This document shows positions 1 to 45,000 of a DNA stretch of 45,000 nt, piece by piece (position 1 is the stretch's first letter; the number at the start of each line of letters is the position of its first letter). The stretch is from the NCBI RefSeq assembly GCF_002355375.1, contig NZ_AP017312.1, positions 292,501 to 337,500 on the forward strand, given 5' to 3'. This stretch comes from Aneurinibacillus soli. GTDB taxonomy: Bacteria > Bacillota > Bacilli > Aneurinibacillales > Aneurinibacillaceae. The position numbers and the translations under genes are program-made. A model generated the notes under the pieces. It did not search any database and was not told the origin of the DNA. It saw nothing but the letters and a program-made list of their open reading frames with translations.

Positions 1-36
1 AATTACTACAGCTACCCCAATCGTCCACCCATTCAA
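1..36 (-). CDS. 5' end of a gene cut by the window edge (possible membrane protein)
   Basis: A TTG codon at 36-34 follows a strong purine-rich ribosome binding site (GAGGAGG, about nine bases upstream) and opens a frame that stays open to base 1. It would encode MNGWTIGVAVVI, a hydrophobic start suggesting a signal or membrane segment. It lies 24 bases downstream of the CPBP protease gene on the same strand. In many Bacillales the genes after recR are yaaL and bofA, but twelve residues are too few to assign anything. An ATG four bases further in reads only six codons before a stop and was not chosen. Confidence 0.35.
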   Translation of the reverse strand, partial: MNGWTIGVAVVI

Positions 37-60
37 CAGCCTTCTCCTCCTCGTTCTAAT

Positions 61-1005
61 TTATTTTTGAAAGAAATAAATAAGTACAGTAATGGAGTTA
101 TTAAGCGAATGAAATAATATAGATGCCCAGATACTTTGATAATGATGACGCAGCCATCCTAGCATTATGCCCATAATAAATAAAGGTGGGAAAAACACAG
201 GGTCTACATGAAAAACACTGAATAATAAGCTCGAACCTAAAATTCCAGCTACCACACCAAATCGATTTGTAATCGCTGTTTGTAGCACACCCCGAAACAT
301 CATTTCTTCTGCGATTGGCACAAACACCCCGATTAGTACTATTTCCAAAAGTCCCATAATAAGACCGAGATCTCTAGCCTGTGTTACTCCACCTGAAATT
401 TGCTTCTCACGCCAGGAACCCAGTTCAAAATGTAACCAATCCGCAATCGGGACCGTCACCCATTCATCCAGTAAAAAAGTAGAAAACAAATAACACGCCA
501 CAGCCGCTCCTATCATCGAAAGCACCCGAACCGGCCGAACAAACCCTAGCTCATCCATTCGCCCCGCAAATAAAATCAGACCACCTGCAAGCATTAAAAT
601 TTGCGATAAAAAAGATTCAATAAGTCCGCCAGATGTATCCTCCTGAAAGAAAGCACCGCCTACAAACCAATAAAGAACGTAGGTTACTCCTGTCAGCGCC
701 TGATAAAGAGCAAAATAATACAACGTATCGGTCACCGTCAACTCTCTCTCCCACAGCAAGAGCTCCCTGCGCCGTGCTTTCAGAAGAGCCGGCACAAATA
801 GAGCAATCGGCAGAACACTCAGGCCAATCGTGATCAAAATCAGCCATATGTTTGATTCATCAGCCGCCTCAATCCGCCACAATCCCCGTTCCGTTACTGT
901 CCAGCGGAGTGAAGAAAACTGGAGCGCGATTGCACTGACATACCCAAGCAGCAACAATACACTTGAAACCACAGCCACTTGCTCCCACCGTCTATTATTC
1001 GTCAC
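61..1005 (-). CDS. CPBP family intramembrane metalloprotease
   Basis: Predicted membrane protein of 314 residues with about eight hydrophobic segments. The CPBP/Abi (CAAX protease) signature is visible near residues 225-290: EEMMFRGVL, which supplies the glutamate pair and arginine, then the FH of SVFHVDP and a last LFHSLNNS, which supply the metal-binding histidines. Bacterial members are glutamic/metallo intramembrane proteases involved in bacteriocin immunity, peptide processing or regulated proteolysis; the substrate here is unknown. The open frame runs upstream to 1095, but the GTG at 1005 has a GAGG Shine-Dalgarno sequence about seven bases before it, whereas the upstream codons overlap the recR terminator. 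It follows recR on the same strand, separated by that terminator, so it probably has its own promoter. Confidence 0.85.
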   Translation of the reverse strand: MTNNRRWEQVAVVSSVLLLLGYVSAIALQFSSLRWTVTERGLWRIEAADESNIWLILITIGLSVLPIALFVPALLKARRRELLLWERELTVTDTLYYFALYQALTGVTYVLYWFVGGAFFQEDTSGGLIESFLSQILMLAGGLILFAGRMDELGFVRPVRVLSMIGAAVACYLFSTFLLDEWVTVPIADWLHFELGSWREKQISGGVTQARDLGLIMGLLEIVLIGVFVPIAEEMMFRGVLQTAITNRFGVVAGILGSSLLFSVFHVDPVFFPPLFIMGIMLGWLRHHYQSIWASILFHSLNNSITVLIYFFQK

Positions 1006-1070
1006 ATCCTCACCTCGCCATCTTGTACAAACATATTCCGTATCCCTCCAGAACAGAACAAGCTCTCCTC

Positions 1071-1112
1071 TATAAAAAATAAAGATGCTCAGCAATTTAT
1101 GCTGGCATCTTC
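1071..1112 (-). terminator. Intrinsic terminator after recR
   Basis: On the minus strand AAGATGC-CAGCA pairs with TGCTG-(A)GCATCTT around a five-base loop, followed by a T-rich tract (TTTATTTTTT). It ends the dnaX-ebfC-recR transcript and separates it from the CPBP gene. Confidence 0.8.
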
Positions 1113-1137
1113 ACTTTAACATGGAAAGAGTAGAATG

Positions 1138-1734
1138 TTACAACTCTCTTCTTCCCTCCAGTGCTTTTGAAATCGTCACCTCATCAGCATATTCCAGATC
1201 CCCGCCTACCGGAAGGCCGTGAGCAATACGCGTCACCCGAATACCAAACGGTTTAACCAGCCGGGAAATATACATCGCAGTCGCTTCCCCCTCAATATTT
1301 GGATTGGTTGCTAGAATTATCTCCTGCACGTTTTCATCCTCCAAACGCCGGAGTAACTCAGCGATCCGAATATCTTCCGGCCCGATCCCTTCCATAGGAG
1401 AAATCGCACCGTGTAGTACATGATAATAACCTGTAAGCTCGCGTGTTTTTTCCATCGCGATCAAATCTTTCGGCTCCTGTACGACACAAATAATAGACTT
1501 GTCCCGCGATGTATCCGAACAAATACGACAAGGGTCCACATCTGTAATGTTTTGGCATACGGAGCAATAAAACAAGTTCCGCTTTGCATTTACAAGCGCT
1601 TTGGCGATATCAAGCACATCGTCTTCTTTCATGCTAAGAACGAAAAAGGCCAGACGGGCTGCCGTTTTCGGGCCGATGCCTGGCAATTTCATAAATCCAT
1701 CAATCAATTTAGCTATTGGTTCGGGATAATACAC
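1138..1734 (-). CDS. recR: Recombination protein RecR
   Basis: 198 residues, the normal RecR length. RecR acts with RecO and RecF to load RecA on gapped DNA during recombinational repair. Visible features are the N-terminal helix-hairpin-helix ([15 protein letters not shown], residues 15-30), a four-cysteine zinc finger (CSVC at about 57 and CRIC at about 69) and a Toprim domain with the acidic motif [16 protein letters not shown]. The C-terminal Walker-B-like segment [16 protein letters not shown] is typical. It lies 21 bases after ebfC and is the last gene of the dnaX operon, an arrangement conserved across Firmicutes. Confidence 0.98.
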
Positions 1735-1755
1735 GTATGCCTCCCTGTCTGTGAC

Positions 1756-2076
1756 CTAGAACATCCCTGGCATGTTCATGCCGCCCGTGAAACGTCCCAT
1801 GCTTTTCGATGCCATCTCATCGGCTTTATTGAGCGCTTCCGTTACCGCAGCCAGCACAAGATCTTCGAGCATTTCTACATCATCCGGATCAACTGCTTCT
1901 GGCTTGATTTTCACTTCAATAATTTCCTTCTGACCATTCGCTTTCACGGTTACCATTCCACCGCCGGATGTTCCTTCTACAGTCTGCTCCTTCAGCTCTT
2001 CTTGCGCCTTCTGCATTTGCTGTTGCATTTTCTTAACCTGCTTCATCATATTTTGCATATTTCCGCCACCAAACAT
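1756..2076 (-). CDS. ebfC: YbaB/EbfC family nucleoid-associated protein
   Basis: 106 residues. Members form dimers that bind DNA, coat the nucleoid and affect expression of many genes; the B. subtilis member is YaaK. The sequence shows the standard layout: a Met/Gln/Lys-rich N-terminal helix (residues 1-35, [19 protein letters not shown]), a small beta sheet containing [11 protein letters not shown], and a C-terminal helix ending in a Gly/Met-rich tail. It lies between dnaX (12 bases upstream) and recR (21 bases downstream), the usual place, which makes cotranscription likely. A good AGGAGG site precedes the ATG. Confidence 0.97.
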
Positions 2077-2088
2077 ATCATATTCCTC

Positions 2089-3813
2089 CTAATCGTTTAT
2101 GTTTACAAGTTCTTCGCCAAACAGTTTTATCGCCTCATCAACCAGCGGCTCTGCTTTGGGAACAGCCAATGGCTCCTCTCCGGATTCTTTGGCTGGCAAA
2201 ACGGCTGTCTGCTGAATCTCCTGCCACTGGCTTTCCATCAACGTAAATAATTCAACAGGGCGATTTATAAACCCTTTTACAACCTCTTCAATTAACTTTT
2301 TATTTAACTCACGTGATGTTGTCTCACAATGAATAACACTCTTAAAACAGACCACCATTCCATCCTGAGAGAGTGCAACCGGCTTGCCATCAAGAAGCCA
2401 GGCATGCAGCTGAATGCTGCGTGATTTGACTGTACCAAGAATATCTGGCCAGATGGACTGCAGCTTCTGTAGCTGCGGTTCAATCGAATGAGCCACTACA
2501 TCACGAATGCGGCCGGACGGAATTTTGACCGTTGGCTGGAGGCTAGGACGACGCTTCTCCGAGCGAGTTGGTTGAGACACAGGCGAAGCCGCGCCTCCTT
2601 CTGCTTCCATCTGCTTAAGACGCTTCTCCAGTATATCGATTCGCTGCAGAAGCTGTGCCATATCCGAAGATAAAACAGCCGGCCCGTCTGAGGGACTAAC
2701 TCTCTCCCCTGCAAATTCCTGTTCCGAACCCACTGTTTGGCAAAGCTGAATCAGAATTAGCTCGAGCATAATCCGCGGCTGACTGGCCCACTTCATCTCA
2801 CTTTTCGCCCGATTTAACTGCTCAATAATGGAGAAAATGCGAGAGCGCTCCAGACTATCAGCCAGCTCAGGAAATCCTGGTTCCAGTGTGATTCGATCGC
2901 GAATCTCTTCTAGTGCCGGAGCTGTTTTATACAGCAAGAGATCACGGAAGTAAAACAGCAGATCATCCAGGAACTGCTCGGGGCTTTTGCCTTCCTGCAC
3001 GAGGCGACGAACGATATCGAGTGCCGTAGCTGTTGACGCATCCTGAATCGCTGACACCGTCTCACTCAGCAAACCATGAGAAGCGGCACCCGTAATTGCG
3101 ATCACATCTTCAAGGTCAATATGATCACCACCGAATGAAAGGGCCTGATCAAGCAAACTCAGCGCATCCCTCATCCCGCCTTCTGCCATACGCGCAATAA
3201 ATGTCAGCGCCTGATCCGAAATCTTAACGTTTTCCGACTCGACCGCCTCACGCATCCGCTTCACAATTGCTCCGCTCCCAATGCGCCGGAAATCAAACCG
3301 CTGACAGCGAGAAATAATCGTGGCCGGAAGTTTATGCGGATCTGTCGTTGCCAGAATAAAAATCACATGGGCTGGCGGTTCTTCTAGCGTTTTCAGTAAG
3401 GCGTTAAACGCTTCCGTCGTCAGCATGTGCACTTCATCAATAATATATACTTTATACCGCACTTGAGTCGGCGCATACTTCACTTTATCACGAATATCCC
3501 GAACTTCTTCAATTCTTCGATTCGAAGCAGCGTCAATCTCCATGACATCGACAACAGAGCCTTCTGTAATTCCACGGCAGGCCGCGCATTCGTTACAAGG
3601 TTCCGCTGCCGGTCCCTGTTCGCAGTTAATAGCCTTCGCCATCACCTTGGCTGCACTTGTCTTTCCGGTACCACGCGGCCCGTTAAATAGGTACGCATGA
3701 GAAAAACGCTGCTCTTTAATTGCATTTTGCAGCGTACGTGTGATGTGCTCCTGGCCTACGATATCATGAAACGTCTGCGGCCGCCAAACACGATATAATG
3801 CACGATATGTCAT
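2089..3813 (-). CDS. dnaX: DNA polymerase III subunits gamma and tau
   Basis: 574 residues, close to B. subtilis DnaX. It is the ATPase of the clamp loader that places the beta clamp on primed DNA and, as tau, couples polymerase to helicase. Visible motifs: Walker A GPRGTGKTS (about residues 45-53), a four-cysteine zinc module (CEQGPAAEPCNECAAC, about 64-79), Walker B IIDEVHML, the SRC arginine-finger segment TIISRCQRFDF, and a low-complexity linker near 400-425 before the tau C-terminal domain. I see no obvious slippery frameshift site, but did not search exhaustively. It heads the dnaX-ebfC-recR group. Confidence 0.98.
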   Translation of the reverse strand: MTYRALYRVWRPQTFHDIVGQEHITRTLQNAIKEQRFSHAYLFNGPRGTGKTSAAKVMAKAINCEQGPAAEPCNECAACRGITEGSVVDVMEIDAASNRRIEEVRDIRDKVKYAPTQVRYKVYIIDEVHMLTTEAFNALLKTLEEPPAHVIFILATTDPHKLPATIISRCQRFDFRRIGSGAIVKRMREAVESENVKISDQALTFIARMAEGGMRDALSLLDQALSFGGDHIDLEDVIAITGAASHGLLSETVSAIQDASTATALDIVRRLVQEGKSPEQFLDDLLFYFRDLLLYKTAPALEEIRDRITLEPGFPELADSLERSRIFSIIEQLNRAKSEMKWASQPRIMLELILIQLCQTVGSEQEFAGERVSPSDGPAVLSSDMAQLLQRIDILEKRLKQMEAEGGAASPVSQPTRSEKRRPSLQPTVKIPSGRIRDVVAHSIEPQLQKLQSIWPDILGTVKSRSIQLHAWLLDGKPVALSQDGMVVCFKSVIHCETTSRELNKKLIEEVVKGFINRPVELFTLMESQWQEIQQTAVLPAKESGEEPLAVPKAEPLVDEAIKLFGEELVNIND

Positions 3814-3888
3814 GTTTGCCTCTCCGCTTTCTTGTCCATATATGCTGTCTGGCCATATACGGAACTAAGATAATCAATCATAGTATTT

Positions 3889-3917
3889 ATTATATCATTG
3901 AACACACTTTACAGGAA
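3889..3917 (-). promoter_or_regulatory. Probable sigma-A promoter of the dnaX operon
   Basis: A perfect TATAAT (3894-3889) is preceded by TGA, giving an extended -10, with a weak -35 (TTCCTG, 3917-3912) at 17-base spacing. It lies about 75 bases upstream of the dnaX start. Confidence 0.55.
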
Positions 3918-3934
3918 AGAGGGGAGGGGAGCAG

Positions 3935-5356
3935 TCAACAAGAAGGAAGGATGACATGAAAAGTCGTGCCGAAACCTTTGCTTGAAATTCGGATACTGCC
4001 GCCCATATCGTGAATAATTTTCTGACAAACCGGTAGACCAAGTCCGGTTCCATTTTCCTTTGTTGTAAAAAAGGGTTCAAAAATCTTGTCAGCTAGATAG
4101 GGGGGGATTCCTGGACCGCTATCATGTATCGTAATCTCTAGGTTACCCTGATTGGATGCAATACGTACAGTAAGCTGTCCTTTTCCACCCATAGCCTCAA
4201 TTCCATTTTTGGATATATTCAAGAATACCTGCTTTAGCAGTTCTCTATCCCCTATAATGAGTGGAAGGGGGACTTCCTGCTGCACCTTAATCTCGATCCC
4301 CTGTAGCAGTGCTTCATTTTTTATAATGGGTAAAATCTCCAGCATAACCTGCTCAATGTCAACGAGCTTGTACTGAATCTCCTTCTGCTTACTGAGTAAC
4401 AAGAACTCACTTACCAGATCGTTAATCCGCTTAATTTCAATGAGCATAATATCTGTGTAGCTTTTCTCTTTTTGCATGCCAGCTTCTTCTAACGATTCCC
4501 GCATCATCTGAAGAAAACCGTTAATCGAGGTGAGTGGATTGCGAATTTCATGGGCTGTACCAGCCGCAATCTGCCCGATCATAGCCAGACGATCACTGCG
4601 TTCGATTTTCTCTTCGAGTGAGCGCATATTCGTGATGTTTTTGAAGATATAGTAGCCACCCTTGATCTGGCCCTCTGCATCACGAAATACATCCGAGTCG
4701 ACAATCAGCTCAAACCGCTGTTCCCCATTATTCCACGAATAGGGTTTATCCGATACCGTAACACCACTCAGCAGAGAAGAAGAAATAAATCCCTGTTCTT
4801 CGCCCATTCCCGGGAAAGCTTCTTCAATTTTCTTATTAATGATCTCGGTCTTGCGCACCCCCAGAATGGTGCAGGCTTTATTGCTAATCTCCAAAATCCT
4901 GGCTTCCTTATTCAGCAGAATAATTCCCAGATTTACCTCGCGAACGATTTGTTGATAAATAAACGGGAAAGTAGACTGCCCCTGAGCTTCTTGAATGCCC
5001 GGTAGGATAATATAATGAATCGCATCCTCTCCGTTCCCCCTGTAAATCATCAAATCGCACATGCATGTACCGCCGCTTTTTAACCGTAGCAAACTGCGAG
5101 GCGTCTGGGAAAAACGCTCGCGCATAATATTGCAATAGGAAAGCCAGCCTTCAAACGAATCTTTCGTTACGAATAAATCCTGATATGTCTTTTGCTTAAT
5201 TTCTTCGTATGTATGGCCAGTTGCCTGAAGCAAGATTGCATTCGCCTCTACAATGTGACCCTGTCCATTAAAAAACACAGCGGCAAATGGCATCGTATGC
5301 AGATGTATTTCTAATTCGTCCATCCCGATCTCTAAATGAAATGAATTACCAGACAT
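3935..5356 (-). CDS. PAS-domain sensor histidine kinase (sporulation-kinase-like)
   Basis: Soluble kinase of 473 residues from the ATG at 5356, which has GGAGGGG nine bases upstream. The frame is open further back to 5596, but that part overlaps the SRP RNA and its terminator, so it is not coding. Order: a first PAS-like domain (about residues 10-120), a second PAS domain (about 140-250), the HisKA motif HEIRNPLTSINGF with the phosphorylated His at 269, then HATPase with N box NISKNGIEAM, G1 DSGPGIPP and G2 GTGLGLPV. No membrane segment is seen. There is no response regulator beside it. Orphan soluble PAS kinases with this HisKA sequence in Bacillales are often Kin-type sporulation kinases that feed Spo0F; a sigma-H-like promoter upstream fits this. 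NtrB-like signalling is the alternative. Confidence 0.88.
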   Translation of the reverse strand: MSGNSFHLEIGMDELEIHLHTMPFAAVFFNGQGHIVEANAILLQATGHTYEEIKQKTYQDLFVTKDSFEGWLSYCNIMRERFSQTPRSLLRLKSGGTCMCDLMIYRGNGEDAIHYIILPGIQEAQGQSTFPFIYQQIVREVNLGIILLNKEARILEISNKACTILGVRKTEIINKKIEEAFPGMGEEQGFISSSLLSGVTVSDKPYSWNNGEQRFELIVDSDVFRDAEGQIKGGYYIFKNITNMRSLEEKIERSDRLAMIGQIAAGTAHEIRNPLTSINGFLQMMRESLEEAGMQKEKSYTDIMLIEIKRINDLVSEFLLLSKQKEIQYKLVDIEQVMLEILPIIKNEALLQGIEIKVQQEVPLPLIIGDRELLKQVFLNISKNGIEAMGGKGQLTVRIASNQGNLEITIHDSGPGIPPYLADKIFEPFFTTKENGTGLGLPVCQKIIHDMGGSIRISSKGFGTTFHVILPSC

Positions 5357-5418
5357 TGCGTCTCCCCTCCATAAACTAGGGATAATTGCCATTTTGTCAT
5401 TTATTATGTTGACTATAC

Positions 5419-5447
5419 TAATTCTGTTTTCCTTTCTCATTTCCTTT
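5419..5447 (-). promoter_or_regulatory. Candidate sigma-H promoter of the histidine kinase
   Basis: On the minus strand AAAGGAAAT (5447-5439), then 11 bases, then ACAGAATTA (5427-5419). This fits the B. subtilis sigma-H consensus (RnAGGAWWW, 11-12 bases, RnnGAATWW) at every specified position. The region is purine-rich, so a chance match is possible. The kinase ATG lies about 60 bases downstream. Confidence 0.5.
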
Positions 5448-5454
5448 CTTTTCC

Positions 5455-5496
5455 GCAAAAAATAAGAACTCCCGGTGTAAAATACACCGGGAGTTC
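5455..5496 (-). terminator. Intrinsic terminator of the SRP RNA gene
   Basis: A perfect 14-base-pair stem, GAACTCCCGGTGTA against TACACCGGGAGTTC (5466-5496), followed on the minus strand by TTATTTTTT. It lies directly after the SRP RNA 3' end. Confidence 0.88.
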
Positions 5497-5503
5497 TATA
5501 AAA

Positions 5504-5771
5504 GGGAACCGCACACCTATCTTCGATACGTACATCCGGGCGGCCCCGTGTAGTTAGCTCAAACCAGGCACCCCTGCGGCACACGAAAGATACCACTTAT
5601 GGCTGCTTCCTTCCGGACCTGACCAGGTTCATGGGCTTCCGTTGCGCAGGACCCGGCTCTCAACACCACTTGCACGGACCTGACCCCACATGTTACGCAC
5701 CTCTGATAGGAATTCAACCCCGCTACAGCGGATTGCGGGTTACAGGGCACCGCTACCTCCCCATCTAGTGC
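5504..5771 (-). ncRNA. scr: Signal recognition particle RNA, large (Bacillus) type
   Basis: The conserved helix 8 with its GGAA tetraloop (CAGGTCCGGAAGGAAGCAG) is on the minus strand at about 5602-5621. Alu-domain sequence (GGGAGGTAGCGGTGCCCTGTAACC) lies near the 5' end, and the termini pair (CCGCAC with GTGCGG). About 268 nucleotides matches the roughly 270-nucleotide Bacillus 6S-like scRNA. With Ffh and HBsu/HU it targets nascent membrane and secreted proteins to the membrane. In B. subtilis the gene lies between tadA and dnaX; here that interval has been enlarged. The ends are estimated from the promoter and terminator and may be off by a few bases. Confidence 0.95.
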
Positions 5772-5776
5772 GGAAA

Positions 5777-5804
5777 CTTATACGCATTTATCAAGCAGTG
5801 TTAA
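5777..5804 (-). promoter_or_regulatory. Promoter of the SRP RNA gene
   Basis: TTAACA (5804-5799) and TATAAG (5782-5777) are separated by 16 bases on the minus strand and placed about seven bases before the inferred RNA 5' end. Confidence 0.55.
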
Positions 5805-5852
5805 CTGCCCATTCATCATAACAAAAACAGGACAGATGTGCAAGCTGGTCGA

Positions 5853-6617
5853 TTAAGGAAGGGGATCTAGCCTGTATCGTACAGACTCTACCCATTCGAT
5901 TTGTTCAGCTGTCAGAACCATTTGTTCATCTTCTTTTATAAGCGTTGGATTCATCGGCGTATCTGCCTGTACCTGTATAACCTGCCAGACAGTTTGGTCT
6001 GTTAATCGTACCTCACTGCCAATAGGAAATGGATTCAGAAGCCAGCGATACGCCTGCAACTGATTCATGTCACGCTCCCATATGTACGTCACCAGCTTTT
6101 CATATGCTTTTTTCGGCTCGATCCAGCCGCTTTTGACCGTTGCAAATAATTGCTGTGCATAATAGCGTGCATATCTTTCATCTGCGCTCGTCTTACCAGC
6201 CAGTATACAGGCCTGCTGAAGCAGACTTGCTGTATACAAGATCGCAATCTGATGTACAAAACCGGAAAAATCATCCGGGGTATGAATACGAAGCTGCTCC
6301 ACAATTAGCTGTTGAAGAGAAACTTTTTTCTTTAATTCTCGCAGCATAAACCCATAATCGTGCAGGAATAACACACTGTTTATTGAGGAATCAAGCGTCT
6401 GGATAATCCGTATAATTTGCTCCATCCATTCATCTGCCTGCACACATACTTTTGCTATTTCAAGTCTGTTCATCCACGTAAGATGCTGACTTTGAAGTAC
6501 AAGAGGAGCTTTCAGCCATACTCTCCCACTATCGTCCACCACATCAATCGCCAGAACCACGCCTGCTTTTAGGAAAGAAACGGGGAGTAAAATATTTTTC
6601 TCTTCAGCGATGCTCAT
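5853..6617 (-). CDS. Unknown protein with an HD-GYP-type N-terminal segment
   Basis: 254 residues from the ATG at 6617, which overlaps the last 14 bases of the upstream phosphatase gene, so the two are probably translationally coupled. Residues 9-45 (LPVSFLKAGVVLAIDVVDDSG, then LKAPLVL) resemble the short beta domain that begins many HD-GYP c-di-GMP phosphodiesterases. The rest is helical, and I do not find an HD pair or a GYP motif, so it is unlikely to be an active phosphodiesterase. The C-terminal part (residues 195-250) has another beta-rich stretch, again reminiscent of this family. No signal peptide or membrane segment. Pairing with a PP2C phosphatase suggests a signalling role. The exact function is unknown. 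Confidence 0.75.
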   Translation of the reverse strand: MSIAEEKNILLPVSFLKAGVVLAIDVVDDSGRVWLKAPLVLQSQHLTWMNRLEIAKVCVQADEWMEQIIRIIQTLDSSINSVLFLHDYGFMLRELKKKVSLQQLIVEQLRIHTPDDFSGFVHQIAILYTASLLQQACILAGKTSADERYARYYAQQLFATVKSGWIEPKKAYEKLVTYIWERDMNQLQAYRWLLNPFPIGSEVRLTDQTVWQVIQVQADTPMNPTLIKEDEQMVLTAEQIEWVESVRYRLDPLP

Positions 6618-7755
6618 TACCTTCACCCCATTCAATCAAAAGCATCGTATAATCATCTTCCCGTGTCGGATGCTCTTTCTGAATTTCCTGTTTGAGACGC
6701 ATCTGGAGCGGATCGAGCTCATGGTAATCTGATGATCGAAAAATTGTAGTCAGCTGCTCAATCCGCTTCGCATTTCCTTCCGGATCATGTCCTTTCTCAT
6801 ACACACCGTCTGTCATAAGCATAAGACGTCCCATCTTCTCTACTTCCAATCTCTTTGTTTCATGTCGGTTCGTTTCAATAATACCGAGCGGCAAAGAAGT
6901 AGAACCCAGACAATGAAGTGTATTCGCTTCCATATCAAGCACATAACCATTCGGATGGCCTGCATTCGCATATTCCACAGTTCCAGTCGATACATCTATC
7001 ACGACATAAATGCAGCTAACAAACATCGTTTCCGGGAGGCGGAAGAACAGTCGGCATAGATGGGCGTCCAACTCCTTCATAACCGTGGCAGGATCGGTCA
7101 CTTTGGTAGCCAATCCGCCTAAAAGCGTACGAATCGCCATCGTAATTAAGCAAGCCGAAAAACCGTGTCCCGACACATCCAGCAAGAATAATGCTGCTTT
7201 GCCATCGTCAAGTGGAATAAACTCGAATAAGTCACCACCGAGAAGGTAATATGGCTGATGTATGTACGTGAAGCGAATGGCTCCTTTTTTCACTTTCTGA
7301 GGATGCAGACTTTTCTGAACAAGAGTGGCGATATTCAGCTCTTTTTGTACAGCATGAAATCGACTCATTCGCTCATTCAGGCTACGGGCATGTGCGATGT
7401 ACTTCTGAACCATCAGACGAACTTCGCGTACATCAAGAGGGTAGGAAAAAATATAGGCGACACCACGGTCAAAATACAACAGTCTATCTTCGAAATAAAG
7501 TCCCGGACAATCAAGTAGAATAGGCAAAAGCGGCTCAACGTTTCTCAACTCATGGATGGCTTCTTTAAGCTTTTCCGCTTTTTCAGCGCTGGCAGCACTG
7601 ACCAGTACCAACTCAACGGTCGTAACACGTTCCATAACGCGCCGCAAATGCGAGACATCCTTCACCTCTAACAAGCGATACTGCATGGAAAGAAGAGAAC
7701 GCATAAGCGGCTGGGGCGTTCCAAGAAGCAGAATAGTGCCAGCAGACTCTGACAT
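6604..7755 (-). CDS. PP2C/SpoIIE-family serine phosphatase with receiver-like N-terminus
   Basis: 383 residues from the ATG at 7755; an upstream GTG at 7767 lies too close to the AAAGGTG site. The N-terminal 115 residues have the alternating hydrophobic pattern of a receiver domain (TILLLGTPQPLMRSLL at the start), but the usual Asp pair and phosphoacceptor are not evident, so it may be a pseudo-receiver. The C-terminal domain is a PPM/SpoIIE phosphatase: GGDLFEFIPL, FLLDVSGHGFSACL with metal-binding Asp, NAGHPNGYVL, and LMLMTDGVYE. Such proteins dephosphorylate anti-sigma-factor antagonists, as RsbU, RsbP or SpoIIE do. No antagonist or anti-sigma gene is nearby, so the target is unknown. It overlaps the next gene by 14 bases. 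Confidence 0.88.
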   Translation of the reverse strand: MSESAGTILLLGTPQPLMRSLLSMQYRLLEVKDVSHLRRVMERVTTVELVLVSAASAEKAEKLKEAIHELRNVEPLLPILLDCPGLYFEDRLLYFDRGVAYIFSYPLDVREVRLMVQKYIAHARSLNERMSRFHAVQKELNIATLVQKSLHPQKVKKGAIRFTYIHQPYYLLGGDLFEFIPLDDGKAALFLLDVSGHGFSACLITMAIRTLLGGLATKVTDPATVMKELDAHLCRLFFRLPETMFVSCIYVVIDVSTGTVEYANAGHPNGYVLDMEANTLHCLGSTSLPLGIIETNRHETKRLEVEKMGRLMLMTDGVYEKGHDPEGNAKRIEQLTTIFRSSDYHELDPLQMRLKQEIQKEHPTREDDYTMLLIEWGEGNEHR

Positions 7756-7795
7756 AAAAACAGACACACCTTTTCTATGAATTTTTCATCATAGA

Positions 7796-7850
7796 CAACT
7801 AGTAAAAAAACAGCGGTTCCTTTCTGATGGAATCGCTGTCCTACTAGTTG
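7796..7850 (-). terminator. Terminator after the secreted-protein gene
   Basis: On the minus strand ACAGCGATTCC pairs with GGAACCGCTGT (7839-7810) and is followed by seven Ts. A second perfect nine-base-pair stem (CAACTAGTA/TACTAGTTG, 7796-7804 with 7842-7850) encloses both hairpin and T-run. It starts right after the stop codon and lies before the phosphatase start. Confidence 0.85.
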
Positions 7851-8552
7851 TCAATATTTTTTGTCAAAATTAATAAGACGATCAATTTCATCCAACGCTT
7901 TTACGGAATGGGTAAACCCTTCTTTCTCCTTCGTGATGGAGTGACTGATCTCGATGAGAAGTCCTGTTAGTTCTGTGAGATCAAGGCTGTCTGTATACGT
8001 TTCAAGCTCATTAATTTTTATAACGATATCACGCCCCAGCCGTTCACTGTAAGGCTGATTAGCCATGGTCCGAAGTTCGGTCGTAAGCGTTCGGATAAGC
8101 GGTACCAATTGTCCACGGGACGGTGAGAATGATTCCGGACGCTTGGTTACCCGACCTTCACGATTAATAATCAGGCCGTTTGTGTAACGAGCATCCCCCG
8201 TTAATGGATCGATCGACATTTTATCCGGGCGGCCTTTACGCGGCTTCTCAAGCGGCTTTTCAAACGGTTGCTCTACAACTGAAAACACTTCCTGAACACG
8301 AGCCATTCTTGGGTCTGACACTGGAATCTTCTCATGTTGTCTGACTTCACGATACAAACTTTTGCGCATCTCCTGCTCGAATTCGGAAGAGGTGGTATTG
8401 TCGTCAACATTGACCTGGTAAGGTGACGGATTCGCAGGGACTATCTCTTCCATCTGATCTTCTGCCTCTACATTCAGTGTGGCTGTACCAAATCCGGCTC
8501 CAGCCAAAGCAACAGAAAGTAGTACCCCCCTGACAAGCTTTTGTTTCTTCAT
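7851..8552 (-). CDS. Secreted protein of unknown function
   Basis: 233 residues from the ATG at 8552, with GAGGAG eight bases upstream; the frame is open to 8633, but that stretch lacks a binding site. It begins with a clear signal peptide (MKKQKLVRGVLLSVALAGAGFGTATLNVEA, cleavage probably near residue 30). The mature protein is hydrophilic: an acidic, Pro/Asn-containing segment, a basic Pro-rich linker (EKPLEKPRKGRPDK, about residue 105), a short stretch DPLTGDARYTNGLIINREGRV, and a helical C-terminal half that may form a coiled bundle. I recognise no family and no catalytic motif. It has its own terminator. No neighbour suggests a role. Confidence 0.8.
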   Translation of the reverse strand: MKKQKLVRGVLLSVALAGAGFGTATLNVEAEDQMEEIVPANPSPYQVNVDDNTTSSEFEQEMRKSLYREVRQHEKIPVSDPRMARVQEVFSVVEQPFEKPLEKPRKGRPDKMSIDPLTGDARYTNGLIINREGRVTKRPESFSPSRGQLVPLIRTLTTELRTMANQPYSERLGRDIVIKINELETYTDSLDLTELTGLLIEISHSITKEKEGFTHSVKALDEIDRLINFDKKY

Positions 8553-8674
8553 TGTATATTCTCCTCTTGTGCCGTCTCTATAATTAATTACTGCTTCGAG
8601 AAAAATAGTACGTGTTACTCTCCGCTTTTTCAATAATAAATTAAGTCTGTTTCCAGAACTTTTTCTTGGCTATA

Positions 8675-8701
8675 CAAAAAACCGCAGCATCACGCTACGG
8701 T
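8675..8701 (-). terminator. Terminator of tRNA-Ser
   Basis: On the minus strand ACCGTAGC pairs with GCTGCGGT around a five-base loop, followed by TTTTTTG. It lies 17 bases after the tRNA. Confidence 0.85.
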
Positions 8702-8717
8702 CTAGATTTTATATGTA

Positions 8718-8810
8718 TGGCGGAGATGGAGGGATTCGAACCCCCGCGCGCCGCAAGACGCCTAACTGATTTCGAGTCAGTCCCCTTCAGCCGGGCTTGG
8801 GTACATCTCC
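8718..8810 (-). tRNA. tRNA-Ser, anticodon CGA
   Basis: A 93-nucleotide class II tRNA. Acceptor GGAGATG pairs with CATCTCC. The anticodon loop is CTCGAAA between ACTGA and TCAGT, giving anticodon CGA, which reads UCG. A long variable arm (GGCGTCTTGCGGCGC) marks it as serine. The T arm is GGGGG-TTCGAAT-CCCTC, and the 3' CCA is encoded. In B. subtilis a serine tRNA also lies in the serS-tadA interval. Confidence 0.97.
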
Positions 8811-8868
8811 ATAACACTACGTATTTTATCATAACAAAATTACGAGATGCAAACAAAAATCTTTCGTC

Positions 8869-8897
8869 TTGCTTTTATCGAAAACTCTTTTTATAAT
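8869..8897 (+). promoter_or_regulatory. Sigma-A promoter of the TetR-HlyD-ABC2 operon
   Basis: TTGCTT (8869-8874) and a perfect TATAAT (8892-8897) are separated by 17 bases, about 55 bases upstream of the TetR start and just before the putative operator. Confidence 0.75.
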
Positions 8898-8912
8898 AAA
8901 AAATAAATTTAG

Positions 8913-8926
8913 ACTGACTGGTCAGT
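8913..8926. promoter_or_regulatory. Probable operator of the TetR-family repressor
   Basis: Inverted repeat ACTGAC-TG-GTCAGT with perfect six-base arms, placed about 15 bases downstream of the -10 box where a bound repressor would block initiation or elongation. The TGAC/GTCA half-sites resemble known TetR-family autoregulatory sites. This supports autorepression by the next gene. Confidence 0.7.
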
Positions 8927-8950
8927 TTAAAAAAAGTTCGGGGTGAATAC

Positions 8951-9541
8951 ATGCGGACAAAAACAAAAGAACTGATTTTTCAAGGGGCGCTTAAAGCGTT
9001 CGCAGAAAAAGGATTTAATGAAACAACCATGGAGCAAATCGCCGAGATATGTGGTGTAGCGAAAGGAACACTGTATTACAACTTCAGCACAAAAGAAGAC
9101 CTTTATATTTTCGTGATGGAATCAGGCGTGCAGCATTTCACTTCCATGATCCGGGATTACATTGAGATTGTTAGCCACGACGACTTCCGAGAGCGGGTCA
9201 TCCGCCTGACAGAAGCACATCTTGATTTCTTCGAGAATCAACAAGACTTCTGCCGCCTGCTGCTCAGTCGCAGCTGGGGAACACAAGAACGACATCATAC
9301 AGTCCGACATGTGCTACAGGAATATTTTAACCTGCTAGAAAGCGAGCTTCACACCGCCCAGGGGCAGGGAAAACTGCTAGCCAGCATTGATGTCAAAACA
9401 GCCGCTAGCAGCTACTTTGGCATGGTTGGATTCACAGCCATGCGAGCCATTATTTACGGACAATCACTCGATAATGTCGCACTGCGAAGCAGTTTACAAA
9501 GTCTTGTTCTTCATATGATGGGAATTTCTGATCAAGAATAG
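8951..9541 (+). CDS. TetR/AcrR-family transcriptional repressor
   Basis: 196 residues. The N-terminal TetR helix-turn-helix is clear: ELIFQGALKAFAEKGFNETTMEQIAEICGVAKGTLYYNF (here split over residues 7-46), with the typical KGTLYYNFSTKEDL recognition region. The remaining 145 residues form the variable ligand-binding and dimerisation domain. It starts the operon and is followed 13 bases later by an HlyD-type adaptor, so it most likely represses its own efflux genes and is released by a substrate. The inverted repeat at 8913-8926 is the likely site. The ligand cannot be inferred. Confidence 0.95.
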   Translation: MRTKTKELIFQGALKAFAEKGFNETTMEQIAEICGVAKGTLYYNFSTKEDLYIFVMESGVQHFTSMIRDYIEIVSHDDFRERVIRLTEAHLDFFENQQDFCRLLLSRSWGTQERHHTVRHVLQEYFNLLESELHTAQGQGKLLASIDVKTAASSYFGMVGFTAMRAIIYGQSLDNVALRSSLQSLVLHMMGISDQE

Positions 9542-9554
9542 AGGAGAGAAAACG

Positions 9555-10829
9555 ATGAAAGCGATTCGAATCACCATGTTCTCGGCAATGGCACTGCTGA
9601 TTGGAGGAGGGACGTATGCGCTGGCTTCCTACCAGGAAACCGGGCGCATTGAAGCCGCATCTGTAGATCAGCCAACCGCCTATGTAGAAGCAACCAATAT
9701 GAATCTCAGCTTTAAGATTGGTGGACGTATCAATCAGATCTATGTAAAAGAAGGGGATCATGTAAAAAAAGGCCAGCTTCTAGCACGAATTGAGAGTAAA
9801 GAGCTACAAGATAAGGCTGCCCAGGCTCAGGCTGCCCTTCAAGCAGCTGATGCTGGAGTAGGTCAGGCTCAAGCATCAGTATCAGCAGCGGAAGCGAAAA
9901 AACTACAGGGAAGCAACTCCGTCACCGTAACAGCCGAAACAGCCGAGCAACAAGTTTCTCAGGCGCAAGCTGCCGTGAAAGCGGCACAAGCACATCTCGA
10001 AGCACTAAAAAATGGCGCCCGTCCAGAAGAAAAACAGCAGGCACAAATTAAAATGAACGCCGCCAAAGAGGCAAACCGCATCGCAGAAGATAATCTGAAA
10101 CGGACACAAGCTCTGTTGCAAGCCGGGGCTGTCCCTCAAGCCAAAGTAGACGAGGCGGAGCTCAACTATCAAAAAGCAAAAGCAGAATATGATGCATCTG
10201 TTAAGCAGTATGAACTGGTAAAACAAGGACCACGTACAGAAGAAATTAAAGCAGCTCAAGCACAGGTAGAACAGGCCCAGGCAGCGGTCGCACTTGCAGA
10301 AGCGAACAGAGGTCAGGTCACACTTCGCCAGGATGATGTGCGGGCTGCTCAGGCGGGTGTTTCTCAGGCACAATCTGCGGTTTCGTCCGCATCTGCTGGT
10401 GTATCCAAAGCCCAGGCAGCTTTAAACGAAGCGAACACGTACATTAGCTATACTGAATTACGAGCACCATCTGACGGCGTCATTACCGTACAATCCGCAC
10501 AAGTTGGAGAACTTGTCGGCGCAGGCTTCCCGGTTCTGACACTTGAATCCAACCAGGATCGCTGGGCAAAATTCTACTTCCCGGAAAACCGAATGGCAGG
10601 GATGAAAACGGGTGATGAAGTCGGATTAAAGGTAATCTCCACCGGCAAAGTAGTCAAAGGTCGTATAACGGTTATTCAGCCGGCCGCTGATTTTGCGATC
10701 CAGAAGCCAAGCCAGGGTACAGGCGATACGGATGTACGCTCATTTGGTGTAAAAGTAACCTTACTTGATCTGCCTGATACAACAGCAACCGGCATGACGC
10801 TGCAATGGCAGGGCAAAGGAGCGAAATAG
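9555..10829 (+). CDS. HlyD-family membrane fusion (periplasmic adaptor-like) protein
   Basis: 424 residues. An N-terminal membrane anchor (ITMFSAMALLIGGGTYALA, residues 7-25) is followed by the first lipoyl half (MNLSFKIGGRINQIYVKEGDHVKKGQLLARI), a very long Ala/Gln-rich coiled-coil hairpin (about residues 85-290) built of imperfect repeats of the type AQAAVxxAQA, the second lipoyl half (YTELRAPSDGVITVQSAQVGELV) and a beta-barrel domain. Such proteins couple a transporter to the envelope in drug or peptide export. In a Gram-positive cell it would bridge permease and wall. One base separates its stop from the next start, so it should work with that permease. Confidence 0.93.
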   Translation: MKAIRITMFSAMALLIGGGTYALASYQETGRIEAASVDQPTAYVEATNMNLSFKIGGRINQIYVKEGDHVKKGQLLARIESKELQDKAAQAQAALQAADAGVGQAQASVSAAEAKKLQGSNSVTVTAETAEQQVSQAQAAVKAAQAHLEALKNGARPEEKQQAQIKMNAAKEANRIAEDNLKRTQALLQAGAVPQAKVDEAELNYQKAKAEYDASVKQYELVKQGPRTEEIKAAQAQVEQAQAAVALAEANRGQVTLRQDDVRAAQAGVSQAQSAVSSASAGVSKAQAALNEANTYISYTELRAPSDGVITVQSAQVGELVGAGFPVLTLESNQDRWAKFYFPENRMAGMKTGDEVGLKVISTGKVVKGRITVIQPAADFAIQKPSQGTGDTDVRSFGVKVTLLDLPDTTATGMTLQWQGKGAK

Positions 10830-10830
10830 C

Positions 10831-12030
10831 ATGGAAAACCGTCTCAAAATCGGGGACGTTATCCGGGAAGAGTGGCAGAATATCCTCAAGGACCGCCGTC
10901 TATTCACAATCCTGTTCATCGTCCCGCTTATGTATACCGCCCTGTTTGGCTATTTATATACGAATCAGCGGATAAAAGAAATCCCGACTATCGTGTACGA
11001 CGGAGACAACAGTCAGCTCAGTCGCCAGATCGTACAGTCATTCGATCAGACCGAAACGTTTCAGGTCAACCGACAGGTACACTCGGAACCAGAAGTTGAG
11101 CGAGCGATTGAGCATGGAGAAGAAAAAGTTGGAATCATTATTCCGAATGACTTCGAGGCGAGATTAAAGCATGGTGAGAACGTGCCGGTTCTTACGTTTA
11201 TTGATGGAAGTAACATGCTGTTTTCCAATGCGGCAACACGCGCCGCTAATCAGGTTGTCACAACGATTGGGTATGGCGCCTCTTCCATGAAACTAAAACA
11301 ACAGGGGCTGCAGGATGAGCAGATCTCCTCAACGTTCGCCCCGATCCCGTTCCGATCCCGCGTCCTGTATAATCCGATGTTTAACTATAACTACTTCCTT
11401 GTGTATGGCCTGATCGGCACCATTTTACAGCAAATTCTGCTGCTCGGAATTGCGCTTGCGATTACACGGGAGAAAGAACAGGGGACATGGAGCCGATTTG
11501 CTCAATGGCGTGATATGCCCTGGCGGATTGCCTATGCCAAAGCTGCCCCTTATTTTCTGATCGGTATGGTGAATAACGTCACGGCATTCAGTATGGCACT
11601 GTATATGTATCACCTGCCGTTCCGAGGACTTATTGTACCAGCACTGGCGCTGGCTGCCTGCTTCTCGATCGCACTGATTGGACTTGGATATTTTATCAGC
11701 ATGTTCTCTAGCAACCAGCTCGGATCGACGCAGACGGCTATGCTGATTGCCGTTCCTTCCTTCCTCTTATCTGGATTTACGTGGCCATTTGAAGCGATGC
11801 CTCACCCGCTATATGTGCTCAGTCATGCTCTTCCGCTCACGTACTTCCTTGATGGAGTACGAGAAATCTTTATCAAAGGGCACGGGTTTGACATGATATG
11901 GCGTGACTGTATCGCTCTCCTGCTTACCGGAGCAATCACGTTTTTTGCAGCATTCATACTAACACCGCTGTTCCTGAAAAAACAGAAAGAAGGAGACTAC
12001 GATTCCTCCCCTTCCACCTTGTCCATGTAA
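10831..12030 (+). CDS. ABC-2 type transporter permease
   Basis: 399 residues with the ABC-2 layout: one transmembrane helix at residues 25-45 (LFTILFIVPLMYTALFGYLY), a large extracytoplasmic domain (about 50-180), then five helices in the C-terminal half and the conserved segment near LSHALPLTYFLDGVREIFIKG. ABC-2 permeases of this YhgE/YbhR-like type export drugs, lipids or polymers. No ATP-binding gene lies in the operon or anywhere in the window, so an ATPase must act in trans or the protein functions without one. It is the last gene before a terminator. Confidence 0.92.
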   Translation: MENRLKIGDVIREEWQNILKDRRLFTILFIVPLMYTALFGYLYTNQRIKEIPTIVYDGDNSQLSRQIVQSFDQTETFQVNRQVHSEPEVERAIEHGEEKVGIIIPNDFEARLKHGENVPVLTFIDGSNMLFSNAATRAANQVVTTIGYGASSMKLKQQGLQDEQISSTFAPIPFRSRVLYNPMFNYNYFLVYGLIGTILQQILLLGIALAITREKEQGTWSRFAQWRDMPWRIAYAKAAPYFLIGMVNNVTAFSMALYMYHLPFRGLIVPALALAACFSIALIGLGYFISMFSSNQLGSTQTAMLIAVPSFLLSGFTWPFEAMPHPLYVLSHALPLTYFLDGVREIFIKGHGFDMIWRDCIALLLTGAITFFAAFILTPLFLKKQKEGDYDSSPSTLSM

Positions 12031-12032
12031 GG

Positions 12033-12573
<541 letters not shown>

Positions 12574-12605
12574 CTATCATCATACCTGTTAGAAAGTGGG
12601 GCGTT

Positions 12606-13568
12606 ATGATGCAAAGCTTAGTTCTATGCACCGAAGGCACCTGCACCTTAGACATAACAGACAATATACTGGATAAATATCATGTAGAGCTGATACGATT
12701 TGACCTCGCATGGGAACTATTTCTCGGACAAAGTGGGCGAAACGAAACAGGCGAGCTAGATATCCCTGCCGGCAATCCTCGTACCAAATGGTTCGGGCTT
12801 CATCAATGGCTGCGCAGTACACTTGGCTTACATGTCGATATACTGCATACTGAACCGAAGCGACTGCTTGCTGTGCTACCACCGTCCTCCCTCGCAGCGT
12901 ATGAATACGTAACCCGTACCTTATCCATGTATTCTACGTCTCTTGGTGTTCTTCACACAGGTAAAATGAACGGGCGTGATATTCAGTGTGCCATTACCTG
13001 CTTTTATGAGCAAGGTAGCCATGCTGTCGTAACAGATGGTTGGGTTCCTCCCGTTATCAATTTGCATGAAAAACCAACTCCACTGCTGACAAAAACATCA
13101 AAAGTACAGGATGGTAGTACGTTTACGTGGCTCGGCGGGGTACTTGGCTCCGATCGGCTTTTTGCTCAGGTGTACCATCTCACCTCTGAGTCAGGAGCAA
13201 ACCGCCTCCATAGTCACTCTCATGTAGACGAGATGTTTGTTATTCTGGATGGGGAAGGCACGCTCATTACCGAATCGGGAAGTTCCCCTGTCAAAAAAGG
13301 AGACTTGATTGCCAAACCAGCAGGCTCTGGACTTTCAACTCGGCTTCTCCCCGGTCCATCTGGCATGCAAGTACTCGATATTGAGGTCTGGGCACACAGT
13401 GAACAAGCAGATGTTGTTTCGTATCCACAGCACGGAGAATTATTTGTGCGCGGGCGAAGTTTACATCATGTGACCGCATTGGACAATCTGCTTTCCGCAG
13501 ATGATATGATGAAGCGCTATACTCAATTATACCGACGCAATCGGGATGGCACGGTGACAAGCGATTGA
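12606..13568 (+). CDS. Cupin-domain protein with unknown N-terminal region
   Basis: About 320 residues. The frame is open upstream to 12528, but the ATG pair at 12606/12609, after a weak GTGGGG site, is preferred because the upstream part overlaps the tadA start region. Residues about 190-265 form a cupin beta barrel: NRLHSHSHVDEMFVILDGEGTLI supplies the metal-binding His and Glu residues (GX5HXHX3-4EX6G-like), and KKGDLIAKPAGSG supplies the second motif. The N-terminal 180 residues match nothing I know. No signal peptide. Cupins of this type include isomerases and small dioxygenases, so the activity cannot be assigned. It is convergent with the next gene. Confidence 0.8.
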   Translation: MMQSLVLCTEGTCTLDITDNILDKYHVELIRFDLAWELFLGQSGRNETGELDIPAGNPRTKWFGLHQWLRSTLGLHVDILHTEPKRLLAVLPPSSLAAYEYVTRTLSMYSTSLGVLHTGKMNGRDIQCAITCFYEQGSHAVVTDGWVPPVINLHEKPTPLLTKTSKVQDGSTFTWLGGVLGSDRLFAQVYHLTSESGANRLHSHSHVDEMFVILDGEGTLITESGSSPVKKGDLIAKPAGSGLSTRLLPGPSGMQVLDIEVWAHSEQADVVSYPQHGELFVRGRSLHHVTALDNLLSADDMMKRYTQLYRRNRDGTVTSD

Positions 13569-13574
13569 CAACGA

Positions 13575-13614
13575 TCCCAAAAAGGAGGTCGGCACATATC
13601 CTCCTTTTTGGGGG
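13575..13614. terminator. Bidirectional terminator between convergent genes
   Basis: CCCAAAAAGGAGG pairs with CCTCCTTTTTGGG (13576-13612) around an 11-base loop. It lies between the convergent cupin and glycosidase-like genes. The T-run is inside the stem rather than after it, so efficiency is uncertain. Confidence 0.65.
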
Positions 13615-13617
13615 TAG

Positions 13618-14388
13618 TTATTTCTTTGGAATAATCACAAGTGCATTGCTTAGCAGGCGTCCGGGCTTAGTTACATATTTCCCATTTGCATACAAGCCGG
13701 ATGAAGCACCTCCGTCCATATTCAGTGCCGCTTCCAGATCAAGTGCTTTGCAGATTTGTGCCAGTTGTCCGGTTGTAACGTTCGGCACAGTTCCCAATAC
13801 AAGTCGATTTGTTTTTGTATATCCGATAAAGCTGCGCTGCCCGCTCTGTGTTGTAATTTTTGGATCATTCATCCCTTCCGCTTTCGGGTTCAGAACGATT
13901 TTACCTCCTTGCAGCAAGGTCGGACCTGCACTTGTCATATTCTCGAACTGCTCGTCCATTGTTTTAAAGCTGCGAGAGCTTCCGATAACAGGCTTATTGG
14001 CTTCCGTGAAGCCAATAGAAGCTCCGGTCCATCCTTCGTTTACTTCCTGATAATTAATAATGATTTCTCCGTGCGTCTTTTTATACGCCCCTTTATCATA
14101 GGAATTAAAAAATGAACCATTAATTGCCGCATAAGCTCCCGTACGCTTCGCCATACTCTCCAGGCTTTCTGTTGATCCAATCTTATTGCCTGCCAGCACA
14201 GGCAATATCTCGAGCTTCGCATCATTCAGGTTCACATACACAAGCTTCACCGCTCGCTTTCCCCCGCTGAAGCTTACCGTCTTGCCCGTGGCAACTACAC
14301 TGGCCGTTCCTGCTGCCTGAGCCGGTAAACTTACCACTCCCAGCACGAGAGAAAAACTAATGAACAAGCTTAACCATTTTTTCACCAT
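13618..14388 (-). CDS. Secreted phosphodiester glycosidase (NAGPA-domain) family protein
   Basis: 256 residues with a signal peptide (MVKKWLSLFISFSLVLGVVSLPAQA, cleavage near 25-26). The rest matches the NAGPA/YngK-like fold: AYAAINGSFFNSYDKGAY (about residue 88), TSAGPTLLQGGKIV (about 155), and the C-terminal NMDGGASSGLYANGK motif, whose Asp-Gly-Gly is typical of the family. Relatives include human uncovering enzyme and bacterial exopolysaccharide-associated proteins, so a cell-surface glycan substrate is likely but unproven. A GGAGG site lies before the ATG. It is the only gene between two terminators. Confidence 0.9.
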   Translation of the reverse strand: MVKKWLSLFISFSLVLGVVSLPAQAAGTASVVATGKTVSFSGGKRAVKLVYVNLNDAKLEILPVLAGNKIGSTESLESMAKRTGAYAAINGSFFNSYDKGAYKKTHGEIIINYQEVNEGWTGASIGFTEANKPVIGSSRSFKTMDEQFENMTSAGPTLLQGGKIVLNPKAEGMNDPKITTQSGQRSFIGYTKTNRLVLGTVPNVTTGQLAQICKALDLEAALNMDGGASSGLYANGKYVTKPGRLLSNALVIIPKK

Positions 14389-14447
14389 ATCCTCCGTTCC
14401 TTTCCTAAAAATCCAGATATACTACACCGCTTTTATTATAGCGCACA

Positions 14448-14490
14448 GAAAAACAAAACACCCGATTCCAAAAAAGTAGAATCAGGTGTT
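14448..14490 (-). terminator. Terminator of the acyl-CoA operon
   Basis: On the minus strand ACACCTGATTC pairs with GAATCGGGTGT, followed by TTTGTTTTTC. It lies 12 bases after the hydrolase stop codon. Confidence 0.85.
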
Positions 14491-14501
14491 TATACTATTC
14501 C

Positions 14502-15212
14502 TTATTGTACAGCTGCGAGAATGTCTTTACGAAACGAAAGCAGAGCTTTCGCAAATGCTTCTGGCTTCTCAAGCATAATATAATGGCTTGCGCCTTCAAT
14601 TTCGATTGCATTAACCCGTTCATTACTCACAACAGCTTTTTCCTTCGCACCTTTTGGTAAAAGCCGGTCTTCTGTTCCGTACAGAGCAAGAATGGGAACG
14701 GTCAGACTGCGGAATGTATCTTCTCCTTTGTACGCACTGCAAGCCGCAAAATCCGCATGCGTCACGTCCATCGGCACCGCTGACAGCTGAGCACGCTCTT
14801 CTTCAATCAGCTCTACAGAAGCGTCTTTTCCATACGAAGCGGTAAAGAGCATGTCAGGGAACGTGCCTGCTTCAAGTTCAGCAAGAATTTTTGGATGCAC
14901 TGGCATCTCATAATGACTGGCATTTAAGACAAGCCCCTTCACGTGAGATGTGCGGGCCACAAGCTCAATGCCCACGAGTCCACCCATAGAATGACCGACG
15001 AGAATGACATCTTCTTCACCAAGTTGCTCCTGTAACCAGGCCGCCTGTTGCTCAATCGTTGTGCAGTACGGTACCTCATTATCTCCATGCCCCGGCAGTT
15101 CGATGATATGAATCGGTGCACCTTCGAGATACGTCTCGATACCGCGATATTTTGCTTTGGTTCCGCCTGCGCCGTGAATAAATACAAAGGGAAGTTGTTC
15201 CGAAGCCGCCAT
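14502..15212 (-). CDS. Alpha/beta hydrolase
   Basis: 236 residues with a complete alpha/beta-hydrolase triad: oxyanion segment FIHGAGG (about residue 14), nucleophile elbow GHSMGG (Ser near 76), acid in GTEDRLLP (about 185) and His in GASHYIMLE (about 213). No signal peptide, so cytoplasmic. The ATG has GGAGG seven bases upstream. It is the last gene of the sigma-54 operon, 16 bases after the acyl-CoA dehydrogenase, so it may be an esterase or thioesterase supplying or removing the acyl group. The substrate is an inference from position only. Confidence 0.9.
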   Translation of the reverse strand: MAASEQLPFVFIHGAGGTKAKYRGIETYLEGAPIHIIELPGHGDNEVPYCTTIEQQAAWLQEQLGEEDVILVGHSMGGLVGIELVARTSHVKGLVLNASHYEMPVHPKILAELEAGTFPDMLFTASYGKDASVELIEEERAQLSAVPMDVTHADFAACSAYKGEDTFRSLTVPILALYGTEDRLLPKGAKEKAVVSNERVNAIEIEGASHYIMLEKPEAFAKALLSFRKDILAAVQ

Positions 15213-15228
15213 CCTTATTCCTCCTACA

Positions 15229-16371
15229 TTACATGATCGAACGGGAAATCACCACACGCTGAATCTGGTTCGTTCCCTCGTAAATTTGTGTGATTTTGGC
15301 GTCGCGCATCATGCGCTCCACCGGAAATTCCTGAATGTAGCCGTAGCCACCCAGAATCTGCACCGCATCCGTTGTTACTTTCATCGCCGTATCCGATGCG
15401 AATACTTTCGCCATGGAAGCAAGCTTCATCATGGATGGGTCTTTACCTTTACTGCCAAGGTTGTCAAGAGAAGCCGCCGCACGGTATACAAGTCCACGCG
15501 CCGCTTCAATCTGAATCGCCATATCTGCTAGCATGAATTGAATGGCCTGGAAAGAGCCGATCGGGCGTCCGAACTGTTCGCGCTCTTTCACGTACTCCAG
15601 ACATACATCCAGTGCACCCTGCGCGATGCCAAGTGCCTGCGCTCCAATGCCTGGTCGTGTTTTATCCAGCGTCTTCATCGCAACAAGAAATCCTTCGCCG
15701 TCTTCGCCAATCATATTTTCTTCTGGAACCATGCAGTCCTCGAAGAAAATCTCAGCGGTCGGTGAGCCTTTAATGCCCATTTTCTTTTCTAGTTTGCCTA
15801 TGACAAAACCCGGTGTGTCCTTCTCAATAGCAAAAGCCGCATACCCTTTGTCGGTTTTCGCAAACACGCTGTATACATCTGCTGCGCCACCATTGCTGAT
15901 GAAGCACTTCTGTCCGTTCAGACGATAGTAACGTCCGTCTTTTTCGGCACGTGTTTTCATATTTTTCACATCTGAGCCGGCACCGGGTTCCGTCAGGCCA
16001 AATGCAGCAATCTTGCGTCCGGTTGCCAGATCATGCACGTAGCGCTCTTTGAGCTGCTCACTGCCACCAATAATGATAGGCAATGTACCAAGCTCCTGTA
16101 CAGTTAGCACCTGGGAAGAGGACGCGCACACACGCGCCACTTCCTCGACGATCAAGCAGTAGCTAAGCAGATCAAGTCCGGCACCACCGTATTGTTCCGG
16201 CAGATTTGCACCAATGTAGCCGTATTCGCTTAGCAGCTCTTTGATGTCAAACGGGTACTCGGCCTTTTCGTCGATTTCCGCTGCACGTGGCTTGATTTTT
16301 TCCTGCGCTAGTTTGTGAATTCCCTGTTGTATTTCTTTCTGCTCGTCTGTCAGTGCAAAGCTCATTTTCAC
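15229..16371 (-). CDS. Acyl-CoA dehydrogenase (short-chain type)
   Basis: 380 residues, the standard length. It oxidises an acyl-CoA to the trans-2-enoyl-CoA with FAD and passes electrons to ETF. Motifs: AAFGLTEPGAGSD (about 128-140), FISNGGAADVY, the QFGRPIGSFQAIQF segment and RMMRDAKITQIYEGTNQIQR near the C-terminus, which contains the catalytic Glu in the short-chain/butyryl position. It resembles B. subtilis MmgC and clostridial Bcd. The start is GTG at 16371 or ATG two codons later; the GTG overlaps the previous stop by four bases. No ETF genes are in the window. Confidence 0.95.
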   Translation of the reverse strand: MKMSFALTDEQKEIQQGIHKLAQEKIKPRAAEIDEKAEYPFDIKELLSEYGYIGANLPEQYGGAGLDLLSYCLIVEEVARVCASSSQVLTVQELGTLPIIIGGSEQLKERYVHDLATGRKIAAFGLTEPGAGSDVKNMKTRAEKDGRYYRLNGQKCFISNGGAADVYSVFAKTDKGYAAFAIEKDTPGFVIGKLEKKMGIKGSPTAEIFFEDCMVPEENMIGEDGEGFLVAMKTLDKTRPGIGAQALGIAQGALDVCLEYVKEREQFGRPIGSFQAIQFMLADMAIQIEAARGLVYRAAASLDNLGSKGKDPSMMKLASMAKVFASDTAMKVTTDAVQILGGYGYIQEFPVERMMRDAKITQIYEGTNQIQRVVISRSIM

Positions 16372-17228
16372 TTCGTTCCCTTCGTATAATCATAGAATCC
16401 TTTACCGGATTTACGTCCGAGATGGCCTGCACGAACAAGCTTGCGCAGAAGAGGTGCGCTGCGGTATTTGGAATCCTGTGTTTCTTCATACAGAGAATCC
16501 TGTACATACAGAAGGGTATCGAGACCAATCAGGTCAGCCAGTGCCAGCGGTCCAATCGGATGGTTTGCGCCGAGCTTCATGCCTTTGTCGATGTCTTCTG
16601 CACTTGCTGTACCTTCCATCAACACAAAAATAGCTTCATTAATCATCGGCACGAGAATACGGTTTACCGCAAACAGCGGTGCTTCTTTCACGTCGATCGG
16701 ATCTTTACCGATTTTCTCAACAACCTCTTTCGCTGCCTGATACGTTTCTTCTGATGTGCTTTGGCCACGAATCAACTCAACCAGCTTCATAACCGGAACC
16801 GGGTTGAAGAAGTGAACACCGATCACTTTATCCGCACGGTTCGTTACACTCGCGATTTCGGTTACGCTCAAACCGGATGTGTTTGTCGCCATGACAACGC
16901 CTTCTGCTGCGACTTTATCCAATTTTGCAAACAGTTCTTTTTTAAGCGCCATGTTCTCGCTTACTGCTTCAATGATGAAGGACACCTCGCCCAACGCTTC
17001 CCATTCCGTTGTTGTCGTAAGTAATGCCTCGTATTCTTTCTTCTTCTCTTCTGTCAGACGGCCTTTCTCAATACCACGGTTCCAGTTTTTCTGAATGCCG
17101 CTTAAGCCCCGGTCAAAGAACTCGGCTTTCTGCTCAACTGCTACCACTTCAAATCCAGCTTCTACTGCTGCCTGTGCAATGCCGGAACCCATCGTTCCGA
17201 ATCCGATAATTCCAATCTTCTGTGCCAT
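16368..17228 (-). CDS. 3-hydroxyacyl-CoA (3-hydroxybutyryl-CoA) dehydrogenase
   Basis: 286 residues. NAD(P)-binding glycine motif IGIIGFGTMGSGIAQA at residues 4-19; catalytic segment HFFNPVPVMKLVELI with the active His near 140, and a C-terminal six-helix domain with NRILVPMINEA and LGRKSGKGFYDY. The length fits the short single-domain Hbd/MmgB type rather than the multifunctional FadB. It interconverts 3-hydroxyacyl-CoA and acetoacetyl-CoA-like products. Middle gene of the operon, 18 bases after the enoyl-CoA hydratase gene. Confidence 0.96.
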   Translation of the reverse strand: MAQKIGIIGFGTMGSGIAQAAVEAGFEVVAVEQKAEFFDRGLSGIQKNWNRGIEKGRLTEEKKKEYEALLTTTTEWEALGEVSFIIEAVSENMALKKELFAKLDKVAAEGVVMATNTSGLSVTEIASVTNRADKVIGVHFFNPVPVMKLVELIRGQSTSEETYQAAKEVVEKIGKDPIDVKEAPLFAVNRILVPMINEAIFVLMEGTASAEDIDKGMKLGANHPIGPLALADLIGLDTLLYVQDSLYEETQDSKYRSAPLLRKLVRAGHLGRKSGKGFYDYTKGTK

Positions 17229-17246
17229 CTCTTAGTCCCCCGCTTT

Positions 17247-18011
17247 TTATTTATTCTGAAATTGTGGAGCACGACGTTCAAAAAATGCCGCCACTCCTTC
17301 ATTTTTATCTTCTGTCAGACAAATCTCACCAAAAGCCTGTGCTTCTTCATTCAAGCCCTCTTCCAGTGATGTAGCAAGCCCGCGATCAATAACACGCTTC
17401 GCCGCCTGCACCGCAAGTGGACCTCGTTCTAGAATGATCCCCGCCCAGCGCTTTGCTTCTGTCAATGCGTCTATATCAACCAATTGTTCTACAAGTCCAA
17501 TGCGCTCTGCTTCTTCTGCTGATATGAATTCTCCAGAGAAAATAAGCTGTTTGGCTTTGCCCGGCCCAACGAGACGAGCGAGGCGCTGTGTACCGCCGTA
17601 TCCTGGAATGATGCCCAGCTTCACTTCTGGCAGACCGAGCTGTGATTTGCGGCTCGCAATTCGGAAATCGCATGCCAGTGCCAACTCTAACCCGCCACCC
17701 AGTGCAAATCCGTCAATCGCGGCGATAACCGGCTGCTTCAGCCCTGCAATTCGATTGAAAATACCTTGTCCACGCTTGCACAATTCGACACCTTCTGCCT
17801 GCCCAAGCTGCGGAAATTCCTTAATGTCTGCTCCAGCAACAAAAGCCTTCTCCCCGGCACCTGTAATGATAATAGCCGCGCAGTTATCATCAATCTGATT
17901 CAACAGCTCATCCATCTGTTCAAAAAACGCTGCATTCAGGGCATTCACCGGCGGCGCATCAATCGTAATGACACCGAGTCGGTCTTTCAGTTCCCATGTA
18001 ACTTTCATCAT
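17247..18011 (-). CDS. Enoyl-CoA hydratase (crotonase family)
   Basis: 254 residues. Crotonase features: the oxyanion-hole segments IITGAGEKAFVAGADIKEF (about 48-66) and DGFALGGGLELALACDF (about 95-111), and catalytic glutamates in LPEVKLGIIPGYGGTQRL (about 124-141). It hydrates enoyl-CoA to 3-hydroxyacyl-CoA. First gene of the operon; the ATG pair at 18011 follows GGAGG by six bases. A sigma-54 promoter lies about 50 bases upstream, so it is likely transcribed only when the neighbouring activator is switched on. Confidence 0.96.
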   Translation of the reverse strand: MMKVTWELKDRLGVITIDAPPVNALNAAFFEQMDELLNQIDDNCAAIIITGAGEKAFVAGADIKEFPQLGQAEGVELCKRGQGIFNRIAGLKQPVIAAIDGFALGGGLELALACDFRIASRKSQLGLPEVKLGIIPGYGGTQRLARLVGPGKAKQLIFSGEFISAEEAERIGLVEQLVDIDALTEAKRWAGIILERGPLAVQAAKRVIDRGLATSLEEGLNEEAQAFGEICLTEDKNEGVAAFFERRAPQFQNK

Positions 18012-18059
18012 TCTCCACCTCCGTAATAAAAACTCCTTATTCGATATACTTTTATTCTA

Positions 18060-18073
18060 GCAATAATAATGCC
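18060..18073 (-). promoter_or_regulatory. Sigma-54 (-24/-12) promoter of the acyl-CoA operon
   Basis: On the minus strand CTGGCATTATTATTGCTAG: GG (18073-18072) and GC (18061-18060) are exactly ten bases apart, within TGGCA and TTGCT, matching the sigma-54 consensus TGGCAC-N5-TTGCW. It lies between a sigma-54 activator gene and the first operon gene. Transcription should start near 18048. Confidence 0.82.
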
Positions 18074-18134
18074 AGTTTTCCCAGAAAAATTTTTGGTTTT
18101 TTCAAAACAATATGAGATTATATCATTTCTTAAG

Positions 18135-18179
18135 GATACAAAGTTGTATCTTTGTTTCCGAATTGTTTCCTATAGAAAC
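18135..18179. promoter_or_regulatory. Possible upstream activating sites for the sigma-54 activator
   Basis: Two inverted repeats lie 90-130 bases upstream of the predicted start: GATACAA-AG-TTGTATC (18135-18150, perfect seven-base arms) and GTTTC-CTATA-GAAAC (18165-18179, perfect five-base arms). Position and symmetry suit Fis-type activator binding. Neither has the T-tract needed for a terminator in either direction. Confidence 0.5.
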
Positions 18180-18187
18180 AAAAAAAC

Positions 18188-19543
18188 CTACAGCAATCCG
18201 TATTTTTTCAACTTTTGATAAAAAGCTTTTCGACTAATCCCCAGACGCTCGATTGCCGCCGTTTTTGTCCGACTCACTCGCAACGCTTCTATAATCATTT
18301 CTTTCTCCGTTTGCTCGATAGCCCCAGGAAGCCCGATCCCCCCCTCATAAATAGGCGTGGTATCTTCCATCTTCTCTGCTTCTCTCTCCTGCCGAATACT
18401 CTCCGGCACATCATCCGGTACAAAATATGAACGTGGGCAGATCGCTGTCATTCGCTCTAACACATTCCCAAGCTCACGCACGTTCCCCGGCCAATCGTAT
18501 TGCTCAAACATCTCGTACACTTCTTGCGTGAGCGTAATATGTTTTCCGTATTTCATGCTTAAATCACCCATAATTGTATGAATAAGCAGCGGAAGATCCG
18601 GCTTTCTTTCCCGCAGCGGTGGGATATGGATGGGAACAACGTGCAGCCGATAATACAGATCATTGCGGAACGCCCCGGTTTCCATCATCTTGTTTAAATT
18701 ACGATTCGTCGCTCCGATGATGCGTACATTGAGCGGGACTGGATTCGTTCCACCGACCCTACGAAACAAACGCTCCTGCAATACACGCAACAGTTTGGCC
18801 TGAAGAAATAGCGACAGCTCCCCAATCTCATCAAGAAACAGCGTACCACCTTCCGCCAGCTCCAGAAGCCCTTTCTTCCCCCCTTTGCGTGATCCGGTAA
18901 ACGATCCGTCCTCAAAGCCAAACAACTCACTTTCAAACAAGGATTCCGGTAGTGAGGCCATATTAATCGCCACAAACTCACGATCCCGGCGTGGACTCGC
19001 TTCATGAATCGCCCGGGCGAACACTTCTTTGCCTACCCCGGTCTCCCCATACAACATGATCGTAGCTTCCGACTCAGCTACCTGGCGGGCTATATGCACA
19101 GCCTGCCTCATCACTGGAACATGACTCTCCAGCATTTCAAAAATTTTATTATGCAGCTGTTCTTCCAGCCGGGTAGAGTATGTTTTATACCGCTCTAACT
19201 CATCCTGTAACGCGTAAAATTCGCTTATATCTTTCATAATGGCAACCGCCCCGATCAGCTCACCATTCTCTATCAATGGCGTGATATTGGCGAAAACATG
19301 GATGTTCAGCGAGTGAAGATAGCTGTAATCATTAATCAACGGTTGTCCGTTTTTCAACACGTCATGAATGCGCGCTTTCGGCTCAACCTTGCTTAACTTA
19401 CGCCCAATCAGTTTGTCAGCGGGCACACCAAACTGAACTGAGTATGCATTGTTAATATACACAATGGTACTGTCCCGTGCGATGACCAGCACGGCATCAT
19501 GCAGTGACTCAAGAATCGAAAGCAAATGATTCGCAAGTTTCAT
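18188..19543 (-). CDS. Sigma-54-dependent transcriptional activator with PAS domain
   Basis: 451 residues. Order: PAS sensor domain (about 10-115), a short coiled linker, AAA+ domain (about 140-375) with Walker A GETGVGKE (166-173), Walker B GGTLFLDE (232-239) and the sigma-54 contact loop, then a C-terminal Fis-type helix-turn-helix (TKTAAIERLGISRKAFYQKLKKYG). The contact loop reads GSFTGS (213-218) rather than GAFTGA. Such proteins act as hexamers to open sigma-54 promoters. The gene is directly upstream of the operon with the sigma-54 promoter in between, so that operon is the obvious target. The PAS domain probably senses a small metabolite. A GGGGG site precedes the ATG. Confidence 0.95.
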   Translation of the reverse strand: MKLANHLLSILESLHDAVLVIARDSTIVYINNAYSVQFGVPADKLIGRKLSKVEPKARIHDVLKNGQPLINDYSYLHSLNIHVFANITPLIENGELIGAVAIMKDISEFYALQDELERYKTYSTRLEEQLHNKIFEMLESHVPVMRQAVHIARQVAESEATIMLYGETGVGKEVFARAIHEASPRRDREFVAINMASLPESLFESELFGFEDGSFTGSRKGGKKGLLELAEGGTLFLDEIGELSLFLQAKLLRVLQERLFRRVGGTNPVPLNVRIIGATNRNLNKMMETGAFRNDLYYRLHVVPIHIPPLRERKPDLPLLIHTIMGDLSMKYGKHITLTQEVYEMFEQYDWPGNVRELGNVLERMTAICPRSYFVPDDVPESIRQEREAEKMEDTTPIYEGGIGLPGAIEQTEKEMIIEALRVSRTKTAAIERLGISRKAFYQKLKKYGLL

Positions 19544-19662
19544 TACCCATCCCCCTTTCTTTTTATTATAACGTAAAAAGGTAATTTCTTTGATTTACGT
19601 ATTAATAATCCATAAGAACTACCGATAATATAGTTATAAGGACTTACAAGGGGGTTGGTAGG

Positions 19663-19872
19663 ATGAATCGAGAACGAATGCAGCGTCTATCACGTGTTGC
19701 ACATGAGATGATGCCAGAGCCGTCTGTTTCCTACCCAAAAAAGCAACTACCACATACAGCAATTACAAGACCGTTCAAACCATTTTTCATTCATCATTCT
19801 GCTTCAGAATGTGTAGCTTATACAGATGATAAGGAAGAAACAAACACTTCTTCTTTTAATCAGTACATTTAG
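19663..19872 (+). CDS. Small protein of unknown function (69 aa)
   Basis: A 69-residue frame with an AAGGGGG site about 11 bases before the ATG. The N-terminal part is basic and Met/Arg-rich (MNRERMQRLSRVAHEMM); the middle has Pro, Lys and a FKPFFIHH cluster; the C-terminal part is acidic (TDDKEET). No signal peptide, membrane segment or known motif. It is divergent from the sigma-54 activator and lies in a tract with other small genes. Coding status rests on the binding site and absence of a competing gene. Confidence 0.5.
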   Translation: MNRERMQRLSRVAHEMMPEPSVSYPKKQLPHTAITRPFKPFFIHHSASECVAYTDDKEETNTSSFNQYI

Positions 19873-19903
19873 GATATTTTTACTATTTTTTTGAAAATCC
19901 TAA

Positions 19904-19932
19904 TAGATATTACACCAAAAGGTATTTATAAT
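19904..19932 (+). promoter_or_regulatory. Promoter of the 31-residue membrane peptide gene
   Basis: TAGATA (19904-19909) and a perfect TATAAT (19927-19932) with 17-base spacing, about 40 bases upstream of the ATG at 19974. Confidence 0.5.
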
Positions 19933-19973
19933 AGGAAAGTGCAAGTGATTGAATAAAGCGGGGGCGAGCAAGA

Positions 19974-20069
19974 ATGGATCAATTAAAATCAGCTATGTCT
20001 CTATTCGGGACAATGTCGCTGATTATGTCTGTATTCGTTTTGATTTGTTTTGGTATTTCTCACATCTAA
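19974..20069 (+). CDS. Single-pass membrane peptide (31 aa)
   Basis: A 31-residue frame starting MDQLKSAMSLFGT and ending FGISHI. It has a short polar start followed by one uninterrupted hydrophobic segment of about 22 residues, enough for one membrane helix. It has a promoter with a perfect -10 box, a GGGGGCGAG Shine-Dalgarno-like stretch 5-12 bases upstream, and a terminator 22 bases after the stop. A complete transcription unit with so little else in it supports a real small protein. Function unknown; such peptides often modulate larger membrane proteins. Confidence 0.6.
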   Translation: MDQLKSAMSLFGTMSLIMSVFVLICFGISHI

Positions 20070-20090
20070 GGTTACACCTACCTTACTTAA

Positions 20091-20139
20091 TAAAAAAAAG
20101 AGTGCAAAGGGTTTTCGCGCCTTTTGCACTCTTTTTTTG
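20091..20139. terminator. Bidirectional terminator between the small membrane peptide and HU
   Basis: GAGTGCAAAAGG-type stem: AAAAAGAGTGCAAAGGG pairs with CCTTTTGCACTCTTTTTTT around GTTTTCGCG. It has T-runs on both strands and lies between convergent genes. Confidence 0.9.
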
Positions 20140-20171
20140 TCTAGCAACCTATTTTGTGTATAAATGCGAGA

Positions 20172-20450
20172 TTAGCGACCGTTTACGGCATCTTTCAGCG
20201 CTTTACCCGGTGAGAATGCTGGCACTTTGCTCGCTGCAATCTCGATTTCTTCGCCTGTTTGTGGGTTACGGCCTTTGCGAGCTGCACGTTCGCGGCTTTC
20301 AAAGTTTCCAAACCCGATCAACTGTACTTTTTCGCCTTCTTTCAGCGCTTCTGTAATCGCATCAAATACCGCTTCTACCGCCGCAGATGCTTCTTTTTTT
20401 GTCATATCTGTTACTTCTACTACTTTCTCAATTAACTGTGTTTTATTCAT
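20172..20450 (-). CDS. hbs: DNA-binding protein HU
   Basis: 92 residues, typical [23 protein letters not shown] at the N-terminus, then the hallmark [24 protein letters not shown] arm (about 47-70) and the [15 protein letters not shown]-terminal helix. HU compacts and bends DNA and, in Bacillus, also binds the SRP RNA. The ATG follows AAGGAGG by seven bases. Monocistronic, with a sigma-A-like promoter upstream and a bidirectional terminator downstream. In B. subtilis hbs lies elsewhere, so this position or an extra copy is a local difference. Confidence 0.97.
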
Positions 20451-20487
20451 TATGTACTCCTCCTTAACGGATTTTGATTTTCATAGA

Positions 20488-20515
20488 ATGATACCGCCTA
20501 TATCCATTTTTCCAA
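20488..20515 (-). promoter_or_regulatory. Probable promoter of the HU gene
   Basis: TTGGAA (20515-20510) and TATCAT (20493-20488) with 16-base spacing on the minus strand, about 40 bases upstream of the ATG. Confidence 0.55.
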
Positions 20516-20662
20516 TATTGAGCTGGCTTTAAACATTGCTCTCCCTAAATTGTTTGCTCTTGTTGGGCAAAATCCTCTTTTTATCTTCAAAAAATATGGA
20601 GCAGCCCAGGCCCAGGCCTCATATGATGACAGGGAACACAAAACACAAAGGGGGCAACGAGG

Positions 20663-20887
20663 ATGGCAAAAGCAGCGAAAAAACCGGGTACGAAGAAGAA
20701 AATCACTCCGATTCAACATGAGGACCGTAACCGTTTTAATATGAAAGTCGTAACGTCAGATAAGTGCCGGGTCTGTACGCAGCAGTGCCAGCGTGGCCTG
20801 GCGTATCTCGACAGAATGACCCAGCCCGGCACAAACATCGGTAAAGGGGTCCCATGCATCCTAACAAAAGGAAAAGCGTACAAATAA
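20663..20887 (+). CDS. Small basic Cys-containing protein of unknown function (74 aa)
   Basis: 74 residues with a Lys-rich start (MAKAAKKPGTKKKITP) and four cysteines: CRVCTQQC in the middle (about residues 35-42) and one in GVPCILTKG near the end. The CxxC plus two more Cys could bind zinc or an iron-sulfur cluster. No signal peptide or membrane segment. An ACGAGG site precedes the ATG. It is divergent from HU and convergent with the cobalamin operon. I do not recognise the family. Confidence 0.65.
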   Translation: MAKAAKKPGTKKKITPIQHEDRNRFNMKVVTSDKCRVCTQQCQRGLAYLDRMTQPGTNIGKGVPCILTKGKAYK

Positions 20888-20916
20888 AAAAGCCGGGTGC
20901 GGTTCGCCGCACCGGC
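20884..20916 (-). terminator. Terminator of the cobalamin operon
   Basis: On the minus strand GCCGGTGCGG pairs with CCGCACCCGGC (one bulged C) around a CGAA loop and is followed by TTTTTTATTTG. It lies 16 bases after the last operon gene. The plus strand has no T-run after the hairpin. Confidence 0.9.
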
Positions 20917-20932
20917 ATAATCTAATCCAGAG

Positions 20933-22393
20933 TTATGACAAAGACACATCAGCAGGAGATAAGCTTGCAAGCAAACTCGCAAGCGAAGGAGAATCAGTGA
21001 TAATATGCGGTTCGTATCCTGCCTGACGAATCGCTTCTGCTGTTTTTGGCCCCATACAGACAAGCTGTGCGGCGCGAAGAATACCGGAGACATCCATATC
21101 TGTTTCCGCTAAGGCATGCATCAGTACGGAAACAGACGCCGCACTCGGGAAAACAATGGTGTCGCGCGGCTCTTCCGCAAGCACCCGCTCCATCATTCGG
21201 TTATATTCCTTGTGCGGCTGCTTTTCATACAAAGAAAGTGTATCGCACGTATACGCCGGATTCTTTTCGTGCTCCTCACTGCCTCCAAGTAGAAGCCCTT
21301 TGCCCGGCGATGGCCCGGTAAGGATCGAAGCCTGCAGACCACGCTCTGCCAGCCGTGCCTGTGTACGGGTCGATAAAGCGTACAATTCGGCCCGCAGATC
21401 ACGTATGTCGAGCCCCATATCCTGATAGGCCCGGAAAAAGAAACCGACACTTTCTGGGGATGTAAATAAAAGCGCATCATCTTTCACGCTATTCCGGATT
21501 CGTTCCAGCTTTGCCGCGTCCACTGCCGGGCAAAGTGTATAGCGTGGATATTCGACAACGTCCGCTCCCTGTTCAAGTAGCGCATCTGCCATCGTTCCAG
21601 CTTCCCCACCAGTACGAGCTAACAGAATGCGACGGCCAAACAGCGGCTTTTTCTCAAACCAGGCGATGGTGTCACGAAGCTCCACGATAGAACCTACCAG
21701 GGTAAGCGCTGGATTCATGAGTTGTGCGTCATCCACTTTTTGCACGATTGTCGCGAGTGTTCCCGTTACCGTACGTTGACGGCCAAACGTGCCCCAACCG
21801 ATCAGAGCAACAGGCGTATCGGCACTACGTCCATGCTGAATCAGATTCGCGCAAATGTGCGGCAGATTCGAAACACCCATATAGAATGCAATCGTATCAA
21901 TTCCACTGGCGAGCGCAGCCCAGTCAATAGAAGGCTTCCCGTCTTCGCCTTTTGTATGCCCGGTCACGATCGCAAAGGAAGTTCCGTATTCCCGATGCGT
22001 CACCGGAATGCCGGCATATAGCGGCGCAGCAATGCCCGATGTAATGCCCGGCACAATTTCGAACGGGATATGATGAGCCGCAAGCTCGGCAGCTTCCTCC
22101 CCTACCCGACCAAACACGCCAGGGTCACCGCCTTTAAGTCGTGCCACACATTTGCCTTCCTGCGCCTTGCGAACGAGCAGTTCATTGATCGCTTCCTGAC
22201 GCAAAGTATGTTGTTTCGGAAGTTTGCCGCAGTAGATGAACTCCGCATCCGGGCTGGCAAATCGCAGCAAGCGCGGGTTCGCCAGCCGATCATATACGAC
22301 GACGTCTGCCCGCTCCAGGCACTCTCGCCCCCGAACCGTAATCAGCTTCTCATCTCCCGGCCCAGCACCAATTAAATAGACGATTCCTGCCAT
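20933..22393 (-). CDS. cobA-hemD: Uroporphyrinogen-III C-methyltransferase / uroporphyrinogen-III synthase fusion
   Basis: 486 residues. The N-terminal half (about 1-245) is SUMT: VYLIGAGPGDEKLITVRG, DVVVYDRLANPRLL, VARLKGGDPGVFGRVGEEA and VPGITSGIAAPLYAGIPVTHREY are the standard SAM-binding and substrate motifs; it makes precorrin-2. The C-terminal half (about 250-486) is HemD-like (GRRILLARTGGEAGTMADAL, LLFTSPESVGFFF, VFPSAASVSVLMHAL, MGPKTAEAIRQAG) and would cyclise hydroxymethylbilane to uroporphyrinogen III. Such CobA-HemD fusions are known in Firmicutes. Its ATG overlaps the cbiA stop by one base. Last gene of the operon; the terminator follows. Confidence 0.95.
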   Translation of the reverse strand: MAGIVYLIGAGPGDEKLITVRGRECLERADVVVYDRLANPRLLRFASPDAEFIYCGKLPKQHTLRQEAINELLVRKAQEGKCVARLKGGDPGVFGRVGEEAAELAAHHIPFEIVPGITSGIAAPLYAGIPVTHREYGTSFAIVTGHTKGEDGKPSIDWAALASGIDTIAFYMGVSNLPHICANLIQHGRSADTPVALIGWGTFGRQRTVTGTLATIVQKVDDAQLMNPALTLVGSIVELRDTIAWFEKKPLFGRRILLARTGGEAGTMADALLEQGADVVEYPRYTLCPAVDAAKLERIRNSVKDDALLFTSPESVGFFFRAYQDMGLDIRDLRAELYALSTRTQARLAERGLQASILTGPSPGKGLLLGGSEEHEKNPAYTCDTLSLYEKQPHKEYNRMMERVLAEEPRDTIVFPSAASVSVLMHALAETDMDVSGILRAAQLVCMGPKTAEAIRQAGYEPHIITDSPSLASLLASLSPADVSLS

Positions 22394-23781
22394 TACACTC
22401 GTCTCCTCCCTGCTGTGTTCCGGTACTCAAGGCAAGCTGCCACCCAGTTGTGAACCAGGTCTGGCTGCGACCCGAAGTGAAGGTGCGTATAACCCGCTAC
22501 TAGGTTATGAAGCACAACTCCCTCGGACTTCGAACCGAATCGTCCCTGTGACGTGTATGCATGTGGCAGTTCCGCCCCTGCTTCGAATACGGAGTAATGA
22601 AATTCATGGCCGCGTGCCACTGCCCCATCCGGCAGAAGGAAATTGCCCGGCAATCCGGTTACTTCCCGATATCCAAGGGCTGCCCGCTTCGTCTGCATGC
22701 GTGCCTTGCCTGATACAAGACCGATCATTGCGTATGATTCACCGGATGTGGTTACGATTTCGTCTGTCAAATACATGAATCCACCGCATTCAGCAAAGGC
22801 AGGCATTCCCCCTTCGATTGCCTGCCGGATCGACGTGCGGCTGTGCTTCGCATCGGCAAGTTGCGGCGCGAATTCTTCTGGAAAACCACCGCCGATATAC
22901 AGCCCCTCTACTCCGTCCGGTACCGGCTCATCAGCAAGCGGACTGAAATACACACATTCTGCCCCGGCCTGCGTGAGCAGCTCCAGATTTTCTGGATAGT
23001 AGAAGTTAAATGCGGCATCTCGTGCCACTGCGATGCGAATTTTCTTGCCATGTGACTGTACAGCTTCAGGTTCTACCATAATTTCATTTGTTTCTGCCAG
23101 TTCAAGCAAGCGATCCAGGTCGATATTTTGTTCAATCATCTCGCCTGCTTTTGTAAACAGTGCATCCAACTCACCGCGTTCGACAGCTGGAAGCAGGCCC
23201 AGATGACGCTCCGGAATCCGAATTTCATTCGTCCGGACGAGCGTGCCGAGCAGCGGAATGCCACATTCCTGCTCCACAGCCTGCTGAATGATCTTGCCAT
23301 GACCGGTGCTTCCTGCGTGGTTGGCAATTACCCCGACAATTCGAACGGCAGGATTCAGAAGTTGGAATCCCTTAACGACCGCTGCCGCACTCCGCGCCAT
23401 GCTGTGAACATTCACCACAAGCACAACCGGCGTATCCGTCAACAGACTAATTTCCGCCGTGCTCCCGGTGTCTTCTGTCGGGCTTTTGCCGTCATACAGC
23501 CCCATTACACCTTCAATAATTGAGATATCAGCGTCCTGGCTGGCGCGAGCAAGTACAGAGCGAACCGTATCTGAAGGCAGCATCCAGCTATCCAGATTGC
23601 GAGATGGGCGCCCCGTAATCGCCGCATGGTAAGCAGGATCAATATAATCCGGCCCGCATTTGAAGCCCTGTACAGTCAGCCCCCGACGCTGAAATGCGGC
23701 CATCAAGCCAATCGTAACGGTCGTCTTTCCAGCTCCACTGCCTGTTCCAGCGATAATGATTCGTTTATTTCCCACAGCCAT
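22393..23781 (-). CDS. cbiA: Cobyrinate a,c-diamide synthase
   Basis: About 462 residues. It amidates the a and c side chains of cobyrinate using glutamine and ATP. Visible: N-terminal P-loop IIIAGTGSGAGKTTVTIGL with the following GFKCGPDYIDP, NLDSWMLP, and a C-terminal class I glutamine amidotransferase domain with GLYIGGGFPEEFA and the nucleophile in AFAECGGFMYLTD. The ATG at 23781 directly abuts GGAGG, so initiation may really be at the GTG two codons later (23775), which has six-base spacing. The frame is open to 23859 but overlaps cbiG. It lies five bases after cbiG and overlaps cobA-hemD by one base. Confidence 0.95.
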   Translation of the reverse strand: MAVGNKRIIIAGTGSGAGKTTVTIGLMAAFQRRGLTVQGFKCGPDYIDPAYHAAITGRPSRNLDSWMLPSDTVRSVLARASQDADISIIEGVMGLYDGKSPTEDTGSTAEISLLTDTPVVLVVNVHSMARSAAAVVKGFQLLNPAVRIVGVIANHAGSTGHGKIIQQAVEQECGIPLLGTLVRTNEIRIPERHLGLLPAVERGELDALFTKAGEMIEQNIDLDRLLELAETNEIMVEPEAVQSHGKKIRIAVARDAAFNFYYPENLELLTQAGAECVYFSPLADEPVPDGVEGLYIGGGFPEEFAPQLADAKHSRTSIRQAIEGGMPAFAECGGFMYLTDEIVTTSGESYAMIGLVSGKARMQTKRAALGYREVTGLPGNFLLPDGAVARGHEFHYSVFEAGAELPHAYTSQGRFGSKSEGVVLHNLVAGYTHLHFGSQPDLVHNWVAACLEYRNTAGRRRV

Positions 23782-23786
23782 CCTCC

Positions 23787-24929
23787 TTACTGCCCGAGCA
23801 CGCCCACAGAAATGGTAGCGTTGCCCGATTTTTTCTTCGTAAGGGCGAGTGTCTGGCATCCGCTGTACCGTTTGCAGGCCGGTTCGCTGACACCGTACGC
23901 TCCCGTATATTTGTACACGGTATCGGACGGCTCGGTAATATTCATTTCATTCAATTGTTCCGGCGTATAGTACACGAACTCCCAGCCGTACTTATTGCAT
24001 ACATCAAGTAGACCTTGTTCATCTTTTTTCAGCTCAATGGTGCAGAGCGCCTTCACACTATGAAGCGAAAACTTCCGTTCTTCGAGCGTTTCCGTAATCA
24101 CCTGCTCGATTTCCTCCGCTGATGTCCCCCGATTGCATCCCATTCCGAGCACAATGCTTTTCGGACGATAGATCACACCGTTCACTGTCAGTGCTTCTTC
24201 CTCTGACGACAACAGGCGATGCGTAATCAGAAGGGCCGCATTCGGCTGATTCGCAAGGGCCTCTGTCATCGTTGGATATACATGAAGCGAAGGCGGCATC
24301 GGCGTATCGTGCATCCACCAATCCGTCTCCCCCGACTCCTGCACAATGGCGACATGTTCCTCATTGACAACTGAGGCACTGACCGGGGTCAGCTTCTTCT
24401 CAGATTCAGGGTCCCATGTCCAGCCAAAACGACGGCCAAACAGATCAACCGGAATGGTTTTTTGTACGTCCGAAGCAGTTGTAATTACAGGCTTGGCCCC
24501 GATCAGTGCCGCCACTTCACGCGTCAGCTCATTCGCGCCACCCAGATGACCCGATAGCATACTAATCGCATGCTCACCCCGGTCATCAATGACAACAACG
24601 CCTGGATCGGTTTTCTTATCCTTCAGAACGGGTGCAATCATCCGTACAACTGCACCGAGCGAGATGAATAAGATCAGTCCGTCATAGGCCGGGAAAAGCG
24701 CCGGAAACAGCAGACGTACTGATCCCGTGAACAACTGAATTCCACGTGTATCTTCGTCCCCACGCGCAAATTTGCTCATGTAATACAGATCTGCATCTGG
24801 GAACGTATGCAGCAGGCGACGAGCCATTTCGACGCCATGCTTTGTAATGGCCACTATAGCATAGCGTCCCTGCTGCGTAATCGCGGGTACTACTCCTTCT
24901 GTTAATTCGATCAACTGCTGATCGCTCAT
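23787..24929 (-). CDS. cbiG: Cobalt-precorrin-5A hydrolase CbiG
   Basis: 380 residues. CbiG opens the delta-lactone of cobalt-precorrin-5A and releases acetaldehyde (the C-2 unit), a step unique to the cobalt-early pathway. N-terminal part YAIVAITKHGVEMARRL, FISLGAVVRMIAPVLKDKKTDPGVVVIDD and GEHAISMLSGHLGGANELT; C-terminal part with SIVLGMGCNRGTSAEEI. This order is the normal CbiG N and C domains. It overlaps cbiF by four bases (ATGA). Its presence shows the route is the anaerobic-type, cobalt-early one. Confidence 0.96.
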   Translation of the reverse strand: MSDQQLIELTEGVVPAITQQGRYAIVAITKHGVEMARRLLHTFPDADLYYMSKFARGDEDTRGIQLFTGSVRLLFPALFPAYDGLILFISLGAVVRMIAPVLKDKKTDPGVVVIDDRGEHAISMLSGHLGGANELTREVAALIGAKPVITTASDVQKTIPVDLFGRRFGWTWDPESEKKLTPVSASVVNEEHVAIVQESGETDWWMHDTPMPPSLHVYPTMTEALANQPNAALLITHRLLSSEEEALTVNGVIYRPKSIVLGMGCNRGTSAEEIEQVITETLEERKFSLHSVKALCTIELKKDEQGLLDVCNKYGWEFVYYTPEQLNEMNITEPSDTVYKYTGAYGVSEPACKRYSGCQTLALTKKKSGNATISVGVLGQ

Positions 24930-25705
24930 GATGATGGAATCCCCCGGCGAAAACGATGTGTAAACTCCTTATCATACAGCTTTGAACGGAAGCGATCTTC
25001 AGCCGTAATATTCGGATCAAGCGCCCAGCCCGCGAGAATCATCGCCTGGGAACGGATGCCGTTCGCCCGCATATCGTCGTCGAGTGTTTCCAGTGTGGAA
25101 TGGACGATTTTTTGATCCGGCCAGCTCGCACGGTATACGACGGCAACCGGTGTATCCGGTGTCCAGCCCGCATCGAGGAACTCCCCAACTACTTTTTTGA
25201 TTAGTGTTGCACTCAGGAACAAGGCAATCGTACAATGATGAGACGCAAGATCACGCAGTTTTTCTCGCTCCGGCACTGGTGTCCGTCCTTCTGCTCGTGT
25301 CAGGATGAGCGTTTGGGTTAGCTCTGGTACGGTCAGTTCCGCACCGACCGCTGCCGCTGCCGCAAATACGGAGCTGACACCTGGCACGATTTCATAGTCT
25401 ACGCCGTTTTTCTTCAAGAGCACCATCTGTTCTAGGATGGCGCCGTATACAGCCGGGTCACCTGTATGGACACGTACGACAGATTTGCCTTCTTTCGTAC
25501 GTTCAGTCATGATCTCGACCATTTCTTCGAGCGTCATGCCAGCTGTTTTGATTACTTCTGCATCTGGTTTCGCTTTTGCGACCAGCTCTTCATTAACAAG
25601 GGAATCTGCCCACAAAACAACGTCTGCTGCCTGTAATAGCTTAAGTCCCTTTACCGTAATTAAATCCGGGTCGCCCGGTCCTGCCCCGATAATGTATACT
25701 TTCAT
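24926..25705 (-). CDS. cbiF: Cobalt-precorrin-4 C11-methyltransferase
   Basis: 259 residues. SAM-dependent tetrapyrrole methyltransferase: VYIIGAGPGDPDLITVKG at the N-terminus, ADVVLWADSLVN, VVRVHTGDPAVYGAILEQ, and PGVSSVFAAAAAVGAELTVPELTQTLILTRAEGRTPVPE, the last being the CbiF/CobM signature. It methylates C-11. It abuts cbiL (start and stop share one base) and overlaps cbiG by four bases. Confidence 0.96.
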   Translation of the reverse strand: MKVYIIGAGPGDPDLITVKGLKLLQAADVVLWADSLVNEELVAKAKPDAEVIKTAGMTLEEMVEIMTERTKEGKSVVRVHTGDPAVYGAILEQMVLLKKNGVDYEIVPGVSSVFAAAAAVGAELTVPELTQTLILTRAEGRTPVPEREKLRDLASHHCTIALFLSATLIKKVVGEFLDAGWTPDTPVAVVYRASWPDQKIVHSTLETLDDDMRANGIRSQAMILAGWALDPNITAEDRFRSKLYDKEFTHRFRRGIPSS

Positions 25706-26421
25706 TATTTTCGCACCACCATTAACGTTAAGTATTCAAGCTCAAGCCCTTTAAGTTCCGCCACGTTATTCCAGACGATTTCCTCACCTGACGTTACCTT
25801 TGTAATCACAGATGCATTCGGCAACAGATCAAGTTCTCCGAGTACATCAATCATGACATCAATCACTTTAGCAACTTTAATAAACACAACACAGTCATGG
25901 CTAATAAGTGCTTGTTTCATCTCATCCCGATCCGCTGTTGCTGGAATAATCGCGACATGCTCATCCCCGTCTGCAAGCGGCAGACCAAGACGAGACGCGG
26001 CACCATTCACCGAGGAAATTCCCGGTATGGATACGATGCGTACTTCTGGATGCTTCTCTTGCATCAGACGCATCATATGGATGAATGTGCTGTACAGCAT
26101 CGGGTCGCCTTCTGTTACGAACGCAACATCTTTGCCCTGAGCTAGACGCTCATACACCGCTTCTACCGTTTGCGTCCACTCCCGCTCCAGAATATCCGGG
26201 TCTTTCGTCATCGGAAACACCAGACCAAGCATTTCTTTTTGCGACTGATCAATGTAGTTCTCAACAATTTGATAAGCATAGCTTTTGCTGCCCTTGCGCT
26301 TGCGCGGATAGGCAATAACCGGAGATTCTTTCATCAAGCGATACGCCTTCACCGTAATCAGTTCCGGGTCGCCCGGTCCAACACCGACCCCATATAATAT
26401 ACCTGTTGCCATCTTACTCAT
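25705..26421 (-). CDS. cbiL: Precorrin-2 / cobalt-factor II C20-methyltransferase
   Basis: 238 residues. Family motifs: [59 protein letters not shown] and [31 protein letters not shown], typical of CbiL/CobI. It methylates C-20 of cobalt-factor II. Its start overlaps the end of cbiET by eight bases. Assigned by the length and the STFIHMM motif rather than by a search. Confidence 0.95.
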
Positions 26422-27622
26422 CCTCTCTATGCTTCGCGGTTATGATATAGATCGGGTTCAATCCCTCAAACCGATTCATATGTAAAATAGGCTTACTGCG
26501 TGAGATCTGCGTCAATGTCACCGCTGTTTCGAATCCTTCGTCTGCAAAAGTTTTCATCGCTTCATACAGCGTCTCAATCGTCGCTGCGTTCAGTACGATG
26601 CGTCCTCCCTGCTTCAGACGGGTACAACAGATGTGTAGCAACTCTTTCATCTCGCCGCCACTGCCACCGATAAACACCGCATCCGGGTCAGCGAATTCTT
26701 CTATCCCCTGCGGCGCCTTCCCGTGTATCGTTACAAAATCCGTTCGGAACTTCTTCATATTCGTTCGGCAGTTCTCAAGATCGGCTTCATTCTTCTCAAT
26801 CGCAAACACCTGACCGTCCCGACAAATACGGGCCGCCTCAATCGCCATTGAGCCTGTGCACGTGCCGATGTCCCATACCGTACTGTCTGATCGCAGACCG
26901 AGCGCCGCGAGACTGAGTATACGCACTTCTTTCTTCGTAATGAGTCCTTTATCCGGCTTGCGCTGCGCAAATTCTTCGTCTGGAACACCAAGCGGCCACA
27001 CGGGACCCGGTACCGTACGCTTCAATACAACGACATTGAGCGGTGCGAATTCCTGTTCCGCCATCTCCTCGAGCGTATACCAGCCCGTGCGCTCATCAGC
27101 GCCTCCAAGATTCTCCGCCACAAAAGCCCGGTATTCGGTCATGCCAAACGATAGCAAGTACTCCGCAATAACGGCTGGACTGTTCGTCTCATCCGTCAGT
27201 ACACATACCTTCTCACGTCCGTCAATTTTCTGTGCTAATCCGCGCATGCTGCGACCGTGCACACTGAGGAATGTACAGTCCTGCCAGCTTTCCTGCATGC
27301 GAGCGAATGCTTCTTGAACCGAACTAAGACCCGGATAAACCTCAACAGGAAGCTTCTTTGCCAGGTATGATCCGATGCCATAGAATAGCGGGTCACCGGA
27401 TGCCAACACGACTGTTTTTTTTCCAGATTCCCGAATTCGCTCTACAAGTGCGGCAAGCCCGCCTTTGACCGCCAGCTTCTCACCTGTATAGTCTGGAAAA
27501 AACGACAGGTGGCGTTCCCCGCCAACAAGCAGCTCGCTCTCCTCAACCCATGTCCGATACAACGGAAGTAAACTTTCTACCCCGCTGTCTCCGATTCCGA
27601 TGACTTTAATTACTTGCTGCAC
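26414..27622 (-). CDS. cbiET: Cobalt-precorrin-6B/7 C5,C15-methyltransferase and decarboxylase (fused CbiE-CbiT)
   Basis: 402 residues. N-terminal tetrapyrrole methyltransferase CbiE (about 1-200): [65 protein letters not shown]-terminal class I SAM methyltransferase CbiT (about 215-402): [57 protein letters not shown]. The pair methylates C-5 and C-15 and decarboxylates the acetate at C-12. The fused form equals CobL of the aerobic pathway and CbiET of B. megaterium. It overlaps cbiD by 13 bases and cbiL by eight. Confidence 0.96.
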
Positions 27623-28713
27623 TCTACTAGCTCCCTTCCTAACAGCTCACTCTTCATCGTGATGAGCACTGCTTCCACATCAAAAGTCTCTTCTGCTTCA
27701 CGCAGTGACGATTCACAGATGGCCCGACACAACTCGCTAAAGAAGGCTGTATTTCCTTTTTCCCGCATCATGTCGCCTACTTCAGAAGCCGTGTTTGCCT
27801 TCTGTACCTGTGTAACCATCTCTTCCGACACACCGGCACGTGCTGCTACTTCCGCGAGAAAACCAAAGTTGATGGGCGCACTTTTGGAATGCACCATCAT
27901 AACACCTTGTGCAACTTTGGAGAATTTGCCCATCATCCCAACAAGCGTTACTTTTTTCGCTCCGAAATTCCGGCACATTTTGAGCGTGAATCCAACAAAA
28001 TCGCCCATCTCGATGAACGCTTCTTCCGGGTAATCCGGGTACAATTCCTGTATGGCATACTTCTCACTTCGCCCACCTGTCGTAATAATCAGATGATCAC
28101 AACCGCACGCGATCGCTACCCGTACCGCCCGGGCAATGCTTGCTTTGAAGGCTGCTGTTGAGAACGGAACGACCGTACCACGCGTGCCAAGAATCGAGAT
28201 CCCACCAAGAATGCCAAGCCGTGCGTTCAGCGTTTTTTTAGCGATCTCTTCTCCATCCGGAACCGAGATGATAATGCGAATCCCCCGGTTTATCCCGTAT
28301 TCCGCTAGTACTTCCTCTGCTGTCTCCATAATCATACGACGCGGTACCGGATTAATCGCTGCTTCCCCGACCGGAACCGGCAGACCAGGCTTCGTTACCC
28401 GGCCTACCCCAACTCCTCCATCCAGTTCGATACCAGGCTCGTTCCGCCAACTGACAGTCGCAACAATACGTGCTTGATGCGTGGCATCGGGATCATCTCC
28501 CCCGTCTTTGATCACTTCCGCTACCGCATATCCATCAGCAAGCGTCACCTGATCCATCACGAACGAGACCCGGTCTCCTATCGGAAGCAGAATCTCCACG
28601 TCCGTTACCGCACGTTTTTCCAGCAGAGAGAGGAGAGCCGCTTTCGTAGCCGCTGTTGCATTTGCCCCTGTTGTATAGCCGTGTCGGAGCGGCTTTTCCT
28701 CCTGTGCCGTCAT
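27610..28713 (-). CDS. cbiD: Cobalt-precorrin-5B C1-methyltransferase
   Basis: 367 residues. CbiD methylates C-1 in the cobalt-early pathway. Motifs: [18 protein letters not shown] at the N-terminus, [46 protein letters not shown] and [13 protein letters not shown], all characteristic. CbiD is restricted to the cobalt-early route. It lies five bases after cbiC and overlaps cbiET by 13 bases. Confidence 0.97.
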
Positions 28714-28718
28714 CGAGG

Positions 28719-29369
28719 TTAGCCTCTCTTTTCCGCGAGAATGGACAGGGCATTCAGTGCTGCAACGGCAACAGGACTTCCGCCTTTCCGTCCGATATTC
28801 GTAATGAATGGAATGTCCATTTTCGCTAGCTCTTCTTTGGATTCTGCCGCCGATACGAATCCAACTGGAACGCCGATCACAAGACCCGGACGCGTTTCCC
28901 CTTCTTTGACGAGACGGATAAGTTCAAGCAGGGCAGTCGGCGCGTTGCCGATGACAAAAATTCCACCTTCTGCTTCTTTAATGGCTTTGCGCATGGAGAT
29001 AATGGCCCGTGTCGTATTCAGACGCTTCGCTTCTTCCATAACGTCCTTATCTGAGATATACACGTGTACACTACCACCAAATTTTTCGATACGCGGCTTA
29101 CTGATACCGACCTGTACCATCTGCACGTCCGCTACCACTTTGCGTCCTTCACGGATCGCTTTAATCCCGGACTCAATCGCATCCCGATGAAACACCATAC
29201 TGCGTCCAAGTTCAAAGTCAGCCGATGCATGGATAACACGCTGTACAACAGGATACTGGTCAGCGGTAAATGGATGCTCGCCCAGTTCCTCTGTGATCAT
29301 CTCAAAGCTTTTGCTTTCGATTTCTTGCGGCTGAACCGTCAGTGGTTTAAATTCTGTATGAAAATCCAT
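28719..29369 (-). CDS. cbiC: Cobalt-precorrin-8 methylmutase
   Basis: 216 residues. CbiC/CobH moves a methyl group from C-11 to C-12 to give cobyrinate. Typical segments: QRVIHASADFELGRSMVFHRDAIESGIKAI, which includes the catalytic His, VVADVQMVQVGISK, FVIGNAPTALLELIRLV, and VIGVPVGFVSAAESKEEL with FITNIGRKGGSPVAVAALNAL at the end. Its start overlaps the stop of cbiJ by one base. Confidence 0.97.
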   Translation of the reverse strand: MDFHTEFKPLTVQPQEIESKSFEMITEELGEHPFTADQYPVVQRVIHASADFELGRSMVFHRDAIESGIKAIREGRKVVADVQMVQVGISKPRIEKFGGSVHVYISDKDVMEEAKRLNTTRAIISMRKAIKEAEGGIFVIGNAPTALLELIRLVKEGETRPGLVIGVPVGFVSAAESKEELAKMDIPFITNIGRKGGSPVAVAALNALSILAEKRG

Positions 29370-30148
29370 TAGATTATTTCCTCCCCAATTTTGGTATGTA
29401 AGGTAGCCAGTACGGCATCGAACTCTGAGAATACTGTTCCATAGTCAATCTTTGGCCGGGCAATGAGAATCGTTGGGATGCCCAGCTCCAGTGCTGCTTC
29501 CAACTTCTCATCCACAGAGCCAACTTTGCCGCTTTCTTTTGTGATCATGAGAGTGACCCCATACTGTCGATAAAGAGCACTGTTTAACTCTTTGGAAAAC
29601 GGGCCCTGCATCGCAATGATATGCTTCTGCTCTACACCCAGCTGCTCACACTTCTCCATATTGTCACGGCGTGGCAGCATCCGGGCAATAAGCGTCAGAC
29701 CCGGCACGTCTCGCAATCGCTCGACAAACACCTGCAATGTCTTGCTTCCCGTTGTCAGCATCACCACACCACCGCGCTGCGCCGCTTCTTCAGCAGCAGA
29801 TGCATAATCTGGAACAACGGTTACAAGCGGATGTGTCGGCTCTTCCACGGATTGCCGCTCGTAGCGAATGTACGGTACACCCGCAGCAGCAGCCCCTTCC
29901 AGTGCACTACGCGATGCTTCTTCTGCGAACGGGTGGCTCGCATCCACAATCGCTTGAAACCCCTGCTCTGTGACTACTGCCGCAATCTCGTCTGCATTCA
30001 GGCGGCCTACACGCACCGGGATACCTGCCTCGGTCATGCTTTTCGCTGCACTCTCCGTCACAACCGTGGTCAGAAGCGCATACCCGGCACCCTGTATCCG
30101 AAGTGCTAACTCCCGCGCATCACTCGTTCCTGCCAACATCAAAATCAT
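29369..30148 (-). CDS. cbiJ: Cobalt-precorrin-6A reductase
   Basis: 259 residues. Reduces the macrocycle of cobalt-precorrin-6A with NAD(P)H. Motifs: MILMLAGTSDARELALRI at the N-terminus, AIVDASHPFAEEASRSA, GVPYIRYERQSVE, GVVMLTTGSKTLQVF and TLIARMLPRRDN. This matches CbiJ/CobK. Its ATG overlaps the cbiX stop by four bases and its stop shares a base with the cbiC start. Confidence 0.96.
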   Translation of the reverse strand: MILMLAGTSDARELALRIQGAGYALLTTVVTESAAKSMTEAGIPVRVGRLNADEIAAVVTEQGFQAIVDASHPFAEEASRSALEGAAAAGVPYIRYERQSVEEPTHPLVTVVPDYASAAEEAAQRGGVVMLTTGSKTLQVFVERLRDVPGLTLIARMLPRRDNMEKCEQLGVEQKHIIAMQGPFSKELNSALYRQYGVTLMITKESGKVGSVDEKLEAALELGIPTILIARPKIDYGTVFSEFDAVLATLHTKIGEEII

Positions 30149-31071
30149 GACTCGACCGACTCCTTCTCATCATGATGATGGTGGCCATGATGATCGTGAT
30201 GATGGTGGTGTCCATGGTCATGATGATGTCCGTGATCATGATCATGGTCGTGATGCAGATCTAGATGCTCCACCGCAAATAGGCGGTACTGGCACACATC
30301 ACAGTTCATCTTCACGTCATCTGCCAGCGCTTCCGCTGCCCGCTCTTCAAAAATCGTCTTCAATCCTTCATGAAATCCAAAATAAGCCGTCATCACAAAT
30401 TCCTGATCCGCATATTGTGCGCGGAATACATCCAGCTTCTCTTCCATTCGCTTCATCAAGATGCCCGTGAAGAGTAAATACGGAACCAGGATGACGCGCT
30501 TTGCACCGAGTGCCAGACAGCGGGTAATCCCTTCCTCTACGTTCGGGTCGGTTACCCCAATAAAGCATGTTTCCACCCATTTCACATGCAGTCGTTCCCA
30601 AAGCAGACGAGACAGCTTATACACCTCACTGTTCGCATCCGGGTCACTACTGCCGCGTCCAACGAGCAGAACAGCTGTATCATCTGCCTGTTGTGCTGGA
30701 TCGAAACCTGTCTCCACCAGCCGCTCCTCTATAATACGCAGTACTTCTTCGTGAATTCCGATTGGGCGCCCATAGATGAACTGTACATGCGGATACTGCT
30801 TTCGTGCCACATCAATTGCTGCCGGAATATGCAGCTTCGAATGTCCGGCTGGAAGAAGCATCATCGGGATGACCGCTACTTTTGTCGCACCACGCTCTAC
30901 ACAAGCCGCAAGCCCCTGTGCAATATCCGGGGCAGCAAACTCCAGAAAACACGTTTCAATAATCGGAACCCCGATTCGTTCTTTGATCTGCTCTACAAAT
31001 GCGGCAATTTCCTCATTCCCCTGCGGATCACGACTCCCGTGGCCAACGAATAATATTGCGTCCATGCTCAT
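30145..31071 (-). CDS. cbiX: Sirohydrochlorin cobaltochelatase, long CbiX with His-rich tail
   Basis: 308 residues. Two repeats of the CbiX fold: AILFVGHGSRDPQGNEEI (residues 5-22, with the metal-binding His) and AVLLVGRGSSDPDANSEV (about 130-148), with CFLEFAAPDIAQGL / CFIGVTDPNVEEGI. It inserts cobalt into sirohydrochlorin (factor II). The C-terminus has MNCDVC, the MXCXXC motif tied to an Fe-S centre in long CbiX of B. megaterium, then a His/Asp/Gly tail (about residues 262-308) able to bind metal. GGAGG lies nine bases before the ATG. The gap to the preceding gene is 21 bases. Confidence 0.96.
   Translation of the reverse strand: MSMDAILFVGHGSRDPQGNEEIAAFVEQIKERIGVPIIETCFLEFAAPDIAQGLAACVERGATKVAVIPMMLLPAGHSKLHIPAAIDVARKQYPHVQFIYGRPIGIHEEVLRIIEERLVETGFDPAQQADDTAVLLVGRGSSDPDANSEVYKLSRLLWERLHVKWVETCFIGVTDPNVEEGITRCLALGAKRVILVPYLLFTGILMKRMEEKLDVFRAQYADQEFVMTAYFGFHEGLKTIFEERAAEALADDVKMNCDVCQYRLFAVEHLDLHHDHDHDHGHHHDHGHHHHHDHHGHHHHDEKESVES
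30160..30260 (-). repeat. Low-complexity histidine-codon tract in cbiX
   Basis: Imperfect repeats of CAT/CAC/GAT/GGC triplets coding for the His-Asp-Gly tail of CbiX. It stays in frame and ends at the normal stop. Such tracts can change length by slippage; the protein tail is probably a cobalt store or chaperone segment. Confidence 0.8.
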
Positions 31072-31092
31072 GCTGCTTATCCTCCCTGTCTG

Positions 31093-32739
31093 CTATTCTC
31101 CACACGCGGCTTCTGCCAGTACCGGAACCGGCACTTCCTCATAGGTGAAGCCTTCGATCTGTTTGATCCGCTTAAAAAACTTATGGAATCGTTCATTCGG
31201 ATGTCCATGTTCTCTGTAAGCGGCAATAATTCGTTCAAGCAGCCCGACAATCTCAACCGGTTCAATCCCTTCGGCTACAGGCTGCCCGGCATGCGCGGTC
31301 CGTCCAACTGTCTTCGCCCCTAAGAAAAGGTCGAATTTTCCCTGGCGGAATACAATACCGATATCCTCTTTAACCGCGCCATAGCACGCCATGCCACAGC
31401 CGTTAAAGCCAATTTTCATTTCTTTTGGAACATCAATTCCACCAAGCAGCGCCTGTATCTCATCTGCATATGGGATCGAATCCGTCTTCTCCCCGTCACA
31501 GAAGTCGCATGCTTTTACCGTAATGACATTCCCAACTGGCAGCACGAGCAGTCCTGCCTCACGAAGACGACTAACGACTTCATCCGGATTTGCGGTTGGC
31601 AGGCTGATGCGAAACTGATGATCCGGCGTGTAATCCATCGAGCCCCGTTCTCCGACAATCCCGGCAAGCAGCATCATCTGCGCTGCACTCAGCTTCTTAT
31701 TCGCCACGCCAGGTGAAACCGCGAATTCAAAAATCTGCTCTTGTACAAAACTGGAAGGAGATGATGCAACAGCAATAGACTCCTGCGCACCATACAAACA
31801 TCCGAGCGCCTCATCGGCCAGCGCACGGGCTGACAGAGATTCTACCTGCTCTCTTTTCTGTTCAGGTGCAGGTCGTGCCTCTACTGTTCCCTGCTGCTCA
31901 TCCACACTGTGCAGTGCCCACGGTTCATTTTCTTCCCGCAGTCGCTGATGCGGTGCCAGCGTTTGTTTCTCCGAGCCAAGCGTATACTTGCGCTGGTAGC
32001 CACGCGGCGTGATCATTTTACCGTCATACAAACGCGTTGAATTATTCCCAATAATTACGGTCGTCAGCATTCCAATATCATGGTTCAGCATGTCTGCTAA
32101 TGTCGTTACAACAACTGATTGTCGATCACGATACGCACTCTTAATCAGTCCGACCGGCGTATCTGGAGAGCGGTATTGCAGCAGAATACGCTGCGCCTCC
32201 TCGATCTGACGCGTCCGGCGTCCGCTTTTCGGATTATACAAAGCCACGACGAAATCAGCCGAACCTGCCGCATCAATCCGCTTCGCAATCAACTCCCATG
32301 GTGTCAGATGATCACTCAGACTGATCGTACACGCATCATGCATAATTGGCGCTCCAAGTAGAGACGCACAAGAGTTAATCGCCGAAATCCCCGGCACTAC
32401 TTCAACTTCAACCCCATCAGCTTCCGTCCAACCTTTTTCCATAAGCACTTCATAGACGAGTCCGGCCATCCCGTATACCCCGGCATCCCCGCTGGAGATT
32501 ACGCCCACTACTTTGCCCAGCTCCGCCTGGCGCACCGCTTCCTGTGCCCGACCGACTTCTTCCGTCATCCCAGCCTGCATGACAACCTGTTCGTCTCGCA
32601 GTAATCCGCGAATCAAATCCACGTATGTTGTATATCCCAGGATCACTTCACATTCTTCAATCGCAGTCCGCGCCCGCATAGTCAGATGCGCTTCACTTCC
32701 TGGACCAAATCCAATCAGCAGCAGTTTTCCTCGTTTCAT
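31093..32739 (-). CDS. cbiH: Cobalt-factor III C17-methyltransferase with Fe-S C-terminal domain (CbiH60 type)
   Basis: 548 residues from the ATG at 32739, which has GGAAGGAG about eight bases upstream; the frame is open nine codons further, but that part overlaps the riboswitch terminator. Residues about 1-240 are a tetrapyrrole methyltransferase with LLIGFGPGSEAHLTMRAR, VVGVISSGDAGVYGMAGL and DFVVALYNPKSGRRTRQ, as in CbiH/CobJ; it catalyses C-17 methylation and ring contraction. Residues about 310-548 resemble a nitrite/sulfite reductase ferredoxin-type domain with Cys in CDFCDG and NGCGMACYG, likely holding a 4Fe-4S cluster, as known for CbiH60 of B. megaterium. First gene of the operon. 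Confidence 0.95.
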   Translation of the reverse strand: MKRGKLLLIGFGPGSEAHLTMRARTAIEECEVILGYTTYVDLIRGLLRDEQVVMQAGMTEEVGRAQEAVRQAELGKVVGVISSGDAGVYGMAGLVYEVLMEKGWTEADGVEVEVVPGISAINSCASLLGAPIMHDACTISLSDHLTPWELIAKRIDAAGSADFVVALYNPKSGRRTRQIEEAQRILLQYRSPDTPVGLIKSAYRDRQSVVVTTLADMLNHDIGMLTTVIIGNNSTRLYDGKMITPRGYQRKYTLGSEKQTLAPHQRLREENEPWALHSVDEQQGTVEARPAPEQKREQVESLSARALADEALGCLYGAQESIAVASSPSSFVQEQIFEFAVSPGVANKKLSAAQMMLLAGIVGERGSMDYTPDHQFRISLPTANPDEVVSRLREAGLLVLPVGNVITVKACDFCDGEKTDSIPYADEIQALLGGIDVPKEMKIGFNGCGMACYGAVKEDIGIVFRQGKFDLFLGAKTVGRTAHAGQPVAEGIEPVEIVGLLERIIAAYREHGHPNERFHKFFKRIKQIEGFTYEEVPVPVLAEAACGE

Positions 32740-32765
32740 CTCCCGTGCTCCTTCCGTTTTGTACA

Positions 32766-32796
32766 ATAAAAAACGCCTTCCCGGTTAGGAAGACGT
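32766..32796 (-). terminator. Intrinsic terminator of the cobalamin riboswitch
   Basis: ACGTCTTCC pairs with GGAAGGCGT around a short loop (32796-32773), followed by TTTTTT on the minus strand. It lies between the aptamer and the first gene, so ligand-dependent termination is the likely mode of control. Confidence 0.85.
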
Positions 32797-32884
32797 ATTG
32801 TTAGACAATTCGGTCATACATTACTTTGCTAGTATGCCTGTCGCCAGTCAACACGCCCCATCCTCGTGGTTCGATCGTGCAGAG

Positions 32885-33059
32885 CTTTACGGCAGGTTTC
32901 CTGGCTTCGAGTCCAAACAAGCTCTGCCCCCTTCCCATTCCGATAACGGAACAGTGAGCATATGACAGCGCTCTCCTCTTCACAGTGGCGGGACCGCGTC
33001 GGCTTTACACCGAACTTCCCTATTAAGCCCTTGATACGAACATATCAGGCACCGTAAAG
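32885..33059 (-). promoter_or_regulatory. Cobalamin riboswitch aptamer
   Basis: The conserved B12 box GCCACTG is at 32989-32983, and the AGCCAGGAAACCTGCC core is at 32906-32891. P1 is formed by CTTTACGG (33059-33052) and CCGTAAAG (32892-32885), a perfect eight-base-pair stem. The 5' core GGTGCC and the AAGGGC.TTAATAGGGAAG segment lie in between. This is the typical adenosylcobalamin-type layout. It controls the cob operon through the downstream terminator. Confidence 0.95.
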
Positions 33060-33086
33060 TAAATCATTCAATTTTCAAGTAGCCCT

Positions 33087-33095
33087 ATCATATCA
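33087..33095 (-). promoter_or_regulatory. Extended -10 promoter of the cobalamin operon
   Basis: TGA-TATGAT on the minus strand (TGn extended -10; hexamer at 33092-33087). The -35 is weak, as often with extended -10 promoters. Transcription would start near 33080, about 20 bases before the aptamer. Confidence 0.5.
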
Positions 33096-33264
33096 CGAAT
33101 TATGTATTTCGACTATGCTGAAAAATTCGTGACTATTATTGTGACTGGGATCAATTACGATATGACCAAAATACCCATATACTACAAAATGGTAGGGACT
33201 ACACTATAATTGAGCGGATTTTTTATAATCCACTCTAGAGAAAATTATGGGGGTCTAAGTATAT

Positions 33265-33468
33265 ATGGATGAAGTGTATATACGCGTTCCATGCTGTTCT
33301 AACGTCATTCGCGGGTACCCCCTACAAAAACTCGAAAATGTGGTAACCATTTTGCTACCCTGCGGCATTATCCGTATCCATGAAGAAAACATCCTATCAT
33401 CTCCCCACACTCCTATCTTTGACTGTCGATTCTGCAAAGAAACAAGCGACCACCCCCATCCATCATAA
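33265..33468 (+). CDS. Small Cys-containing ORF of unknown function (67 aa)
   Basis: 67 residues with a GGGGG site about 13 bases upstream of the ATG. It contains a CC pair (residues 10-11), one central Cys, and a CxxC (FDCRFCKE) near the end, so it could bind zinc. No signal peptide or membrane segment. It lies divergent to the cobalamin operon and before the two-component genes. It is the only coding candidate in about 500 bases between riboswitch and response regulator; the remaining sequence shows a TATAAT at about 33211 and nothing else I recognise. Confidence 0.45.
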   Translation: MDEVYIRVPCCSNVIRGYPLQKLENVVTILLPCGIIRIHEENILSSPHTPIFDCRFCKETSDHPHPS

Positions 33469-33559
33469 CCATATAGGCCAGTAAAATATTTACTACCGTA
33501 TCTCCTTCATAATTTATTACAATAGTAAAAAAGCACGCTTTACTTCAGGAGGAGATTAT

Positions 33560-34246
33560 ATGAATAAACCCATTCGCATTCTGATCGCTGACGATCAGAC
33601 ATTAATGCGAGAAGGACTTAAAACAATACTGGAATTAGAAGACGATATCGAAGTCATTGGAACACCCGATGATGGAAAAAAAGCATATGAAATGGTAGCC
33701 AAACATCATCCGGACCTTGTTCTAATGGATGTACGGATGCCTGTCATGGACGGAATCGAAAGTACACGTCTGATAAAAAAACAATTTCCCGAGACAGTTG
33801 TTCTCATTCTTACGACATTTGCTGAAGACGCGTATATCATAGAAGGTCTTGCGAATGGAGCAAGCGGATTCCTGTTAAAAGATATTCATGGTGATCGATT
33901 AATTTCTTCGATTCGAGATGCAGCTTGTGGGCAGCTCCTACTTCCTTCCATCATTGCTACCAAACTCGCAACTCGCCTTTCTCAACTTTCTTCCCAGGCT
34001 CAGCATGAGATTAATACCGAAAAACTTCGTCAAGAAGGCATCGAATTTTCCGCACGCGAAAAAGAAATTGCCCGTCTTATGCTCAAGGGCTTCAGTAATC
34101 GGCAAATTGCCAAGGCCCTGTTCATCAGTGAAGGTACAGTAAAGAATTATATCAGCATTATTTACAGCAAAATCGGTACAAATGAGCGGACAAAAGCCAT
34201 TATGTATATTCAAACCCTTGGCATTGAAGAATCTGATACTCAGTAA
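33560..34246 (+). CDS. NarL/LuxR-family response regulator
   Basis: 228 residues. Receiver domain (about 1-120): IRILIADDQTLMREGLKTIL, phosphoacceptor Asp in LVLMDVRMPVMDG (about residue 55) and the KD pair in GFLLKDIHGD. C-terminal LuxR helix-turn-helix: FSAREKEIARLMLKGFSNRQIAKALFISEGTVKNYIS (split over about 160-197). A strong AGGAGGAG site precedes the ATG. It is followed 18 bases later by the cognate sensor kinase, so it is phosphorylated by that kinase and activates promoters nearby or elsewhere. Target not identified. Confidence 0.96.
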   Translation: MNKPIRILIADDQTLMREGLKTILELEDDIEVIGTPDDGKKAYEMVAKHHPDLVLMDVRMPVMDGIESTRLIKKQFPETVVLILTTFAEDAYIIEGLANGASGFLLKDIHGDRLISSIRDAACGQLLLPSIIATKLATRLSQLSSQAQHEINTEKLRQEGIEFSAREKEIARLMLKGFSNRQIAKALFISEGTVKNYISIIYSKIGTNERTKAIMYIQTLGIEESDTQ

Positions 34247-34264
34247 AGCAAAGGAAGAACCTGT

Positions 34265-36223
34265 ATGAGACAAACTTACACTTTCTTTTCGATCCTGTTC
34301 ATTCTCATTCTTCTCTCACTTAGTCTCGCAGGCTGTTTACCTTCTACAGCTTCTCACCATCCTGCCGTAAAGCAAGGGGTGCTTGACTTGCGCGACTGGA
34401 ATCTGGAGCAAAAAGGAACCGTTAATTTGAATGGGGAATGGCAATTTTACTGGAGGCAGCTGCGTGATACACCCGCTTCTATTCCCTCACATTTTATTAC
34501 TGTTCCTTATGTATGGAACGGATACGAATGGAATGGACAGAAACTCCCCGGTGAAGGCTATGCAACCTTTATCGCAACCATACGACTTAATCCCGCAGAA
34601 AAAGACAAACTACTCGCCTTTTATGTTCCTGATGTCTACACGGCTTATCGACTTCTACTTAACGGCAAGCAAATCTCAGAAAATGGAGTCGTCGGGACGT
34701 CCAAACAAACGATGAAGCCGTACTACATGCCGCGTCTTGTTTACTTTCGTCCGGAAACAGATACGCTTGTCCTTACCATGCAAATCTCTAACTTCGTACA
34801 TAAAAATGGGGGCATGTGGAATGAGATGCTGATAGGGGACGCGCAAACACTCGCTGACTGGAAGGAACATAGTATAATCGTTCAAGCTCTGCTTATCGCA
34901 AGCTTATTTATTCTCGGTGTTTATCATTTGACGATATATGCCATCCGGCGCAAGGACCTGTCTTCTTTCTATTTCGGACTGTTCTCTTTTATGCTTAGCA
35001 TTCGTGCTACCATGCAAGAAAATATGTTTTTATTTCAGCTGTTTCCTAACTTTAACTGGGAACTCTCGAAAAAAATCGAATATATCATTCTTTTTCTTGG
35101 GATTGCGGTACTTTGTCTGCTCATTCAATCGCTTTATCCGCAAGAAATTAAAAAACGTGTAGTACAAATTATCAGAATTATTTGCTCTTTCTTTGCCTGT
35201 ATCGCCATTGTGACACCTGCTAGCATTTATACTCGAGTCGCTTCGATTCACTACATTGTCATGCTGATTACGATTGTTTATCTCATGTACGTTCTAATCC
35301 TGGCTGTTATTCGTAAACGGCCGTTTAGTTATATCAATTGTTTTGTCGCGATTTTTTTCATGATTACCGTTGCCCTTGATATCCTGTATTACAATCAGAT
35401 CATTCCATACGGAAATTTCACAACGTTTGGACTGCTAATTTTCACTTCTGTTCAATCGATCAATCTTTCCATCACATTTGCTCGTGGCTTCTCCCAGGTC
35501 GAGCAGATGACAGAGGAATTAAAAGAACTCAATGAAACGCTAGAATTACGTGTACAAGAACGAACACAGTCCCTTGAGCATTCCCTTCGTGAAGTTGCCC
35601 GAGCACGTGCTGAGATGTCCATCATGGAGGAACGAAGCCGTATTGCAGGAGATATTCATGACATTGTCGGTCATACATTGACGACAACTGTTATCCAGAT
35701 CGAAGCCGGGAAACGATTAATCTCAAAAGACCTGCCGCGTGCTCTTGAAAAATTGGAACTGTCACAAGAACTTGTACGAAATGGGCTAAATGAGATCCGC
35801 CGGGCAATTCGAATTGATCAGGAGGATGAAGAACAATTTGTATTTCCAGGTGTTTTATATCATCTTGTTGCTGAGACAGAAAAACATACTGGAGTAAAAA
35901 TTGATACGGTGATTGAGCCACTTCCCTCTTTGACACTTCCTCAGAAAAAGTTTATTTATCATACTCTTAAAGAAGGACTAACGAATGGAATCCGTCATGG
36001 GCAAAGCAATCATTTTATTTTCACGATGGAACGACGAGGAACCATGTTGCACCTGATGTTAAAAGATAATGGAATGGGAGCCTCTGAGATTCAATATGGG
36101 TTCGGCCTAACGACAATGCAGAATCGGGCACAGAAACTGGACGGACAGCTTACTGTTTTTTCGGAACATGGAAAGGGATGCCGCCTGTCTGTGCATCTGC
36201 CAATTGTACAGACAAGTAAATAA
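34265..36223 (+). CDS. 7TM-DISM sensor histidine kinase (HisKA_3 type)
   Basis: 652 residues. A lipobox-like N-terminus (LAGC, Cys24) is followed by an extracytoplasmic 7TMR-DISM extracellular domain starting VLDLRDWNLEQKGTVNLNGEWQFYWRQL (split), which probably binds a carbohydrate-like ligand. Then come seven hydrophobic segments (about 205-405), a coiled linker, a HisKA_3 dimerisation domain MEERSRIAGDIHDIVGHTLTT with the phosphorylated His, and an HATPase domain ending LTTMQNRAQKLDGQL. This pairs with NarL-type regulators, as in the upstream gene. Signal unknown. The lipobox may instead be a plain signal sequence. Confidence 0.92.
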   Translation: MRQTYTFFSILFILILLSLSLAGCLPSTASHHPAVKQGVLDLRDWNLEQKGTVNLNGEWQFYWRQLRDTPASIPSHFITVPYVWNGYEWNGQKLPGEGYATFIATIRLNPAEKDKLLAFYVPDVYTAYRLLLNGKQISENGVVGTSKQTMKPYYMPRLVYFRPETDTLVLTMQISNFVHKNGGMWNEMLIGDAQTLADWKEHSIIVQALLIASLFILGVYHLTIYAIRRKDLSSFYFGLFSFMLSIRATMQENMFLFQLFPNFNWELSKKIEYIILFLGIAVLCLLIQSLYPQEIKKRVVQIIRIICSFFACIAIVTPASIYTRVASIHYIVMLITIVYLMYVLILAVIRKRPFSYINCFVAIFFMITVALDILYYNQIIPYGNFTTFGLLIFTSVQSINLSITFARGFSQVEQMTEELKELNETLELRVQERTQSLEHSLREVARARAEMSIMEERSRIAGDIHDIVGHTLTTTVIQIEAGKRLISKDLPRALEKLELSQELVRNGLNEIRRAIRIDQEDEEQFVFPGVLYHLVAETEKHTGVKIDTVIEPLPSLTLPQKKFIYHTLKEGLTNGIRHGQSNHFIFTMERRGTMLHLMLKDNGMGASEIQYGFGLTTMQNRAQKLDGQLTVFSEHGKGCRLSVHLPIVQTSK

Positions 36224-36283
36224 TCTCCTCCTCTCGTATATAATAGTGAGGACAACCATTATCTGACGAAAAGGGGAAATACC

Positions 36284-37399
36284 ATGATAGACAGCCGCAT
36301 GGAACAGCTTGCCCGCAATCTTGTTACCTATTCGACGAAAGTGCAGCCGGGTGAACATGTATTGATTGAAGCATTTGGCATCGATAATATGCTCGTCAAA
36401 GCAATCATCCGGGAAGTACATAAAGCAGGCGGGCACCCGCATGTCAACATCCGTGATCATCAGGTAATTCGTGAGCTTCTGATGAATGCAACCGAAGAAC
36501 AAGTTCGCGTCTGGATGGAGAATGATGAGCAGCAAATGCGTCAGATGCAAGCGTATATCGGGATTCGTGGCGGCCTGAACATCAATGAATTATCTGATGT
36601 TCCGCCAGAGAACCTGAAACTGTACAATCAGCTATATAATGCGAATGTCCACAGTAAAATCCGTGTGAAGCAAACGAAGTGGGTTGTGCTTCGTTATCCG
36701 ACACCATCAATGGCCCAGCTAGCGAATATGAGTACAGAAGCATTCGAAACATTCTACTTCAACGTATGCACGATGGATTATGCCCGGATGAGCGAGGCAA
36801 TGGATGCGCTGGTTGCTCTCATGGAGAAAACCGATCAAGTGCGCTTGACCGCTCCAGGGACAGATCTACGATTCTCCATTAAAGACATCCCGGCTATTAA
36901 ATGTGCGGGTGAGCTGAACATTCCGGATGGCGAAGTGTTTACGGCTCCAGTTCGTGAATCGGTCAACGGTACAATTTCATATAATACGCCGACTCCATAC
37001 AATGGCTTCGTATTCGAAAATGTTGTACTCCGCTTTGAGAACGGTAAAATTGTCGAAGCGACCGCAAATGATACGAACCGGATTAACGAGGTGTTTAATA
37101 CGGATGAAGGAGCGCGTTTCGTGGGTGAATTCGCGATTGGTGTGAACCCGTTCATCCGTGAGCCGATGAAAGACATTCTGTTTGATGAGAAAATCGACGG
37201 CTCTATTCACTTCACACCTGGACAATGCTATGACGAGGCGTATAACGGAAACAAATCAGCCATCCACTGGGATATGGTATTAATCCAACGCCCGGAATAC
37301 GGTGGCGGCGAGATCTGGTTCGATGACCAGTTGATTCGCAAAGATGGCCGCTTTGTCATCCCTGAACTAGAAGCATTAAATCCAGAAAATCTAAAATAA
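36284..37399 (+). CDS. M29-family aminopeptidase
   Basis: 371 residues. Peptidase M29 (thermophilic aminopeptidase T/AmpS family): IEAFGIDNMLVKAIIREVHKAGGHP near the start, RGGLNINELSDVPPENLKLYN, TDLRFSIKDIPAIKC with CAGELNIPDGEVFTAPV (metal-binding Glu/Asp), and HFTPGQCYDEAYNGNKSAIHWDMVLI. These cobalt/zinc enzymes trim N-terminal residues from peptides in the cytoplasm. A TATAAT lies at 36239-36244, 40 bases upstream, without a clear -35. A terminator follows directly. Confidence 0.96.
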   Translation: MIDSRMEQLARNLVTYSTKVQPGEHVLIEAFGIDNMLVKAIIREVHKAGGHPHVNIRDHQVIRELLMNATEEQVRVWMENDEQQMRQMQAYIGIRGGLNINELSDVPPENLKLYNQLYNANVHSKIRVKQTKWVVLRYPTPSMAQLANMSTEAFETFYFNVCTMDYARMSEAMDALVALMEKTDQVRLTAPGTDLRFSIKDIPAIKCAGELNIPDGEVFTAPVRESVNGTISYNTPTPYNGFVFENVVLRFENGKIVEATANDTNRINEVFNTDEGARFVGEFAIGVNPFIREPMKDILFDEKIDGSIHFTPGQCYDEAYNGNKSAIHWDMVLIQRPEYGGGEIWFDDQLIRKDGRFVIPELEALNPENLK

Positions 37400-37440
37400 A
37401 AAATGCGCGGTCTCGCCTGAAGCGAACCGCGCATTTTTTC
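37398..37440. terminator. Bidirectional terminator between the aminopeptidase and tRNA-Arg
   Basis: AAAAAATGCGCGGT pairs with ACCGCGCATTTTTT around a GC-rich internal segment. T-runs occur on both strands, so it ends the aminopeptidase transcript and also the convergent tRNA. Confidence 0.9.
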
Positions 37441-37454
37441 GTCTGAAAGTACAA

Positions 37455-37528
37455 CGACCCCGAGAGGATTCGAACCTCCGACCTGTAGTTTAGGAAACTA
37501 TTGCTCTATCCTACTGAGCTACGGGGCC
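37455..37528 (-). tRNA. tRNA-Arg, anticodon CCT
   Basis: A 74-nucleotide tRNA. Acceptor GGCCCCG pairs with CGGGGTC (one G-T). The anticodon loop is TTCCTAA, giving anticodon CCU, which reads AGG. The T arm is GGAGG-TTCGAAT-CCTCT. No CCA is encoded. The anticodon stem has an A-C mismatch at its top pair. Confidence 0.95.
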
Positions 37529-37735
37529 AAAACTCCTCTTCCATTATACCGAGGCCCTCATCAAATTTCAAATCCCATTATTGTATGCGTTTTTATATAA
37601 AAAATACTCTCTTCTATCATGATTTCTTCTCATTTATCCGAAAAAACATACAAGTCCAACTTATTCTGATACTGTTTTATTACAGAAAAATAAATGAAAC
37701 GTAAACTATAACAGTCCATCAGAGGTGAGTTAAAT

Positions 37736-39271
37736 ATGTTATCATCCCGTATCCGCCATGCTTCCCTTCTTGAAAAAATCGTAACAAAAGAAACTGCAGC
37801 TAGCTGGATCAAAGACGGTATGACCATCGGCTTCAGCGGCTTTACTTCATCAGGGGATGCCAAAGAAATTCCCGTTGCCATTGCAGAACGCGCTCGTGCA
37901 GCTGGAAAACCGTTCAAAATTAACGTCTATACCGGTGCATCTGTTGCTCCTACGATTGATTCCGTATTAGCCGATTACATGAACATTCGCCTGCCGTTCC
38001 AATCTGATAAAGACTTACGCAAAAGCATCAACAAGGGAAACGTTAACTATATCGATCAGCATTTATCCGAAACTGGAGATGCCCTGTTAACCGGAGCCAT
38101 TCCTTCAGTTGACATCGCGGTTGTAGAAGCATTGGCCATTACAGAAGATGGAAGTATTATCCCAACTACCTCAGGTGGCAATACACATAACTATATTAAA
38201 AACGCAAAAGAAGTCATCGTAGAACTAAATCTAGCTCAGCCGTTATCGCTGGAAGGCGTACACGACATTTACGAAATCGGAGCTTTTGGTGAGCGAAAAC
38301 CAATTCCGCTTCAAGCCGTTGATGACCGTGTTGGCCGTACCAGCATCCCTACTGGCCTCGATAAAATTAAAGGCATCGTAATCACAGAACAACTAGATGA
38401 TCCCAAAACACTCGTCGAGCCAGATGAAGAAACAAATACAATTGCCCGTCATCTCCTGAATTTCTTGCGGGATGAAATCAAAGCCGGACGCTTATCCGAA
38501 AAACTCCCACCGCTTCAATCTGGCGTTGGATCTGTAGCAAATGCTGTATTCCACGGATTCCTGCACTCTGAATTCCACGACCTGGAACTGTATTCTGAAG
38601 TGCTACAGGATTCTGTATTCGACCTGATTGATGCAGGCAAAATTCGTTTCGCATCCGGTGGTGCTCTCACACTGTCCAAGGAAAAAATGGACGTTGTTCT
38701 AAATCATTTTGAGAACTATCGCGATAAAATGATGCTTCGTCCACAAGATATGTCTAACAACCCGGAAATCATTCGTCGTCTTGGTTTAATCACTATCAAT
38801 ACAGCAATTGAGGTAGACATATACGGCAATGTCAATTCAACTCACATCATGGGCAACAAAATGATGAATGGAATTGGTGGTTCCGGTGACTTTACACGCA
38901 ACGCTCGCCTGAGTATTTTTGTAACGAAATCGATTGCGAAGAACGGAGACATCTCCAGCATCGTTCCGTTTATCTCACACGTCGATCACACTGAGCATGA
39001 TGTAATGGTTGTGGTAACTGAACAAGGGGTTGCAGACCTGCGGGGCCTGACACCTCGCCAACGCGCTATCAAACTAATCGAGAACTGTGCGCATCCTTCC
39101 TATCGGGAACAGCTGTATGCCTACTTTAACGAAGCTTCACAACGTGGTGGGCAGACTCCGCACATTCTAGAAAAAGCCTTTGCCTGGCATGTACGCTTTA
39201 ATCAAACAGGCTCGATGCGGGAAGGTTCCACTCCACCGCTCGTAGAAAAAGAAAAAGTGAATGTAAACTAA
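37736..39271 (+). CDS. Acetyl-CoA hydrolase / CoA-transferase family protein
   Basis: 511 residues, matching the Cat1/AarC-type succinyl-CoA:acetate CoA-transferase and acetyl-CoA hydrolase family. Motifs: DGMTIGFSGFTSSGDAKEIP at the N-terminus, TSGGNTHNYIKNAKEVIVELN, and AIEVDIYGNVNSTHIMGNKMMNGIGGSGDFTRNA, which contains the glutamate that forms the CoA thioester and the glycine loop of the family. HDVMVVVTEQGVADLRGLTPRQRA follows. It probably shuttles CoA between acetate and succinate, or removes it from acetyl-CoA. The RBS is GAGGTGAG. I find no sigma-54 box upstream. Confidence 0.93.
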   Translation: MLSSRIRHASLLEKIVTKETAASWIKDGMTIGFSGFTSSGDAKEIPVAIAERARAAGKPFKINVYTGASVAPTIDSVLADYMNIRLPFQSDKDLRKSINKGNVNYIDQHLSETGDALLTGAIPSVDIAVVEALAITEDGSIIPTTSGGNTHNYIKNAKEVIVELNLAQPLSLEGVHDIYEIGAFGERKPIPLQAVDDRVGRTSIPTGLDKIKGIVITEQLDDPKTLVEPDEETNTIARHLLNFLRDEIKAGRLSEKLPPLQSGVGSVANAVFHGFLHSEFHDLELYSEVLQDSVFDLIDAGKIRFASGGALTLSKEKMDVVLNHFENYRDKMMLRPQDMSNNPEIIRRLGLITINTAIEVDIYGNVNSTHIMGNKMMNGIGGSGDFTRNARLSIFVTKSIAKNGDISSIVPFISHVDHTEHDVMVVVTEQGVADLRGLTPRQRAIKLIENCAHPSYREQLYAYFNEASQRGGQTPHILEKAFAWHVRFNQTGSMREGSTPPLVEKEKVNVN

Positions 39272-39315
39272 GAAAAGGGAGCGACAGATATGATCTGCCG
39301 CTCCCTTTTCATTAT
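39272..39315. terminator. Bidirectional terminator between the CoA-transferase and serS
   Basis: GAAAAGGGAGCG pairs with CGCTCCCTTTTC, with an internal CAGAT/ATCTG stem as well. It lies between the convergent stop codons. Confidence 0.85.
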
Positions 39316-39316
39316 G

Positions 39317-40603
39317 CTACTTTGATTTTTTCTCCAGTCTTTCAAGCCCACCCATATACGGACGGAGTGGTCCTGGAATCAGCACACTGCCATCTGCCTG
39401 CTGGTAATTCTCCAGAATCGCAGCCATCGTACGTCCAATGGCCAGCCCTGAACCGTTCAATGTATGCACAAACTCAGGTTTTGCTTTCGGCTCGCGGCGG
39501 AAACGAATGCCCGCACGACGCGCTTGGAAGTCTTCAAAATTACTGCAGCTTGAAATCTCACGGTACGTATCATAGCTCGGAATCCATACTTCAATGTCGT
39601 ATTTCTTCGCTGCTGTAAAGCCAAGATCACCCGTACACATGCTCATCACACGGTATGGTAGGCCAAGCAACTGCAACACTTTCTCCGCATCATTCACGAG
39701 CTTTTCCAGCTCGTCATACGATGTCTCTGGCTGAACAAACTTCACTAATTCAACTTTATTAAACTGATGCTGACGAATCAAGCCGCGTGTATCACGTCCA
39801 GCTGAACCAGCTTCAGAACGGAAGCAGGCACTGTATGCTGCATAACGGATCGGTAGCATATCCGCACTCATGATCTCATCACGATGGTAGTTCGTCACCG
39901 GCACTTCCGCTGTCGGGATCAGGAAGTAATCGGTATCTGCGAGCTTAAATGCATCTTCCTCGAACTTTGGAAGCTGACCTGTCCCCGTCATGCTTTCACG
40001 ATTCACAATATACGGTGGCAAGATTTCTTCATAGTTATGCTGCATTGTATGTAGGTCCAACATATAGTTAATAAGCGCACGTTCCATACGGGCACCCGCG
40101 CCTTTGTAGAATACAAAACGACTACCGGTTACTTTGGCTGCTCCTTCAAAGTCCAGAATGCCGAGATCGGCTGCAATCTCCCAGTGTGGCTTTGGTTCAA
40201 AATCAAACGAGACAGCTTCTCCCCAGTGACGCACGGGAACGTTATCATCTTCTGTCAGACCAATCGGTACACTTTCATGCGGTACATTTGGAATACCAAG
40301 CATGATCTGTGAGATCTCTTCTTCCAGTACACGTACTTGCTCATCATATTCTTTAATTTTTGCCGATACTTGCTTCATCTCAGCAATCAGCTCATCTGCA
40401 TTTTGCTTCTCTTTTTTCAGGCGAGCAATCTCTTCCGATACGACATTGCGCTTGTTCTTCAGTTGTTCGCTCTCAGCGAGCAGGGAGCGCCATTTCACAT
40501 CGATATCCGCAAACTTTTCAATTTCATTCAGCTTCTCACCACGGGTTTCAAGCGCCTTTTGAATGGCTTCAAAATTCGTTCGCAGCCGTCTCACATCTAA
40601 CAT
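39317..40603 (-). CDS. serS: Seryl-tRNA synthetase
   Basis: 428 residues, normal for bacterial SerRS. N-terminal coiled-coil arm (about 25-105, rich in Glu/Lys/Leu) that contacts the serine tRNA long variable arm, then the class II core: motif 2 [26 protein letters not shown] and motif 3 [20 protein letters not shown]. It charges tRNA-Ser, including the CGA tRNA in this window. RBS GGAGGAG. It ends at the bidirectional terminator. Its leader has no T-box (see the leader feature). Confidence 0.98.
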
Positions 40604-40637
40604 TGTGTTCTCTCCTCCTGGTATGTAGCACCTATAT

Positions 40638-40668
40638 TAAAAAATCCTCTCCCACAAACGGGGACAGG
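40638..40668 (-). terminator. Possible attenuator in the serS leader
   Basis: On the minus strand CCTGTCCC pairs with GGGAGAGG (one G-G mismatch) around CGTTTGT, followed by ATTTTTTAAT. It lies 35 bases upstream of the serS start. The 155-base interval is too short for a T-box and has none of its conserved sequence. Confidence 0.45.
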
Positions 40669-40723
40669 TATCAGGTTGTCGATCATAATCTATCTTTTAC
40701 TTTACTATATCGCACCAAAATAT

Positions 40724-40750
40724 GCAAAGGACACCCCTGTAAGGGTGCCC
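40724..40750 (-). terminator. Terminator of the pdxST operon
   Basis: GGGCACCC pairs with GGGTGTCC around TTACAG, followed by a T-rich stretch on the minus strand (TTTGCATATTTT). It lies eight bases after the pdxT stop. Confidence 0.75.
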
Positions 40751-40758
40751 TTCGTCTG

Positions 40759-41346
40759 TTAATTCGCTTTAACTGCCTGATACTGCTCTACCATGCGGAG
40801 GAAGTACACATGCATGCGCTCATCTTCTGTCAGTTCCGGATGGAATGATGCGCAGAGCAGATGGCCCTGACGCGCTGCTACGATCTCACCGTTGTATTCA
40901 GACAGCACCTCTACATTCTCTCCAATCGAGAGGATGAGCGGAGCTCGAATGAATACAGCACGGAAATCTTCTGCTACATCTTTCACTGGCAGATCAGTCT
41001 CAAAGCTTTCACGCTGGCGACCAAATGCATTACGCGCCACTTTTATATCCATGAGACCAAGGTGAACCCAGTCCTGACCATCGATTTCGCCTGCAAGAAG
41101 AATCAGTCCGGCACATGTGCCAAAGATCGGCTTCTTCTGTGCAGCAAATTCTTTAAGTGCTGTATCGAATCCATATTTCTTCATTAGCTTGCCGATTGCC
41201 GTGCTTTCGCCACCTGGCAGAACCAGGCCGTCAATTTCGGCCAGCTGTTCTGTTTTCTTCACCGCAACGGCTTCCGCCCCGGCTTTCTCCAGCAGACGGA
41301 TATGCTCCGCTACAGCACCCTGCAGAGCGAGTACTCCGATCTTCAT
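40759..41346 (-). CDS. pdxT: Pyridoxal 5'-phosphate synthase glutaminase subunit
   Basis: 195 residues. Class I glutaminase that feeds ammonia to PdxS. Visible: [31 protein letters not shown] (oxyanion region), nucleophile Cys in [14 protein letters not shown] (about 79) and the catalytic His-Glu in [13 protein letters not shown]. The ATG is six bases after the pdxS stop, so the two are cotranscribed and act as one complex. Confidence 0.98.
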
Positions 41347-41352
41347 GATCGA

Positions 41353-42237
41353 TTACCAGCCGCGTACAGCCATGCGCTCGTTTTCAAGCAGAGATGTTAC
41401 GTCGATCCCTTTCATAGCTGAACCCAGGTTTTTGGAAAGCTCGCCGATCAGTGCGTAATCTTGGTAGTGAGTTGTTGCTTCTACGATTGCGCGGGCGAAT
41501 TTTTCCGGGTTGTCCGATTTGAAAATACCAGAGCCAACGAATACACCGTCAGAACCAAGGTGCATCATGAGAGCCGCATCGGCTGGAGTTGCCACGCCGC
41601 CTGCTGCGAAGTTTACAACTGGAAGTTTGCCATTCTCATGTACGTATTTAAGAAGTTCGAATGGAGCACCAATATTTTTCGCTTCTGCCATCAGCTCATC
41701 AAGCGCCATGCTTGATACTTTGCGAATCTGGCTTTGCATCATGCGTTGGTGACGAACAGCTTCTACGATGTTACCTGTTCCTGGCTCACCTTTTGTACGG
41801 ATCATGGATGCACCTTCACCGATACGACGAAGCGCTTCGCCAAGATCACGAGCACCGCAAACGAAAGGAACTGTAAAATCGTTTTTATTGATATGGAATA
41901 CTTCATCCGCTGGAGTCAGTACTTCAGATTCATCAATATAATCAACGCCAAGTGATTCCAATACTTTTGCTTCTACGAAGTGACCGATACGCGCCTTCGC
42001 CATAACTGGAACCGAAACAGCTGCCATTACTTCTTCTACGATTGTCGGATCTGCCATACGGGCAACACCGCCTGCTGCGCGAATATCCGCAGGAACGCGC
42101 TCTAACGCCATAACGGCTACCGCTCCAGCCGCTTCTGCAATTCGTGCCTGCTCAGCGTTTACAACGTCCATGATGACGCCGCCTTTTTGCATTTCTGCCA
42201 TTCCACGTTTTACACGCGATGTTCCTTGTTCTGTCAT
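41353..42237 (-). CDS. pdxS: Pyridoxal 5'-phosphate synthase subunit PdxS
   Basis: 294 residues. Makes PLP from ribose 5-phosphate, glyceraldehyde 3-phosphate and ammonia as a dodecamer. Highly conserved throughout: [23 protein letters not shown] (split), [13 protein letters not shown] with the catalytic Lys, the second Lys in [16 protein letters not shown], and [24 protein letters not shown]. pdxS-pdxT behind dacA is the B. subtilis order. Confidence 0.98.
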
Positions 42238-42274
42238 TTGTAAAATCCTCCTGCCACCTTATAAAATTCTGAAA

Positions 42275-42303
42275 TATATAAAGAGTATTAATCAATAAAA
42301 CAA
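42275..42303 (-). promoter_or_regulatory. Probable sigma-A promoter of pdxST
   Basis: TTGTTT (42303-42298) and TATATA (42280-42275) with 17-base spacing on the minus strand, about 35 bases before pdxS. The intergenic region has no other pattern I recognise. Confidence 0.55.
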
Positions 42304-42383
42304 TTCTACATAAAACATCGAAAAAAAACAATGAAATAAGCTTCCAATGTTTATTCCATTACATATTGAAGTAAACAATTGTG

Positions 42384-43712
42384 CTAGAATAACCCTTTAA
42401 TCATGCCTCCAAGACTACCGAACAATCCACCAATAAAGCCAATAATCGCTCGGAACGTCAAACGCAGCCAGCCAGCTTCGTCTACATCATTTTTCGCAAC
42501 CAACGTACCCCCGGCTTTTTGTTCATCCACCGGGCGAAGGAATTCATCAGCCTGTCCGTTTGCACCGACTAGCTTAACTGTACCGAGTGCCTGCCCCTGT
42601 TTAATCGGTGCCGTTGCTTCTTTTACAACTGCCTTTGGTTTGTATGCCTTCTCTTCCCCATTACGAACTGGATACACAAGATCCTGGCCTGTCACCAACT
42701 CGACTTCCTTATCGGTCCCTTTACTAACAGTGGCTTTTTCTCCACCTGGTACCGGATTTCCTTTTGCAAGCAGCGGTACCATTTTATAATTGCTGAATCC
42801 ATAATCAAACAGCTTGGCTGTTTCCGTGAAACGACTCAGGAACGAATTTGTCCCCATGACAACCGAGATAACACGAATACCGTTGCGCTCCGCTGTACCA
42901 GTGAAACAATATCCAGCATCATCAGTATGTCCTGTTTTCAAGCCATCTGCTCCTGGATACTGTTTTACAAGTGTTGGAACCATCCAATTCCAATTATCCA
43001 TTTTAAGCGGATGAGGTGTACCTTGTCGGAACATTTTGTGTGGGATTTTCGTTGTTTCAAGTAATTCCGGATACGTTGTAACTAACTCTTTTGCCAGAAT
43101 TGCTGCATCGCGTGCTGACATCACATTATCACCACGATCAGAAGGTGGCGCAAATTGACCAAGGTCTTTTAACGGAAAACCAGTTGCTGTTGCAAAATAC
43201 GTCTGTGTCATGCCAAACTCTTTCGCCTTTTTGTTCATCATCTTTACGAAGTCAGCTTCTGATCCGCCAACAGTCTTAGCGATAAGATAAGTTGCATCAT
43301 TAGCTGAATAGATGGCCATTGCCTCATACAACTCACGAACTGTATGCTGCTCACCAAGGGCTAATAGAACAGATGAACCGCCTGGCTTACCAAGGAAAGC
43401 TGCATATTCATCCGCTGTAACTTTTTGATCCCAGGTAACTTTTTTGTTTTTAATGGCTTCATGCAAAAGATATTCTGTCATCATCTTCGTCATACTGGCC
43501 GGAGCAAATGGTTGATTCTCATTGTATTTATAAAGAATTTTCCCCGTTTTCGCTTCCACCAGAATGGCAGATTTTACATTCAGATTCAATGCCGGGGTAG
43601 CTGTCTGTGCCCAAGCCTGTCCAGATGGAACGAGCATTACCGGCAAAAATGCCAGTAAAAAAGCTACCGCGATGAAAAATGTTTCCGTCAATTTTTTACC
43701 GCGTGTTATCAA
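42384..43712 (-). CDS. dacA: D-alanyl-D-alanine carboxypeptidase (PBP5 type)
   Basis: 442 residues from a TTG at 43712 that follows GGAGGT by six bases; the GTG at 43727 abuts the site. It trims the terminal D-Ala of peptidoglycan pentapeptides. A signal peptide (FFIAVAFLLAFLPVMLVPSGQAWA) is followed by the penicillin-binding motifs SMTK (catalytic Ser), SAN and KTG (DGLKTGHTDDAGYCF), a beta-rich stalk domain, and an amphipathic C-terminal anchor (FRAIIGFIGGLFGSLGGMIKGLF, split). Length matches B. subtilis DacA. guaB precedes it and pdxS follows it, as in B. subtilis. Confidence 0.97.
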   Translation of the reverse strand: MITRGKKLTETFFIAVAFLLAFLPVMLVPSGQAWAQTATPALNLNVKSAILVEAKTGKILYKYNENQPFAPASMTKMMTEYLLHEAIKNKKVTWDQKVTADEYAAFLGKPGGSSVLLALGEQHTVRELYEAMAIYSANDATYLIAKTVGGSEADFVKMMNKKAKEFGMTQTYFATATGFPLKDLGQFAPPSDRGDNVMSARDAAILAKELVTTYPELLETTKIPHKMFRQGTPHPLKMDNWNWMVPTLVKQYPGADGLKTGHTDDAGYCFTGTAERNGIRVISVVMGTNSFLSRFTETAKLFDYGFSNYKMVPLLAKGNPVPGGEKATVSKGTDKEVELVTGQDLVYPVRNGEEKAYKPKAVVKEATAPIKQGQALGTVKLVGANGQADEFLRPVDEQKAGGTLVAKNDVDEAGWLRLTFRAIIGFIGGLFGSLGGMIKGLF

Positions 43713-43766
43713 ATTCTGCACCTCCACTTTTATTACACAATACTATTGATTCTATCATAACAACAC

Positions 43767-43801
43767 AAAAAAGACAGGACGTTTTTGTCCTGTCTTTTTT
43801 A
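43767..43801 (-). terminator. Terminator of guaB
   Basis: AAAAAAGACAGGAC pairs with GTCCTGTCTTTTTT around GTTTTT. A perfect stem with T-runs on both strands, 22 bases after the guaB stop. Confidence 0.9.
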
Positions 43802-43822
43802 CTATTTTTAACAAATTATACA

Positions 43823-45000
<1,178 letters not shown>

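Follow-up and report, generated by a model that had tools for sequence, protein, structure and literature searches.

A predicted one-component sigma-54 switch for a short acyl-CoA operon in Aneurinibacillus soli

The region around position 18,060 of a 45,000-nucleotide stretch of the Aneurinibacillus soli genome raises the question of whether it is a working sigma-54 control unit and, if so, which acyl-CoA pathway it would serve. An earlier, sequence-only reading had proposed a -24/-12 promoter, two inverted repeats and a dedicated activator ahead of a short-chain acyl-CoA operon. The whole stretch, referred to here as the window, corresponds to C1:292501-337500 of the 4.12-Mb genome (G000; other genomes are numbered likewise). 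On its minus strand, the activator gene is followed by a gap of ~177 bp and then by the four genes ech-hbd-acd-hydrolase, which lie 18 and 16 bp apart at two junctions and overlap by 4 bp at the third (Table 1). Pfam agrees with the four gene families and with the PAS-AAA-Fis architecture of the activator as proposed. The 3-hydroxybutyryl-CoA dehydrogenase is the sole operon enzyme of the four to score over an NCBIfam cut-off, and the "short-chain" label thus rests mainly on that enzyme. Solved relatives of the acyl-CoA dehydrogenase include butyryl-CoA dehydrogenases, not as the top ones. Terminator-like hairpins such as the one 3′ of the fourth gene are not in excess in the region (7 sites vs 7.9 in shuffles), and none was found between the activator gene and the operon, so that read-through from the former could supply basal expression. 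A search of Rfam over 13500-20900 returned nothing at the gathering threshold. Farther along the same strand of the window, at 20933-26421, translations inspected by eye resemble a run of cobalamin biosynthesis genes.

Table 1 Features of the activator-operon locus (window positions) and promoter-like elements of the ligase leaders in relatives
Feature	Position	Strand	Basis or detail
PAS-AAA+-Fis sigma-54 activator (bEBP), loop GSFTGS	18188..19543	-	Pfam
Distal predicted activator-binding site TTGTTTCTATAGGAAACAA	18163..18181	-	Perfect consensus match
Possible leftover half-site GATACAA of degenerate middle site	18144..18150	-	In register with relatives' three-site arrays
Proximal predicted activator-binding site TTGTATCCTTAAGAAATGA	18123..18141	-	Weight-matrix score 18.3
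Predicted sigma-54 promoter core TGGCATTATTATTGC (-24/-12)	18060..18074	-	GG 18073/18072, GC 18061/18060, ten bases between
Enoyl-CoA hydratase (crotonase family; ech)	17247..18011	-	Pfam; below every NCBIfam cut-off
3-Hydroxybutyryl-CoA dehydrogenase (hbd)	16368..17228	-	NCBIfam NF004474, 411.7 bits vs cut-off 408
Acyl-CoA dehydrogenase (acd)	15229..16371	-	Pfam; below every NCBIfam cut-off
Alpha/beta hydrolase, candidate esterase or thioesterase	14502..15212	-	Pfam
Terminator-like hairpin, 3′ of fourth gene	14456..14491	-	15 pairs, T-rich tail
GG-N10-GC elements of ligase leaders			G005 TTGGTTTTATTTTTGCA, G001 CAGGTACAATTTTTGCA, G003 TAGGTATATTTTTTGCA, G004 TCGGCACAATTTTTGCA

The promoter core is one mismatch from the 17-base consensus TTGGCAYN5TTGCW and is the only match in the window at one mismatch or fewer. 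Taken alone, this match was rejected as evidence, since the count is at chance level (one observed vs 1.17 expected from shuffles of the 45 kb) and the looser pattern TGGCR-N6-TTGCW is common genome-wide. What makes the match meaningful is its position inside the gap, where the core TGGCA-N6-TTGC appeared in none of 1000 dinucleotide shuffles of the 177 bp and where it is kept in all ten activator-to-operon gaps compared within the order (the window genome and nine others), with 0-2 occurrences per 1000 shuffles of each gap. Comparison of this intergenic region across relatives had been suggested as a check on the proposed promoter, which it bears out. The best sigma-A-like match in the gap did not rise above shuffles. 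The transcription start of the ech operon is predicted at ~18048, given the usual 12-base offset of sigma-54 starts. Sigma-54 itself (rpoN) is encoded in the genome, and its protein has, judged by eye, an RpoN box.

Upstream of the promoter, the ten regions share the element TTGTTTC-N5-GAAACAA, repeated at a pitch of ~20 bp. Scored with a weight matrix whose training sites were hand-picked from these same regions, the tested locus being left out, sites were present in 10/10 regions, and 200 shuffles of each region never yielded one as good as its best real site. The outer sites are often ~40 bp apart, the middle site varies in strength, and the centre of the nearest strong site lies 58-61 bp from the promoter GG in five of the ten regions, 71-73 bp in three and 86 bp in two, with additional weaker, nearer sites in G005 and G007. 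In the window, the array lies ~50-110 bp upstream of the -24/-12 element. Its distal site matches the 19-base consensus perfectly, as nothing else in the 4.1-Mb genome does, and its proximal site, scored with the window genome and G006 both kept out of training, falls at about -75 to -93 relative to the predicted start. No full middle site scored above the matrix threshold in this array, and the half-site GATACAA is a possible remnant of one. Two inverted repeats at about -90 to -130 had been proposed as the operators. The first survives as the distal site. The other palindrome found in that range, GATACAA-CT-TTGTATC (18135-18150), was rejected: G006 lacks it, although its activator is 92% identical and it keeps the proximal site as TTGTTTCTTTTAGAAACAA. 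The palindrome consists of the putative middle half-site and half of the proximal site, and it is the latter, centred ~10 bp away, that is conserved as the second operator.

The activator matches PF00158 (E 5.2e-66), PF02954 (E 1.4e-9) and PAS_4 (E 1.9e-10), and scores 435.2 bits with the PrdR model NF041552, below the cut-off of 795. In a structure prediction of the activator from five sequences, pLDDT was below 50 over most of the PAS region, too low to suggest a ligand. The sigma-54-contact loop reads GSFTGS instead of GAFTGA, which counts against the switch model; the loop ends in Ser in 14/15 orthologues, and GSFTGA (PMC6615313, PMC4641369) and GAYTGS (PMC4641369) are given as workable variants in the source text available. 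Nine other activators of the window genome were also checked, and the loop ends in Ala in all six in which the pattern found it. A sample of 398 genomes of the class yielded 21 with an activator at E ≤ 1e-115. A tree was built from 19 of these 21 activators, two from a soil MAG and nine own paralogues, G221 and G094, which hold further activator matches, being outside the comparison; 15 activators form one clade with support of 100/99. Those of G080, G230, G395 and G066, at 48-49% identity, fall outside this clade, and no convincing operator array was found at these four loci, with G080 having two isolated sites of 14-15 bits. In the soil MAG, two related activators (41-42% identity) lie in tandem ahead of acd-ech-hbd, with a -24/-12 element, and the locus also seems, by eye, to hold genes for phosphotransbutyrylase and butyrate kinase.

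The order activator-ech-hbd-acd-hydrolase is present in 7/7 Aneurinibacillus genomes, and in all seven the promoter, operators, activator and operon occur together, which, along with the rpoN gene, upholds the sequence-only reading of a sigma-54 control unit with its own activator. Beyond this arrangement the targets vary. The ech operon of G228 and G067 is separated from the activator by one or two ORFs and has its own operators and promoter. The order ech-hbd-ligase-acd-hydrolase-permease is collinear in G067, G033 and G228, and G042 has hbd-ligase-acd-hydrolase. G007, G008 and G009 retain the operators and promoter, but there the activator gene is followed by a different kind of ligase and a PF04199 cyclase; G007 and G008 have hbd and hydrolase genes at other loci, with neither operator nor promoter ahead of them. 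In G103, the activator is followed by a short-chain dehydrogenase and hbd with one operator site, and two further sites lie ahead of a cyclase-hbd-thiolase set. These differing adjacent targets in G007-G009 and G103 count against the switch model. Outside the order, two of five class-level orthologues (G033 and G042) fit less well, with no site and one site over the matrix threshold, respectively, and promoters off the strict core; G033 has near its promoter a palindrome whose spacer is longer by one base, found by eye and counted as partial. Judged from the predicted sites, the relatives are a clear case of an activator that keeps its operator while the target operon splits or is exchanged.

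The ligase offers a second instance of this predicted control. Homologues of the G228 ligase (62-70% identity) are present in the four Aneurinibacillus genomes searched (G000, G001, G005 and G006). The ligase genes of G001, G003, G004 and G005 stand elsewhere than the ech operon, behind operator-like sites at ~20-bp pitch and GG-N10-GC elements (Table 1), the G003 and G004 leaders having been met through operator or permease matches. The nearest site in these leaders lies 59-62 bp from the GG, against 58-61 bp in five of the ten activator-to-operon gaps. In the three leaders tested, the best site was reached in 2/500 shuffles for G001 and in 0/500 for both G005 and G003; of the two sites in the G003 leader, one is strong and the other weak. 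The -24 halves of the ligase leaders are weaker than that of the ech operon. The second copies of the ligase gene that G001 and G005 carry, like the homologues of G000 and G006, occupy a different setting, without operator. In G000 (C1:3571000-3580000) and G006 that setting is behind a lipoprotein-like gene, whose leader resembles, by eye, a SAM riboswitch.

The permease is a 469-residue membrane protein without a Pfam match that resembles the solved chain 7tak, "Putative membrane protein PurT" (E 2.4e-84). At E ≤ 1e-30 it was not found in 8 of the 15 genomes searched, including G000, G002, G005 and G006. A permease gene lies at L138:5356-6765, others follow hydrolase genes at L117, L118 and L151, and linkage to an acyl-CoA ligase gene recurs. 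At G001:C127:2752-3824, the permease matches in two pieces (residues 1-244 and 352-469), and this gene may be broken or misassembled.

Operator matches with 0-1 mismatch are confined, in the window genome, to the activator-operon gap. Allowing up to three mismatches gave 20 and 30 matches vs 33 and 27 in the backwards control, so further targets in the window genome were rejected, the counts showing no excess, and it has no other convincing operator site. Counts exceeded the control in G002, G006 and G008, where additional targets are possible. Six isolated operator-like matches outside the known gaps of G002, G003 and G004 were inspected; one proved to be the G003 ligase leader, and the other five were set aside for having no -24/-12 element in register, as judged with a pattern that also missed the weak ligase-leader promoters, so that absence of such elements is not proven.

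Given the promoter and array, their conservation and the linkage of ligase and permease genes in relatives, we consider it likely that this locus is a one-component sigma-54 switch for a short acyl-CoA operon, whose ancestral job would have been uptake, activation and beta-oxidation and of which the window genome holds the core only. The activator would bind the operator array upstream of the -24/-12 element, and a DNA loop would bring it to the sigma-54 polymerase. On contact of its PAS domain with a metabolite, for which the substrate acid and its CoA ester are the probable candidates, the activator would hydrolyse ATP and open the sigma-54 RNA polymerase complex to turn on the four genes. 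For activators of this family, array binding, looping to sigma-54 polymerase and ligand-triggered opening are described as general (PMC6615313, in the text available). The enzymes would then dehydrogenate and hydrate a short acyl-CoA and oxidise it at the 3-hydroxy group, with thiolase and ETF from elsewhere in the genome finishing the cycle. In relatives, the same activator would also control the acyl-CoA ligase and often the permease, which points to an ancestral unit that imported, activated and beta-oxidised one carboxylic acid. In the window genome, without the permease and without an operator-bearing ligase, the operon may instead act on internally made acyl-CoA, for example from branched amino acids.

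That last suggestion borders on another account, namely that the operon handles branched acyl-CoA from isoleucine and valine made in the cell, extending the BkdR pathway. BkdR of Bacillus is a sigma-54 activator of the isoleucine/valine degradation operon and resembles the present activator in being a PAS-containing one-component regulator of acyl-CoA metabolism, as far as described in PMC4428206. The window genome carries a separate paralogue, 41% identical to the activator, that adjoins lipoamide dehydrogenase and 2-oxo acid dehydrogenase genes (by eye) and looks like a BkdR-like gene beside bkd-like genes. This neighbourhood fits an extended BkdR pathway, as do the missing permease and the operator-free setting of the nearest ligase homologue. 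A purely internal substrate would have no need of the ligase and permease seen in relatives, and we regard this account as rather unlikely.

A comparison with CrbR, the nearest described regulon that we found (PMC6615313), brings up the direction of the pathway. Compared by description, both have a sigma-54 promoter with multiple upstream sites, the TGT-N11-ACA spacing here falls within the operator class TGT-N10-12-ACA of CrbR (PMC6615313), and the targets of both include crotonase, hydroxybutyryl-CoA dehydrogenase and acyl-CoA dehydrogenase. Unlike in CrbR, whose described targets include thl and etfAB, thiolase and ETF genes are in neither operon nor window here, and the present operon has an alpha/beta hydrolase, joined in relatives by the ligase and permease. 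The switch could be as described and the operon nevertheless reductive, from crotonyl-CoA to butyryl-CoA, or feed polyhydroxyalkanoate. In favour are the three core enzymes shared with the clostridial CrbR operon crt-hbd-bcd, the butyryl-CoA dehydrogenases among the lower-ranking solved relatives of acd, and the report, in the text available, of polyhydroxyalkanoate made by Aneurinibacillus sp. H1 (PMC7362256). An operon without ETF or thiolase, and relatives whose ligase and permease suit acid uptake and breakdown, make this quite improbable. The sequence-only reading is supported as to an acyl-CoA operon, but degradation of an acid is to be preferred over butyrate-type synthesis because of the ligase and permease that are linked or co-regulated in relatives. 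Its remark that thiolase and ETF are absent applies to the operon and window but not to the genome, which has six strong thiolase loci and two ETF gene pairs, one in an ech-etf-etf cluster (partly by eye). The genome also has a second thiolase-hbd-acd-acd set at C1:524000-535000 (partly by eye); compared with their counterparts in the window operon, the products of its hbd and first acd genes share ~52% identity.

It is very improbable that the promoter-like sequence is a chance match and that sigma-A or read-through from the activator gene transcribes the operon, since the frequency of the loose pattern and the lack of a detected intervening terminator are outweighed by a core kept in every gap and near-absent from shuffles, by the operators upstream of it and by sigma-A-like matches that do not exceed shuffles.

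Control of beta-oxidation-type genes by sigma-54 is reported as a general trend in Bacilli and Clostridia (PMC12316311, in the text available), and the switch proposed here would work like known ones. GabR of Bacillus thuringiensis is likewise a PAS-AAA-HTH activator, binds repeats upstream of a sigma-54 promoter and is repressed by its PAS domain until GABA is added, as described in PMC4279683, whereas its target is gabT. Eight activators are named for B. thuringiensis HD73 in the available text of PMC4428206, none of them for such an operon. Among the literature matches listed, comprising titles and abstract openings of open-licence papers without supplementary tables, we found no description of this activator group or its operator, which is weak evidence of novelty. 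More tentatively, and as something we hold possible but short of probable, these activators may be a hitherto undescribed orthologous group of Bacilli sigma-54 regulators that acts through its own ~20-bp-pitch arrays on the import of one specific carboxylic acid, its CoA activation and its beta-oxidation, the regulon having been split, rewired and partly lost, and its core having moved in the window lineage from an imported acid to internal acyl-CoA. For a PAS-type sigma-54 activator group in several Bacilli families, the analysis predicts operator, promoter and targets, so that the effector can be sought directly, and the ligase and permease of the relatives would narrow that search to imported carboxylic acids.
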